Positions 1 to 64,000 of a stretch of DNA of 64,000 nucleotides are shown piece after piece (positions within the stretch are counted from its first letter, which is position 1; each line of letters begins with the position of its first letter). Both the position numbers and the translations under genes were made by a program. This DNA is from Malus domestica. Taxonomy: Eukaryota; Streptophyta; Magnoliopsida; Rosales; Rosaceae. The stretch spans positions 7,461,001 to 7,525,000 of the forward strand of contig NC_091673.1 of NCBI RefSeq assembly GCF_042453785.1, written 5' to 3'. Below the pieces are notes generated by a model. It saw only the letters and a program-made list of their open reading frames with translations. It was not told the DNA's origin and ran no database searches.

Positions 1-567
1 ATTCTTAGAATGGTTGTTCATGGTATTCAACATCACTGCAACAGTTAAAAGGGGGAGTGAAAACAAAAACAATATAAGTAAAAACAAAAGAAAGAATACA
101 GAGGTAAAGAAGAGGGGAAGCATCGTAGGAGAGCATAAGGGTCTTTTAACTTTTAAATTAACAAATAAAAAGGCAGTCCACTGATGAGAAGTTGCATGGA
201 GTTCATCTCCCTAGTTCCTTAGACACCAATCATGCTCACCCTCTCTTTTAGTAAATTATTGTAGAATTTCTAAGTGGGCATTTCCTTTTAGAGCCATTGA
301 GTTTTTATTTCTTCAAAGTCCTTTTCTACCCCACTCTCCTAAAAGTATGCCTTTAAAGGCTTATAATTCCCTAAAGTTTTTTAGAGTTGTAGGTGAAAAA
401 TATAGAAGGTTAATGGCTCACCCACTAATTAATGAGGTTCAAACATGTATTTAGGCTCACACCACATGTCAATTATTTGCATTTTTGTATGACACAAAGT
501 GGAGGAGGAACTTACATATAATGAGAATATCATTATCATTACGGTGATCTTTAAGTCAATAACGACT

Positions 568-1187
568 GTCATGTAATAAAGTTAAAATACATGATAGTAT
601 ATGATTAGTCTGAGAAATTGACTCTACATATCACTAACAATGTGCATGATATTTTAAAGTCAATCACCCACTTAGGGGCGAATCCACCTTTGAGACAAGG
701 TGGGTCAAATGACTCCTCCAAGTTCAAAAATCCTCCATGAAAGAGTTTGGTGTTGCCCCTTGAAAATTTGAGATGCCCTTGAAATATGTCCTCCAACTGC
801 TTGACGAATTGCCTTTATGAGCATTGGGCAGGGTAGCTGTTAGCCTCATACCAATGTATGCTTTTCTATGGTCCCTTTCGATAGACGCACTTGGTATATG
901 TTAGCATTTGTCGCCATGCTCGCTTAAAAGCTATTGACATCAATCAATATGCTCGCTCGAAAGTTGTTGGTATTTGTTGACATGCATGCAATATGACTCG
1001 AAAAATGACCCTAGGCCTATCACGACTCAATGAAATGCCAATTTGGTAACTATTTTGTCCAAAATATTTTGCGTGCTACTTGCGCTATTCTTACTGACCC
1101 TCCCAATAATATTTCTTAGATTTGCCACTGCAGTGTCATGTAATAAAGTTAAAATGCATGATATTGTATAATTAGTTTGAGAGACTG
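568..1187. repeat. Pair of about 53 bp direct repeats with 514 bp between
   Basis: Positions 568-620 and 1135-1187 share a diverged 53 bp sequence beginning GTCATGTAATAAAGTTAAAA. The copies differ at several positions, so this is an old duplication or two fragments of one repeat family. The intervening DNA has no open frame of note. Confidence 0.6.
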
Positions 1188-1964
1188 TTGTAGTGTCATT
1201 CTGTTGTATGGTATGACAACGCATGATTAACTTAAGATATTGTCATAGTGATAAATATATCGTGGTCGTATGTATGTGCATATATATATATGCAAGTGTC
1301 TCTTTCACAAAGTGCGCAAGGAAATCTTGTTCTTGCTGGGTTGCTGGTTGGTCAAGAAACTTAATTAAGTGATCATTGGCACAAATTAAACCATATTTTA
1401 TATTAAATGGAGTTTCAGAAAAGATGCCACTTTATTTTGCACCAATATGGAGCAAATGGCACTATACTGGCTTCAATATTTTTCTGCTTAGGGGCATCGT
1501 GGCCTCAATTCACGATAATGATTAGCCCGTCTTAATCTTAAATATTTCAAAAAATCTGCAAACTCTGCCATTACCTTTTTTAAGCATGAATCCTCTTATG
1601 TCACTGAGTGCATGTCATCTATCTAGTGGCCTTGTTAGATATTGGAGTGATTAGAAAGTAGATTAAGGACTAATTCTTTTGTTAAAGTTAGATGTTCCTT
1701 CGAGATTAATTAGCATCATGAACGTTCCTTAATTGTGATGTTAAACTTAATGTGGGTTAGAATCTCTCTAATTTCATGTTTAAAACATAACAAAAAACCA
1801 AGAGTGAAAACCACGCACTAATGAAATGGAGACAAAACACACTGCTTGTGTAAGCTGATTGCTAATGTCAATGTAAACAACACAAGGATGTTTTGTCCTT
1901 CTCTTATTGCATCATGAGTTATTTAATACTAGTGAAAGAAGAGATTTTTCAAGATGACTGAAAC

Positions 1965-2090
1965 AGGGAGCGTTACGCTACGTTATACAATTGGAGAAAA
2001 GTTTTTTTTTTGTTTTTTTGTTTTTTTTGTTTTTTTCAAATGCCCCTCTAATTGTATAATGAGATGTGGTGTATTGCTCCGTGTTCCAAT
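1965..2090. repeat. Small imperfect inverted repeat, possible MITE remnant
   Basis: The left arm contains CAGGGAGCG and TTATACAATTGGAG. The right arm contains their imperfect reverse complements, CTCTAATTGTATAA and GCTCCGTGTTC. A T-rich loop with runs of T separated by single G lies between. No clear target-site duplication was found. Confidence 0.35.
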
Positions 2091-4278
2091 CACAATGAAA
2101 ATCTCTGTATAGTAAAGGGTTACAGGACATTCTTACATGTAACTAGGGATACATGTTCAAGTTTCTATTCATTTGTTACATGATCAAGTCACGTGACAAG
2201 TGAAATAGTAACTTAGGTAATATATGATATGAATATAGAGATATATTTTTTACTACACTCAAGTTTTTTCTCAAAAGCCGATGCTAATTAACCAAGACTG
2301 ATTTTTTTGGGTGTATTTTTGTTCATCACCCTCAAATGATAGTAATGCTCACCTGAATGAATTTAAATTTTGAGGTTTATGTCTGTCCACTACACAGATC
2401 TTAATATTTAAACTATCTAACGGTGATAAACAGAGTATTAAGTATTACCAACACTTGAAGGTGGTGATAAAAAATATATCCGATTTTTGGATCTCACAAT
2501 CTGCCCATTCATGCATTTTCCTAAAATATTAAGTGAAACCTTACCCTAAGTACTTAAAGGTACTTTAATTATATGAATTATTTGCTGAGCAATGACATTA
2601 AACAATTAAATTAACAAAAGGAGTTATCCAAATGCTTCCACTTTCATCGAAAGGATTTGGATAATGTGTAACCAGACGGGTGTCAAGAACATGCATGCTT
2701 TACAAACACTGGTTGGAAGAATTAAAAGGTCAAATACTGTGAGTTTGGTACCAAATGGATTTCAGTTGTCTTCAAGTTCAGATGGTCTTGGCTTTTTGTC
2801 CAACCACTACAAAATATCCTTCAAACAACTTTTCATCTTTGTCTCTCAAATGCATTCCACGTGCCCTCAAACCCTTGTTTTCTTTATCCAACATGCATCA
2901 ACTTCAAATATTTTTTACCAAAAAATTAAAAACATGAACTCCAATTTGTTCGATCACCTTCCTCTCAAGTGTACAAGGATAAATAATATATTTTTTGCAC
3001 AACAAAAAGGGAGGCTTTGCCTTTTCTTGTCTTGCCTTTCGGCTTTGAGTCTTGACACAAAATGCAATATTGTAAAGGATCTTAGGTGACTAGTAAAAAG
3101 GAGTCCTTGCACATAAAATAATCTAGTTAAATTATTTTTGACGTGTGACTATAATACTTTGTGATTTTCATTGATTTTAATTCAATTAGAGTTTCTCTGA
3201 ACTAAAACTTCACAAGTATTGATCATTGAGCTTGTAATAATGTGAAACAATTATCATTTGGCTTACTCCGTTATAATTTCCTTCCATTTTTGCCCATTTA
3301 AATCTTTTATTTTGGATGGAAGTTCTAACAGAGTTAACGAAAATGACCATTGCTCTACATTATAACAAGTTCAGGGACCAATACTCACATATTTTAGTTT
3401 AGGGACCAAAGCTCCAGTTATGCCAAAATTCAGGACCATTACTCCAATTCTCTAAACCAAATATAGTAGAATTATACTTTGATGTGTAGTTACAATACTT
3501 GGTTACTATAAATTATTGAAATATTTATGGGATAAATAAAATTAATAAAGAATTAAGATTTGTTTATTTAAATCTCACTCGTGCATTTGACGTTGCATTG
3601 AACTATAATGTGATATTGTAGAAGTTACCCATGCTTTGTGTCCCTTTGAAATTGATGCATTAAGCTACCTATGTGTCCTTTACAAGATGCCCTTGTTCAT
3701 TCAAGCATTTTTTCACAAAGCATACACCACCATGCCCACCTTCAGATTCTACTTCTTTTATCTGGTAAACCTAAGATTCTACCCCCAATTTTTTGAAGTT
3801 ACCATACTTTTCTCACTTTCCCATATTCTTTTTGGATACCAATGGTGAAACTTGTTTATGTTTCAGCTATATACAGAATCATAACTGACAATAGATGGTT
3901 GATGAACCAAATTTTCGTGCCTAGTGCCCTCCGATTTTATTTTGATTCAAACTTTGTCACACGTTCTATTGGGAAACACTAAGCAGAAATTAGACAATAT
4001 ATAAACTACTATTGAGTACTTCCTTGATATTCCTCAATTTTTATTGTTAATTAAATGCATGTAACTGATTTTATTTAGTATGAGACATTTAAATATAATA
4101 CATACCATATAAACCACGACCTAGTGGTCCTTAACTTCCTTTAATACACGCTTTTTTGTTTTTTTTTTGTTTTTAGAAAAGGGGAACAATTGCTACCAAG
4201 CCACGGTTATCCACAATTTCCGGTGGTCAGGAAGACTCATGCTTTTTTAATATACGCTAATGTCCTCCAATTGTTTTG

Positions 4279-4306
4279 ATTATTATTATTATTATTATTA
4301 TTATTT
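4279..4306. repeat. (ATT)n microsatellite
   Basis: About nine uninterrupted TAT/ATT units lie just upstream of the truncated RTE element. Confidence 0.8.
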
Positions 4307-4344
4307 GCAACTCATTCTATTTGCTCATTTTTCTCTCTCTATAT

Positions 4345-6649
4345 ATTTTAAGAAGAGAGAAGAACATGTGATCACCTACAAGAGTGGGTCGTCAAAAACA
4401 CAAATAGATTTTCTTCTAATGAGGAAAGGGGATCGTATAACTTGTAAGGATTGCAAAGTTATACTAGGAGAGAGCGTGGCTAATCAACATCGCTTGTTGG
4501 TGATGGATGTACATATCAAAAGAGTAAGACAAAAGAACAAGACTTGGAAGTGCCCAAGGACTAGATGGTGGAATCTAAAAGAAGAAAAACAAGCCATTTT
4601 CAAAGAGAAGGTAATCACCCAATGTGTGTGGGATAGAGAGGGGGAAGCTAGCCAAATGTGGGATTCCATGGCTAGTTGTATCCGAAAAGTAGCAAAAGAG
4701 GTATTAGGAGAGTCCAAGGGCTTTGCCCCACACCAAAAGGAATCTTGGTGGTGGAATGAGGAGGTACAAACGAAGGTGAAGGCTAAGAAGGAATGTTGTA
4801 AAGCCTTATACAAGGAGAGGACCGATGAAAATGGTGAAAGGTATAGAAAAGCGAAGCAAGAGGCGAAGAAAGCTGTCAGAGAAGCTAAGTTAGCGGCTTA
4901 CGACGATATGTATAAACGACTAGATACCAAAGAAGGAGAGTTGGATATCTATAAACTATCTAGAGCAAGGGAAAATAAGACAAGGGACCTAAACCAAGTG
5001 AGGTGCATCAAGGATGAGGATGGAAAGGTTCTTGCTACAGAGAACGCGGTTAAAGACAGATGGAGAGGTTATTTTCATAATCTTTTCAATGAAGGACATG
5101 AAATGAGTGATTCTTTAGGGGAGTTGAGTAACTCAGAAGAGTGTAGAAACTACTCTTTTTATCGTCGAATCCGGAAGGAAGAAGTGGTTGTAGCTTTGAA
5201 GAAGATGAAGCATAAAAAAGCAATAGGCCCAGACGATATACCAATCGAAGTGTGGAAACTTTTGGGAGAGACAGGTATAACATGGCTCACTGACCTTTTC
5301 AATAGGATTTTGAAAACGAAGAAGATGCCAAATGAGTGGCGAACGAGCACTTTGGTGCCTATCTACAAGAATAAGGGCGACGTACAAAATTGCATGAACT
5401 ACAGGGGTATTAAGCTAATGAGTCATACAATGAAGCTCTGGGAGAGAGTCATTGAGCATAGATTGAGGCAAGAGACACGGGTTTCGGACAACCAATTCGG
5501 GTTCATGCCAGGGCGCTCAACCATGGAGGCAATCTATCTCTTACGAAGATTGATGGAAAGATATAGAGATGGGAAAAAGGATTTACACATGGTCTTTATA
5601 GATTTGGAAAAAGCGTATGATAGGGTCCCAAGAGACATTCTTTGGAGGATTTTAGAGAAGAAAGGAGTACGAGTAGCATATATCCAAGCTATAAAGGATA
5701 TGTATGAAGGAGCAAAGACTGCCGTAAGAACTCATGAAGGACAAACCGAAAGCTTTCCCATAACTGTAGGATTACATCAAGGCTCATCCTTAAGTCCTTA
5801 CCTTTTTGCGTTGGTAATGGATGAGTTAACATGACATATTCAAGATGATATTCCTTGGTGTATGCTTTTCGCAGACGATATAGTGTTGATAGATGAAACT
5901 CAGGAAGGGGTAAATGCAAAGCTTAACCTTTGGAGAGAAGTGTTGGAATCTAAAGGTCTTCGCCTAAGCCGATCAAAGACAGAATATATGGAGTGCAAGT
6001 TCAGTGCAAATGGAGGCCAAAACGAGTTAGGGGTGAGGATCGGAGATCAAGAAATACCAAAGAGCGACCGTTTTCATTACCTAGGATCTATCTTGCAAAA
6101 GAACGGAGAATTAGATGAAGATCTCAACCATAGAATACAAGCTGGATGGATGAAGTGGAAGAGTGCATCCGGCGTGTTGTGTGACCGCCGTATGCCACTG
6201 AAGCTCAAGGGAAAATTTTATAGGACGGCAATAAGGCCGGCGATGCTGTATGGCACAGAATGTTGGGCGGTGAAACATCAACACGTACACAAAATGGGTG
6301 TAGCGGAGATGAGGATGCTTCGTTGGATGTGTGGGCACACGAGAAAGGATAAGATTAGGAATGAGGATATCCGGGGTAAAGTAGGAGTAGCCGAAATTGA
6401 AGGAAAGATGAGAGAAAATCGGTTACGGTGGTTTGGACATATGCAAAGAAGGCCTACTGACGCTCCGATTAGAAGATGCGACTATGGGACAGAGGTTCAG
6501 GGCCGAAGGGGTAGAGGAAGACCTAGGAAAACTTTGGAAGAGACTCTAAGAAAAGACTTAGAGTACTTGGATCTAACGAAGGACATGACACAGGATCGAG
6601 CACAATGGCGTTCTAAGATTCATATAGCCGATCCCACTCAGTGACTTGG
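4345..6649 (+). mobile_element. RTE-type non-LTR retrotransposon, 5'-truncated
   Basis: This is a LINE fragment. It begins inside the apurinic-type endonuclease domain (a QIDFLL motif and an HRLLVMD motif are visible in the first 60 codons) and runs through reverse transcriptase to the C-terminal region ending in IHIADPTQ. The clade call (plant RTE) rests on the protein and on the related copy at 11.1-11.7 kb, which ends in a (TTG)n tail as RTE elements do. This copy lacks the expected GGAAAAGGC-(TTG)n end: after CCCACTCAGTG the sequence switches to unrelated DNA. No target-site duplication was identified. The 5' border is approximate. Confidence 0.85.
4347..6644 (+). pseudogene. RTE ORF: endonuclease C-terminus plus reverse transcriptase, one nonsense codon
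   Basis: The frame is open from upstream to a TGA at 5832-5834, then continues in the same frame to the stop at 6642-6644, so one nonsense codon separates the two halves. RT landmarks are visible: [15 protein letters not shown] (finger region), [21 protein letters not shown] (first catalytic Asp), [14 protein letters not shown], and FADD (catalytic Asp pair) after the break. The C-terminal part carries the [11 protein letters not shown] segment typical of RTE proteins. The TGA lies where related copies would have an Arg codon; CGA to TGA is what methyl-CpG decay would give. The copy is 5'-truncated and interrupted, so it is not autonomous. No upstream promoter is seen. Confidence 0.85.
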
Positions 6650-6904
6650 ATTTTCCAAGTCTCCAACCGAGAAGTTTTCCTCACTCGGGAAATTAAGGGA
6701 ACACTACCCCAACCTACATGCTCCACTCAGAAAGCTTCAACATACAAGCTTCAACAAAAGAAAATTCAAAGAACTTAGCGAAGAAGGCTTTGGTGTATTT
6801 AACACAATACGTTGAAATGAAGGAAAGCTTATTTATTGATATCCCCGATAAGCTACAAATATGTACATATACATGAGTCAAAATAAACACACAAGAGGGA
6901 GCCT

Positions 6905-7579
6905 TCACAAAGGTTGCTTAAGAGAAGTCTCAGCAGTCGGTAGAGCCCCAGAAAGAGAAGGCACCGGAGGGGGATCATTTGGAGCCTCAGTACTGGACAG
7001 AACCCTAGAAGGAGGAGGCATCAGAGGTTGATCATTTGGAGCTTCATTACGCGGTACAGCCCCAGAAGACGAAGGCAATAAATGCCTTTGGAACAAACCC
7101 ACAAATCTCTGATGATCAAGTAAAACCTGACCATCAGTTTCCTTCATCTGGTCAAGCTTCATCTTCATGTTTGTAGCATAGTCATGTGCGAGCCGGTGCA
7201 ACTGTTTATTCTCATGCTTGAGCCCTCTAATCTCCTGTTTGAGACTCATCACTTCAGCCGCCAATGATTCAACTTGGCGGGTTCGAGCAAATAGGCGTTG
7301 GGCCATATTAGACACAGAACCTGCACACTGAACACTGAGAGCCAGCGAATCCTTAACAGCTAACTCATCAGACCGTTTGGAAAGTAGTCTGTTATCTTTG
7401 GGAGTGAGAAGGTTCCTGGCCACCACCGCAGCGGTCATATCATTCTTCATCACGGAATCCCCAACGGTAAGAGGACCAGTAGGGGAGACGAAGGATGGGC
7501 GCCATATGTTGTCTGGAGAAAGCGGGGCTGCCTCTTCAACAAGGTTCAAGTCAAAACGACGGTCGGAGGGGCCAGACAT
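6905..7579 (-). CDS. Element-borne antisense ORF, 224 aa, coiled-coil protein of unknown function
   Basis: The frame runs from ATG at 7579-7577 (MSGPSDRRFDLNLVEEA) to TGA at 6907-6905. A TTG two codons upstream is in frame, but the ATG is the natural start. The N-terminal half is polar. Residues about 100-165 form a likely coiled coil (SLAAEVMSLKQEIRGLKHEN, followed by a Met/Lys-rich helix). The C-terminus is Pro-rich with two related segments (EAPNDQPLMPPPS and EAPNDPPPVPSLS). I do not recognise a characterised family; similar frames recur in Rosaceae repeats. It lies antisense to the presumed LTR orientation of the surrounding block, like the antisense ORFs of some Tat/Retand-lineage elements. 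Whether it is translated is unknown. Confidence 0.5.
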   Translation of the reverse strand: MSGPSDRRFDLNLVEEAAPLSPDNIWRPSFVSPTGPLTVGDSVMKNDMTAAVVARNLLTPKDNRLLSKRSDELAVKDSLALSVQCAGSVSNMAQRLFARTRQVESLAAEVMSLKQEIRGLKHENKQLHRLAHDYATNMKMKLDQMKETDGQVLLDHQRFVGLFQRHLLPSSSGAVPRNEAPNDQPLMPPPSRVLSSTEAPNDPPPVPSLSGALPTAETSLKQPL

Positions 7580-7876
7580 TTTCAAAGGTGTTGAAGAGAG
7601 AAGAGGTCGGACAAATCAAGATCTTAGAAGTGCAAGAATGAAGCTTCTACTGGTGGAGATTCAAGTGTGCTTTAGAACTTAATGCCAGCCCCTATAAAAA
7701 TCTGCACTCGACGGAGCTTCAGAAATCGAAGAGGCGTCTGCTCAGAAATCGAAGAGGCGTTTGCTTTCTCAAAAGCTGAGCTGCTTAGAGATCACGAGGG
7801 TTGATCTCAGAAATCGAAGAGGCTTTTGCTTTCTCAAAAGTTGGGCTGCTCAAAGACCACGAAGGCCGATCTCAGA

Positions 7877-9708
7877 AATCGAAGAGGCGCTCGCTTTCTC
7901 AAAAGCTGGGCTCCCCAGAGACCACGAGGGCCGATCTCAGAAATCGAAGAGGCACCTACTTTTCCAGCCTTGTCAGCACCTGTCACACGCACACTCAGCT
8001 TTGCGGAAATTATGGGCATTCTGTCGAAGACTTCTGGGGAAGTAGAAAACACATGAATCTTACTGTTCAATCACCCACTTCCCACACGCAACAATAGCTC
8101 ATGGGTACCACAGATAACTTTGCCAAAGTTCTCTGCCAAAGTTGAGCACGTGAAGCTTGCAGCTCCCACTACATCGCTCTGACCAAGAAGGGTAAAAGAA
8201 TAGCAAAGAAACAGCACTAACAAAGTTTAGACCCATAAATTTTGAAGGTCTAGCTACCATATTATTACCCACAAGGGTAAAGGAACAGTACCACTGCTGG
8301 ATAATTGGAAAGTCCCTGTGTGTCAACCTCTGTGCTTCGTGGCAAGGTAGACTAGCAAACATGCTCAATCTTTACTCACATTCGAGAAAACACTCCCAAT
8401 AAGATTGCTTGCTCCAAAATCGAAGAGGCACCGTCCTCCAAATCTCGAGAGCCAGACTTCCAACATGACTACTTTATTAAAAATCGAAGAGAGGGTAAAA
8501 GAACAGTACCATTGCTGGATAATTGGAAAGTCCCTGTGTGTCAACCTCTGTGCTTCGTGGCAAGGTAGACTAGCAAACATGCCCAACCTTTACTCACATT
8601 CGAGAAAACACTCCCAACAAGATTGCTTGCTCCAAAATCGAAGAGGCACCGCCTTCCGAATCTCGAGAGCCAGACTCCCAACATGATTACTTTCTAAAAA
8701 ATCGAAGAGACACTGCTCCCCGAATCTTCGAGAGCCAGACCCCCAACATGATTGCTTTCTCAAAAATCGATGAGGCATCGTTCTCCGAATCAATCGAAGA
8801 GGCGCTCGCTTTCTCAAAAGCTGGGCTGCTCAGAGACCACGAGGGCCGATCTTAGAAATCGAAGAGGCACCTACTTTTCTAGCCTTGTCAGCACCTGTCA
8901 CACGCACACTCAGCTTTGCAGAAATTATGGGCATTCTGTCGAAGATTTCTGGTGAAGTAGACAGCACATGAATCTTACTGTTCAATTACCCACTTCCCAC
9001 ACGCAACAATAGCTCATGGGTACCACAGATAACTTTGCCAAAGTTCTCTGCCAAAGTTGAGCACGTGAAGCTTGCAGCTCCCACTACATCGCTCTGACCA
9101 AGAAAGGTTAAAGAATAGCAAAGAAACAGCACTAACAAAGTTTAGACACATAAATTTTGAAGGTCTAGCTACCATATTATTACCCACAAGGGTAAAGGAA
9201 CAGTACCACTGCTGGATAATTGGAAAGTCCCTGTGTGTCAACCTCTGTGCTTCGTGGCAAGGTAGACTAGCAAACATGCCCAACCTTTACTCACATTCGA
9301 GAAAACACTCCCAACAAGATTGCTTGCTCCAAAATCGAAGAGGCACCGTCCTCCGAATCTCGAGAGCCAGACTCCCAACATGACTACTTTCTCAAAATCG
9401 AAGAGAGGGTAAAGGAACAGTACCATTGCTGGATAATTGGAAAGTCCCTGTGTGTCAACCTTTGTGCTTCGTGGCAAGGTAGACTAGCAAACATGCCCAA
9501 CCTTTACTCAAATTCGAGACAACACTCCCAACAAGATTGCTTGCTCCAAAATCGAAGAGGCACCGCCCTCCGAATCTCGAGAGCCAGACTTCCAACATGA
9601 TTACTTCCTCAAAAATCTAAGAGACACTGCTATCCGAATCTCGAGAGCCAGACCCCTAGCATGATTGCTTTCTCAAAAATCGAACAGGCATTGTTCTCCG
9701 AATCTCGA
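7877..9708. repeat. 0.915 kb tandem duplication with internal short repeats
   Basis: The segment starting AATCGAAGAGGCGCTCGC at 7877 recurs at 8792, a period of 915 bp, and both copies are near-identical for most of their length. Within each unit, a shorter block (AGGGTAAAAGAACAGTACCA...GATAATTGGAAAG...) is itself repeated, and the AATCGAAGAGGC motif recurs many times. Short open frames here arise from the repeats and are not credited as genes. Confidence 0.8.
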
Positions 9709-10652
9709 GAGCCAGATACCACAGACCACTTTTTCAAAGTGCTCTGACAGAGTTAAAAATGTGAAACTGACAGCTCCCACTACCATGCTATGACCAAGCA
9801 GGGTAAAGGAATAGCATTACTACTTGTTGTTAGGGAGACGCCTATATATGTCGACCTCCATCCCCAACGGACAGGCAGACCTGCAAAAATGCTCAACCCT
9901 TCATCATATCTGAGAGGGCACTCCCAACAAAGCCTTTCGAAATATTCAGCTTTCTTTCCCCCCGATAATACCTCTGCAAACAAGCTATACTAGAGCAAGA
10001 ATATCTCATATCATCAGGGTTAAAAGCAAGAGTATCCCATATCATGCTTTTTCCCTGTCTTTTCCTTTGGCCTTGTTTTTACCTGCAAGACAAGGAGAAA
10101 GAGAGCAATCAGTCAGCACTTGGAATCAAGTTTCCAGCCAGGAACTAACTGCCTGGAACCTCTTACCTGATTACTTACCTGGCATTGCTCTCGAGTACTC
10201 ATCTTCAACATCTTATGTTTCCAGGGAAGATTCCGCATCTGCTTGAGGAACAGATAGGGCAAGTGCGAAGGATACAAGGAAGCATGTGGAGACAAGCGTA
10301 ACAGCACACGTGCCGATACATCCATTACTCTGTCAAAAGCAAAAGTATCCCATATCAGCAGGGTGAAACGTACTCTAGATTTGATGGACTTGTTTTGACC
10401 CTCAAATTCTTCAGTCGGCCTTATACTCTGGAGGAAACCAGAAAACCCTCCAGCTCAGTTCAAGAATAAGCCTGTGGAAAGTTACTTCTTCAAAAGCAAA
10501 AGTATCTCATATCATCTCTTCTCATTTTTCTTCTCTTTATCCTTCATGCTGTTGCAAGATGGGGAGAAGGTGAACAATCAGTCGGAGCTCTGATTGCTTA
10601 CCTTGTCTGTCACCTCTTTCAGCAGACCCCCTAGCTCGGCGACTTGGGGGAC

Positions 10653-11090
10653 TCCTACTACATGGTTTGTATCGCGCTTGACCAAGCCTGAAACTACAAG
10701 TAAGCTTCAAGTGAAATTGATACATTACCTTGTGCATCTCCACCAGTTAAAGATACCACCCCTGGATGGAGGAAAAGTACTTCCAGAGAAGATGCCACAT
10801 CTACCTATGAGACAGATAAGGCAAGTCAAGACGACACCACACTCCGATACTTAGAAGTTTCGTGATTACGAGATCATTCTCCCACAATATTTCCTAATGT
10901 CATTTGTACTAAATCATTCACTTGTACTCACTAAAGGAGAGCTTGAACCTATGTACTTGTGTAAACCCTTCACAATTAATGAGAACTCTTCTATTCCGTG
11001 GACGTAGCCAATCTGGGTGAACCACGTACATCTTGTGTTTGCTTTCCTATCTCTATCCATTTATATACTTATCCACACTAATGACCGGAG
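10653..11090 (+). repeat. LTR-like segment at the end of the 6.6-11.1 kb block
   Basis: The segment follows a CTTGGGGGACT polypurine stretch. It ends with the phrases GTGGACGTAGCC, GGTGAACCACG and ACATCTTGTGTT, which are shared in the same order with the LTRs at 45135-45512 and 50593-50971. It runs directly into a second RTE fragment, so its 3' border is unclear. Confidence 0.5.
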
Positions 11091-11106
11091 CAATCTAGCG
11101 AAGATC

Positions 11107-11723
11107 ACAAAAAGCGACCGTTTTCGCTACCTAGGATCTATCTTGCAAGAGAACGGAGAATTAGATGGAAATCTCAACCATAGAATACGAGCTGGATGGA
11201 TGAAGTGTAAGAGCGCATCCGGCGTGTTGTGTGACCGTCGTAGGCCACTGAAGCTCAAGGGAAAATTTTGTAGGACGGCAATAAGGCCAGCGATGTTGTA
11301 TGGCACAGAATGTTGGGCGGTGAAGCATCAACACGTACACAAAATGGGTGTAGCGGAGATGAGGATGCTTCGTGGGATGTGTGGGCACACGAGAAAGGAT
11401 AAGATTGGGAATGAGGATATCCGAGGTAAAGTAGGAGTAGCCGAAATTGTAGGAAAGATGAGAGAAAATCGGCTCCGGTGATTTGGACATGTGCAAAGAA
11501 GGCCGACTGACGCTCCGGTTCGAAGATGTGACTACGGGACAGAGGTTCATGGCCGAAGGGGTAGAGGAAGACCTAAGAAAACTTTGGAAGAGACTCTAAG
11601 AAAAGACTTAGAGTACTTGGATCTAACGGATGACATGACACAAAACCGAGCGCAATGGCGTTCTAGGATTCATATAGCCGACCCCACTTAGTGGGAAAAG
11701 GCTTTGTTGTTGTTGTTGTTGTT
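11107..11723 (+). mobile_element. RTE LINE fragment, 3' end with (TTG)n tail
   Basis: This second, shorter copy of the RTE element covers only the C-terminal part (from KSDRFRYLGS to IHIADPT). A TGA at 11479-11481 interrupts it where the first copy has a Trp codon (RLRWFGH), and the frame then continues to about 11691. The 3' end reads GTGGGAAAAGGCT followed by about five to six TTG units (11704-11723), the microsatellite tail expected of RTE elements. The 5' end joins the LTR-like block. It is non-functional. Confidence 0.85.
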
Positions 11724-11738
11724 GTATATATTTTTGGG

Positions 11739-12419
11739 TTAGGATGACAATTCTAACCATTAAACTCGATAACCGTGGATAACCGTTTGAATGAATTGGA
11801 TTTGGGTATGAAAATTTGGGTATGGGGAAAAACCATGATTATTATTCGGTTATGGTTTTGGATATGGTTATAGGGGTCCCCAAACAGTATCAATTCCAAA
11901 TCCGAACCAAATAATATATATTATATATAATACTAAAGTATTAAAATATATATATGTATATATATTTATTTATTATTCACCGAATCCATTACCTTGAGAA
12001 TACAAAAATTGCATTGCGTGATGTGCATTTTGTAGAAAAGTTCAAAAGTTTTAATATGAATCCAAATCTATGAGAATTCAATGACACTTATGGGAGATAT
12101 CAAAGATCAAACCGACATTATCAATGTTTAGCTTTAATTTTTATGCTTCACAACATCTATTCATTAAATCAATTTATACATCAAATATTTAATGATAAAA
12201 TTAATATTTACTAAATTATCATGCATCAATTGAATGAATATATTTTTTTATTGACAAAGATGAATATAACCGTTAACCGATGGAAAATCCGTTACCCAGT
12301 GAGTATGGTTATGGATAATACCCGATGGTTAATTTGCGATTATGAATATAATTAGTTTTCGTGGTTATGGGGATGGATATAATATTTCCGTCCCCAAATT
12401 TGAACCGTTGCCATCTCTA
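11739..12419. mobile_element. hAT-type MITE, 681 bp, 8 bp TSD
   Basis: The left end begins TTAGGATGACAA. The right end finishes TTGCCATCTCT plus A, whose reverse complement TAGAGATGGCAA matches plant hAT MITE termini. The 8 bp TTTTTGGG is duplicated at 11731-11738 and 12420-12427. The interior is AT-rich with GGTTATGG-type subterminal repeats and has no open frame. It sits 15 bp past the (TTG)n tail of the RTE fragment. Confidence 0.8.
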
Positions 12420-12427
12420 TTTTTGGG

Positions 12428-12951
12428 ACATTTAGATCTGGATCCAAAAAATCAATTAGGTTAAGTCCATTATTATCTTTTCTCTATTTTTTTTTATACT
12501 CATATTATATTTTGTAAAAATATTAGAGATAAATTAAAATCTTCTAATTTCAATAAATCTGCTTAATATCTTTTAACAAAAAACTAATATAGTAATACAA
12601 ATCCATCCACAGAACATACGACCATAGCTCCAATAACAAATATACGAATGTATATTATACATATAACTGAGATATGAAACCTTACTAAAATGTACAAAAA
12701 CATAGTATACTTACAAGCAAGACAAATTAATATGTGATTGGTTGATTATAAAAAAGAATTGTCATATAGGTAGATGAATACAATTAACTTATGGTATAAG
12801 TTGATTATAAAATTTTAGAGTAGTAGGAAAAACCAAAATAACATGAAAAAAAGAAGAAGAAATAATTAAAGAGATAATTAGAAAAAAATTTAATTTGTCT
12901 AATAAAATTTAATCATTAAAGAGATAATTATTGACAATAAAATAAGGAAAA
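12428..12951. other. AT-rich intergenic DNA
   Basis: No open frame, RNA gene or clear repeat border is seen between the hAT MITE and the next MITE. Confidence 0.6.
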
Positions 12952-13366
12952 CTAAGAGCAATTCCACCCATGAAGCCCTTCCCCCTGGCAATCCACTATT
13001 CAATCCACCTTATTAAACAGTAACTGCCTTAAATGAATAGTAACTACCATTAATGAACAGTAATTGCCATTTACATCTCCACCTTTGGAACCCTTCCCCC
13101 TGGCAATAAGCAATTAAAATAATAGTTTTTTTTGTTTGTTTAAATAATAAAAAACCCTCTCTCTCTCTCTCTCTCTCTCTTTGACACAAAAAAAATAAAA
13201 AATTGCAAAGCCCTCGGGCCACATGCCCGTCGACTCCCCACCCCCCTTCGCTCGGGCTCCCACCCTCACTCGGGCCCTTCCCCGCTGGAGCTGCTCCCAT
13301 CGGCCCTCAGGCCCTTTCTCCTCCCCTGTCGCCTGAGCAACCAGCATCCGCTGGAGTTGCTCTAAT
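12952..13366. mobile_element. MITE with GAGCAA-type terminal repeats and GC-rich interior
   Basis: The left end reads TAAGAGCAATTCCACC and the right end reads GCTGGAGTTGCTCTAA, giving an imperfect terminal inverted repeat of about 15 bp. The interior includes a (CT)n run (13155-13181) and a strongly C-rich block (13210-13340) out of character with the surrounding AT-rich DNA. No matching target-site duplication was found, so the superfamily is open. Confidence 0.55.
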
Positions 13367-13367
13367 A

Positions 13368-14012
13368 AAAAAGACTTGAAAACTTTGAGTTTTAATGATA
13401 GGGACAAAATAAAGGATAAAATGAATAGTACCATGATTGTCTTTTTAGGGTAAAAATGTGATTTTTCGTTAAAATGAATAATACCGAAAGCTTTTTGTTA
13501 AAGTTCCCAATAAAATAAGGCCTAAAGTTAAAGAATTAGACTTATTTTAATAAATTCGAGTATTCTTAATATTGGGTTAAAAAATTGTAAATTATAGAGT
13601 AATGCTATTCATACTATGTTTTTATACCACATTTCTATATCACTTTAGGTGGCATTTGATGCGAATAGCCACATCATTTGAAAAATTTGCAAAACCCAAG
13701 GAAAAGAAAGAGAAAGACTCTTCGTATACCACAATCATCATTTAATTAACTAGTTTTTCTTAATTATTAGTTTATTAAATAATGAACTAAATTTAAAAAT
13801 CTGATTAATTCAAATTATGTAGCTGTCCACATCAAATGCCACCTGCTATAAAAATAGGGAACTATAACGAAAAGTACCTGGTACTGTTCACTTTAACGAA
13901 AAACCACATTTTTACACTAAAAAGTCAATTATGGTACTATTCACTTTACCCTTTATTTTGTCCTTATCATTAAAACTCAAAAGTTTTCAAACCCTTTTCA
14001 TTAGTTTTCCTA
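13368..14012. repeat. Inverted pair of about 140 bp MITE arms upstream of ARR11-like gene
   Basis: The left arm (13368-13508) and right arm (13857-14012) are reverse complements with modest divergence. Shared landmarks are GAGTTTTAATGAT, GACAAAATAAAG, GAATAGTACCAT and TTTTTCGTTAAA. About 350 bp separates them. Both belong to one repeat family; GTTCCC and GGGAAC face inward. The right arm ends about 270 bp before the ARR11-like start codon, so transcription through the region would give a hairpin. Confidence 0.75.
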
Positions 14013-14199
14013 TAAAAATATGATACAAAAATATGATATTTACTCTGACTTGTATCAACTGTCCTAATCCAAAAAAGTGAGAGAAACTAACGTGAACCAC
14101 CCTGACCGTTAAGTTATCCGGCGCCAAATATTCGTTGGTTCCCTCTCGTCAAAAAATCCAAAGAAGCCATTTTTTAAAATTTTGGAGACACTCCGAAGC

Positions 14200-14207
14200 T
14201 ATATAAT
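14200..14207 (+). promoter_or_regulatory. TATA box of the ARR11-like gene
   Basis: CTATATAATC lies about 80 bp upstream of the ATG at 14286, a normal distance for a plant core promoter with a short 5' UTR. Confidence 0.55.
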
Positions 14208-14285
14208 CTCATTCGAGCTGTAAGTCCCCACGCTACCCCTCCCACTTCAATCTTAACTCTTCCTCCTTCCTTTAACTTTTTCCCA

Positions 14286-16300
14286 ATGGAGAGTAGCTTC
14301 TCTTCTCCCCGAAACGATACTTTTCCTGCTGGCCTCCGGGTCCTCGTCGTCGACGACGATCCCACTTGGCTTAAGATCTTAGAAAAGATGCTCAAGAAGT
14401 GCTCCTACGAAGGTTATTTCACGCTATCTCAGTTTTCTCACTGTTCCTCTGTTTCGATCACTCTTTAAAGTTCCAACTTTGTTGTTTTTTTCTTCTCTAT
14501 TTTCTGGAAATTTATAGTTTTCCTGAATGTTTTGGTGTTTTTGGAGATGGATTTTTTGAGTTGTGGGTTAATTTTGGTGGGTTCTTACTTATTAGTGGAA
14601 TTTTGATCATATTTGGTAATTTAATCACTGTGTTTGTTGAAAGCAAGGATTTTTAATCTTCCCAGAAGCAGCAGTTTAGTTATCGATTTTTCGATTTAAG
14701 TAAACGGATAAGCAGAATGATCAGGGTTTACTTGAGATAGAGTATTTGATTGTCTTTACAGGCTGCTATGCAGGAGGATAATGATAATGTGTTTCCGTTA
14801 ATTAGTTAGTTTAATCAAATGGCAAATACTTTATTCTGTATCGAATATAAACACGTAAAGGTGATTGATTTCAGATAACTGGAGTATTCTTTGGTGCCTC
14901 TGGTAGTGTACTTATAGAATTATTACTCTGATCAGTTGTATGGACAACTTGCTGCAGTTAAATACTGTCCCAATCTTGCTGTCATGCTTGGATTTCAGGT
15001 TTTATGATCCTTGCTCAATAAATTTTCGTGGTACTTCATATGGGGAACTGAAGTAGTTACTTTGGTTATGTTGGGGGATATTCTCATGCATGATTACTTG
15101 TATATGATCTAAACAAGTATAGAAGTCTTCCATTATTCATATAGAAAAGGAAATCCGTTTGTCTTACAGGATTTTATTTTTGTCCGACTGTCAGACACGA
15201 TGCTTTGGCCAGTATGATAATATAATCAGCTGTCGAATGATAACAGCATCCATTAATTTTCATTATTTCTGAAGTTTTTTCCCTCCCTTTTTTGTCTGTG
15301 TTTCAGTGACTACATGTGGTTTGGCAAGAGATGCTTTGCACTTGCTTCGCCAAAAGAAAGATGGATATGACATTGTTATCAGTGATGTGAACATGCCTGA
15401 CATGGATGGTTTTAGACTTCTTGAGCATGTAGGACTTGAGATGGATCTTCCAGTTATTAGTCAGTACTCTGCCGTTGACCAATAAAGCTTTGTCTTCAAA
15501 AGAAAAACGTCTGTCACCACTTAATTCTGACATATCATATCCGTTTTACCTGTGCAGTGATGTCTGTTGATGGAGAAACGAGTAGGGTTATGAAAGGAGT
15601 TCAACATGGAGCATGTGATTATCTTCTTAAGCCGATAAGAATGAAAGAACTGCGCAATATATGGCAGCATGTCTTTAGAAAGAAGATACATGAGATAAGA
15701 GACATTGAGAGTCATGAAAGCTTCGAGGGTATTCAGTTTATAAGAAGTGGATCAGATCAGTATGATGAGGGCTACTTTCTTAGCGCAGATGACCTCACTT
15801 CATCGAGAAAAAGAAAGGATGTCGATAACAAATACGATGACAAAGACTTTGCTGATTTATCATCTACAAAAAAGGCTAGAGTTGTTTGGTCTGTAGATCT
15901 TCATCAGAAATTTGTAAAAGCAGTACATCAGATTGGATTTGACAGTATGTAAATTTCTTGCTTATGAAGCTAGGTTTTTGGATCAGCATCATGAACTATA
16001 AGTCTGAATACATTTTGTGTTCCTTTTCAATAATATCGCCACCAACTTTATTATGTTTCTACAGAGCGATGATGTGTAATGTCTGTTTGGCAGAAGTTGG
16101 TCCGAAGAAAATACTTGACCTGATGAACGTGCCTTGGTTGACAAGAGAAAATGTCGCTAGCCACTTGCAGGTAAATACCTCACCTTTAAGTACTTTTCCT
16201 GATAACATCGGAAACTTTTATGTAGTGGGATTTGTACACCGCAATACTTTCATTACGGTAACATACCTGGCAATCGATAATTTCCTTACGCAATAATGTA

Positions 16301-16340
<40 letters not shown>

Positions 16341-17694
16341 CATGCATATATGTATATAATATGTATACACACACACAAGTATAGTGACAACATAAATTGC
16401 TCCCATTTCCTTGATCTCAGTCGGATTTGTCAAATTTACTGACACATGTACGAGGAATTATAGTTCATAATGCTTATCACTGAAGTAATTGAACTCAGTC
16501 TCTCCTGTAACAAAATGGCTAATAAAAGCTGAAGTGTAATAGATAATATGGTTACATGGCATGATTATTCTCACTGAAAAAGTTCATGTGCAGAAGTACC
16601 GGCTCTACTTGAGTAGGCTGCAAAAAGAGAATGAACTTAAATCTTCTTGTGGGGGGATGAAGCATTCCGATTATTCCTCAAAAGATGCTCACGGAAGTTT
16701 TGGCCTTCAGAACTCGATCAGCATTCAACAAAGTGATGTTGCACATGGCAGCTTCAAAGTTTCTGGCAATAGCTTAGTTTCCCAGAGAGTGGGTACGAAG
16801 AGCCACGAGAGTGACATAGAAGGGATTGTTTCAGAGCCTGTGGCAGAACCTAAGAAAGGTTCGAACGGAAACATTCCTGATTCTCAGAAGACCAGGAGTC
16901 CACAGATGGACTTCAATAATTCTTACGCGGAAACCAAAAAGGGTTTGATTGGCAATGTTCCTGATTCTCAGAAGATTAGGACTCCGCAGGTGCGTCCCAG
17001 TCATTCACTTGCATCGGTGGAATCTGAAGTAAACTTCACAGAATTTGAATCCGCTATTCCAACAAAGTATTCTAGGAATGAAATTCAATTGAATAAAAAG
17101 CAGAAGCCACTTATTCCGTTAAATAGTGGATTCAACAAGCCACCACTGCCCGGTCCACACAGCCATTTCCAAGTTGATCGAGTACAATCAATTCCTTCCA
17201 GTAGTTCAAGACCTTCTATCGCGGAGGAAGATGTAACTGGCCCTGCTAAGAGTAAGCCTTCATATTCTGAGTACATAAATATTCAGGGTAGCCATGTAAG
17301 TCCAACAATAAGCACGGCAGACTCCTTTCCTGATCAAATCAAGAGCTGTGTGGTAAACCATCAAGTTTCTGAGGCCGTTTCCACTAGTACAGCAAACATG
17401 GAGTACCAGGGCTTCAACTTGAACTGCATTACTGATTTGGAATCCGCCCAAAGAAACCTAATCGTGGAAAGTGCATCACCTTTTGGTTCTTTGGATGACG
17501 GCTTTCAAATTTGTTGGTATCAAGGTGATTGCTATGGCATGAATCTCGGACTTCAAAATATAGAGTTCCCGGAGTACAATGATCCTGCACTTGTTTCTGA
17601 AGTTCCCGCTCACTTGTATGATGCATTGAGATTTGATTATCCATATGAGCCATCAGAATATTCTGTCATAGGTCAAGGTCTATTCATATCATGA
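14286..17694 (+). CDS. Type-B two-component response regulator, ARR11-like (614 aa, 5 exons)
   Basis: This is a nuclear transcription factor at the end of the cytokinin His-Asp phosphorelay. Exons: 14286-14412, 15307-15459, 15558-15944, 16094-16170, 16594-17694; all junctions are GT-AG and keep frame (1845 nt). The receiver domain is at residues 17-135, with the acidic pocket VVDDD (21-25), phospho-acceptor Asp69 in [10 protein letters not shown], and conserved Lys118 in LLKPIR. A KKAR basic stretch precedes the GARP/Myb-like DNA-binding domain at about 198-257 ([10 protein letters not shown] ... [21 protein letters not shown]). The C-terminal half is polar and presumably trans-activating. 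It ends in QGLFIS, as I remember Arabidopsis ARR11 doing, which with the receiver sequence supports the ARR11 assignment over other type-B members. It contains two related blocks ([13 protein letters not shown] and [13 protein letters not shown]). An inverted MITE pair lies in the promoter region. Confidence 0.93.
16303..16338. repeat. (AT)n microsatellite in ARR11-like intron 4
   Basis: An uninterrupted AT run of about 18 units lies within the intron between exons 4 and 5 and is likely length-polymorphic. Confidence 0.85.
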
Positions 17695-18408
17695 ACTGCC
17701 CCTGCACGGCACTGTTCCTTTGCGCAACTTCAACGAAGAATGATCCGTTGCTATTTCCGTTTTGATAAGCCAGTATAAGTTGAATATCTGTTATATCTCT
17801 GACCGGTTTGGATTTGAATGTCGAGATGTGTATCACGAGTGATGGAAAACCATAGCATAATAAGCTTTCTTCTTTAAATTTGATGAGATGTGCACTAGAT
17901 TTCTTGTATCTATACGCATGTGGAGAATCCATGCCAGAATGGTTTTTTGTTAAGTCTGTACCTCTGCATAAAACTCATCGTTCTCTCCACGCAAGTTATG
18001 AAACGAGAAATTTAATGAACAAAATGGAAAAAATATCGAGAAATAATTCGAAAAGGAGAAGAAAGAAGAAGCTGTGTACATGGAGCAACCAAAATATGTA
18101 ATCATTCCTAACTTTTGTATATTGATCTATTTACAGTCACCCAAAAGAACAAAAGAAGCACCGTAGAAATGAAAGATAAACCCTACAAAATTTCACTTCT
18201 AACAGAAAGACCTCAACAAAATGCCCCCGTTCCCCGAAAGAAAACCATACTATCCTCGCATGTTAATTTTCTTTCCCCATATTTTGTATTACAGAAAGTA
18301 GTTGTGGCCCTTCTGGGTGGTAACCGGACTTTTCTTTTTCTTTTCGATCAGAGGGTGTCAACCTGCTGAGTCAATCAATCTCCATGCATATCCCTAAGCT
18401 AGACACCC
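17695..18408. other. Convergent intergenic region, 3' ends of two genes
   Basis: Two genes converge here with stops 714 bp apart. The stretch must hold both 3' UTRs. No further gene is supported; short open frames on either strand resemble nothing known. Confidence 0.7.
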
Positions 18409-21303
18409 TCAACTCTGGATATTGGGAGGAGAATTCTCGTGAGCATTCTTTTTTGAAAGAGAAGGCACCATTCGATTTGTGCTCAAATTGTATTTTTGTG
18501 TGACACACTTGGAGCTGTGAGAATTGACAAAAGGTCGAGAGCTTGAGTCCAGAATTTTGCTGACGGTAGAGTGCCTCCCAAGTTTGGGTGACCGAGACTG
18601 TGACGGAGGAATCTGCAAGACATTTGTGTCCACCATTCATAAAAAAGAAAACATTTAGAGGGATAAAATGGAAAAGGTTCCGAGGGGAGAGTAGCAGTCT
18701 TCATTGCCTCAGAAACTAAAATTGCAGTAGAAACTTTCCAAAGACAAGACTACTGAAAGCATTCAGTGCATGCTCTAATACATATACAAAGTTCGGAAGA
18801 AAATGTGTGTACCTTGTTCAAGTGATTACTTGGCAATTGTGGTCCCGAGGAGAGAACTTGGTTTCGTTTTGCTTTTAAGGCAGTGCTCTGGTGCAGTTTA
18901 TTAACATCACCCACTGCTTTTTCCTGCATAACATTTTCTTTCTTTTAAGTATACTTATAAATGTTTGATAATGATACACGGGTACAGAATATTACAGGAT
19001 TCAACTCGCATTGCCCTGTCACACATGTTTTATGCGACTTGCTCTGATAGCAAAACTCGAATGAGAAGAAACCCCTTATCTAAATGCATAAGATCAAAGG
19101 AAAGTTATTGTGTCAAAAATACCAAGATTTTTCATAAGAAACTAACCCTTTTATTAGATCTCAGTTGCAACAGCTTATGTTCAGCCTCCTTGGCAATTTT
19201 CTTCTCTTCCAGCCTCTGATAGAACTGGTGCAGGAAAAGAAAGAGAAATTTCTCTTAGCAAAGAAACCCACAAATACTTAATGAACCATGGTACGATAAG
19301 GAAGGAACTAAAAATATAATAATCGATCGAGTCTTGCCTCTTTACGCTTTTCTGCTCTTTCTTCACTCTTCAATCTAAAAGGACATGATACAATAGGGGG
19401 TCGTGGTTTACTTCCGTTTGCAGTAGAAGATTGGCTGCCAAACAATCAGTTATTTAGAATAATCCATAGCCATAAGTTATGAAAGCATTGGTAGTTCCTT
19501 TTAAATCTAGTCCAATAACCATTTTAGTCCAATAATCTAGAACATTATACGAATACAAGTTCATAGAGTTTGTTAAGTAATTAAAAAAAATAACAGAAAA
19601 AGAGTTATTAGTTCCTGAAAAATAAAATGAAAATAAATAAAACATATAGCCATGTCAGTAGCAAAGTCCTTACTCTTTTGAGGAGGATATCCATTTCCCA
19701 TCTCCAATTGGTCCAGCTACTGACTTATTCAGTAATGTTTTTGCCCTAGAAGCAATATAATCGATCGCATAAGTTAAAGTACTCAATGCATGATAAATAG
19801 CACAAATCGTAAGGGAGTATGTAATGGACTGAGACTCTGAGACATTAGCGAACATATGAGAAGAAAGCAGAATACCTTCTATCTTTGGACCATGGTTCTA
19901 CTGAAGACTGCATTAATACCCCGCCAACAGATGCCTGAAGTTGGCAAATAAAACTAGGTGTCACATTAGACACAAATCATATGAATGAAGAATAAATAAT
20001 AAGATTAAATGGTAAGAATTCGTACCCTAATAGCAGTTCGTCGATGAGAAGCCGGATCATTTATGGAGATATTAAGTTTAGTCATTTTACTTCTCGAATT
20101 TCTGGTCTTCTCAACAACTGGTGAAGTTCTTTTACTGGTTTCATTTTCGCCCACATGAGAAGTGAAGTGCATTGACATGTGGAGAGATTTTGCAGTCAAA
20201 CTCCTCTTGTCAACTAAGTCTGATGAAACCTTCTTACCCATTTGAGTGGCATTTTTCCCGTTTATGGTTTGCACACGAATTGCTTGTTTGGCAGGAGACG
20301 GTGGCACCTTGGGTGCTCTACCTTTAGTGGATAACCTTGGGGAAGAGTTCATCAATCTTTTCTTGCTCATTGAAGCAAGATTCTCCTCACCGGAAGCTTC
20401 CTGGAGGATCTGTGAGATGACAACAGTTAGTGTGGTGAGAAAAAGTGGTCAAGCAATTGCAACTTACTTAAAAACAGGACAGAGCCCAACAATTTACCGT
20501 CTCTGGCATCTTCTCTTCTAGGGTGGCAACAATCTCATTTTGGTCTTTGCCATTTTTAAACTGGTTTGATATTTCAACGTGAATAGGATTTTCCAAATTA
20601 ACACTTTCTTCAATCATCGCTTCTGATCCGTCCACCTTGGTGATATCCAATTGATTCCCTTCAACATTTTGATTATGGCTATTCACATCAGCTGAGTATA
20701 CTTCTACCTCAGAATATGGAGCAACATTTTCCTGTTCTTTATCAACAACCATCTGGCTCCCTCCATTTGCCGGTTCTATGTCCACGGAGGAGCTCTCACA
20801 ATTTCCGTACACAGTTACCGATGATGCTGTAACATTACAGGCATCAGCATTTGTCACCTCAAGCAAGGCTGCTGCTTTCTCGGCAGCTTTTTTCTTGTAA
20901 TGAGCTTCAAAATAAGCCTTCTTCAGAGCAACAGAGCCGGGCTTGGAGAACTTCTCGACTTCTTCTAAGTATCGATTGTGGGAAAATGCTGACCATTTCT
21001 CCCAAGCAAGAGGTTCTGACATATACCTACCGAAGGAGATCGATTCTCCTAGGCAGTGAAGGGGGTCGCCCTGCAATGCAAAGCACATCACAATTTCCTC
21101 AGTGAATTCCAAAATCCGACTCGTAAAAATGTAACCAAATCATACAAGTCCATCCAAACACAAAATTCAATAATTCCAACAAGAAACTAGAGAGATACCC
21201 ATATCATTTAAACCACCATGAATAAGCTCACTGCGTTAATGTAATCCCAAAAGAATGTGATGCACAAGCTAAAGAACTTTAACATGAAAACGAAACTGGT
21301 TAA

Positions 21304-21388
<85 letters not shown>

Positions 21389-21797
21389 TCTCCTCTCTCT
21401 CACTATAATAACGCAAGATTAGGAACAAACCAAACGAACCAAGAACTGAAGACATCCATTGGAAAACCGCCTACTACAACACTACGCGCACTTTATCCCC
21501 TAAAAATAACAAAAGGAATAGCTCTAACAAAACCATCTTAATCCACACCACATTAACCAAAGTTCTCATTTTCCCACTATTTCTCAGCAGCCAAACAAAC
21601 CACTATGCGATTAAAACAAGCCAATCGGATCAAGACCCATTAAAGCTTTCGAGAAAACAAGAAAAACCCATGAATCGAAAAACTTCAAGAGTCAAAGAAA
21701 TGGGAAAATCTGCAGAAGGACGACTGACCTCTTTGACTTCAGGGGAACACTCAGAAGGGTCGGATGATGAGCTCATCAGGCAGGCCGATTCACCCAT
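18409..21797 (-). CDS. TPX2-domain microtubule-binding protein, WVD2-like 7 (548 aa, 9 exons)
   Basis: Members of the WAVE-DAMPENED2-like family bind cortical and spindle microtubules. Exons (minus): 21797-21729, 21070-20498, 20409-20026, 19934-19876, 19745-19674, 19434-19338, 19224-19147, 18923-18813, 18612-18409, total 1647 nt in frame. Exon 1 gives MGESACLMSSSS. Exon 2 opens GDPLHCLGESISFGR and has the SEPLAWEKWSAFSHNRYLEE block characteristic of the WDL7-type branch. The TPX2/KLEEK core is at about residues 402-445 (PFRLKSEERAEKRKE, then FYQRLEEKK). A late SPKLGR motif occurs in exon 9. Intron 6 starts with GC instead of GT (AAAGAG then GCAAGA, at 19337-19336), a recognised minor class. 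Intron 1 holds a long (CT)n tract. The start was chosen because exon 1 encodes the conserved MGES beginning. Confidence 0.9.
21307..21382. repeat. (CT)n microsatellite in intron 1 of the WVD2-like gene
   Basis: About 37 CT units are nearly uninterrupted and read as (GA)n on the coding strand of the gene. Confidence 0.95.
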
Positions 21798-24470
21798 TTC
21801 AGTGTTCTTGCTTTCTCTGGGAAAATCCTTCCAATTGGGGTCGTTTATATGGCTAGAAATTTGAATTGTGAATTGCAATTCAAGAAAGGCGCCTTATTGG
21901 GTCCATTCCATGTTTGGTTTTACAATTTTTACCCCCAAAAAATGTGCAGAAAAAGAAGCTTTTTTAGAGAGAGAGAGAGAAGGGGAGCGTGGGGTTTTGT
22001 TTGCCTTTAAAGCTTGGGTTTCTAGTTTCCTTGATGATTTTCTTAGATGGAGATGGAGATGGAGATGTCTCTCCTTTTTTTTTTTTATTCTTGGAAATTT
22101 ATTTATTATTTATTCGTTAAAATGGATCAAGGGCCTCAACGTTCATATACTGGAGTGTGATATGGGACCCATTAATTGGAAAATTAAAACTTTATTTCCA
22201 ACGTCTATTTCCTTTTTAGTCGATTGACCAAATAAAAGTTCCTCTTTTTGTTAATGATGGAGAGAGTTTGAGCCACGGATCCTTTGTTTGCAGAAAGTTT
22301 GAGCCATGGATCCTCTGCATGTTGCGTCGACCCTTTTATTTTATTTTCGCAAACACTTAGTAAAATTTCAATTATTTAGAGAATTTAACACTTTAAGTTA
22401 TTAACTAATGTGGATAAAGTTTGCATCTTTTTCTTCAATCGTAGATAGTACTGGAGTCGTACGAAAAATGAATCGAACTAATGAGTAAAATGGCACTTTA
22501 CTGTAACAGACTGTAAATCAAACTATATATTGTTTGATCATTTACATTTACTGAAAAATTTTGGTACCATGTAAACGGTTCATTATTTTGTTATGTAGAG
22601 ATAACTAAATGTTTTGTGGTTTGATTGATTGTTTGTTGTTGTAAATATGACTTTAAATAATGATTACGAAAATGAACGATTATGATTATAAAATTTGTGC
22701 AATGAAACCACGCTAATCGCAAGGGGAAGACCTTTCCCATGCAATGGATGCAAGTATATATGTTCATACTTTCATGTAAATGTTGGTTTAAAATGATAAT
22801 ATTATTTGTATCACATTTACTAATCACTTATCAAAATAGAGATCCATTGATATGCGTGATACTTACATAGTTACGTGTACTCAAGCAGTGTTTGACAATG
22901 TGATCAACAATGGGATCCAGTTAACAATATAAATGATATAGAATTTTTGTTGGGAAATTTGTTTTAACACTTTTCTTTTAGAGTGGAATTTACACATTCA
23001 TTTTTACTTCACACACACGTTTTTTTAACCGTCGAATTGAACGAATTGAAGAAGAAGATCAATACCAAAAATTAACAAAAAGTATATGAAAAGTAAAATA
23101 AATGTGTTGATAGCACCACCCTAGATTTTAGTCTCTTCCTTTCCTTTGGCATGCAAAGCTTGCTTCTATTCATTACGACAAGTCATTTATCTTATGGTGC
23201 ATTTACTAAGGGGAGTGGGGACAATAGGAAGGACAAGGATTGTTTGCACTCCCACTTTCGGTGCTCTCTCGTGCCCTCCTGTTTTGTGTGGTCACAGTTA
23301 AGCCACGTCAATATTTTATATTGTTTTTTTATAAAGATAATAAGACAAAAATGAAAAGTAATATAAAATGTTGACGTGGCTTAATCGTGACCACACAAAC
23401 AGAAGGGCATGGGACGGCAGAAAATCCTTATCCATGTGAATTGCACTCCTCCCAGGTTATTCAAGTGTTGGTACTTGAGGGAATGAAATGCATGTGGGAC
23501 CCATCTAATATGGGGAATCAGACTCCCAACATACCCGGCATCAATCTCCCGAACAATAGATGTGATTTGAATTCCGGGAGAAAGTTTATATCTGGAATCC
23601 CTTTTTTCTACCCAAAATACCCTTACCTCGTCTCCCTTCCACCTCTTTCTCTGCTTCTTTGTCTCTGCGGGCACGGGCAATGACCAATATCAAAGGAGAA
23701 GAAAATCAGAGGGAAAGAAGAAGAAGAAGATGGAGAAAAGAGATGGAGAAGCTGAAAAGAATTGAGGAATGGGATGCAGTGTGGTCTTCACGAGAAAGAA
23801 AAAACAATTGGCGGATGGGGAAGAAGAATCAGAAGAGAACAAGAAGAAGAATCATAAGGAAGCAAGAAGAAGAATGGGAGACTGAAAAGAGTTGGGGGAT
23901 GGCCGAAAAGAATTGGGCGATGGGGTGCAATTTGGGCTTTCAGGAGAAAGAAAAATAATTGAGGGATGGAGAAGCGAGCAAGGAGGGCTCTCACTTGGTT
24001 TTTTTAATATCAACTACACAAATGTCTTTTTGACATTTCAAAAAAAAAAATTGATAAATTGTACAAATTCTTTGTAAAGCATTTTTCTCAAAGTTTTTTT
24101 TTAAAAAAAAAAAATTTATAAAAAATATAAAAAACTATATACTTGGAATATGAATAATTTAGTAATTACATTAGTTTTCACTCCGATTCATGTATTTAAG
24201 TAAAAAACTTATATAAATAAATATGGTTTCTACTCCGATTTCAAGAAATTTTAGTAAACAATTTTAATAGAAATCTGATTATGACTTCACCCTATTTCAA
24301 TTCCCGTTTAATCTAATTCATTATCAATTCAATTCCTTTCATTTTGATTAGACGAGATTCCACGAGTACTGTAAGTTTAAAAATGTAAACCAGTAAATGC
24401 CAAAATGCCAATTTTCCAAACGATGCCGTTTCTTATTCGCCACCGAGTCTCTCTCAGATTTTTCCTTATC
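21798..24470. other. Intergenic region between WVD2-like and small HSP genes
   Basis: The region contains the upstream region of the WVD2-like gene (with a GA-rich tract at 21967-21985 and repeated GGAGAT at 22050-22066), a hairpin element (23271-23410), and a purine-rich AAGAAG/GAAGAA low-complexity stretch (about 23690-23960). No gene is recognised. Confidence 0.65.
23271..23410. mobile_element. Foldback MITE-like hairpin, about 50 bp arms
   Basis: The left arm 23271-23323 and right arm 23360-23410 are near-perfect reverse complements (shared GTGTGGTCAC, AAGCCACGTCAA and TTTTATATT), separated by a loop of about 36 bp. The terminal text is GTGCCCTCCTG on the left and CAGAAGGGCAT on the right. 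No clear target-site duplication was assigned. Confidence 0.7.
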
Positions 24471-24479
24471 CAGGAACAT

Positions 24480-24548
24480 TTCTGGACTTCTCCAGAACTG
24501 TCTGCTTCTGAATGTGTCTTCCTCCTTCCATCTTGTTCCAGAAATGTC
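24480..24548 (+). promoter_or_regulatory. Heat-shock elements upstream of the small HSP gene
   Basis: Two clusters of alternating nTTCn/nGAAn units are present. 24480-24497 reads TTC-tg-GAC-tt-CTC-ca-GAA (four units, two imperfect) and 24536-24548 reads TTC-ca-GAA-at-GTC (three units, one imperfect). A TATA-like TTTAAATATT follows at 24559-24568. The spacing of HSEs just upstream of a TATA box fits a heat-inducible small HSP promoter. Confidence 0.7.
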
Positions 24549-24706
24549 TACACTTTCCTTTAAATATTGGAAAACCTGGATGCTCTCCTCAAGTTTTATT
24601 TCATTCACTTCACTTTCTTATCTAGATTTCTTACCTACCAAACAGATCCCCACAACTCCATTAATTACTGACCAATAAACGAAACCCAACATTTGAGAGT
24701 ACCAAA

Positions 24707-25659
24707 ATGTCTCAGGCCGTATCCAATGTCAGCCCCTTTTTCCCACTGTCATCTGTGAAAACCAGAAATGTGCGATACCCTGTTTTCTCAAAACCAATTA
24801 ATGGTGGCGGATGTTTTAGCCACAGTAGTAAGAACAGCCTTAAGGCCATGGCAGGCGATGCAAGAGACAACCTTGACCACATGCAGAGGGCCACCAAGCT
24901 CCAACAACAGCAGGCCCAGCCTAGAAAGAGAGCTGCCCCAGCGCCGCCCATCGGTAAGTTCGAATTCCCACTAAAAAGTTTTAACTTTGAAGCTTTAGGA
25001 CTGCTTTGGTTGTTCGTAAGCGCTTCTGCTAGTAGTGTTTTCATTGGAAACGCGTTGAAAGTGTCTGTCAGGGAACTTGAGTCAAATTCTTTTTGGTGAC
25101 CCACCCTTTTACTCTTTCAGAAACACGGTCTCAAACATGTCCTAGAATTGAATAGTTTAAGAAACAAAATTGAAATTTGGCAGGGTTGTGGGACCGGTTT
25201 CCAACGGCCAAGACGGTGCAGCAGATGATGGAGACGATGGAGGGTCTGATGGACGACCCGTTTGCCTACTCCGGCGGGTACAGGACGCCAGTCCCGAGCG
25301 AGACGGGCGGGTACAGCAGGGGAAGGACGCCGTGGGAGATCAAAGAAGGTGAGGATGCTTACAAGGTGAGATTCGACATGCCCGGGATGACAAAAGAGGA
25401 CGTGAAGGTGTGGGTGGAGGAGAAAATGCTGGTTGTGAAGGCCGAGAAGGCGGTCAAGAAGACGGAAAATGGGGCGGTGGTGGAAGAAAACGGGGAGGAG
25501 TGGTCAGCCAAGAGCTATGGGAGGTACAGCAGTAGAATAGCGTTGCCGGAGAATATTCAGTTTGAGAAGATTAAGGCTGAGGTTAAAGATGGGGTCTTGT
25601 ACATTACCATTCCAAAGGCGTCCATGACTTCCAAGATTTTGGACATCAACGTTTGTTGA
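24707..25659 (+). CDS. Small heat-shock protein (HSP20), probably chloroplast-targeted (240 aa, 2 exons)
   Basis: This is an ATP-independent holdase chaperone. Exons are 24707-24953 and 25184-25659 with a GT-AG intron; 723 nt in frame. The N-terminus is Ser/Lys/Arg-rich and poor in acidic residues, as a plastid transit peptide would be (about residues 1-50). Residues 93-107 (TVQQMMETMEGLMDD) form the Met-rich amphipathic helix typical of plastid small HSPs. The alpha-crystallin domain spans about 130-232, with RFDMPGMTKEDVKVWVEE and the late GVLYITIPK consensus. Heat-shock elements lie upstream. The exon-2 sequence is markedly GC-rich compared with the flanks. Mitochondrial targeting is the alternative. 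A 5.9 kb LTR element begins 106 bp after the stop codon. Confidence 0.9.
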
Positions 25660-25764
25660 GTGATGTCATGGCCTCTTTCTTTTCGTTGTTCAAATGCTTC
25701 CATGACTTTCCGGTAATTGAGATCACTTGTTCATAGGGATTTTGAGTATTTCCAATATGGTGCA

Positions 25765-26296
25765 TGTAAGACATATTCTGAAATCACAACAACAAGATAT
25801 TAGGATCACGAATAAATCAAATCAATATGAAATAGAGATCGATTAATTATATTGAACTTATCTGTAGAATTCGGAAGACATGGTTATAAAGGTGAAGCCA
25901 TTGATCCTTACGAACAAAGTAGAAGTAGTCTTCTACTTCCAGTACCTCTCAATGAACTCTACTATCGAAATAGGTTTATAGTTTCCGTGAGTTTCTATCG
26001 GTATGGAAGCAGGGACTGCTCCTAGGTTATATAGTTATGGTTTCAATCAATTCCTCCCTATTATCGGAAAGGATATCAACCCAAATCATATCTCATCAAT
26101 TATAGTCCCATCATGATTCTTATTCCTTGTATTTACTTAATAAAGGTCCTTAATTGATTGCATGTAATTAGGACTCTAATATGTTTATTTCCTTAAGGCA
26201 CCGAGAGTCCTAGAGATTTCATTAACTTGATTGCCAAGTCAATATTCCCTCAATTATTCTCGGCATAATCATTGTCATTCACAAAATGGTTTTACA
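25765..26296 (-). repeat. 3' LTR of the 5.9 kb element
   Basis: 532 bp, TG...CA on either strand, downstream copy in element orientation. It lies 106 bp beyond the small HSP stop codon, so HSP transcripts that do not terminate early would read into it antisense. Confidence 0.93.
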
Positions 26297-29099
26297 TTCT
26301 CCCACTTGAATGTCAATGAGAATACCTTAACGAGATAAATATATATGGTGATCACTTGAGTCCACTAAAGTATGCAATCATACCTTTCAAGTAACTTGTC
26401 ACTTTGAGACTAAGTGCAGAACCAAGGAAAACAAGGCACATATTGGACAGTTTCTTGCACTCCATGATTACATGCACACTCAACTCAAAGCACTATGTTA
26501 CTAACAAAGTCATGATATCAAGAGCTAATAGTTAAAACATTAGCTCACAATAGTCGAACTGAAAATATGAAAAATATATTTCAGTACAAAAGTAGTTCAC
26601 AAAAGAACTCAACAACGTTGGTAACAAAATCCAACTTTTCTGTCATTTTAGAATATAATAAGAGAACAAGTAAAATACGACATACTGTTTACAAAATCAG
26701 GATCCCTTATTAAAACTTATGAACAAATTTTAAACCAAATTTACTCTTAAAGTATCAGCCACTAAGACTTCAAATTTTCAATACAAAAGGTAATCTTTAC
26801 TCCCACTGATTAAAAGAGTAAAAGAAAAATAAACTTTATAAATGTCTATAAAACGAAACAGATACCTTTCACATACTCCCATTAGCAAAACATTAGTCAT
26901 GGGATCTAGAACATAAAATTTGTGAGCTCAACATCTTTATTTTAGATATCTGTAGGGAAATGATTCTCATGACTGAAAAACTATACAAAATTATTTGGTC
27001 AGTTTTGTTCATCTAACAATTGACAGAAATAGAAAACTTTAACTGAATGTTTTCTTATTGCATCAAAAGCATATAATTCCAGAATCATCTTTGGACAGAA
27101 ACTAATTATATTAGGTTTGCATAGCTAAAACACAAAATACAAGGGCAAACGTATATAGCTTCAACACTTTTGAGCAGATGAAGTATATGCAATCTTGTCA
27201 ATTTCATGTTTCACTATACATTGATTTATATTTGTACTGAATAAGAAAACACTTTTGAGCAGATTAATTATTCATCAATAACATATAAATCACAAGTCCA
27301 ATTTCTTGAACAACATATAAGAATTAATAAGTAAAACACCTTTGAGCAGAATATACTCATTAACCCTTCTTGAATTTCCTACAAGATTAGTTGCATATGT
27401 AACAAATAAAATATAAACAAGTATGATAATGTACGTTTTATCTATCAAAACTATGATCATTAAAAACATGCAAAATTGATGAGTGTGAAGCCCATAATAC
27501 ATTATTTCTCCCACTTGGGCAAACACTCAAAATTGCAAGATTAAACACTAGAGAAAGTGGTTTTCATATAACAAAATATAGGCTAGTTGAATCAATAAAG
27601 ATAGTGTACACAATCCATTATATAATATAACATGGCAAATTTTTACAAAGTTTGGAGTTAGAAAAACTATCAAAATTGTAATCAAATAGGACACGTTGCA
27701 AGGTATGCAAAACTCCATTAGTATTTCCCAAGCTCCACCAAAATTTCAAATTTAATCATAATTTAAATAAAACCAATTTCCAATCTTTAATATGCTCAAA
27801 ACACAAAAATTTCTTAAATAAATTTGTTGAGTCACAAAATAGTTGGTTTGGACATAATAAACCAATCTATATGTATCAAAATTAGGATTATATAAGGAAC
27901 AATATCTCAACACCATTAATCGATCTAAAAGTGACAAGTGATTATATCAACCAATGGCTACAAAATTTATTTTAGTGTATGAGAGAAGACCCACATATGT
28001 GTTAAATATTAGATCAAAAATTAAAATGAAACCTAATAAGAGAATCCAAACTCAAAATTTATGTTTTAATTCTAAAACAAAGTAGAATTAAAGTAAACAC
28101 ATAGATATCTCAACAACATCAATTTTTAACAATAATTTTAATCCAATTTAGAACTCACAGAAAATTAAGGCAAAAGATTGGCAAATTTACCTACTCATTT
28201 TTGATTATGCAAGATTCATCATGGAAGTAGTCGAGTTGTGGTGGATCGAACCAACTTCAAATTGCATGATTGTTACACCTTTGGGCAGAAACTCATCATG
28301 CAAAGAAAATACATGCATAGCTAGCTAAAACATAAAATACACAAAATACATATAGCTTCAACAGTTTTGGCCAGATGAAAATACGTTAGAAGGACTTTAT
28401 GATTTGCTATAATACTAATTTATAATTGGTGAGTGATTTCCTAAAATTCCCATTGGGACAAAAGTATTCACCATATAAATTAGAATTCTGATTTTTTTTT
28501 TCTTTTCAAAATAATCCTTTAGAATAGTATTAAATAACCGTTTAGTTGGATATTCAATGATTCTCAAAAGATTCAATCAGACACAAAAGTATGTCGTTAT
28601 TGCCATTGAGCAATAGAGTTCTGGAAAGAGAAAATATGGTTATTCAGTTATTCGATAGCGACCAAAATGATCAATTAGTAAACTGATGCCACTTTCCAAT
28701 TTTCTCTCAAAAGACAATCATCATAATCAGAATTGATGACCAAACAAAACATTGGTTTAAGCAAAACAAACCAATACATCTTTAAATCAAAATTCAATCA
28801 GTGTTGTCTATATAAAATTCATTAGTATTGAGAATTTGCATATAATAAGGACATATTGGAACCATAAACTTGTACAATAATTGGTACCAATAGATGTACA
28901 CAAATCAGTTAAACAATATCACATAACAAAACTAGTTTGAAGTACCAAAATTCAGCAGTACTACTTTAGTTTGCAAATTCACTAAAAACTCAATTCTCTT
29001 TAGATTGTCATGAAAATTTTCAAGTCTGAACTAGACATATATGACTACTATTTTTCAAAATTTCATGATTTTTAAAATCTTATAAGCGAGCCAAAAATG

Positions 29100-29720
29100 A
29101 ATTTGAAAAGAGAGGTGCTGCAGAAACAGCAGAAAATGTTCAGTACATACCTGAGATTACAAATTCACTAAATATTCATTGTTCATCCGATATGCATCAA
29201 ACTTTTGAGACATAAAGTAAACATAAAAATTTGTTATTTCCCAAAATTTCATAATTTTTGAGACTTTACAAGTGTACTAAAAGAAAATTATAAATGGGAT
29301 ATGCTGCAGAAACGGCAAAAATTCTGCAGTACATACCGGAGACTAAATAATTCACCAAAAATTTAATTTTTCTCCAATATGCATGAAAGTTTTTAGAAAT
29401 GAAGTAGACATATAAATTTACTGTCACCCAAAGTTCCATTCTTTTTGCAATCTTAAAAGTGGGCTAAAATTAAAATCGAAATGAAATGTGCTGCAGAAGC
29501 TGAGTAAATCTGCAGTACAGTCCCAAGATTAAAAATTCACCAGTAACTCATTTTCAGACCAATGCTGGTGAAAATTTCCATACTTCAAATAAACATCTCA
29601 ATGTATATCATACTAAAATCTCAAGAATTTATGAGTTACATTGATATATCAAAATAATATCACAAACAGACTATTCTGCAGAAGTCTGCAGAATTCCAGC
29701 AACATAGTATCACACTTAAA
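29100..29720. repeat. Diverged tandem repeats of about 190 bp inside the LARD
   Basis: At least four units are centred on a GCTGCAGAA...CTGCAGTACA core, at about 29115, 29305, 29490 and 29680. Each is followed by a phrase like AAATTCACCAAAAA. Divergence between units is substantial, so the array is old relative to the LTRs. Confidence 0.6.
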
Positions 29721-31080
29721 AATTTACCATACATCCATTTCTTGTCCAAAAAACTTGAAAAAATACCAGCGTCTACAATCCATTTAATATTACGAAATGA
29801 CCGAATTTCATAATATTTGGAGTTATGGAAGTCTATCAAGCCCAGGTTATTGAAATGAATGGGTTTCCTTTTAATGAGACTTTAATGGAGTCATACCACT
29901 ATAATGTAGCACGATTAATTTTGACAAAAGTTTAGGCAATAAATAATTCACACCACAATTGAATCAATTTATTAAAAAATTGAAAACCTAATACGAACCG
30001 TCTGAAAGCAATTCATAATAATGTAATTAACCACACATCAAAATTATGACAGCAAGCAATCCTTCATAATACAATAATTTGTTCATATATACGTAAGTTG
30101 CCAAATAGTTTCACCATTATCGGTTCATCAGAAAACAAACAAATTGGGAATGCCTTTTAGAACATGTTAATTAACAAGGCTAAATCCAAATTTTAAATCA
30201 TGAAAGCATGAAATCCAATACAATATTCATCCAGAAAACTCACATCTGAAAGGGTTAATTTAATAATTTGACATAATCGTAACAGAGAACAGCCCAAAAT
30301 ACAAGCAAATTTTTTTTTTTAAAGCTAGATTTTGCAACGTAATAAGCGGAAGCATAAATTCTCAACTTAATCAATTTTGAGATGGAAAAATAAATAAGAA
30401 AATAAAGGTTGATTGCCCAGAATCAACAATATCTTGATCAATTTAGTTGAAACCAAAAGCTTAATTTTAACTCAACCAAATTAGGTAGATTAAATTGTAC
30501 GATTTCATACCTTTTCGGAGAGAATTCTTACCGGAAAACACCAAATAGATCCAAAAGCCGCTATTGAGCTGTTTTGCAAGAGAGCTAAAGACTTCACACG
30601 CAAGGGAGAAGACCCCGTACTGTTTCAACGGCCTATCTCACCTTTTTTTTTAATTTTTTTTTAAAATTTTTAATAATAATGAAATCGAATTATCGCAACT
30701 AAATCGATAATAAGAGGATTATATAATAAATCCAAATATCATCCAACATTAGGTTTGGTCAAACGCCATCAAAACCTGCACTTAGTTTACAAAATTCATG
30801 CAATTCGAAAAGAAACCATTTCATATTGCAATTCGAAAAGAAGTTTTCTTTTAACGGTGAAGTACTAGAACAATAGTGACTTTGATTATATATATATATA
30901 TAAATATATACTTTTATTTTTCCGTAAAATATAAACATAATAAACTTACGAAAATTTAATTGATACAGAATTCAGAATCGTGGAAGCATGTTAACTGATT
31001 TCATAGGATAGAATGATAGAAATCAGCCAACTAAAACAATATCAAATAATTACCTTTAATCCGAACCCTAAGCTTGTTGT

Positions 31081-31095
31081 GTGGCTCTGATACCA
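31081..31095 (-). other. Primer-binding site (initiator tRNA-Met)
   Basis: Read on the minus strand, TGGTATCAGAGCCAC lies two bases inside the right-hand LTR. This is the standard plant Ty1/copia-type priming sequence and sets the element's orientation. Confidence 0.9.
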
Positions 31096-31097
31096 CA

Positions 31098-31629
31098 TGT
31101 AAAACATATTCTGAAATCACAACAACAAGACATTAGGATCACGAATAAATCAAATCAATATGAAATAGAGATCGACTAATTATATTGAATTTATCTGTAG
31201 AATTCGGAAGACATGGTTATGAAGGTGAAGCCATTGATCCTTACGAACAAAGTAGAAGTAGTCTTCTACTTCCAGTACCTCTCAATGAACTCTACTATCG
31301 AAATAGGCTTATAGTTTCCGTGAGTTTCTATCGGTATGGAAGCAGGGACTGCTCCTAGGTTATATAGCTAGGGTTTCAATCAATTCCTCCCTATTATCGG
31401 AAAGGATATCAACCCAAATCATATCTCATCAATTATAGTCCCATCATGACTCTTATTCCTTGTATTTACTTAATAAAGGCCCTTAATTGATTGCATGTAA
31501 TTAGGACTCCAATATGTTTATTTCCTTAAGGCACCGAGAGTCCTAGAGATTTCATTAACTTGATTGCCAAGTCAATATTCTCTCAATTATTCTCGGCATA
31601 ATCATTGTCATTCACAAAATGATTTTACA
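31098..31629 (-). repeat. 5' LTR of the 5.9 kb element
   Basis: 532 bp, upstream copy in element orientation, followed by the GTGCA target duplication. It should contain the element promoter. About 97-98% identical to the other LTR by eye count. Confidence 0.93.
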
Positions 31630-31634
31630 GTGCA

Positions 31635-32667
31635 TGCTTTTCCAGTTAAATGACCTCGAACTTCTTGAACCTGAAACAAAGACGGAAACAAAGCCTAAGC
31701 ATATTGCATTCCTTCAAATGATGTCATGTGACCGAAGAATTTCTTAGAACTAAGATAAGACTGAACCAGTCCACTCACTGCTCTTTGTCAATTAATGTTT
31801 GGGGAAATTAACCGGAACAGGTTACAAATTTATAGTATAAAAACAGAATTGAATGAACACTGTTGGGAAAATTTCGCAAATAGAACTGGTTATAAATTAT
31901 TAGTAAAAAACAGGAGTGAAGGGACACTGAACAAACAAGAGATACTAAACCGTTGCTGTATGCGAACATGATATACTAAACCGTTGTTTATATACGAATA
32001 TGTTAAAGCAGGGAAGAACAAAACCCTCGTCCAAAGAACGGTAATTATCAGCTGTCCTCTGAGTAATTTTATGAGATCGGACACAGGATCTGCGGGCACC
32101 TCTTCAGCACTTTCACCAAGAAAAGAATGGCTTTGAAAAATGGGGGCAGATAAGCGAAAGCTTTACGTTTGAGAAATTGTGATACATAAACGTACCATGC
32201 TCAGCTGCAACCAAGTAAAGGCCATGGACAAACACACTAGTTGGGTTCTCACAACTTGTATTGGAAGACTCTGAAGTTCTGCGACGCGTTTTGTTCATTT
32301 TACAACCATGGAATCTGAAACCAAATTAAAATCCAGAAAACTAATTCTACATAATAAAACTAGATGCAACTGGAGAAATCGTATGTACTTAAAAAATCAT
32401 CAATATTCGGAAATTATAAGAGCAGCAAAGCAAAGAAATTGACCTAAAAGGGAGAACCTTTAGAAATGGTTTCACCTATCCTTTCACCGCTAGGTCATGA
32501 AAAAACTGTTGTCCACTTGTCCCGATGCCAGAGGAGGTTGTTACAGTACTTGATGTGAGGAAAGAAGATCATCATCATCATCATAAGTTTCAAAATTGAC
32601 AATGTTTTATAACAAGCAAAAGCTCAAGTTTGAAAATTGAATTTTTTTTTTAAATTTTTTTGTAGGC
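31635..32667. other. Intergenic, possible fragment of an unrecognised minus-strand gene
   Basis: The first bases continue the small HSP downstream DNA interrupted by the LARD. On the minus strand, 32313-32190 and 32110-32040 contain gene-like peptide text (TRRRTSESSNTSCENPTSVF, and later VPADPVSDLIKLLRGQL) with possible GT and AG sites between. I could not assemble a convincing complete gene. Confidence 0.35.
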
Positions 32668-34030
32668 TAAAATGTCAAAATAATCCTTGTGTTTACACGT
32701 TTGATTAATTTAGTCCTCGTGTTTTCAATCTGGTTGATTTAGTCCTTATGTTTTAAACCGTTACCCAATTTGATCAATTCCGTTAATTTACTGTTAAATA
32801 TTTCATTTTAAATTATTAAAAAGCCTGTTTATTTAAGGAATATGAAAACTCAATGTAAAACTAAAAAATAAAGTAAAACAAAAGTTCAGATTAAAAACTC
32901 AAGGCAACATCTCCAACCACGAACGTGCAGTGGGGGAGGGAGATCCACAGGAGGAGAAGGGGTGTAGATCGATGCTACGAAGGTGGTGGACGCGGAGATG
33001 ACTCAAATTAGGGTCGTATGGGATTAACACTGGTGCATGGGAGTGGAGAGCAACAAACATCGATGTATCTTTAGAGAAATGACGCAGAATTCGATGGCAG
33101 GTCGGGAGACCGTGGGGGTCAAATTTTTTCAGGGAGAGATAGGATGGGTGGTTATGGGGCTATCCATGGTGGTTGCTTTGATTTTCTTAATTTTATTCTT
33201 TCTTTGATTTTTTTTATTTTTTTTTATTTTTATCAATTTGAAACATGTTTGTAACGTTTTATGGTAATTGGATGGAAAAAGGAGCACATTGACTAACCGA
33301 GTTAAACACAGGGTTTAAATTGACAGAATTGAAAACACAGGGACCAGTTGGTCGGAAGGCTAAAACACAAGGATCATTTTGTTGGATTTGTGACCAAGTG
33401 GACAACAAGCCAAAATACCTTTCGGCTAATAAAATAGAATAAGGAAAAGGGGGACATCATTATGATGTCTAGCCCTTGATTTGTGGCTTTTACAAAGGCA
33501 AAGAATATGTGGCCTTGTGTGATGAGTGTAGCCAAAAGAGAGAAGAGGAGAGAGAGAAGGCGGGGCCTTTTGTTTATATTAAGGCATTTGGTTATGCCTT
33601 TGGAAGTGGGGGGAGCGGCAGATGAGAGAAACCAGGGAGAGCATTCGGCTTTCCCGTTTGAATATGAGCTGCTCCTTCCCACCATTTGTAATAATCCCAT
33701 TTTGTTAGTAATCACTCAATCAAAGATGTTGGTGCTACTTATGTAGCTTTTGGGAGAGAAGGATTTTGATATGTGTTTCTTCTTCTCCATTTGTTTCTTA
33801 GTTTGAGTGAGAGCTATTGATTGTATGTGACATTTGGGTTTGAGAGTTAAAACTCTATTTTCTCCTTTTGATATTAGTGGAATTTCCTCGCCGTCTCGGA
33901 ACTGGACGTAGGCTTACGCCGAACCAGTATAAATCCTTGTGTCATTTGGATTATTTGTCTTATCATATTTTGCTGTTGTTGCTTATTGGTTTCATATTTG
34001 ACGCTTCCGCACAACACATTTTAACATTTA
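32668..34030. mobile_element. Mutator-like MITE interrupted by a solo LTR
   Basis: The left end contains AAATGTCAAAATAATCCTTG followed by related phrases (TCCTCGTGTTTTCAATCT). The right end, read in reverse complement across the solo LTR insertion site, gives AAATGTTAAAATGATCCTTG and then GGTCCCTGTGTTTTCAATTC. The terminal repeats are thus at least 100 bp, diverged. The interior has no transposase. Exact outer borders and the target-site duplication are not resolved. Confidence 0.6.
33380..34016 (+). mobile_element. Solo LTR, 637 bp, 5 bp TSD
   Basis: It begins TGTTGGATTTG and ends GCACAACA. CATTT is duplicated at 33375-33379 and 34017-34021. Near its 3' end it carries text typical of plant LTRs (CCGTCTCGGAACTGGACGTA). 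No internal region or partner LTR is present, so it is the product of LTR-LTR recombination. It splits the right terminal repeat of the surrounding MITE. Confidence 0.85.
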
Positions 34031-34543
34031 AGTGCTCCTTTATTACAAACAATACTATGTACTAAACTACATTAAGGAAAATGGAGAGTTTGAACTCAAA
34101 GTAAATTAAAGAGGAAGACACTAGCAATCTACCACTTGCATCTTAATATGCGTTTTAGCCCGCAATTAGGTTCTTTTACGTGTATAAGCGCGAATTTCCA
34201 AAGATCCAACTTGTTGCGAGTAAGCATTAACTCTCTGTAGAATCCTAAACGACCTTTCGTGAAAGGAGCATGCAGCGGAGTAAGCATTAACTCTCACAGA
34301 GTCTGTGGCCTCTGCACCATATCAAGCAAATGCCTCTGCCATCTTCAGCTCTTTACCCTGTTGGAAGGAACCATTAATTAGGCATGTAAGGTGATAGGTA
34401 ATCGTTGTTTTCGCTACGTGAGGGGGAATGGGACTGATGCGGGAAGCCTTAGGTTCGAATGTTGCCTGACAATAACAAGAAAGCCTTTCGACAACTACAG
34501 TTGAGAAACCAAAAACTTATCAAATGTATCGTGTGCATATGAC
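34031..34543. other. 3' flank of HHL1, with a possible alternative last exon
   Basis: On the minus strand a short in-frame extension is possible: a donor GTGAGT directly after the last HHL1 sense codon (34546) could splice to about 34358, adding GKELKMAEAFA before a TGA at 34324-34322. The unspliced reading gives a stop at once. Confidence 0.4.
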
Positions 34544-36225
34544 TCACTTTCCCTGTTCTTCGGTTTTTCCTTCTGATTCTTGAGACTCGGATAAGTTTAG
34601 CGTCGTCAGCTTGCCAAACGATTCTTTTGCATCTCCAAAAAAATCCTTCACTTTGTCAAATGTGGTTTTGAGCTTGTCTTTTGTTGGTAGCTGAAAATTG
34701 AGTTCAGAATCGCAGACGATATTAAAGCAAAAGGTAATCAAACAAGCTGATGGAACAGAAGATTTGATTTCAACTGTAGTGTCTAGATACCACCAAATTT
34801 CCTACCAGAAGAAACGAAACCCTCTAGTTCAGGCCATGAAGCTTGTGACCGGCTGAATGTCTAATACGGTAATACCTTACAATCTCATGACAAAGATGAT
34901 GGAGTAGGCGAATTACCTCAATTACATCCGAGGTAGAAAGTGCTGCTCTCATATTACCGTTTTCCTACACGATTGCCACAGAACAGACTTAGGCACTGAA
35001 CAGTTTTAAGCATTTTAGTGGTGAGAAAAGAATAAAATCATCTACAAATGAACTTTTACTTAATGTAGAGGTTATAAGAGCATTACGACAATTTTGTAGC
35101 CATATCTAAAATCAGTAGCTGACCGCAACACTCGGTACTGCTTAAATGCTGTCTTCTGTATTTCCTTCTCATCCTGTTGAAATAAAAACGAAACAAGAAT
35201 TTATACAATTGAGAATATGAAGCCGCTTGCGAAAAATGTTTAATCACCATACAAAACGCATTTGGTTACTAAACGTAAAAGCAGAACATCAAGCAACGAG
35301 AGAATAAAGCTGCTTGAAAAATGTTTAACCACCATACAATTCGCATTTGGTTACTAAAAAAGCAGATCATGTCCCTAACCCGCAATTAATCAACAATGTT
35401 GGACCATCTCCGCCACAAGGATTAATCAACATGTCCCTAACCCTCGATTAATAAACATATACCTAAACCGCAATTAATTAACATTTCTGTGTCTATACAG
35501 ATTACAGAGAAGCATCCGAGCTTGTCTGTAATCTGTATGGACACAGAAATGTTGGACTCTCTTGACATGAACACAAAAACAGCTTGTTTAATAAGCCGCA
35601 ACAAGCATGGACAATGTAAATTTTGATTTTTTTTTTTTTTTTTTTTGAAAGGACAATGTAAATTTTGATTGAGCAAGTAACAAATTATATGCAACTAATT
35701 CAATAACAAAGAACAAAACTCACTCTGTAAATAACTGCAGCAAGATTTCTAGCAAGTGTATCTTTGTATATATATTTCCCCAGAAAGTTATCTTTTGCGG
35801 CAATCATGATTTTAGCCGTTGTACCACCTGATATCACACTAAGTGGGTACCATAGGTAAACCTGTCCAAGCAACAAACAAGTGAATTAAAAGAAACAGAG
35901 GAGAGAGAGCCAGGGGGAGACAGGGGGGGGGGAGAGAACAAACATTGGCCATTCGGATAAAGACGACGAAGCGAGGGTTGCCGTCGTCTTCAATCTTGGG
36001 CATGGCAGGAGGCGGAGGCCTCTTGGGTTGAAACTGGCGGGCCATCATTCCCCTTTTGCCCTTTGATTCAACCACCAGCGCGCGGCGGACCTGCCTTTGC
36101 TCAGCCGCTTTCTGGGTCGTCGTCTTTGTGGAAACCAATGAGTGCCTGACCAGACCATCTTCGTGGGTCCTCGAGCTCGACAATGGAAGCCGAACCGCTG
36201 CGTTTAGAGACAAACCCACCTCCAT
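34544..36225 (-). CDS. HHL1, HYPERSENSITIVE TO HIGH LIGHT 1, chloroplast thylakoid protein (233 aa, 5 exons)
   Basis: In Arabidopsis HHL1 is a thylakoid protein that associates with photosystem II core and LQY1 and is needed for PSII repair under high light. Exons (minus): 36225-35944, 35861-35724, 35173-35087, 34964-34917, 34690-34544; all GT-AG, 702 nt in frame. The N-terminus (MEVGLSLNAAVRLPLSSSRT) is Ser/Arg-rich, a plausible transit peptide. The conserved core runs from about residue 75 (MPKIEDDGNPRFVVFIRMAN) through VYLWYPLSVISGGTTAKIM, a likely membrane segment, to RVLRSATDFRYGYKIVENGN. The C-terminal tail is charged. An alternative splice extending the C-terminus is possible. Length and sequence match the family; recognised from memory of the Arabidopsis protein. 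Confidence 0.92.
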
Positions 36226-37599
36226 TTTTCACTTGGGTTTTTGCAGAGTCCTGGATTTCTCAGTGTGTGTGAGCGAGAAAAGGAAGCCGTCGGCGTTGGG
36301 ACTATCCGAGGAGGGACTCTTATCCACACGTCGTTATTTTGTCCGAGGGAATGGAATTTTTGGTGAGGTCTAGAGAGACCAGAGAGCAGCTTGGAATGGG
36401 AACTGTTACTCGCCAGCCATACACGTGGCAGATCACGATGGAGCTGCTGATGGCTATGTATTGTTGGCCGTTTATTTTGCCACGATGGTCCATTGAATAC
36501 ATGTGTTTGCGTCATAGCCTCAAACATTCATCTCACACTTATAATAAATGACTTCATTGGTACGTGGCGTTTATGTTCAATAATATAATATTATATTTTT
36601 TAACCTTTATCATTCAAGAAAGTTAAAATTTAAAATAAATTACATATTGACTATAGTTCCTTGATGTATCTTTAATTCAAAATAATCAATGTGCATTTTA
36701 TTTAAATTTATTAATAAACAAATTTTAATTTAAACTTTTGACCAAAAAAAGTTTTTTTTTAATTTATTAATTTTATTTAACATTCTTCAAATTTGAAAGA
36801 CTCAATTAATGTACTTAAATGTTAGTACCGAAATGTATTATATTGAACTAATGTATTTAAATGTTAGTACCGAAATGTATGTACTAAAATATATGCACCG
36901 AAATGTATTATATTAAATTAATATACCTAAATGTGTGTACTGAAATGTATGCACCGAAATGTATTATATTGAATGTACCTAAATGTTTGTATCGAAATGT
37001 ATGTACATAAATGTATGCACTGAAATGTATTATAATGAATTTAATATACCTAAATAAAGAAGACAAAGTACATCGAAATTTATTGTATAACAAAAATTAG
37101 TTTATCTAAATGTTTACAACAAAATATATTACGATAAATAAAATGAGAATGAAAATTATAATGAAATAAAATTAATACATTAAAATTAGGAAGAACAAGA
37201 GAAATAATTAAAAAATCAAAATGTAATTAATAAATTAGGTTATTAATGCATCTAGAGACTAAAATTAGATTTTGATCTTACTCATGTTTTTAATCTAAAA
37301 ATCATCTTTACCAAGGATTAAAATGGAGTTTTGTAATAAATTTTTTATCACATAGCGTTGCTTTATTAGACCGTACTGTTACACGGTGATGAATAGTTAT
37401 GTTTAGGCTATTAGAAATTTAGAATTAGCCCCTTTTCCTAAAAAAATAAAATAAAATAAAATAAAATCACTCTTACTTTGAAAGAAAAAAGAACTTTTTG
37501 CTGTAAGATAGACATGATTAATTCCACAACAAGTATTTAGAGAATCTGACAGTAACATGATAAATTTCAAAAAGGTTATCCTTCTGTTGTTAGGCAAGG
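36226..37599. other. Intergenic between HHL1 and the GRAS gene
   Basis: HHL1 upstream region followed by AT-rich DNA with a minisatellite at about 36811-37060. No gene is recognised. Confidence 0.65.
36811..37060. repeat. AT-rich minisatellite based on ACCGAAATGTAT
   Basis: Repeating phrases of GTACCGAAATGTAT, ATGCACCGAAATGTATTA and TAAATGTTTGTA give irregular units of about 30-70 bp over 250 bp. Confidence 0.7.
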
Positions 37600-38165
37600 T
37601 TTTTTTTTTTGGGAGCAAGGAAAGTGCATTCCAGGACATAGAGGCCAAAGAAGAAACAAGAGAGCCTACGAGGAGGCAAACAAACAGCAAGATAAAGTAG
37701 GAGGGCAGTGCAAGGAGTTACAGACAGAGACGCTTCAGCTAAGCTGAGGCGTCACCCCCCACACTACCACCTACAGCTAACGTGGACAAGGAAGAACATC
37801 ATTGTTTAACACAAAAACAAGCGAAGATGGAGGCCTATCGACCCAAACAACATCACACATCTCCGCACAGTCACGCGACGAAAGAGCATCAGCCGCCATA
37901 TTGGCTGATCTTGGGACCCAAGACCAGAAACAGTTCTGGAAGGCTTCCCCCAAGAACTTCACTCTTGCTAAAGTAGGAACAGCCTCCCAACTGCCATTCT
38001 CAGAAGAATTTGAAAGGCAAGAAATCGCCTTGGAAGAGTCAGATTCCAGAATAACCTCAGAAAAACCCAAAGTTGCACCCAGCTTACAACCACGCAGCAT
38101 AGCCATAGCTTCGGCAGCTGCAGCACAGTTTGTTGGAGCAGATAACATCATTTCCAGCAAGAAGT
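37600..38165 (-). mobile_element. L1-type LINE 3' fragment (RNase H domain plus poly-A) abutting the GRAS gene
   Basis: On the minus strand, about 38160-37777 encodes a plant RNase H-like (RVT_3) domain: AEAMAMLRGCKLGATLGFSE, VILESDSSKAI, VPRSANMAADALS. An L1-like 3' UTR follows and ends in a run of A (plus-strand T run at 37601-37611). This is the usual 3' end of a 5'-truncated L1 element in the same orientation as the GRAS gene. Its 5' junction lies at or just past the GRAS stop codon. A frame fused from upstream (start at 38205) overlaps the end of the GRAS gene and is probably coincidental. Confidence 0.75.
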
Positions 38166-39716
38166 TGCAATGATAGGTTTTGATTTCCATCCAAGAACCA
38201 AGCAACCCTTGTCTTCAACAACCGTGTAACCCTCACAAGCATTAGTTTCTAGCCATTTCACGGCCTGTGCCATCGTCCTCAAAGGCGCCGGTTGGAACCC
38301 CGCACGCCTCATCCTACGGCGCCATTGATCAACCCTTTCGTGTCTCTCCACCCTGGCTGGTCCCTCGCAGCTTACGATGTTCTTAATCTCCTCCCCAAAA
38401 TAAAACTGCTCCATTTTTACCCTCCTCGTGTCGTACTTGGGCAGCATTGCGTCTAAGGAGTCAAAGATGGCGGAGTAGTTATGCAGTGCCTCCATGAACC
38501 TCCCTAGAAAGAAAGGCCCGTTGTGGCTTGTGTCCTGCTCAACCAAAACCATAAGCTTTGGTGACAGCTCGTGTAGTGTTTGTAAAGCTGAGTTCAATGT
38601 CCCTCTGCTCTCTTTCACCAAGCAATGAAGTTGAAGAATGCTATTGATGATCAAAATCTCCCCATCAACCAAATGGAAATCTTGAGGCTTAAGGTTCTCC
38701 AAGTTGCTCTCCACTTCTGAAAAGTCCAAATTTATTTTCATGCTTTGAGCATGCAGCTTGAGATCGTCGCCGATTGCTTGAAGGCGTTCGGAAGAGCTAC
38801 CAACTCCTGTAATGCGAAGGCAGTGCAAGGGTTGTCCTGGACGGTTTGCTAGACGGTCTATTAAGTCGCGCCATTGGTACCCGTGCTGGAGGCCTAGGGT
38901 CATGCCTAAGTCTATGACATGGACTGAGCTTCCTCCCTCAAAGGCTTCCAATATTGATGCATTCGCTACGAAATGACCAAATTGGATCTGTGGGCAGATT
39001 TCATAAACAAGGTGTAAAGCCTCGTCCTTCTCTGCTGAAAAAGGTCCTTTCTCTGCTGAAAAAGGCTTTGATTTCACGTTCGGGTCTATTACTCCTCCAG
39101 CCCCTAGTGGTTGAACTAGCGCAAGGCGGTTGGCAAGGCCTTGGACAAAGCAGGAAGATACTCGCTGGAATGATGTCCCGAAGGCCTGCGCATTAGCTCT
39201 CAGCTCAAAAAGCAATGCTGAGGCATGAGCTTTGTCACGACAAGCCACAGCCTCGGCACAAGCGATAAGTTGTTGGACTAGTTTTATTTCATCTTCACTT
39301 CCTCCTCCTTCCTCGGATTCATCTTCTTTGTCTCTCATTAAGGTTGCAAAGGCTTCTTCCATGGCCTCTGCAGCCAAATATCTCCGCTTGTGTGCGGATA
39401 TGTGATCACGGAATTGGATTGTTGGCAAGCTAGTGAAGCCACTAGTACACATATTGCTGTCACTGCCAGTGTAAAAACTAGAGTAATTAGTACCCACTTT
39501 GAATCCATAATTGGCATCATGTTCCTGTTTTAGCCTCTTATGATTTCTTGTTTTGTCGACGAATGGACTCACCCAGTTTGCCGAATCGTCCTCCAAAGCC
39601 GAAAGAGAAGGGTGGGGAAGGCATGACATGGATGACAGATTGAGATCAAAGCCAATCACCTCGTTAGATGTAATCTCACCACAAAACTCAGGTTGCACAT
39701 AGAGATCAGATGCCAT
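38148..39716 (-). CDS. GRAS-family transcriptional regulator, RAD1/TF80-like (522 aa, single exon)
   Basis: GRAS proteins are plant nuclear regulators; the RAD1 (TF80) branch is required for arbuscule development in legumes. This intronless frame starts at ATG 39716-39714 with a TATA-like box about 55 bp upstream. The N-terminus is acidic and unstructured. Leucine-heptad region I starts at about residue 144 (IKLVQQLIACAEAVACRDKA). The VHIID motif is VHVID at 265-269, followed by LGMTLGLQHGYQWR, which I associate with the RAD1-type branch. Heptad repeat II, a PFYRE-like region (about 386-445) and the SAW domain (447-522) follow. A 7-residue tandem duplication, PFSAEK twice at 218-231, comes from a 21 bp repeat. 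The protein ends SCWK, where relatives I recall end SCWKC, and an L1 fragment begins there. Subfamily assignment is moderate; GRAS membership is firm. Confidence 0.9.
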   Translation of the reverse strand: MASDLYVQPEFCGEITSNEVIGFDLNLSSMSCLPHPSLSALEDDSANWVSPFVDKTRNHKRLKQEHDANYGFKVGTNYSSFYTGSDSNMCTSGFTSLPTIQFRDHISAHKRRYLAAEAMEEAFATLMRDKEDESEEGGGSEDEIKLVQQLIACAEAVACRDKAHASALLFELRANAQAFGTSFQRVSSCFVQGLANRLALVQPLGAGGVIDPNVKSKPFSAEKGPFSAEKDEALHLVYEICPQIQFGHFVANASILEAFEGGSSVHVIDLGMTLGLQHGYQWRDLIDRLANRPGQPLHCLRITGVGSSSERLQAIGDDLKLHAQSMKINLDFSEVESNLENLKPQDFHLVDGEILIINSILQLHCLVKESRGTLNSALQTLHELSPKLMVLVEQDTSHNGPFFLGRFMEALHNYSAIFDSLDAMLPKYDTRRVKMEQFYFGEEIKNIVSCEGPARVERHERVDQWRRRMRRAGFQPAPLRTMAQAVKWLETNACEGYTVVEDKGCLVLGWKSKPIIATSCWK

Positions 39717-39767
39717 CGTGTAGCTTTCTAATGTATTAGAAGCTTGACCAATTGAGTCTCCTTGCGG

Positions 39768-39779
39768 GGATATATATAC
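39768..39779 (-). promoter_or_regulatory. TATA box of the GRAS gene
   Basis: TATATATATCC on the minus strand lies about 55 bp upstream of the start codon. Confidence 0.55.
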
Positions 39780-40706
39780 AATGTGTGATATATGTGATGT
39801 GTAGGTTGAGGCTTCCTTCTTGTACTGACGACGATTACAATGTTACCAAGAATTTAAAATGAGTCTACAAAAGTGAGTAAAAATTAATAAAGTAGTCTTA
39901 CTGCAAGAGATTTGTAACTTAAATGGTAAACTAAAAGGTATTGAGTCTTGCACCTGATGTCCCAAGTTCGACTCCTTTCTCCCCGATTATCGATTGTATC
40001 AAAACAAATAAAACAGGCTTTACTAATTCCATCAGGCATAGGGCAACGTATGCATAGACCAATCACTAATTAAGGAACAAACATTATTGCCATCATTTTC
40101 AAGGATCTCCCCAAGATTTGGGAGCTTTCTATCTTGTCTATGCCCACAGCTTTGGAGGTTTATCCATATGTGACTGTAATTTTCCCCAAATACAGAATTC
40201 TCCAATGCTACTTTCGGTTATAAAACTTATTCTTTTCGCCTCTTCCTTTTACTAAGTCCGCCGGATCCTGACATGGTTTAAAATAACACATATGGCCTGG
40301 AATAGTTAGCGCTTTAGCAGGGGTAAATTCTGTTAATCAATTAAGCTTATAGCCGACCTGCGTAGGTGATGCTGTCATGGACAATTAATTTATCCAGGCT
40401 CTAAAATGCATAAGAGCAAGAGAACATGTATAGGATATACCACCGGTATGGAGACAATCTTGGAGCTAAATGGACTGCGGCCAACAACTCCAAAAGAACA
40501 AAACAAAATATGTTTGCAGGGTGCAATGCACAGCTCAATAAGGATCAGATATCTCAAAACTAATCTGATGAAAACTATGTAAAAAAATTTGAACTGACAT
40601 GATTTTGTACACAAAAATGTTCACTTTCGTTGTCCCGAAGCTGTTCAAATGCATGTTCATATGTGCTTCAATTTGAACAACTTCGGAACTTATCACATAT
40701 TCACAA
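39780..40706. other. Intergenic, with a possible SINE-like fragment
   Basis: On the plus strand, 39900-39985 has tRNA-like text (AACTTAAATGGTAAACTAAA, then CAAGTTCGACTCC resembling a B box), which may be the head of a tRNA-derived SINE. It does not fold as a tRNA gene that I can support. The rest must contain the GRAS upstream region and the carboxylesterase 3' UTR. Confidence 0.4.
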
Positions 40707-42500
40707 TCAATAAGAAAACTCATGGCCTCTGAGTGATATATACTTCTTGACCCATATAGTGATATCCTCTGCACAAGCCTTGGCCTGGGGCGTCTCAAGG
40801 AGCACATCAAGAGTAGCAAACTCGTGCACAGTATCCTTGTAATCTAAAAGAGGTGCATCCACATTAGCCTTCCTCAATTCTTCGGAGTAAGCAATGCCAC
40901 GATCGCGCATCCAATCATGCTGCGCGACAACTGTAAGTGTCGGAGGCATGGTCTTTAAGGGTGGCCCTCTCCCTGCAGGCATGAGGGGGTTGCCGGCGGG
41001 ATGGTCTAAATCAAACTCTTCCTCTGTTTGAAATAGCTTCCATGCTAGCATACACGTAGCCTTGTCGAATAAGTAGGAGTTGGCTAGCTTAATCTCAGAC
41101 CTGGTGGGAGTGCTTCCAATGAAAAAGGGGTACATTAGTACTTGTGCTACCACCTTTATCGGGTCCAAGAGGTCGCCTGCCTCCACAGCCTTCCGAGCGA
41201 CATAGTCTGCCAAGTTAGCTCCACAGCTCACTCCAAGAAGTACACATCTGTTCTGATAAGAAAATAACATGTTAATGTTCATTAGTTACTGAATTTAAAC
41301 AAAAGGTGTACAAACTAAAAAGGGCTGAACATAATCAAAACACTAATCATTAAGCAAATCCATGTACTTTAAATTTTGGGAACCCAACTGGTTAGTTCAA
41401 AATCCAAGAATATACACACAAAAACTATGCACAAATAGAACATGTTACAAATTTTAATTAAAAAGCATAAACATAAATTAACTAAATAATAAAAGACATT
41501 AAACCCTAATCTATATAAATCGCATTGTTATTTTAGTGTCACTAGTTCTATGTATACGATCTAAATACCCCACGATTTGAATTTTGTTGAGTGAACTGCA
41601 TAAACTTTTGCGAACCTTCTGTGATTGTTCCAATTTTATCCATCCATCAACTTAATAATAAAAAATAGAATATACTAAACAATAATAAAGGAGCACTAAA
41701 CCATAATTTATCTATTTCAATGAAAGTTTTGTACAGGGTCCATTTGTGCATATATGATATACCAACACTAATTATACTAATTAAACAATCCGGATATGGC
41801 TGATAGGCAGTAAGTACCTAGATGGATCTCCATGAGCAGCCAACCATGGCTCAACCATCGAAGACCCAAAGCTGTCAAAGATACGACTCCGTCCCTTTTG
41901 AACCAAGGCCAAGTTGGCCTGCTTTGCTACCCACTTCAACACCGTAACCCCGTCCTCAAACGCCGCTGGGTATGGACTCTCCGGCGCCAGCCTATACCCC
42001 ACCGCCACCACGATCGCGTCACACAGCTTCGCCATCCTCCTGCAGAACGCGTCGTTCCACGACGTGTCGTTGCTCCCGCTCACAAACCCACCTCCGTGAA
42101 ACTGCAAAAATATCGGAACCTTCCGGTGTCGCCTCCCCACTAACTGATCGGGAGAATATCCCCTGTACACGACACCATCGTCGGAGTTAGAGCAGACAGG
42201 GGAGGGAGACAACAGGGCGCCGACACGAGACGTGGGATTTGGTGCTTTGAGGGGGAGGACGGTGTCAGGTAAGAAGATGCGGAGGGAGAGGGAGGAGTTG
42301 GGGTCGATGTGTATGTTTTTGGTGGCGACGCCGTTTTGGAAAGTGGGGTTGGCGGGAACGACGGGCTCTTCGGGGCGGGAAGTGATGCCAAATTTCGGGT
42401 CTGTGTTTTGGAGTTGCGCTGATTGGGTTAGGTTGTGTAATTGGTGTCTGAGATGGTACTTGAAGAACAAGCTGTGAAGCTTCAAACTTAGGGGTGGCAT
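40707..42500 (-). CDS. Probable carboxylesterase 11 (alpha/beta-hydrolase, GID1-like class, 407 aa, 2 exons)
   Basis: Plant CXE enzymes hydrolyse small ester substrates; the physiological substrate of CXE11 is not known to me. Exons (minus) are 42500-41818 and 41247-40707, GT-AG, 1224 nt in frame. The oxyanion-hole motif FHGGGFVSGS precedes the catalytic elbow GVSCG with nucleophile Ser235, and the other triad residues are likely Asp339 (HDWMRDR) and His369 (VHEFA). The C-terminal KKYISLRGHEFSY and the GVATKNIHIDP block match the Arabidopsis CXE11/CXE16 branch rather than gibberellin receptors. The start was chosen because MPPLSLKLHSLFFKY aligns with the family's N-terminus. A proline/serine stretch around residues 85-108 is probably loop. 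Confidence 0.9.
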
Positions 42501-43562
42501 TTTTTTGTTTTACAGAGAAATTAAATTCACAAGAGAAAATCAAAACATAGAAATCTCCTGGTTTCGGTATTAAATCTTCAATTTTATTTACCAAAATGAA
42601 GAAATCTTCAGTTTCCATTCGATTCAATTCAATTCAAAATGGCAGACGTAGAGAGAGACGTGTTGGAATAAGGCGGCAGAGTAGAAGCTTCGAGTTTGAA
42701 ATTGAGCGCCATCCATGCAAGTTCGGATGAGGTGCCGTTAGAACACGTTTGTCGACAAACGTTAGTTTTTTTATATTATTTTTTAAATTTTTTAAATTTT
42801 TATAAGACGATAGCATTAGTGGTTAGATGTTAGATTGGGAAGGGGTTCAAACCCACGTCATAATGCAAAGGCACAACTCATTTCTACCATTGTAGTAAAT
42901 GACCCAAAATACAAGATTAGACTTGTAAACGGACCAGATTTGGATCAGATCAGCCTTCATAATCATTTTGTTTATTAATCAGATTATTGAATATAAATTT
43001 GAATATTAGATTTTTTTTTTATAATTTTTTTACGGAAGTTTAAGGGAGATTGGTTATTCTCATCATTAGCGTCATGACATACTCATAACCTCGAGCCGAG
43101 AGAACTTACGCGTAACACCTAACACCTAACTGTCAGCTAAATTTACGTAGGAATTTATAAATCATGCACCAACGAAGACTGTTAACAGCAAGACTCATAC
43201 CTTGATGGGATGACACACAAAGCGGAGACCTTGCTAACTGAACCAACCTGGTTGGCGTGTAGTCAAATTATTGAATTTAACTTGTTAATTGATATATGTG
43301 AGAGTCAAATTTGGATCGAATCAAATTATTATCGAGTTTATTTAAAGAAATAGGAAATATTCAAACCTTACCAGCAACTTTGTTGTTTATTGTGTCTTTG
43401 ATAAGAGTCAACAATTTATTAATTGAGAAATTTAATAGTATATTTTGTGGGTTGGTTTGGATTGGCTTGGATTGAGATTTGGGTATTGGCTGGCTTGGAT
43501 TGGCTTGAACTCATGTTTAAAGTTGGGTTTCATAATCCCACTTATTATGGGTTATCGATTTA
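42501..43562. other. Intergenic, upstream of the carboxylesterase
   Basis: AT-rich. It contains a phrase at about 42805-42865 (TTAGTGGTTAGATG...GGGGTTCAAACCC) with tRNA-like A and B box character, again possibly SINE-derived, but no tRNA gene. Confidence 0.5.
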
Positions 43563-44459
43563 GGATGCGTTTGTTGCACCAGACTATCTCGAACTGGACT
43601 AGCTTCAGGGACTAAGCTGGATTGGCTTGGACTAGACTAAGCATGACTAACTTAGTGAAGCGTTTGATGCAGTGTCGAACTAAGAAGTAGGATAATAAAA
43701 ATAATAAAAATAATTCTTTTTTTTATTTTTCTATTTCTTTTTCCTGTTCTAGAACACCCCTGAAACCACTCTTCCCTCTCATTTTTTCCGTCCAAACTCC
43801 ATACATTACAATCACAACTTTTCCTTCATTCCAATTGATAAAGTTCTCTGTCCAAATTCCACTACTTGCAACCATATCTTTCTCCTCCATTATAAAGCTC
43901 CCAAAACACAAACAATCAAAAATTCAAATTCAATTTCAATCGACTGCAGCCATAGTAGGATCTTCCTCGGAGGTTTTTTGCAAAAGACAGGTCTTTTATT
44001 ATGGTTGTGGTTAATGATCGAGTTGCAGTTGCTGTGGCTGATGATTGAGTTGCAACTACTGTGGCTGCTGTGCATGTAGTCTGAGATAGCAAAAAACCCG
44101 TTTTTGCCGTGTTCGGGTCAACCCAGATGGCGGAAGGCCCCAAATCGACGCTGGGTTTGCGGGATGGTGGAGATCGACGAGAGTTGTCTCTGCTATGGTC
44201 ACTAGAGAAGGGGGTTGCAGCTGCTGCTCATGTACGAAGGAGAAGGACTGGGTTCGCTGCTTGTAGACGATGGAGAGGGGACTAGAAATCCCGTTGTTTT
44301 GGGGGGGGTCTCGCTAAGACCTCCTGGTGAGGGACTTAGTCAAGGTAAGTCCTCCTTTGCCCCATTAAACTTAATCCTGCCTAGAACAAACATAGGCCTA
44401 CACTAATGTCTAATCCAGTCCAGTCCAGTGAAACTTAAGGAGGCCAAACAAACGCCCCC
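43563..44459. mobile_element. PIF/Harbinger-type non-autonomous element, 897 bp, TTA TSD
   Basis: The left end is GGATGCGTTTGTTG. The right end is CAAACAAACGCCCCC, giving terminal repeats of about 15 bp. TTA is duplicated at 43560-43562 and 44460-44462, the target preference of PIF/Harbinger elements. Subterminal regions on both sides repeat GGACTGGA/GGACTAG-like words. No transposase frame is present. Confidence 0.7.
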
Positions 44460-44462
44460 TTA

Positions 44463-45134
44463 ATGTCTTTTCGATCCATGATACACTTAATCTCACCAAA
44501 CAAAGGACAACATTCATGTCTATTTTTATTCTAACTTATCCTATCTAATCGAACCTGCCAAAGAAAGCCTACATATACCCAGTTAAGGGCGAATCCCCAC
44601 TATCATTCGGAGAATAAATTCATAATATACCATAATCTAAAGAAGTGTCAATTACATTTTACAACCTCAAAAATCTTGGTAGAATTGTAACCTCATTCAA
44701 TATATTTAAAACATTTTAATCTCATACATTACATATTATTGTATTTCAATATCACACAATTGTTACTTAATTCATTAAATTTGAAGATGATGTATGAGGT
44801 TGCAATTGCACTTAAACATAATTTATCCACTTGCCATAGTATTGGCATCTCAATAAACAACTAAACCCCTAAAAATGAGGACCTTGATCAAGTAACATGG
44901 GTCTGACTTCGGTGTTACGTAGCATTGAATGTTACGACTATTCATAAGCTCAACTTATTATCCTAGGTCAGAACAAGTTAATAGGATCCCCTTTTTAATG
45001 TTCTAGTATTATAATACTCTTTAAAGATCATCTCCGTAAATAAATTAAAACTAAAGTTGTTTAGTTAATCAATTTTGTCCATATATTTTTGTATAGTACC
45101 ATGACTAAACAACCTTAGTTTTAATTGTTTTTTG
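44463..45134. other. AT-rich intergenic DNA
   Basis: No gene, RNA or clear repeat border is seen between the Harbinger-type element and the LTR element. Confidence 0.6.
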
Positions 45135-45512
45135 TTTGTACCATACTTAGGGCCTCCATATTTAGATCTCGTATAAATACTCGGGGAACTCAAATGTAAT
45201 TATGTAATAAATGAAGGGGTAAATATATAATAAGTGAGGAGCCCTTATTCTATAAAAGGACTCCTCATTCTCCTCATTAAGGAGGCCAAGTTTTAGGCCA
45301 TGGGAAGAGAGCACACAGAAAATAGGCTAGAAAGCACACTGCCTCTAGCATTCTTGTATATTCACCATTCAGAGTGAAACAATATCAACATCAGTGTGGA
45401 CGTAGCCCAAACATTGGGGTGAACCACGATACATCTTGTGTTCTTTACTTTCTTGCAAATTCACGGTCGGATTTACGTTGTTCCAAGACCCATCCGGTTT
45501 TGTGCATCAATA
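45135..45512 (+). repeat. 5' LTR of the gene-capturing element
   Basis: 378 bp with a TATA-like CTATAAAAGG near 45251. The last bases read CAATA where the 3' LTR has CAACA. Confidence 0.88.
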
Positions 45513-45639
45513 TTTGGCGCCGTCTGTGGGAAACGATACTAAAAGTTGTGTTGGTTCTCTTTCATTTTTTCACCTCTATCGTGAATATGCAAAATCACAA
45601 AAAAAAGCCATCAACCAGTCCCATCTCTCTTTCCTCTCA

Positions 45640-46312
45640 CTGACCCACGTTGAAGTCACCTCTTTGCTTTCCTTCTCGTCCGTTCTCTCTGCTCTCTCTG
45701 CAACAATGAGAACACCACCTCAGGCAAACCAAAAAACCCATCTCCAAAAATACCCAAATTCTCTGAAAGTTTCAAACTTTATGCTTCTTGGGAGCTTTTG
45801 AGATTGTTTCAGAAATACTAAATCGTTGTTCTTTTTAAAAGCTTTGACCCACCTGCAAATCTCTGATCCTTCGCAGTTCTGACGCCGGAATTCGATCTAC
45901 ATGTAAAAATATTGATCGGCACCGTTTTGCCATTTAATGCGCGAGAAATTAAGCTTCTGGCTCGCAGCCGTTACTTAGTGAGTGAAACTGAGTCGCCATG
46001 GCGGGGAGGACGGACTCGGAGTTTATCCGGGTGCCGTACAAGAACTTGAAGAGAGAGGTGAAAGTGGAAATGATGGTGACGGATGAGCCTCATCATCGTA
46101 TCAACCTCAATTCGTCTACGTCTTCCTCCTTTAGGGTTCCAAATGGGGGCGACGGCGGCCTCGGCCTTTCGCCGTCGGGTCAACTCAGACACAAACACAA
46201 TACTTTTTTAACGCTTATTCTGAGCTGTACGGTCGCTGCCTGCGTATAATTCGGTTGGGCGTTGCAGCTTTCGCTTTTAACTCCCTATATACAGACGCTT
46301 GGAACAGGACAT
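45640..46312 (+). pseudogene. Captured 5' part of a sucrose transporter gene (SUC3/SUT2 type), with nonsense codon
   Basis: From ATG 45998 the frame reads MAGRTDSEFIRVPYKNLKRE, then TLILSCTVAAC and, past an in-frame TAA at 46247-46249, FGWALQLSLLTPYIQTLG. That is the N-terminus and first membrane helix of the SUC3/SUT2 sucrose-H+ symporter. The TAA sits where the family has Gln (VQFGW), a C to T change. The similarity stops at about 46310, before the second helix. The 350 bp upstream of the ATG are C/T-rich and probably derive from the same gene's 5' UTR. The intact gene is not in this window. It is not functional as a transporter. Confidence 0.85.
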
Positions 46313-46689
46313 GCCCCTGTGGAAAGAGAATGCATGAGGGATTATCTTGCAAAGCCTCTGTGCCTTTGTGTGGTTCAACTTGTGATAAGATGTTCAGTTG
46401 TGGCTACCATAGGCGCCCAGAGAGGTGTCATCGTGGGGAGTGCATTGAGACTTGCAGAATAGTTGTCATTAAGTATTGCTGGTGCGGGAGCTTAAAAAAG
46501 GAGGTTCATTGCCATCAAGATTTAGCATGCGAAAGGAAGTGCCAGAGACTAAGGGACTGTAGGTGGCATGCTTGTAAGCGCAGGTGTTGTGATGGGGACT
46601 GCCCACCGTGCTTAGAGATTTGTGGAAGAAAGCTGCGATGTAGGAACCGCAAGTGCCCATCTCCATGCCATAGGAGAAAAACATGCTGA
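46309..46689 (+). pseudogene. Captured NFXL2-type NF-X1 zinc-finger fragment fused to the transporter piece
   Basis: In a different frame from the transporter piece, starting at about 46309, the sequence encodes roughly 120 residues dense in Cys and His: CPCGKRMHEGLSC, CHRGECIETC, CERKCQRLRDCRWHACKRRC, DGDCPPCLEICGRKLRC. These are NF-X1-type zinc fingers matching the central part of NFXL2, a nuclear regulator linked to the clock and stress in Arabidopsis. The frame ends at TGA 46687-46689 just after CPSPCHRRKTC, short of the next expected CHRGPC finger. The junction is at GGAACAGGACATGCC, where the two gene fragments meet without a spacer. An alternative upstream in-frame start (46255, TTG) would be needed; there is no natural ATG fused to it, so translation is doubtful. 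Confidence 0.85.
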
Positions 46690-47204
46690 TGACTCAACGC
46701 CAGATGCTTCATGCCCAGAATCTCAGGTTTCCCAATCCTGAATGCCTTCCCAAACAACAAAAGCCGTCCGTCGACAAGTCGTGGTGCTTCTGCTGCCGTT
46801 CAAACCACTTGAAGCTACTTTTACTTTTATCTACCACCAAAGAAGATGCCCACACTTTCATCATGCATGTTCCCATTTTCTGAGAAAGAAAAAGTAGAAA
46901 ACAAAAATAGAAAGCCAATGAGCTGGAAATGCAAGTGCGGGAGATCATTACAAGCATCCAATGCAGTCTCCTCAGATTCCATGGGCATCGACCATCAGTA
47001 AAGCGAAAGCAGAAAGCAAAAATAGAAAAAGGAAGGAAAATAATGAAAAAGGAAAAGATGTCTGGAGATGGAGAAAAGCCAAGGAAGTGGAAAGCATGGC
47101 ACACCCATTGATGAATATTTTATTAAGTTGTCTTCTGCAAACTGGAGCAATTATTGTATAGTTATACTGATATGTAAAGAAGATAGCATAACAAAAAAAA
47201 AAAG
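46690..47204 (+). other. Unassigned interior of the gene-capturing element
   Basis: The sequence following the zinc-finger fragment has Lys-rich short frames (for example around 46930-47110) and purine-rich codon-like text that may come from further captured exon DNA or UTR. I do not recognise the source. Confidence 0.4.
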
Positions 47205-47420
47205 TACATCTAGTACTCCAAAATTATTCGGCAGCCTGCCGTTATTATCACCCACTAGGTGATCAAAAGTACGTCTAGTACTCCAAAATTATTCGGCAGC
47301 CTGCCGCTATTATCACCAACCAGGTGATCAAAAGTACGTCCAGTACTCCAAAATTATTCGGCACCCTGCCGTTATTATTACCAACCAGGTGATCAAAAGT
47401 ATGTCCAGTACTCTAAAATT
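47205..47420. repeat. Tandem repeat, about 64 bp unit, 3+ copies
   Basis: Units contain AAAGTAC(A/G)TC(T/C)AGTACTCC, AAATTATTCGGCAGCCTGCC and ACCAGGTGATC, starting near 47203, 47267, 47331 and partly 47395. CGGCAGCCTGCCG is itself palindromic. Confidence 0.85.
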
Positions 47421-47725
47421 ATACATGAGCATCACTCATGTCAATCATTCATAAACATTCATGAGCATCACTTATGTCAATCATACATAAACATTCATGA
47501 CCATCATTCATGTCAACATTCATAAGCATCACTCATGTCAACAATCATGAGCATCACTCATGTCAATCAACATAAACATTCATGAGCATCACTTATGTCA
47601 ATCAGCTTCGAAAGCTTCATTTACAGAGCTCTAGCTTCGAGAGCTCCAGCTTCAAAAGCTTCATTTACAAAATCTCTAGCTTCAAAGCTTCACTTGCAAA
47701 GCTTCACCTGCAAAGCTTCAGTGCA
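47420..47725. repeat. Short tandem repeats ATGAGCATCACTCATGTCAA and CTTCGAAAGCTTCA types
   Basis: ATGAGCATCACTCATGTCAA-like units recur five or more times from 47425 to 47605. GCTTCACTTGCAAA/GCTTCGAAAG-type units recur from 47606 to 47720. Confidence 0.75.
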
Positions 47726-47738
47726 GGGTATACAAAGA

Positions 47739-49740
47739 TGATGCGAAAATTAACTTAACACACAAATTTAACCCTCTTTTGACAATTGTAGTATAAGTAT
47801 AAGTAGGGATCGTTCTGGACCGAGGATTAGGAGGGCTTGCTAATAACCTCTAAACTAACTAAAAAACATAAAACTAAATTTAAAAACACTTAACAAGACT
47901 CACAAGACTCAAAGCAAACTTAAAATACTCAAAACAGCTTAAAACAACCAAATAAACTTAAACTAGACACTAGGAATGACTTTGGACGAAAATTGATTTT
48001 TACTTGAATCAAAACATTTAAAAACACAAATTAAAATAGATTTGAAACACTTTGAAACAAGAAACTAAAAGGGGGGTTTTGATTTGGAGGAAGTTGTAAC
48101 AAACAAACAAGTATGAAAAATTAGACAGATTGTAAAATAAAATTGAGAAATAAGATGATGGATGGGATACTTAGAGGCTTTTTCTCCACACATGACATGT
48201 ATGCAAATAACTTGATTTCCAGTTACTACTTCATTAAATTATGAATGACAATGCTCCAAATTAGCCGTGACATCACTAGTTAACTCTCATATTTTCCTTG
48301 TTTTATTGGATTGGATGACATCATTCGACAACCCAAAACATTCTTCAAAAGTTCCCTACATGACATCATAATAGAGATACAATCAAAGATCAATACGTTT
48401 AATGAAAATCATAAGCATTGACAAAGCACTTGCAACTATGACATCATGTCGCTTATGCTAGAAATTGAACTTAACGCGATCGTTTATAAGCGACCTTCAC
48501 TACATGTGAATATAAGTTTGTAACGATTATGTGAATCTTCCTTATATTCTAGCAACGGATTTATGCATGCCAATTAAGTGTCGACCCTTAATTAACAAAT
48601 ACAAATAAGTTATCAATCAAATAGTTAAGCCAATTGCATTCACGATTCAAGAGTTCATAACTTAAATTTATCAAATTATATTGCACACATAATCATGGCT
48701 TTGAGATCACCCCTAGCCAAGAGGGGCTTAGCCACTCATATTTACAACAAAACGAAAGGAAATGAATTTAAACATTAGAAACAAAAGAAAGAAAACACCT
48801 AAACGCTCCAACGATCCAAGTTGGACAACAAGCATGTCCAAGCACTTTCCTTCCCTTCCTTTGCTACGGCACAAGATGTTGGTGAATGTTTGAAGGTGTA
48901 TGGAGGAATGGATGTGAAAATGAATGGATGTGTTTGGATGAAGGTTGTGTTGAAAATGGGAGTGAATGATCTAACAAAGTATGAACTAAATTTATGTTAC
49001 ACACACTTCCTTTTATAGAGGAAGTGCATGGCAATGGAGGGGAACATGGAATGGTGTAGCAATTGAGTGCAATGATGCATGAAATCTGAAATGATGGAGG
49101 GAACAATGAATGGTGTAGCAATTGAGTGCAATGATTCAATGTAATGATGCATGAAATTTGAAATGATGGAGGGAACAAGGAATGGTGTAGAAATTGAGTG
49201 CAATGAGTGGTGTTTGAAATGATTCAAAGGTGAAAGTGAAGTGATGATGCAAAGCATGGGGTAAAATGGAGTGGTGTTGCAGCTAGGGAACATGAATGAT
49301 TGTGCACATGGTAGATAAAGGAAATGAAGGTGGAATGATGCAATAAATGAGTCAATGGAGGGAACATGGATGATGATGCACGGCATAGGAATCCAAAGGG
49401 AGTGCAATGGTGGTGCACGTCAATGATGGAAAGGTGAATGGTGGAGTGACACCTTTTTGTGGCTGAGCTCTTTGTCCTTTTTACATTAATTCTTCTTTCT
49501 CTTTAACACATTCCTAGCCTCTTTAGTCTTCAATTTCGTCCATCCACCTTGCTCCATGCATGTGTTATTCATTCCAAGCCCAAAACTGCTCCAAAATGCA
49601 CCAAAATGCATCTTATTGCTTCATAAGGCCTATGGACCTACAAACACACGAAAATAGCTTAAAATACATAATTAACTAAGAAATAACAACATAAATGCAT
49701 GAGAACAAGCTAACTCGGTTGCATAAATATGCTCCTATCA
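47739..49740 (-). mobile_element. Solo LTR, 2,002 bp, nested, 5 bp TSD
   Basis: The plus strand begins TGATGCGAAAATT and ends GCTCCTATCA. AAAGA is duplicated exactly at 47734-47738 and 49741-49745. Read on the minus strand it starts TGATAGGAGCATATTTATGC and ends TTTTCGCATCA, a long LTR of the Ty3/gypsy type by size. No internal domain remains. It contains a local tandem repeat at about 49030-49200 (AATGGTGTAGCAATTGAGTG units). Insertion postdates the host element. Confidence 0.85.
49030..49205. repeat. Tandem repeat inside the 2 kb solo LTR
   Basis: AATGATGCATGAAAT(C/T)TGAA, ATGATGGAGGGAACAA and GGTGTAGCAATTGAGTG units are repeated about three times, period about 55-65 bp. Confidence 0.65.
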
Positions 49741-49889
49741 AAAGACCGCCCCCAAACAACCGCCATTTCGACCCATACATGGATTCAATTTGAAGTCTCC
49801 AGCCAACAGACTCTATTGACTGAAGACTTAGGGGACTACACTATGTACCATATATTGGGCTTCCACAACTGGGCCTCATGAAAATACTT

Positions 49890-50390
49890 GGGGGACTTAG
49901 CCCATCATTTATGTATTGAAGGGTGAACCCTTATTCTATAAAAGGGACTCCTTCACTTTCATTAGAGAGCACCCATTATTCACGTATTGAGGAGCGAACC
50001 CTTATTTTATAAAAGGGACTCTCTCACATTCATTAGAGAGCATCGTCGCCAGTTGAGCAACCGCCTTGCCGCGAGCATCACTCCTAACCCATCATTTATG
50101 TATTGAGGAGCGAGCCCTTATTTTATAAAAGGAACTCCCTCACCATCATTAGAGAGCATCATCGCCTGCTGAGCAACTGCCTCGCCGCGAGCATCCACTC
50201 TAACCCATCATTTATGTATTGAGGAGCGAGCCCTTATTTTATAAAAAGGACTCCCTCACCTTTATTAGAGAGCATCGCCGCCTGCTGAGCAACCGCCTCG
50301 CCGCGAGCATCAACTCTAGCCCATCATTTATGTATTGAGTAGCGAGCCCTTATTCTATAAAAATGACTCCCTCACCTTCAACGCCACAAT
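49890..50390. repeat. About 116 bp tandem repeats carrying a TATA-like box, 4-5 copies
   Basis: Units begin CCCATCATTTATGTATTGA at about 49900, 50089, 50205 and 50321, with a variant start near 49973. Each has CCTTATT(T/C)TATAAAA and usually a TTAGAGAGCATC...CCGCGAGCATC section. The CCTTATTCTATAAAAGGACTCC text also occurs in the element's own LTR promoter region, so this looks like an amplified copy of LTR promoter sequence. Confidence 0.8.
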
Positions 50391-50592
50391 CCAAGCCAAC
50401 CAAGGCAACATAAGCCACAAGTCGAGCAGCCTTGCAACATGTGCTACTTCTAGTTGAGCATCATTTTAGATTGAGCACCGCCTCATATCGAGTATCAGTC
50501 CTAGATGACATCTAGTTACTTCGGCCCACACATGGACTAAATTTCAAGTCTCCAGCCAAAAGACTCTCTTGACTAAAGACTTGGGGGACTAC

Positions 50593-50971
50593 TGTTTGTA
50601 CCATACTTAGGGCATCCGTATTTAGATCTGGTATAAATACTCGGGGGACTCAAATGTAATTATGTAATAAATGAATGGGCAAATATGTAATAAGTGAGGA
50701 ACCCTTATTTTATAAAAGGACTCCTCACTCTCCTCATTAAGGAGGCCAAGTTTTAGGCTATGGGAGAAGAGCACAAAAAAATAGGCTAGAGAGCACACTG
50801 CCTCTAGCCTTCTTGTATATTCACCATTCAGAGTGAAACAATATCAATATCAGTGTGGACGTAGCCCAAACATTGGGGTGAACCACGATACATCTTGTGT
50901 TATTTACTTTCTTGCAGATTCATGGTCGGATTTACATTGTTCCAAGACCCATCCGGTTTTGTGCATCAACA
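50593..50971 (+). repeat. 3' LTR of the gene-capturing element
   Basis: 379 bp, TGTTTGTACC to TGCATCAACA, preceded by the CTTGGGGGACTAC polypurine tract at 50579-50592. Confidence 0.88.
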
Positions 50972-51306
50972 GTTTTTTTTACAGATATATATAGTCTTTA
51001 TAGAGTGATTTTATAATATGAACGATTTTAACCATAATTTAATTAGCCAACGCCAATTTTTTTTTTGTTCGATTTTGTTGGTACAATATCTAATTGAATT
51101 GACTTCAATTTGAATGAACTAATTTAAAAAATCAACCGAACCCCATCTAAACAAACAAAGATCAAATATGTACCATAGTGGTTAACTAGTTCGATCTGGA
51201 TTCTAGCCATTTGCATGCCTTGTTCTAAGATCTATATAGAAAGCCACAAAATGCTTCAAATTAACTATATATACCATCTTGCAACCCAGCGGTATGAAGA
51301 CCTTTT
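50972..51306. other. AT-rich DNA between two LTR elements
   Basis: No gene or repeat border is recognised in this 335 bp. Confidence 0.6.
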
Positions 51307-51725
51307 TGTGGACATGAGTCAACCAAGACAAGTTAGGAGAATAATTATTTATTAGAAATATAATTGTGTTTTCTAATTTAGTTAGGAGTTCTTTATTATT
51401 CCTTGTATCACAAGATATATTTCCTATATAATGCCTCCTAAAGGGAGAAGAATAAGATAACGATTAAACCCTAAACACATATACTTTTATTTTAGCATTA
51501 AAGCAGGTTTCGACTTTTCTCTTCCTCTAAACTCTATTCTTGTTCACTGCCGACTTGGGTGCTTTTCTGTTGGCTGTTTAGCAGCTGTTTGGAACCAATC
51601 ACAGAAGTCTTGAAACAAGAAACCTCTGTTAAAATCCCAAACCCAGGTCTCGAAACAAGAGACCAGACCTCTGTTAAAACCCAAACCTAGAAAATTAAAA
51701 CTTAAACCACAACTTGCCGCTTTAA

Positions 51726-54700
51726 TGACAGACAACCAAACTGTCGTCCCCATCGTGGGATGCTTGCATAAACCGAATGATCAAAATCCACATCTGGGCT
51801 TGCTGCGCTAACCACTAGCGGTTCTGAATATCGGCCCGTTGAGCCATATGGAGAAAACTCAGGAAGTGGACTATTGTTTTTTGAAGCCCAAAACAATACA
51901 AATCTGCCAGCAGTTTCTGCCGTTAGTAACAGAAAGGAGACCGGCCTGCTTGGCCCACCAGCAGTGACAACACGTGTAGAAGACAAACTTGGTCCAGATA
52001 TATTGGATCCGCTTTCTCTTTTAGATTTAATTACTTCAAACGAGCAATCTGACGACCCCGGTAACACAAGCATGGCTTTAAATGCGTATGTTGCTCATGA
52101 TACATGGTGGATTATTGATTCAGGGGCCACCGATCATCAGACTTATGATCGTACTCTTTTTAACTCCATGACACCACCACCACGAAACAATATTGTCACT
52201 GCTAAGGGATGTGCTGCCCCGATTATAAGGGCGGGTTTAATAGCACTCACTCCTACCCTCTCTTTATAGAACTGCTTACTTGTTCCTACATTTTCTAGCC
52301 ACTTATTATCTGTGGGCAGGTAACTGAGCAATTAGACTGTGTGGTACTAATGTTTCCATCGTTTTGTTTACTTCAGGATATCCAGACTCAGGCGATCATT
52401 GGTCGTGGTACTAAAATGATGGGGTTGTATTATGTCGACGATGTTGCACAAGGCCAGGTTCACCAACTTCGAAGTTGTGATAATGGAAATGTAAACACTG
52501 TTCAATTGTGGCACCGTCGCCTAGGTAAGGTACTTCAGTATGATAATGGTCCACACACAATATTCGTTTCTAGTTAAGGTACTTCAGTATGATAATGGTG
52601 GTGAATACATTAATTAGGACCTTTCTCAGTTTTTCTAAGAAAAGAGCCTTCTCCATGAGACTACTTGTCCTCAGACCCCACAATAGAATGGAGTAACCGA
52701 ATGGAAAAATCGACACATACTTGAGATTACTCGGGCCCTTCTCATTGGTGCTTGCGCGCTAAAGACTTATTGGGTTGATGTAGTGACCTATGCCATATAT
52801 TTAGTAAACCGAATGCCATCATGTGTTCTCTCTTTTCGCACCTTGTTGGCTGTGCTTCGTGACCATGTTTCCATTTCCTCCATTCTTCATCTTAAACCAC
52901 AAGTTTTTGGTTGTGTAGCTTACGTCCATCTTCACAAAAACCAATGAAGCAAATTTGAACCGTGTGCAATCCGGTGTGTTTTCATTGGTTTTAGTCCCCA
53001 ACAAAAAGGTTACCAATGTTATCATCCACATACCCGATATGTTTACGTCATCATAGATGTTACTTTCTCTGAAGATGAATTGTTTTTTCTTCCCAGCCAT
53101 ACTCCTCAAAGGGAGACAACCTTAGACAAAGACTATGGCTGGTTTGATGTACCTTCCGACTACCCAAATAATGGGTATGTTGAAGATCGTGAAATTGGGC
53201 ATCTGCGTGTGGAGACAAATAGGACAAATGATGGGCCTGATAATAAGGCTGATGATAGGTTGACAAATATGACGAATGGGCCAGCGGTATATGGGCTGCA
53301 TGATGATGGACGGACAAAGATAACAGTATATGCTGATAAGCATGATGATCGGCTACTGATAAAAAAATGGCACATAATGGTACATGCCCACGTGAGCTTG
53401 GGCTATTTCCTATTGCTGGAGGCTCTGCCACTGTTGACTCCAGCCCAGATGGGCTTTCCGCTGCTGATGCCTACACAAATGGGCTTCCTGCCACTGTCAC
53501 CAGCTTAGATGGGCTTCCTGCTACTGCCACATGCCCAAATTAGCTTTCTGCCACTTACCCGAGTACCATCTCAAGAAACAACCCCCTCACACTCCTCCAG
53601 TATCGGTCCATGATCCAACGAATATCCTCGAGGTAAGTGCTCACTCCGAAATTATTAAACCACTTTATGTGTTACCTTTTAAACAGAATCAAAGAACGTC
53701 GCCAAAAAGGTACTTTCTAGAAGGGAAGGTACGATACCCTATTGCGAATTGTGTCTCCATTCATTGACTTTCGCCGACATAATGTGCACTTGTTCAACTG
53801 ATGGACACCATTAAAATACCTACCAGAGTAGAAGAAGCCTTAAAAGATCCAAAATGAACAGAAGCAATGAAAATTAAGATGGAGGCATTACAGAAGAGTA
53901 ATATGTGGAGTGTGGTTACACTTCCTAAAGGGAAAAAAAATAGTGGGATGAAAATGAGTGTTTATCATCAAACATAAGGTTGACAGATCAATTAATAGGT
54001 ACAAGGCGATACTAGTGGCCAAAGGGTACACACAGACCTTCGGTGTTGACTATCAAGAAACTTTTGCTCCTGTTGCAAAAATGAATACCATTAGAATTTT
54101 GTTATCTCTTACTACTAATTTTGATTAGCCTCTAAGGTGGTTTGACATAAAGAATGCTTTTCTACATAAGGATTTAGAAGAAGAGGTCTACATGGATATT
54201 CCACCAGGATATGGTGCTGCAAACTCTAGTGGGAAAATGTGTAGACTTCGGAATGCGTTGTATGGTCTCAAGCAGTCGCCTAGAGCATGGTTTGGAAGAT
54301 TCATTCAAGCCATGAAAAAGTACGGATACAAACAGGGGAACTCAGATTATACTTTATTCATCAAACGTAAGGATGGTAAAGTTACTTTACTCATTATATA
54401 TATGGACGATATGATTGTCATAAGGGGATGATACGAAGAAAATTGAACGGCTACATGGGTACTTGGCTTTCGAGTTTGAGATGAAAAATCTAAGGGGACC
54501 CAAGTACTTCCTAGGTATTAACGTTGCTAGATTTTGAGAATGGATATATTTGTTACAATGTAAGTATGTGTTAGACTCGTTGTCCGAAACAGGTATGCTG
54601 GCATGTAAATCGGCAGATACTCCAATTGTGCAGAATCATCACCTTGCGATCTATCAAGATCATGTTCTAACAAACAAGGAGAGGTATCAAAGGTTAGTGG

Positions 54701-55281
54701 GAATATTGATTTACTTGTCCTTCACTAGGCCATGCATTGCTTATGCGGCAAGTGTTGTGAGTCAGTTTATGCATGCACTGAATGAAGATCACATGGTAGC
54801 AATAATGCGAATCCTAAGCTATTTAAAGGGAGTTTCAAGGAATGGTCTAATGTAGAGAAAGCATGGACACATGGAGGTGAAAGGATATACTGATGAAGAT
54901 TGGGCTGAGAATATTACTGATAGGCGACATACATCAGCTTATTTTACATTCGTAGCTAGTACAAATCTGGTGACTTGGAGAAGTAAAAAACAAAATGTCG
55001 TGGTGAGGTCATTAGCAGAAGTTGAATACAGGGGAATGCCACACAGTATTTGTGAATTTATGGGGATTCATATTCTTTTTACTGAGATTGGCTTTAAACC
55101 CAAGAGGTCTATGTTGTTGTACTGTGATAATCAAGCAGCTCGAAAGATAGCTAACAATTCGGTGCAGCATGATGGGACCAAACATATGGAAGTGGATAGA
55201 CACTTCATAAGGGAGAAAGTTGACGTTAAGTTGGTTGACATTCCATTTGTGAAGATAGAAAAACAGTTGGCATATGTTATA
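51726..55281 (+). pseudogene. Copia gag-pol remnants: protease, integrase pieces, RT and RNase H
   Basis: The protease motif is WIIDSGATDHQT (about 52108-52140). The GAG-pre-integrase text QLWHRRLGK ends at about 52525; most of the integrase core between it and YDNGGEY (about 52590) is missing, an internal deletion. Later pieces follow in several frames (GVTEWKNRHILEITRALL, then VFGCVAYVHLH). RT landmarks are LYGLKQSPRAWF (about 54260) and YMDDM (about 54400). The RNase H region (54871-55281) has YTDEDWA and the late H-x-x-x-D-R-HFIREK. Stops and frame changes occur throughout, so no protein can be made. A 33 bp-type Pro/Leu-rich repeat lies at about 53425-53550 between integrase and RT. Confidence 0.85.
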
Positions 55282-55352
55282 ACACATGTAACATCCTACA
55301 TCGCCCAGGGGAATGGATCCTCTAAGCCTTATGTGTACATGCCCACCTCTTC

Positions 55353-55477
55353 CTAGCACGAGACCTTTTGGGAGCTCACTGCTTTAGGTTCCAATGGAAT
55401 TCCAAAGTTAAGCGAGTAGCGCATGAGAGCACTCCCATGATGGGTGACCCACTGAGAAGTTCTCGTGTGAGTTCCCA
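55353..55477 (+). ncRNA. 5S rRNA-like sequence in Cassandra LTR1
   Basis: Carries the internal promoter elements of 5S genes: AAAGTTAAGCGAG (box A), GATGGGTGACC (intermediate element) and GAGAAGTTCTCGTG (box C region). Known Cassandra elements are transcribed by RNA polymerase III from this region. It is not a functional 5S gene. Confidence 0.8.
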
Positions 55478-55694
55478 AAAATAAAATCGTGAGGGTGTAG
55501 TCGGGGCCTAAAGCGGACAATATCGTGTTACGATGGAGTCGAGCCCGGGATGTGACAATTTGGTATTAGAGCCAATCCTTTGCCAGAAGTGTGCTGACGA
55601 GGACGTTGGGCCCCTAAGAGGGGTGGATTGTAACATTCCACATCGCCCAGGGGAGTGGATCCTCTAAGCCTTATATGTACATATCCACCTCTTC

Positions 55695-55819
55695 CTAGCA
55701 CGAGGCCTTTTGAGAGCTCACTGACTTCAGGTTCCATCGGAATTCCAAAGTTAAGCGAGTAGCGCACGAGAGCACTCCCATGATGAGTGACCCACTGGGA
55801 AGTTCTCGTGTGAGTTCCC
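55695..55819 (+). ncRNA. 5S rRNA-like sequence in Cassandra LTR2
   Basis: Same layout as in LTR1, with TTCCATCGGAATTCCAAAG, AAGTTAAGCGAG, GATGAGTGACC (one change in the intermediate element) and GGGAAGTTCTCGTG. LTR2 is longer than the others because of an internal duplication downstream. Confidence 0.8.
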
Positions 55820-55839
55820 AAAAATAAAACTGTGAGGGT

Positions 55840-55950
55840 GTAGTCGGGGCCCAAAGCGGACAATATCGTGCTACGATGGTGGAGCATGATGTAGTTGGGG
55901 TCCAAAGCGGACAATATCGTGCTATGGTGGTGGAGCAGGCCCAGAATGCA
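55840..55950 (+). repeat. Internal tandem duplication in Cassandra LTR2
   Basis: The phrase GTAGT(C/T)GGGG(C/T)CCAAAGCGG, with following ACAATATCGTGCTA, is present twice (about 55840 and 55890), making LTR2 347 bp against 271 and 296 bp. Confidence 0.8.
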
Positions 55951-56113
55951 GTGGACCCCGGGCCGAGATGTGACAAATTGGTATCAGAACCAATCCCTTG
56001 CCGGAAGTGTGTCGACGAGGACGTCGCGCCTCTAAGGGGGATGGATTGTAACATTCCACATCGCCCAGGGGAGTGGATCCTCTAAGCCTTATATGTACAT
56101 GCCCACGTCTTCT

Positions 56114-56237
56114 TAGCACGAGGCCTTTTGGTTGCTCACTGGCTTCAGGTTCCATCGGAATTCCAAAGTTAAGCAAGTAGCGCGCGAGAGCACTCCCATG
56201 ATGGGTGACCCACTGGGAAGTTCTTGTGTGAGTTCCC
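56114..56237 (+). ncRNA. 5S rRNA-like sequence in Cassandra LTR3
   Basis: Contains AAGTTAAGCAAGTAG, GATGGGTGACC and GGGAAGTTCTTGTG, the three 5S internal control regions with small changes. Confidence 0.8.
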
Positions 56238-56618
56238 AAAAACAAAACCGTGAGGATGTAGTTGGGGCCCAAAGTGGACAATATCGTGCTATGGTGGTGG
56301 AGCAGGTCCGGGATGTGGTGGACCCCGGGTTGGGATGTGACAACACATGCATTTTCTGCTAGCAGGTTTCAAAATTCACTCGACAAGTTGGGCTTAAGGG
56401 ATATCTATGCACCAACTTGAGGGGGGTGTGAACATGAGTTAACCCCGACAAGTTAGGAGAATAATTATTTATTAGGAATATAATTGTGTTTCTTAATTTA
56501 GGTAGGAGTCCTTTATTATTCCTTGTATCACAAGATATATTTTATATGTAATGCCTTCTAAAGGAAGAAGAATAAGATAACGATTAAACCCTAAACACAT
56601 ATACTTTCATCTTGGACA

Positions 56619-56991
56619 GTATCAGTGTCGTTAGAGAGAGGCCCCCCGGACTCGTCAATAAGGGTAGCTTTAAATATGATTACTCTACTCTAACTAATAC
56701 TGAGACCTTTTGTGGTAAAGCCCTACACCTAATAGATTTGGCTGGTGGTAAAGTTAGGGACAATATCGATATCGTTAGAGTAAGGCCCTCGGGCTCGTCG
56801 ATTTAAAAAAAAATTCAACACTTTTTTTGTCATTTGCTAGTCAAAATATTCATTAATGGATACATAAAAAAAGATAAAGAAAAAAAATGTAATCGTTCAA
56901 AGGTGTGTGGGATAGAGTTTTGGTTTTTTTGTATTTGGGGTTTTTTTTTTTTTTTTGTTGGGGTAGAGAAAAAAAATGTAATCGTTCAAAG
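56619..56991. other. Intergenic with a duplicated 90 bp unit that is the hAT target
   Basis: AAATGTAATCGTTCAAAGGTGTGTGGG-type text occurs at about 56886 and again from 56975, where the hAT element interrupts it; the unit resumes at 57737. It therefore provides an unoccupied-site reference next door. The stretch is otherwise T-rich. Confidence 0.65.
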
Positions 56992-57243
56992 TAGGGGTGG
57001 GATTTTTTCATAATTGGTTGGTATTTTACCGAACCGACAATTAATGGCATGGCTTTGGTAATTGATTTTGTATGCCGGCGGTATGCCATACCTACCAATA
57101 TATATACATATATATATATATATTTTTGTTTTCTTTCTATTTAGATATTTTAAGTATTTTTTGCATGCTTGACTCCTCAATTTTAGGGTTTAGAAAATAA
57201 ATGACTTCTTAGTTTTAGGGTTTAAAAAATACATGCTTGACTT

Positions 57244-57486
57244 CTCCCTACTACTATAAATCAAAATCAGATTGTCCATACTTTGTGTTGCAAGCCAATT
57301 TGAATTGGGGTGTAGCGAAATTGATGGCATGGGATGCATGTGAGGCTCATTAATATACTTAATAACCACAGGGATCCCAAACTCCCATATGCGAAGCGAA
57401 TTGTCATCGCTGAAAGTAACAAACCTACAGTTATTGTCCACAAATGTAATCGTATTCACAGCACCCAAATGTTGATCATACTCTTG
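57244..57486 (-). pseudogene. PRP17/CDC40 WD40 fragment captured in the hAT element
   Basis: The minus strand encodes about 81 residues: [19 protein letters not shown], then [40 protein letters not shown] and [11 protein letters not shown]. This is a WD40-repeat segment of pre-mRNA-processing factor 17 (CDC40), a step-2 splicing factor. The frame is open across the fragment with modest divergence, and the rest of the roughly 570-residue protein is absent. Upstream (minus) the frame is continued by two copies of a VWIIT(V/E)GLQ repeat made from a local tandem duplication. No splice sites interrupt the fragment, so it could be one exon or spliced cDNA. Confidence 0.85.
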
Positions 57487-57580
57487 CAAACCTTCGGTTA
57501 TTATCCACACTTTCCTTATTTGCAAACCTACGGTTATTATCCACACTTTACTCTTGCAAACCTACGGTTATTATCCAACC
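57475..57580. repeat. Tandem repeat of about 35 bp at the PRP17 fragment border
   Basis: CTTGCAAACCTACGGTTATT-type units occur three times (about 57482, 57519, 57552), spaced by ATCCACACTTT phrases. Confidence 0.75.
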
Positions 57581-57736
57581 AAACCAACCAATAATTTTGG
57601 TTGAACCAATTTTTGTCAGCTGCAAGAAGACGGTTGGCTAGCGGTAATTGATTTTCGGTAATTACGTATATGTGGTTAGCATGTGACACAAGAAATTTGG
57701 CACGTTTTACCAACCGAATCGAGCCCTAGTTCAAAG

Positions 57737-58650
57737 GTGTGTGGGATAGAGTTATGGGTTTTTTTTTTATTTTTTTATTTTTTTTATTTATTTTTTATGT
57801 GTGGGGTGTGGCGGGCCAACTATAATGGGTAGTTGTCAGTGGGGGAAAATGTATTTTGTGCAGGTAACGATGACCAAATCAAGCACTTTGTCATCGGCAT
57901 CGTAACCATGCGATACCTACCTAATCTTTCTTTTTCTGCAACAGTTTATTAGTATGGCTACACGTTAATTAGGTCATTATAATAATTTGAAGAATTTGTA
58001 TAATTTCAAATGTCGTTTTGTGTTTAGGTAAAGTGAATCTTCATTCTACACAAAAGAGAATTTTGGATCACAAAATTATCTTCAGATAAAAAAATTAATC
58101 ACTGAAGCATATGTACGCATAGTCGCATCTGGCACCTTCGGAATTGGTAAGTAATTGTTTGTTTGTGGTAATTAAACTATATCCCTTCTATCAAAAAAAA
58201 AAAAAGAAGAGAATTTTGGATCAGAGTTGTTTGGCCTTAATGGACTATAACAAAACTAACCCAAACCAATGGTTGGGTGGTCAAATTTCGGCATCATTCG
58301 ATCCAAAAAGAGTCGAAGCGTTTAAAGACGATATTCTAACTAGACAGGTCAATGGATCAGATTCATTTTTAATTTGGTTCAATTAATAGGATATAGATTA
58401 ACATTTTCACTCATATAATCTAATTAGGTTCGAGTATGGTAACTTGTTATCTTTAACATAAAATATGTATGTAAATTGATCTTATTCGACTTAAAATAAT
58501 TTTTTTAAATAGAAGGTGGATGTAGCTTAGTCAGTTAAGAGTATTATGTATTATTATTTTTTTGTTGTAAAAATTGTATGTGAAAAAAGAAATTTAATTG
58601 TTTTTATATATTGAAGATGTACTTCAATTATTTACTTATTATAGAAATTA
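57737..58650. other. Intergenic, T-rich, no gene
   Basis: Only short frames. A tRNA-like phrase (GGATGTAGCTTAGTCAGTTA at 58519-58538) resembles the head of a SINE but is not followed by a B box in place. Confidence 0.55.
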
Positions 58651-58659
58651 AAGTTTATA

Positions 58660-59836
58660 GGGTTTTTATCAACAATGGTCCCTGAGATTGACCAAACTCA
58701 TCATTTGGATCTCTCACTTTCAAAATCAATCAATGTCGTCTCTGACATTCACCACAACACATCAATTTGGTCATTTCGTTTAGATTTCGTCAACTATTTC
58801 TACTAGTTTGCATGTGGGACCCACAAATCCAATAAAATGGTGACATGTGAATTACACAAAAGAGGGGTTTTTTTTATTTTTTATTTTTTATCAGAAATGG
58901 TCCCCGACATTGATCAAACTCCTCATTTTGGTCCCTGAGTTTCAAAAATCAATAAATTTGGTCTCTGACTTTCACTACTGCACATCAATTTAGTCATTCC
59001 ATTAAAATTTTGTCAATATTTTTTGTTAGTGTGATAATATGGTCCCACTGGTCCAATCATATGGCACCACATGGATTAACTATAAAAAAATATTTTTTTA
59101 AGATTTAAAACTAAAAGTACTATAAGAAATTAAAAACAAAAAAAAAAGACAAAAAAAAAAAAAAAAGAAGACATCATTGTCTTCATCTAGGTATGCTAAA
59201 AAAGAAAAGGAATGCATCATGACACCAGTAAAGCTATTGTTCTCTGTGAACTCACTTCTCATTCTCTCTATAGTTGGTTATAATCATATCAAATTTGAAT
59301 TGAATTTGGATTCGATTTTATCGAATTTAGATTGAATCTTATTTTCCAATCGGGATTGTGGGATGCGAGAGAAATGTCAGCACGGAATACTCGCCATTTG
59401 GTTCACTCTAAAAAAAAATTAGTTTCTTATAGTTAATCATCTTGGCGCCATATGATTGGACTAGTAGGACCACATCAGCACACTAACAAAAAAATATTGA
59501 CGAAATTTTAATCGAAAGGCTCTATTGATGTGCAATAGTGAAAGTCAGGGACCAAATTTATTGATTTTTGAAACTCAAGGACCAGAATGAGGAGTTTGAT
59601 CAATGTTAGGGACCATTTGTGATAAAAACCTTTCTTTTGTGTAATCCACGTGTCACCATTTTATTGGATTTGTGTGTCCCACATGCAAACTAACAGAAAT
59701 AGTTGATGAAATCTAAACAGAATGACCAAATTGATGTGCGGTGATGAATGTCAGGGATGCCATTTATTGATTTTCAAAGTGAAGGACCAAAATGATAAGT
59801 TTGGTCAATCTCAGGGACCATTGGTGATAAAAACCC
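58660..59836. mobile_element. Mutator-type foldback element with doubled terminal repeats, 9 bp TSD
   Basis: The ends are GGGTTTTTATCAACAATGG and CCATTGGTGATAAAAACCC. AAGTTTATA (9 bp) is duplicated at 58651-58659 and 59837-59845, the length typical of Mutator elements. Each arm of about 420 bp has two diverged versions of the same sequence: outer units (58660-58863 and 59631-59836) and inner units (58864 to about 59087 and 59428-59630). Both hold phrases such as CAATGGTCCCTGAG or AATGGTCCCCGACA and CATCAATTTGGTCA. The central 340 bp is AT-rich and non-coding. Confidence 0.85.
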
Positions 59837-59880
59837 AAGTTTATATTAAAACGTAATAAACAAAGAAAAAAATTACAATG

Positions 59881-60125
59881 TGTTGTAGACCTATTTAACT
59901 GAACTATTCTAAGGGAATATAAAGGAAGAGGCCGACAACAATAAGAGAGAAAAGAGAGAGATATAATTGTGAGGTGTGTGTTGTATCAACCCATTGTGCC
60001 TTTATTTATAGTAGTAGGAAAAGTTAATTCCTTACCCTTTTAGGATTACAACTCTAATAAGATATTAGCTACTAAAGGGAATATTCAAAGATATCTATAG
60101 ATACACTAGGATTTACACAATCACA
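59881..60125 (-). repeat. 3' LTR of the right-edge copia element
   Basis: 245 bp; TATA-like CTATAAATAAAGG on the minus strand near 60012. CAATG precedes it at 59876-59880 and would be the target duplication if present beyond the far LTR. Confidence 0.8.
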
Positions 60126-60559
60126 CTCCCCCTTGAGTGTGTAAATACTTAACAAAACATTGCATCATATCTTCAACAAATAAGATAGAACAATTGATGA
60201 AGTCGGCGGCACAACGGCAGAATACGAGTCTTAAATTTAAAGAAAGTAAGCATTAGTAGTAAAACTCACAAAACCTTGTTATGGTAAAACCAAGGTGGGA
60301 GAAAACCCCATACACTAAGGAGAAAAGTGAGAAGTATGCATAATGTCTAAAACAAACATCAAACATGATGAAAGTAGTGAATTGAACAGAGTATAATCAT
60401 CCTAGGATGGGTGCCTCATCAAAACTTTGTTAGGTAGCAAAAACCCAGTGGGAAAAATGCTCCTAATCGTAGGAAAAAGTGTACATTAAGATTAAGTAAG
60501 TATGCTTCTGGATACTCCCCCTAAGTTAGACATAACTTCCAAATAAGAGAAATACAAGC

Positions 60560-62690
60560 AATTCAACTCAGATAATTTACACATACCGATTCTATGGACG
60601 AGCTTCTAAAAAGTAGACTTGGGCAATGACTTGGTAAAGAGATCAGCCAGGTTGTCTTAGGAACTGATTTACTTAACTTCAATGTTCTGATGCTGTTGTT
60701 GCTGATGAAAATAAAAGAACTTCAGCGCTATGTGCTTGGTGTTGTCTCCCTTATTTAACTGCTCGATACATGTTACATTGTCTTCAAATATTGTTGTAGG
60801 AAGGTCAACGACGGAAGTAAGGCCACTAGTGCTTCAAATATGTTCTATGACTGTTCTCAACCAAAAGCACTCACGCCATGCTTCATGCAGGGTGAGAATC
60901 TCAGCATGGTTCGAAGAAGTCTCAACTAGCGTTTGCTTGGTAGACTTCTAATATATAACGGTGTCTCCAACGGTAAAGACATAACCCGTTTGAGAATATG
61001 CTCTATATGGGTCAGACAAATATCCAACATTTGCGTAACCAACAAGGCAAGAATCAACCTGAGAACCAAGGGGGAAGCAACTCTAGAAGATTCGTGGGTA
61101 TAGAACAAGCCCAAATCTGTCGTACCCTTGAGGTAGCGGAAAATGTCTTTAACACTATTCCAGTGCTTGCGTGTGGGCGCATTGCTACATCTAGCCAAAA
61201 GACTAATAGTGAAGAAGATGTCAGGTCTAATGTATTGAGCTAAGTACAATCAAGCCCCAATTGCACTTAGGTATGGAACTTCGGGCTCTAAAATCTTCTC
61301 TTCCTCCTCATCCTTTGGACGGAAGGGATCTCATTCAGCATTTCGAGTCCGAACGACCATATGAGTACTCGAAAGTTTCACTTTATCCTTATTAAAACGT
61401 TGCAACACCTTTTGGGTGTAGTTCGATTGATGTACTAAGATTCCATCCAAACAATGCTTGATCTCTAGGCTGAGGCAATATCGAGTTTTCCCAAGATCTT
61501 TCATCTCAAATTCTGATTTCAGGTGAACGATAATTTTCTCAAGCTCTGCAGGAGTTTCGATGAGTTCATGTCGTCGACATAAACTACAACGATCGTAAAT
61601 CCGGAATGTGGCTTCTTTATGAACATGCATAGGCATAATTCGTTGTTTACATAACTCTGACTTGTCAAATATTCACTCAAATGGTTATACCACATCCGCC
61701 CGGATTGTTTCAATCTGTAGAGTGATCTCTTCAATCTACTCGAGAGAGTGTTCCGTGGTCTAGAACTATTTAAACCAGTCAATGGAAGCTCGTTTGGAAT
61801 TTTCATATATACATATATATTTCCATATCTAAATCTTCATAGAGATACAAGGTTACCATGTCTATAAGTTGGATATTCAGTTTTTCGGAAACTACCAAAC
61901 TGATTAGGTAGGGGAACGTTATGACGTCCATTACGGGGGAATACGTCTCCTCGTAATCAATCATAGGGCACTGAGAAAAGCTTTGCGCTACGAGGTGTGC
62001 TCTGTATCACATTATTTCATTCTTCTCATTACACTTCCTCATGAAAACCCACTTGTAGCCTACGGGCTTCACATGTGGTGGAGTAGGAGCTATAAGTCCA
62101 AACACCTTACATTTCGCAAGCGAATTGAGTTCAACCTAGATTGCTTGTTTCCAATTTGACATTTCTGTTCTATGTTGTCATTCATCAATAGAACATGGTT
62201 CAATGTCATCACTAAGCATGATGTTAGTAGCTACTGTGTACGCAAATGCATCATTGACAATCATCTCATTTTGATTCCAAACCTCATCCAATATTGCGTA
62301 GTGGACCGAAATCTCACGATTCTCGGGAGGTCGGGTTGTCTCCTTTAAGATATCACCATAATCTAGAATAACCTTATGTGTTGGAATATATGAGTGAGTG
62401 ATGGTCAGATTTAGACTAGGGTCACTAGTTGATGCTGATTTCCTCTTCTGGGGTTGTGAATCTTTTGAACCAATGGATTTGCCACCCTTCAGGGTCGGAG
62501 CAAATGATTGGCTAGCCGCCATTGTACCAGGCCACGTGGAAGGTGCAACCTTCCCACCTTCAGGGACAGTCCGACCTTTCCAGGCAGGATTATGATGTAC
62601 GCGGGGTACATCTATCCTTGCAGGTGCATTTGCAGCACGTATATGTGATCTTGTCACTTTTGCTAGATCAGTAAAAGCATCCAGCATGCT
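60560..62690 (-). pseudogene. Copia RNase H and reverse transcriptase, multiply broken
   Basis: RT text is visible at 61806-61519 (SLYRLKQSGRMWYNHLSEYL, then VVVYVDDM with the catalytic Asp pair), after which the frame shifts to 61636-61331 (SEFEMKDLGKTRYCL, HQSNYTQKVLQRF). RNase H-side text at 61249-60926 (YIRPDIFFTISLLARCSNAP, RYLKGTTDLGLFY) continues in other frames. 62687-62178 is the variable linker between integrase and RT. The broken frames make this a pseudogene. Confidence 0.8.
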
Positions 62691-63803
62691 CTAAGCAATT
62701 ATTTGAAGATCTATAATTTGTCGCACCTCAGTTTCAGACTGGGCAATACGGGGATCTAGATGAGACATAGTAGGAGCATACCACAACAATTTGCGGTGTT
62801 CTCTAGGAACGTTAGCATACTTATCTCCCCTTAATGACAGGAAGACTGTCTCATCAAAGTGATAATCCGCAAAACATACGGTAAAGAGATCTCCTGTCAA
62901 GGGCTTTAAATAGTGAATAATTAATGGTGAATTATAACAGACATAGATTCCCATTTTTCTTTGAGGACCCATTTTGATACGTAGTAGTGGCGCTATTGGC
63001 ACATAAAATGCGCACCCAAACACATGTAAAAGAGAGATGTCAGGCTCGTATTCAATAACCAATTATAACGGTGAATGAGGTTGGGTAGCGGTGGGCCTCA
63101 AGTGGACCAATATAGCTATGTGCAATATTGCATAGCCTTAGGTAGATATCGGCAGTTTGGTTTGCATAATCAAAGTCCAAGCTATCAATTGAATGCGCTT
63201 TATAAAAGCTTCTGCCAGTCCGTTTTGGGTGTGAACGTGGGGTACAAGATGTTCCACTTCAATCTCTACTGACATGCAATAATCATCAAAAGTCTGTGAC
63301 GTAAACTCTCCAATGTTATCCAGTCGAATTAACTTGATCGGATAATTAGGGTGGTGAGCCTTTAGCTTAATAAATTGTGTTAGGAGTTTTACAAATGCAG
63401 CGTTGCATGTGGACAATAGGCAAACATGTGACCACTGTGTCGATGCATCAACCAACACCATAAAGTATTGAAATGGTCCGCATGTTGGTTGGATAGGTTC
63501 ACAAATATCCCCTTGAATCCTTTGAAGAAACTTAGAAGGATTATGAATAATCTTTGAAATCGAGGGTTGAGTTTTCAACTTCCCTAAAGAACACGCTTTG
63601 CAGGGCGGGAATTCAACATATGGAGGTAAATGATGCCCATGTGATAATTTGAGGATACGACACATCATGTCATGTCCGGGATGTCCTATACGGTCATGCC
63701 AAAGCAACAAAGTGTTATGAAACTCAGGCAGAGGGCCACCCACATGGTGGGCTTTTATGCCGCAAATGGTTGTGATGTACAACCTACTCGGGAGATGTTC
63801 CAA
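62691..63803 (-). pseudogene. Copia integrase and GAG-pre-integrase region
   Basis: The zinc-binding part is WHDRIGHPGHDMMCRIL with a later CKACSLGK. The catalytic core has GDICEPIQPTCGPFQYFMVL (first Asp), LIRLDNIGEF (second Asp) and TQNGLAEAFIKR (Glu). A stop after 63138 and a new frame at 63062-62691 (DISLLHVFGCAFYVP) show the reading frame is broken. Confidence 0.82.
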
Positions 63804-64000
63804 CTTCTTATTAATACGTTTCTGGCCATATTCGTAAGAAGTGATACAAAGAAATTCAAATCCATTATCTTCAGTAGTTTCAATATGATATTGATTATCT
63901 TAAATATTTCTAAAACTCAGCAACGTTCTTCCGGAACGTGGAGAACAGATGGCCTCTTTAATGGTTAAGATGGTACCATTGGACAACATGATACGGGCCT

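Follow-up and report, generated by a model that had tools for sequence, protein, structure and literature searches.

Differing host mosaics in sampled copies of a non-autonomous LTR retrotransposon family of apple, and one copy with pieces of at least four host genes

The element at 45133-50971 of the window (by which we mean the whole 64,000-nucleotide stretch analysed, C13:7461001-7525000 of a 651-Mb apple assembly in 19 contigs, which was also the genome searched) is an LTR retrotransposon whose cargo consists of at least four host pieces: the 5' leader of a bZIP gene that we take to be of the S1 type, a sucrose transporter, NF-X1-type zinc fingers and an exon of mitochondrial ribosomal protein L47. 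The best explanation, to which we assign a probability of roughly 85%, is that this element belongs to a high-copy, non-autonomous LTR family that captures spliced host mRNAs by template switching, often serially. Several observations support it directly, namely the loss of introns, the separate donors, the sense bias of the cargo, its largely private nature within our sample, the older joins shared between copies and a short sequence match at one join.

The features of the element are collected in Table 1. A first-pass annotation had described a chimera of two host genes between a pair of LTRs, with a candidate primer site and a polypurine tract and with neither gag nor pol, and much of this description held. 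The LTRs, about 380 bp long, starting with TG and ending with CA, do enclose the chimera; their direct orientation marks the element as an LTR retrotransposon, and further copies of the LTR lie elsewhere in the genome. The pair differs by 22 substitutions at 379 aligned sites (K2P 0.061), which at 1.3e-8 per site per year, the value used for pepper in PMC5664825, would put the insertion at about 2.3 million years, and in a tree it may be more. A candidate primer binding site was located (ARAGORN found no tRNA within the window for comparison), and the polypurine tract proved weak, being a short G-rich tract, CTTGGGGGACTAC, directly 5' of the 3' LTR. The absence of gag and pol is borne out by the scanned sense segments of the window, which hold no retroelement Pfam domain, and by six further window frames of 81-136 aa, which have no Pfam match; apart from the cargo, no other sense frame between the LTRs exceeds 66 aa, and the Pfam scan covered longer frames. 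By the segments and frames scanned the element is non-autonomous, and its particles and polymerase would have to come from another element; no autonomous partner came to light among the loci examined. Its 5.8 kb include a 2,002-bp insertion, a later arrival at a place where aligned relatives run directly from 47738 into 49741, which is probably the solo LTR of a different element.

Table 1. Features of the element and of its cargo, in positions of the window
Feature	Position	Strand	Remarks
Possible target site duplication GTTTTT	45127..45132 (5') and 50972-50977 (3')	.	weak: low complexity, in a T run
5' LTR	45133..45512	+	starts TG; ends CATCAATA where the 3' LTR has CATCAACA
Candidate primer binding site TGGCGCCGTCTGTGGGAA	45515..45532	+	from sequence alone
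Leader	45533..45725	+	to about 45604 common to many copies; remainder to a subset
bZIP gene 5' leader	45726..45849	+	45726-45845 aligned, end approximate; donor C5:11134267-11134387, 91.0%
Sucrose transporter mRNA	45850..46304	+	5' end approximate; 5' UTR, exon 1 (ATG 45998), first bases of exon 2
NF-X1-type finger mRNA	46301..46674	+	three exon blocks without the two introns between them; donor C7:30201028-30201614
Mitochondrial ribosomal protein L47 exon	46672..46754	+	donor C14:26883451-26883533, 96.4%
Cargo without assigned donor	46755..46834	+	common to L006
Family 3' block, part 1	46835..47738	+	65-bp tandem repeat at 47200-47422; start approximate
Nested insertion	47739..49740	-	TG...CA ends, AAAGA flanking both sides
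Family 3' block, part 2	49741..50592	+	116-bp repeats
3' LTR	50593..50971	+	pairs with 5' LTR, direct orientation

The donors of the window cargo lie on different chromosomes, and a genome search did not find the transporter and finger donors next to each other, an arrangement that the first-pass annotation had named as evidence against capture. The donor stretch of the bZIP piece sits upstream of a 41-aa uORF at a locus on C5 that codes for a bZIP (Pfam 1.4e-13). The transporter piece aligns over 45864-46294 to C13:4944220-4944647 at 90.5% and over 45843-46294 to C16:5207622-5208083 at 83.5%, and it does bring its 5' UTR, as had been suggested. Exons 1 and 2 of the C13 donor are separated by a 460-bp GT...AG intron that is absent from the element; exon 2 of this donor matches the sucrose transporter SUC1 in PDB (E 9e-6), and for the window itself the transporter N-terminus had no match in PDB and the transporter frame none in Pfam. 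The finger blocks match their C7 donor at 95.6, 95.1 and 96.6%, with inner edges that coincide with the donor splice sites, and the finger frame matches FAP1 in PDB (E 7e-13) and zf-NF-X1 in Pfam at 0.01, below the curated cut-off. Neither of these two window frames (transporter and finger) obtained a name from ncbifam, and their subtypes are presumably SUC3 and NFXL2, following the earlier annotation. The donor exon on C14 is MRP-L47 (Pfam 2.2e-22).

Three donor introns are missing, one of the transporter and two of the finger gene, and the separate donors that the first-pass annotation anticipated are present, with introns at the expected places. Its capture of two genes stands as regards the two donors (C13/C16 and C7); the count was too low, since the bZIP leader and the L47 exon have to be added. 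Several donor genes are present as chromosome pairs (C13/C16, C9/C17, C3/C11). Judged from sequence identity, the bZIP (91.0%) and transporter (90.5%) pieces would fit an older capture than the fingers (about 95-97%) and the L47 exon (96.4%), and we leave the captures undated because coding and non-coding pieces are unequally constrained.

A search with the LTR and leader returned 3750 first-look candidates, of which 40 were scored (the window and 39 others, at 90-96%), so that what follows describes a sample and no census. The set comprises 52 elements with LTR and leader: the window, entered as L001, and 51 other loci, 28 obtained through the LTR search and the others by querying with different stretches of the element, after removal of three loci that duplicate the window (L008, L028, L058). 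Leader and 3' block are common to the family, and in aligned elements the cargo sits between them, in 1.0-1.5 kb that are largely private among the 52. Within the 1.0-1.8 kb after the leader, and counted among these 52 only, 50 elements have a run of at least 500 bp that is unshared with the rest of the set; the longest such run measures 383-1,500 bp, with a median of 1,165 bp (1,234 bp for the 28). The cargo is not strictly private, because one stretch occurs in both L010 and L080 and a block of L061 is found at several other loci.

A LARD has a conserved long non-coding internal region, and we rejected this class for a family in which just the leader and 3' block are common. TRIMs, with their miniature size and their short LTRs and internal region, were set aside on grounds of length: the complete relative L030 measures 3,499 bp with LTRs of 371 bp, and the window element is longer. 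The 7-base flanks of L030, GGGTGTG and AGGTGTG, are alike at six of seven positions, with the exact LTR ends not set.

Most cargo was assessed by translation and Pfam. At E<=1e-5, the sense frames of 150 segments matched 22 Pfam models, 14-3-3, GH9 and tubulin among them, none of which is a retroelement domain, and the antisense frames of 150 segments matched five, the retroelement domains gag_pre-integrs, Pol_BBD and RVT_1 together with two domains of other kinds, PH and NAD-GH. Once the EF-hand and PPR models are merged, the comparison is 19 vs. 5; it uses the three leading segments of each element (150 of 156 in either orientation, with L086 and L087 omitted from both), and short segments next to the leader are also absent from the sense list. 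For the antisense set, the looser E<=0.01 gives 12 families. A first Pfam pass at that same threshold, over 154 of the 303 sense segments, hand-picked among the longest, gave 48 family entries over four groups, among which no retroelement domain appeared. For 23 loci chosen by the 3' block (85 segments), two of which overlap the first set (L055/L019 and L056/L079), 31 families were found at E<=0.01, and gag and pol are absent among the 25 that were named. The translation of L072 contains 280 residues of a 4-hydroxyphenylpyruvate dioxygenase.

Donor tests, in which an element is searched back to the genome, were made for seven of the 52: the window, two relatives picked for cargo in common with it (L010 and L012), and four picked by LTR ranking and not by common cargo (L059, L060, L061 and L064, with L062 and L063 skipped). 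Spliced host pieces with donor introns missing were recovered from five of these (the window, L010, L012, L059 and L060), a probable piece from L061 and none from L064. The C15 element L010 has the same bZIP-transporter join as the window, followed by pieces of a chloroplast Do-like 1 protease (two exon blocks, donor on C17, PDB E 3.9e-37) and of a PSF3-like gene (three exon blocks, donor on C1, with weak matches of 0.00016 in Pfam and 0.012 in PDB), introns missing; the stretch between the two matches other loci, and it is part of the PSF3 piece that recurs in L080. L012, on C10, carries a bZIP piece whose last 64 bases are 100% identical to C5. Behind it come pieces of four or more additional loci, one of these pieces lacking a donor intron, in the order C11 block (97%), weaker block (87%), two C5 exon blocks, C14 (97%) and C11 (94%); adjoining blocks border each other at 64/64, 187/187 and 540/539, and no donor was assigned to 407-420. 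L059 carries material from three loci, in one case minus an intron, and L060 four exon blocks of a single gene. The probable piece in L061 is a block with a second genomic match on C16, which shows no intron evidence. The search-back of L064 found no host gene in its cargo region, which is filled by another repeat, and a near copy of this element lies 15 kb away.

The first-pass annotation had proposed that the same chimera might be found in several copies. This was not borne out: a genome search with the window chimera found the transporter-finger join at the window locus only, and relatives pair parts of its cargo with other genes. The two flanking joins, bZIP-transporter and finger-L47, do recur at other loci on other chromosomes, the latter in L006 (C11), whose 5' cargo is different. 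Among relatives with common parts, then, one end retains older cargo, with new pieces beside it.

The joins themselves were read at three places only, and a short match is clear at one of them. There, the transporter and finger pieces meet inside GGAA-N-AGG-N-CATGC, where the donors (GGAATAGGGCATGC and GGAAGAGGACATGC; element GGAACAGGACATGC) agree at 12 of 14 positions; at the bZIP-transporter and finger-L47 joins, overlaps of 2-3 bases were seen by eye. Because introns are lost and the cargo is biased to the sense orientation, capture is best placed at the level of mRNA, and the position of the cargo fits a minus-strand synthesis that departs from the element RNA once the 3' block is copied and resumes on it at the leader or within older cargo. 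Under the mechanism that we propose, the family would keep only cis-acting sequences (the LTRs, the primer site with the leader, and the 3' block with its repeats and the plus-strand primer), and its RNA would enter particles of another element together with spliced mRNAs of the host. Minus-strand synthesis would first copy the 3' block, then switch at a short match to a host mRNA and perhaps to further ones, until a return jump carried it back to the leader or to earlier cargo of the element RNA. Completed copies would then insert with a sense-oriented mosaic, and over repeated cycles part of the cargo would be exchanged while its ends persisted. The co-packaging, the order of the jumps and the helper element are those parts of the scheme that we infer.

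Spliced pieces could also arise if processed retrocopies, made by other machinery such as that of a LINE, were inserted serially into a non-coding LTR element, and some A-rich runs do occur near the 3' block. We regard this as improbable: at the joins that were read, the pieces lie end to end or share a few bases and neither a duplication nor poly(A) was seen, and the cargo of aligned elements lies between leader and 3' block.

DNA transposons of the Pack-MULE or Helitron type can carry gene fragments, and the cargo might therefore have been copied in as genomic DNA and have spread with the element. According to PMC4717578, Pack-MULEs contain both exons and introns, whereas introns are missing at exon edges in the five elements with spliced pieces and the cargo is biased to the LTR sense. 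Moreover, the window element is bounded by LTRs in place of the terminal inverted repeats or Helitron ends, and retained introns, by which those transposons are recognised. We give such DNA-level capture very little credence.

Still less credible is that the chimera is a host gene maintained by selection for a protein function. The finger part does keep an open frame of about 127 codons. However, the first-pass annotation was right that the transporter and finger pieces abut without a spacer and in different frames, and because the transporter frame also ends at a stop before reaching the join, the chimera encodes no fusion protein. A 2-kb insertion within the element and the unrelated cargo of its relatives argue in the same direction. 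An element copy that is young and neutral would look no different.

That the transporter-finger join, seen at a single locus, was created by an assembly artefact between donor loci is scarcely believable, since the cargo differs by about 3-10% from donors to which an artefact would be nearly identical and the two flanking joins recur on other chromosomes.

Within capture of spliced mRNAs by template switching, a more far-reaching version is that this is a cargo-swapping family without any fixed internal sequence, for which switching onto host mRNAs is a regular step of replication and an RNA of the right length perhaps a mere spacer; we hold this tentatively, at slightly less than even odds. 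If it is true, the genome contains a large archive in which ancient host messages are preserved in spliced form, in sense orientation and in new combinations, mostly as unique copies. With a host mosaic of its own in most sampled copies, the family makes the mechanism measurable, since its many joins could reveal rules for template choice and switch sites, the order of captures and the mRNAs that are packaged. Such a family would, in addition, continually supply chimeric transcription units and erroneous gene models, and perhaps siRNA directed at the parent genes.

The missing donor introns and the sense cargo between leader and 3' end place the family with LTR-mediated mRNA retroposition. Host-gene capture by LTR elements is already known from Bs1, GmaRetroS15 and the pepper NLR genes. 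Bs1 of maize is an LTR element with pieces of three host genes (PMC13317346); it likewise joins several unrelated host genes in one chimera, but here there are many sampled copies with differing cargo and the window chimera lacks a fused frame. GmaRetroS15 and the gene-carrying TRIMs of Medicago and soybean (30 elements in seven subfamilies, nearly all with at least two copies; PMC4717578) are also non-autonomous, with exons without introns and three host genes in one element, whereas the apple elements have a length of about 3.5 kb (L030) or more, LTRs of about 380 bp and cargo that is seldom common within the sample. The pepper NLR genes were retroduplicated by LTR elements of which about 72% are without gag or pol (PMC5664825), and these too are spliced copies within LTR elements, mainly of one gene class as against many kinds of gene, several per element, in apple. 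PMC3726574 gives counts for rice and sorghum.

Two further sets of families were considered and rejected as counterparts. The TGTT/AACA subfamilies of Rosaceae (PMC5659011) have non-canonical ends and LTRs of 152-266 bp, vs. TG...CA and about 380 bp here, and the account of high-copy LTR families of pear (PMC6409787) makes no mention of captured sequence, non-autonomous elements or gene fragments. In the literature searched we found no family whose copies differ for the most part in their host cargo, and within that literature a different mosaic in most sampled copies is a new feature of a known kind of capture.

Template switching of the kind proposed here, between RNAs of one particle, has produced the long form of Veju and BARE-2, both of them chimeras (PMC13317346), although as described there the partner is an unknown sequence or another retroelement and not a host mRNA. 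Tandem repeats before the 3' LTR, and some non-autonomous members, are described for the Retand/Tat lineage (PMC11963269), with which the present family, being without gag or pol, is compared by structure and not by lineage. The 116-bp repeats in the second part of the 3' block resemble the TATA-like part of the LTR.

Part of the transporter 5' UTR that is common to the element and the sucrose transporter copy on C16 is missing from the C13 copy (donor loci compared as L009 vs. L011), so the transporter piece may have been captured before the C13 donor suffered a deletion. The 5' leader piece comes from an S1-type bZIP gene on C5, whose 41-aa upstream frame begins MTPVLSETLLSEC... and resembles the conserved sucrose-control uORF of S1 bZIPs; in the family relative on C10 (L012), the captured portion of this donor reaches the first codons of that frame.

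Within the 3' block, 116-bp repeats are similar to the TATA-like stretch of the LTR (79–94% over 32–58 bp), a likeness that gives the impression of promoter pieces having been amplified ahead of the 3' LTR. The same block is interrupted by a 2,002-bp nested insertion, with TG...CA ends and an AAAGA duplication, which is probably the solo LTR of another element. In L060, one of the relatives taken from the LTR ranking, the stretch examined ends in another type of repeat that has many copies (74–94%).

Coordinates of the features discussed (window positions unless a locus or chromosome is named)
Feature	Position
5' UTR part missing from C13 copy	~45864
41-aa upstream frame, bZIP donor	L018:1664-1789
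116-bp repeats	49898-50380
Nested insertion	47739-49740
End repeat of L060	C11:28253357-28253808
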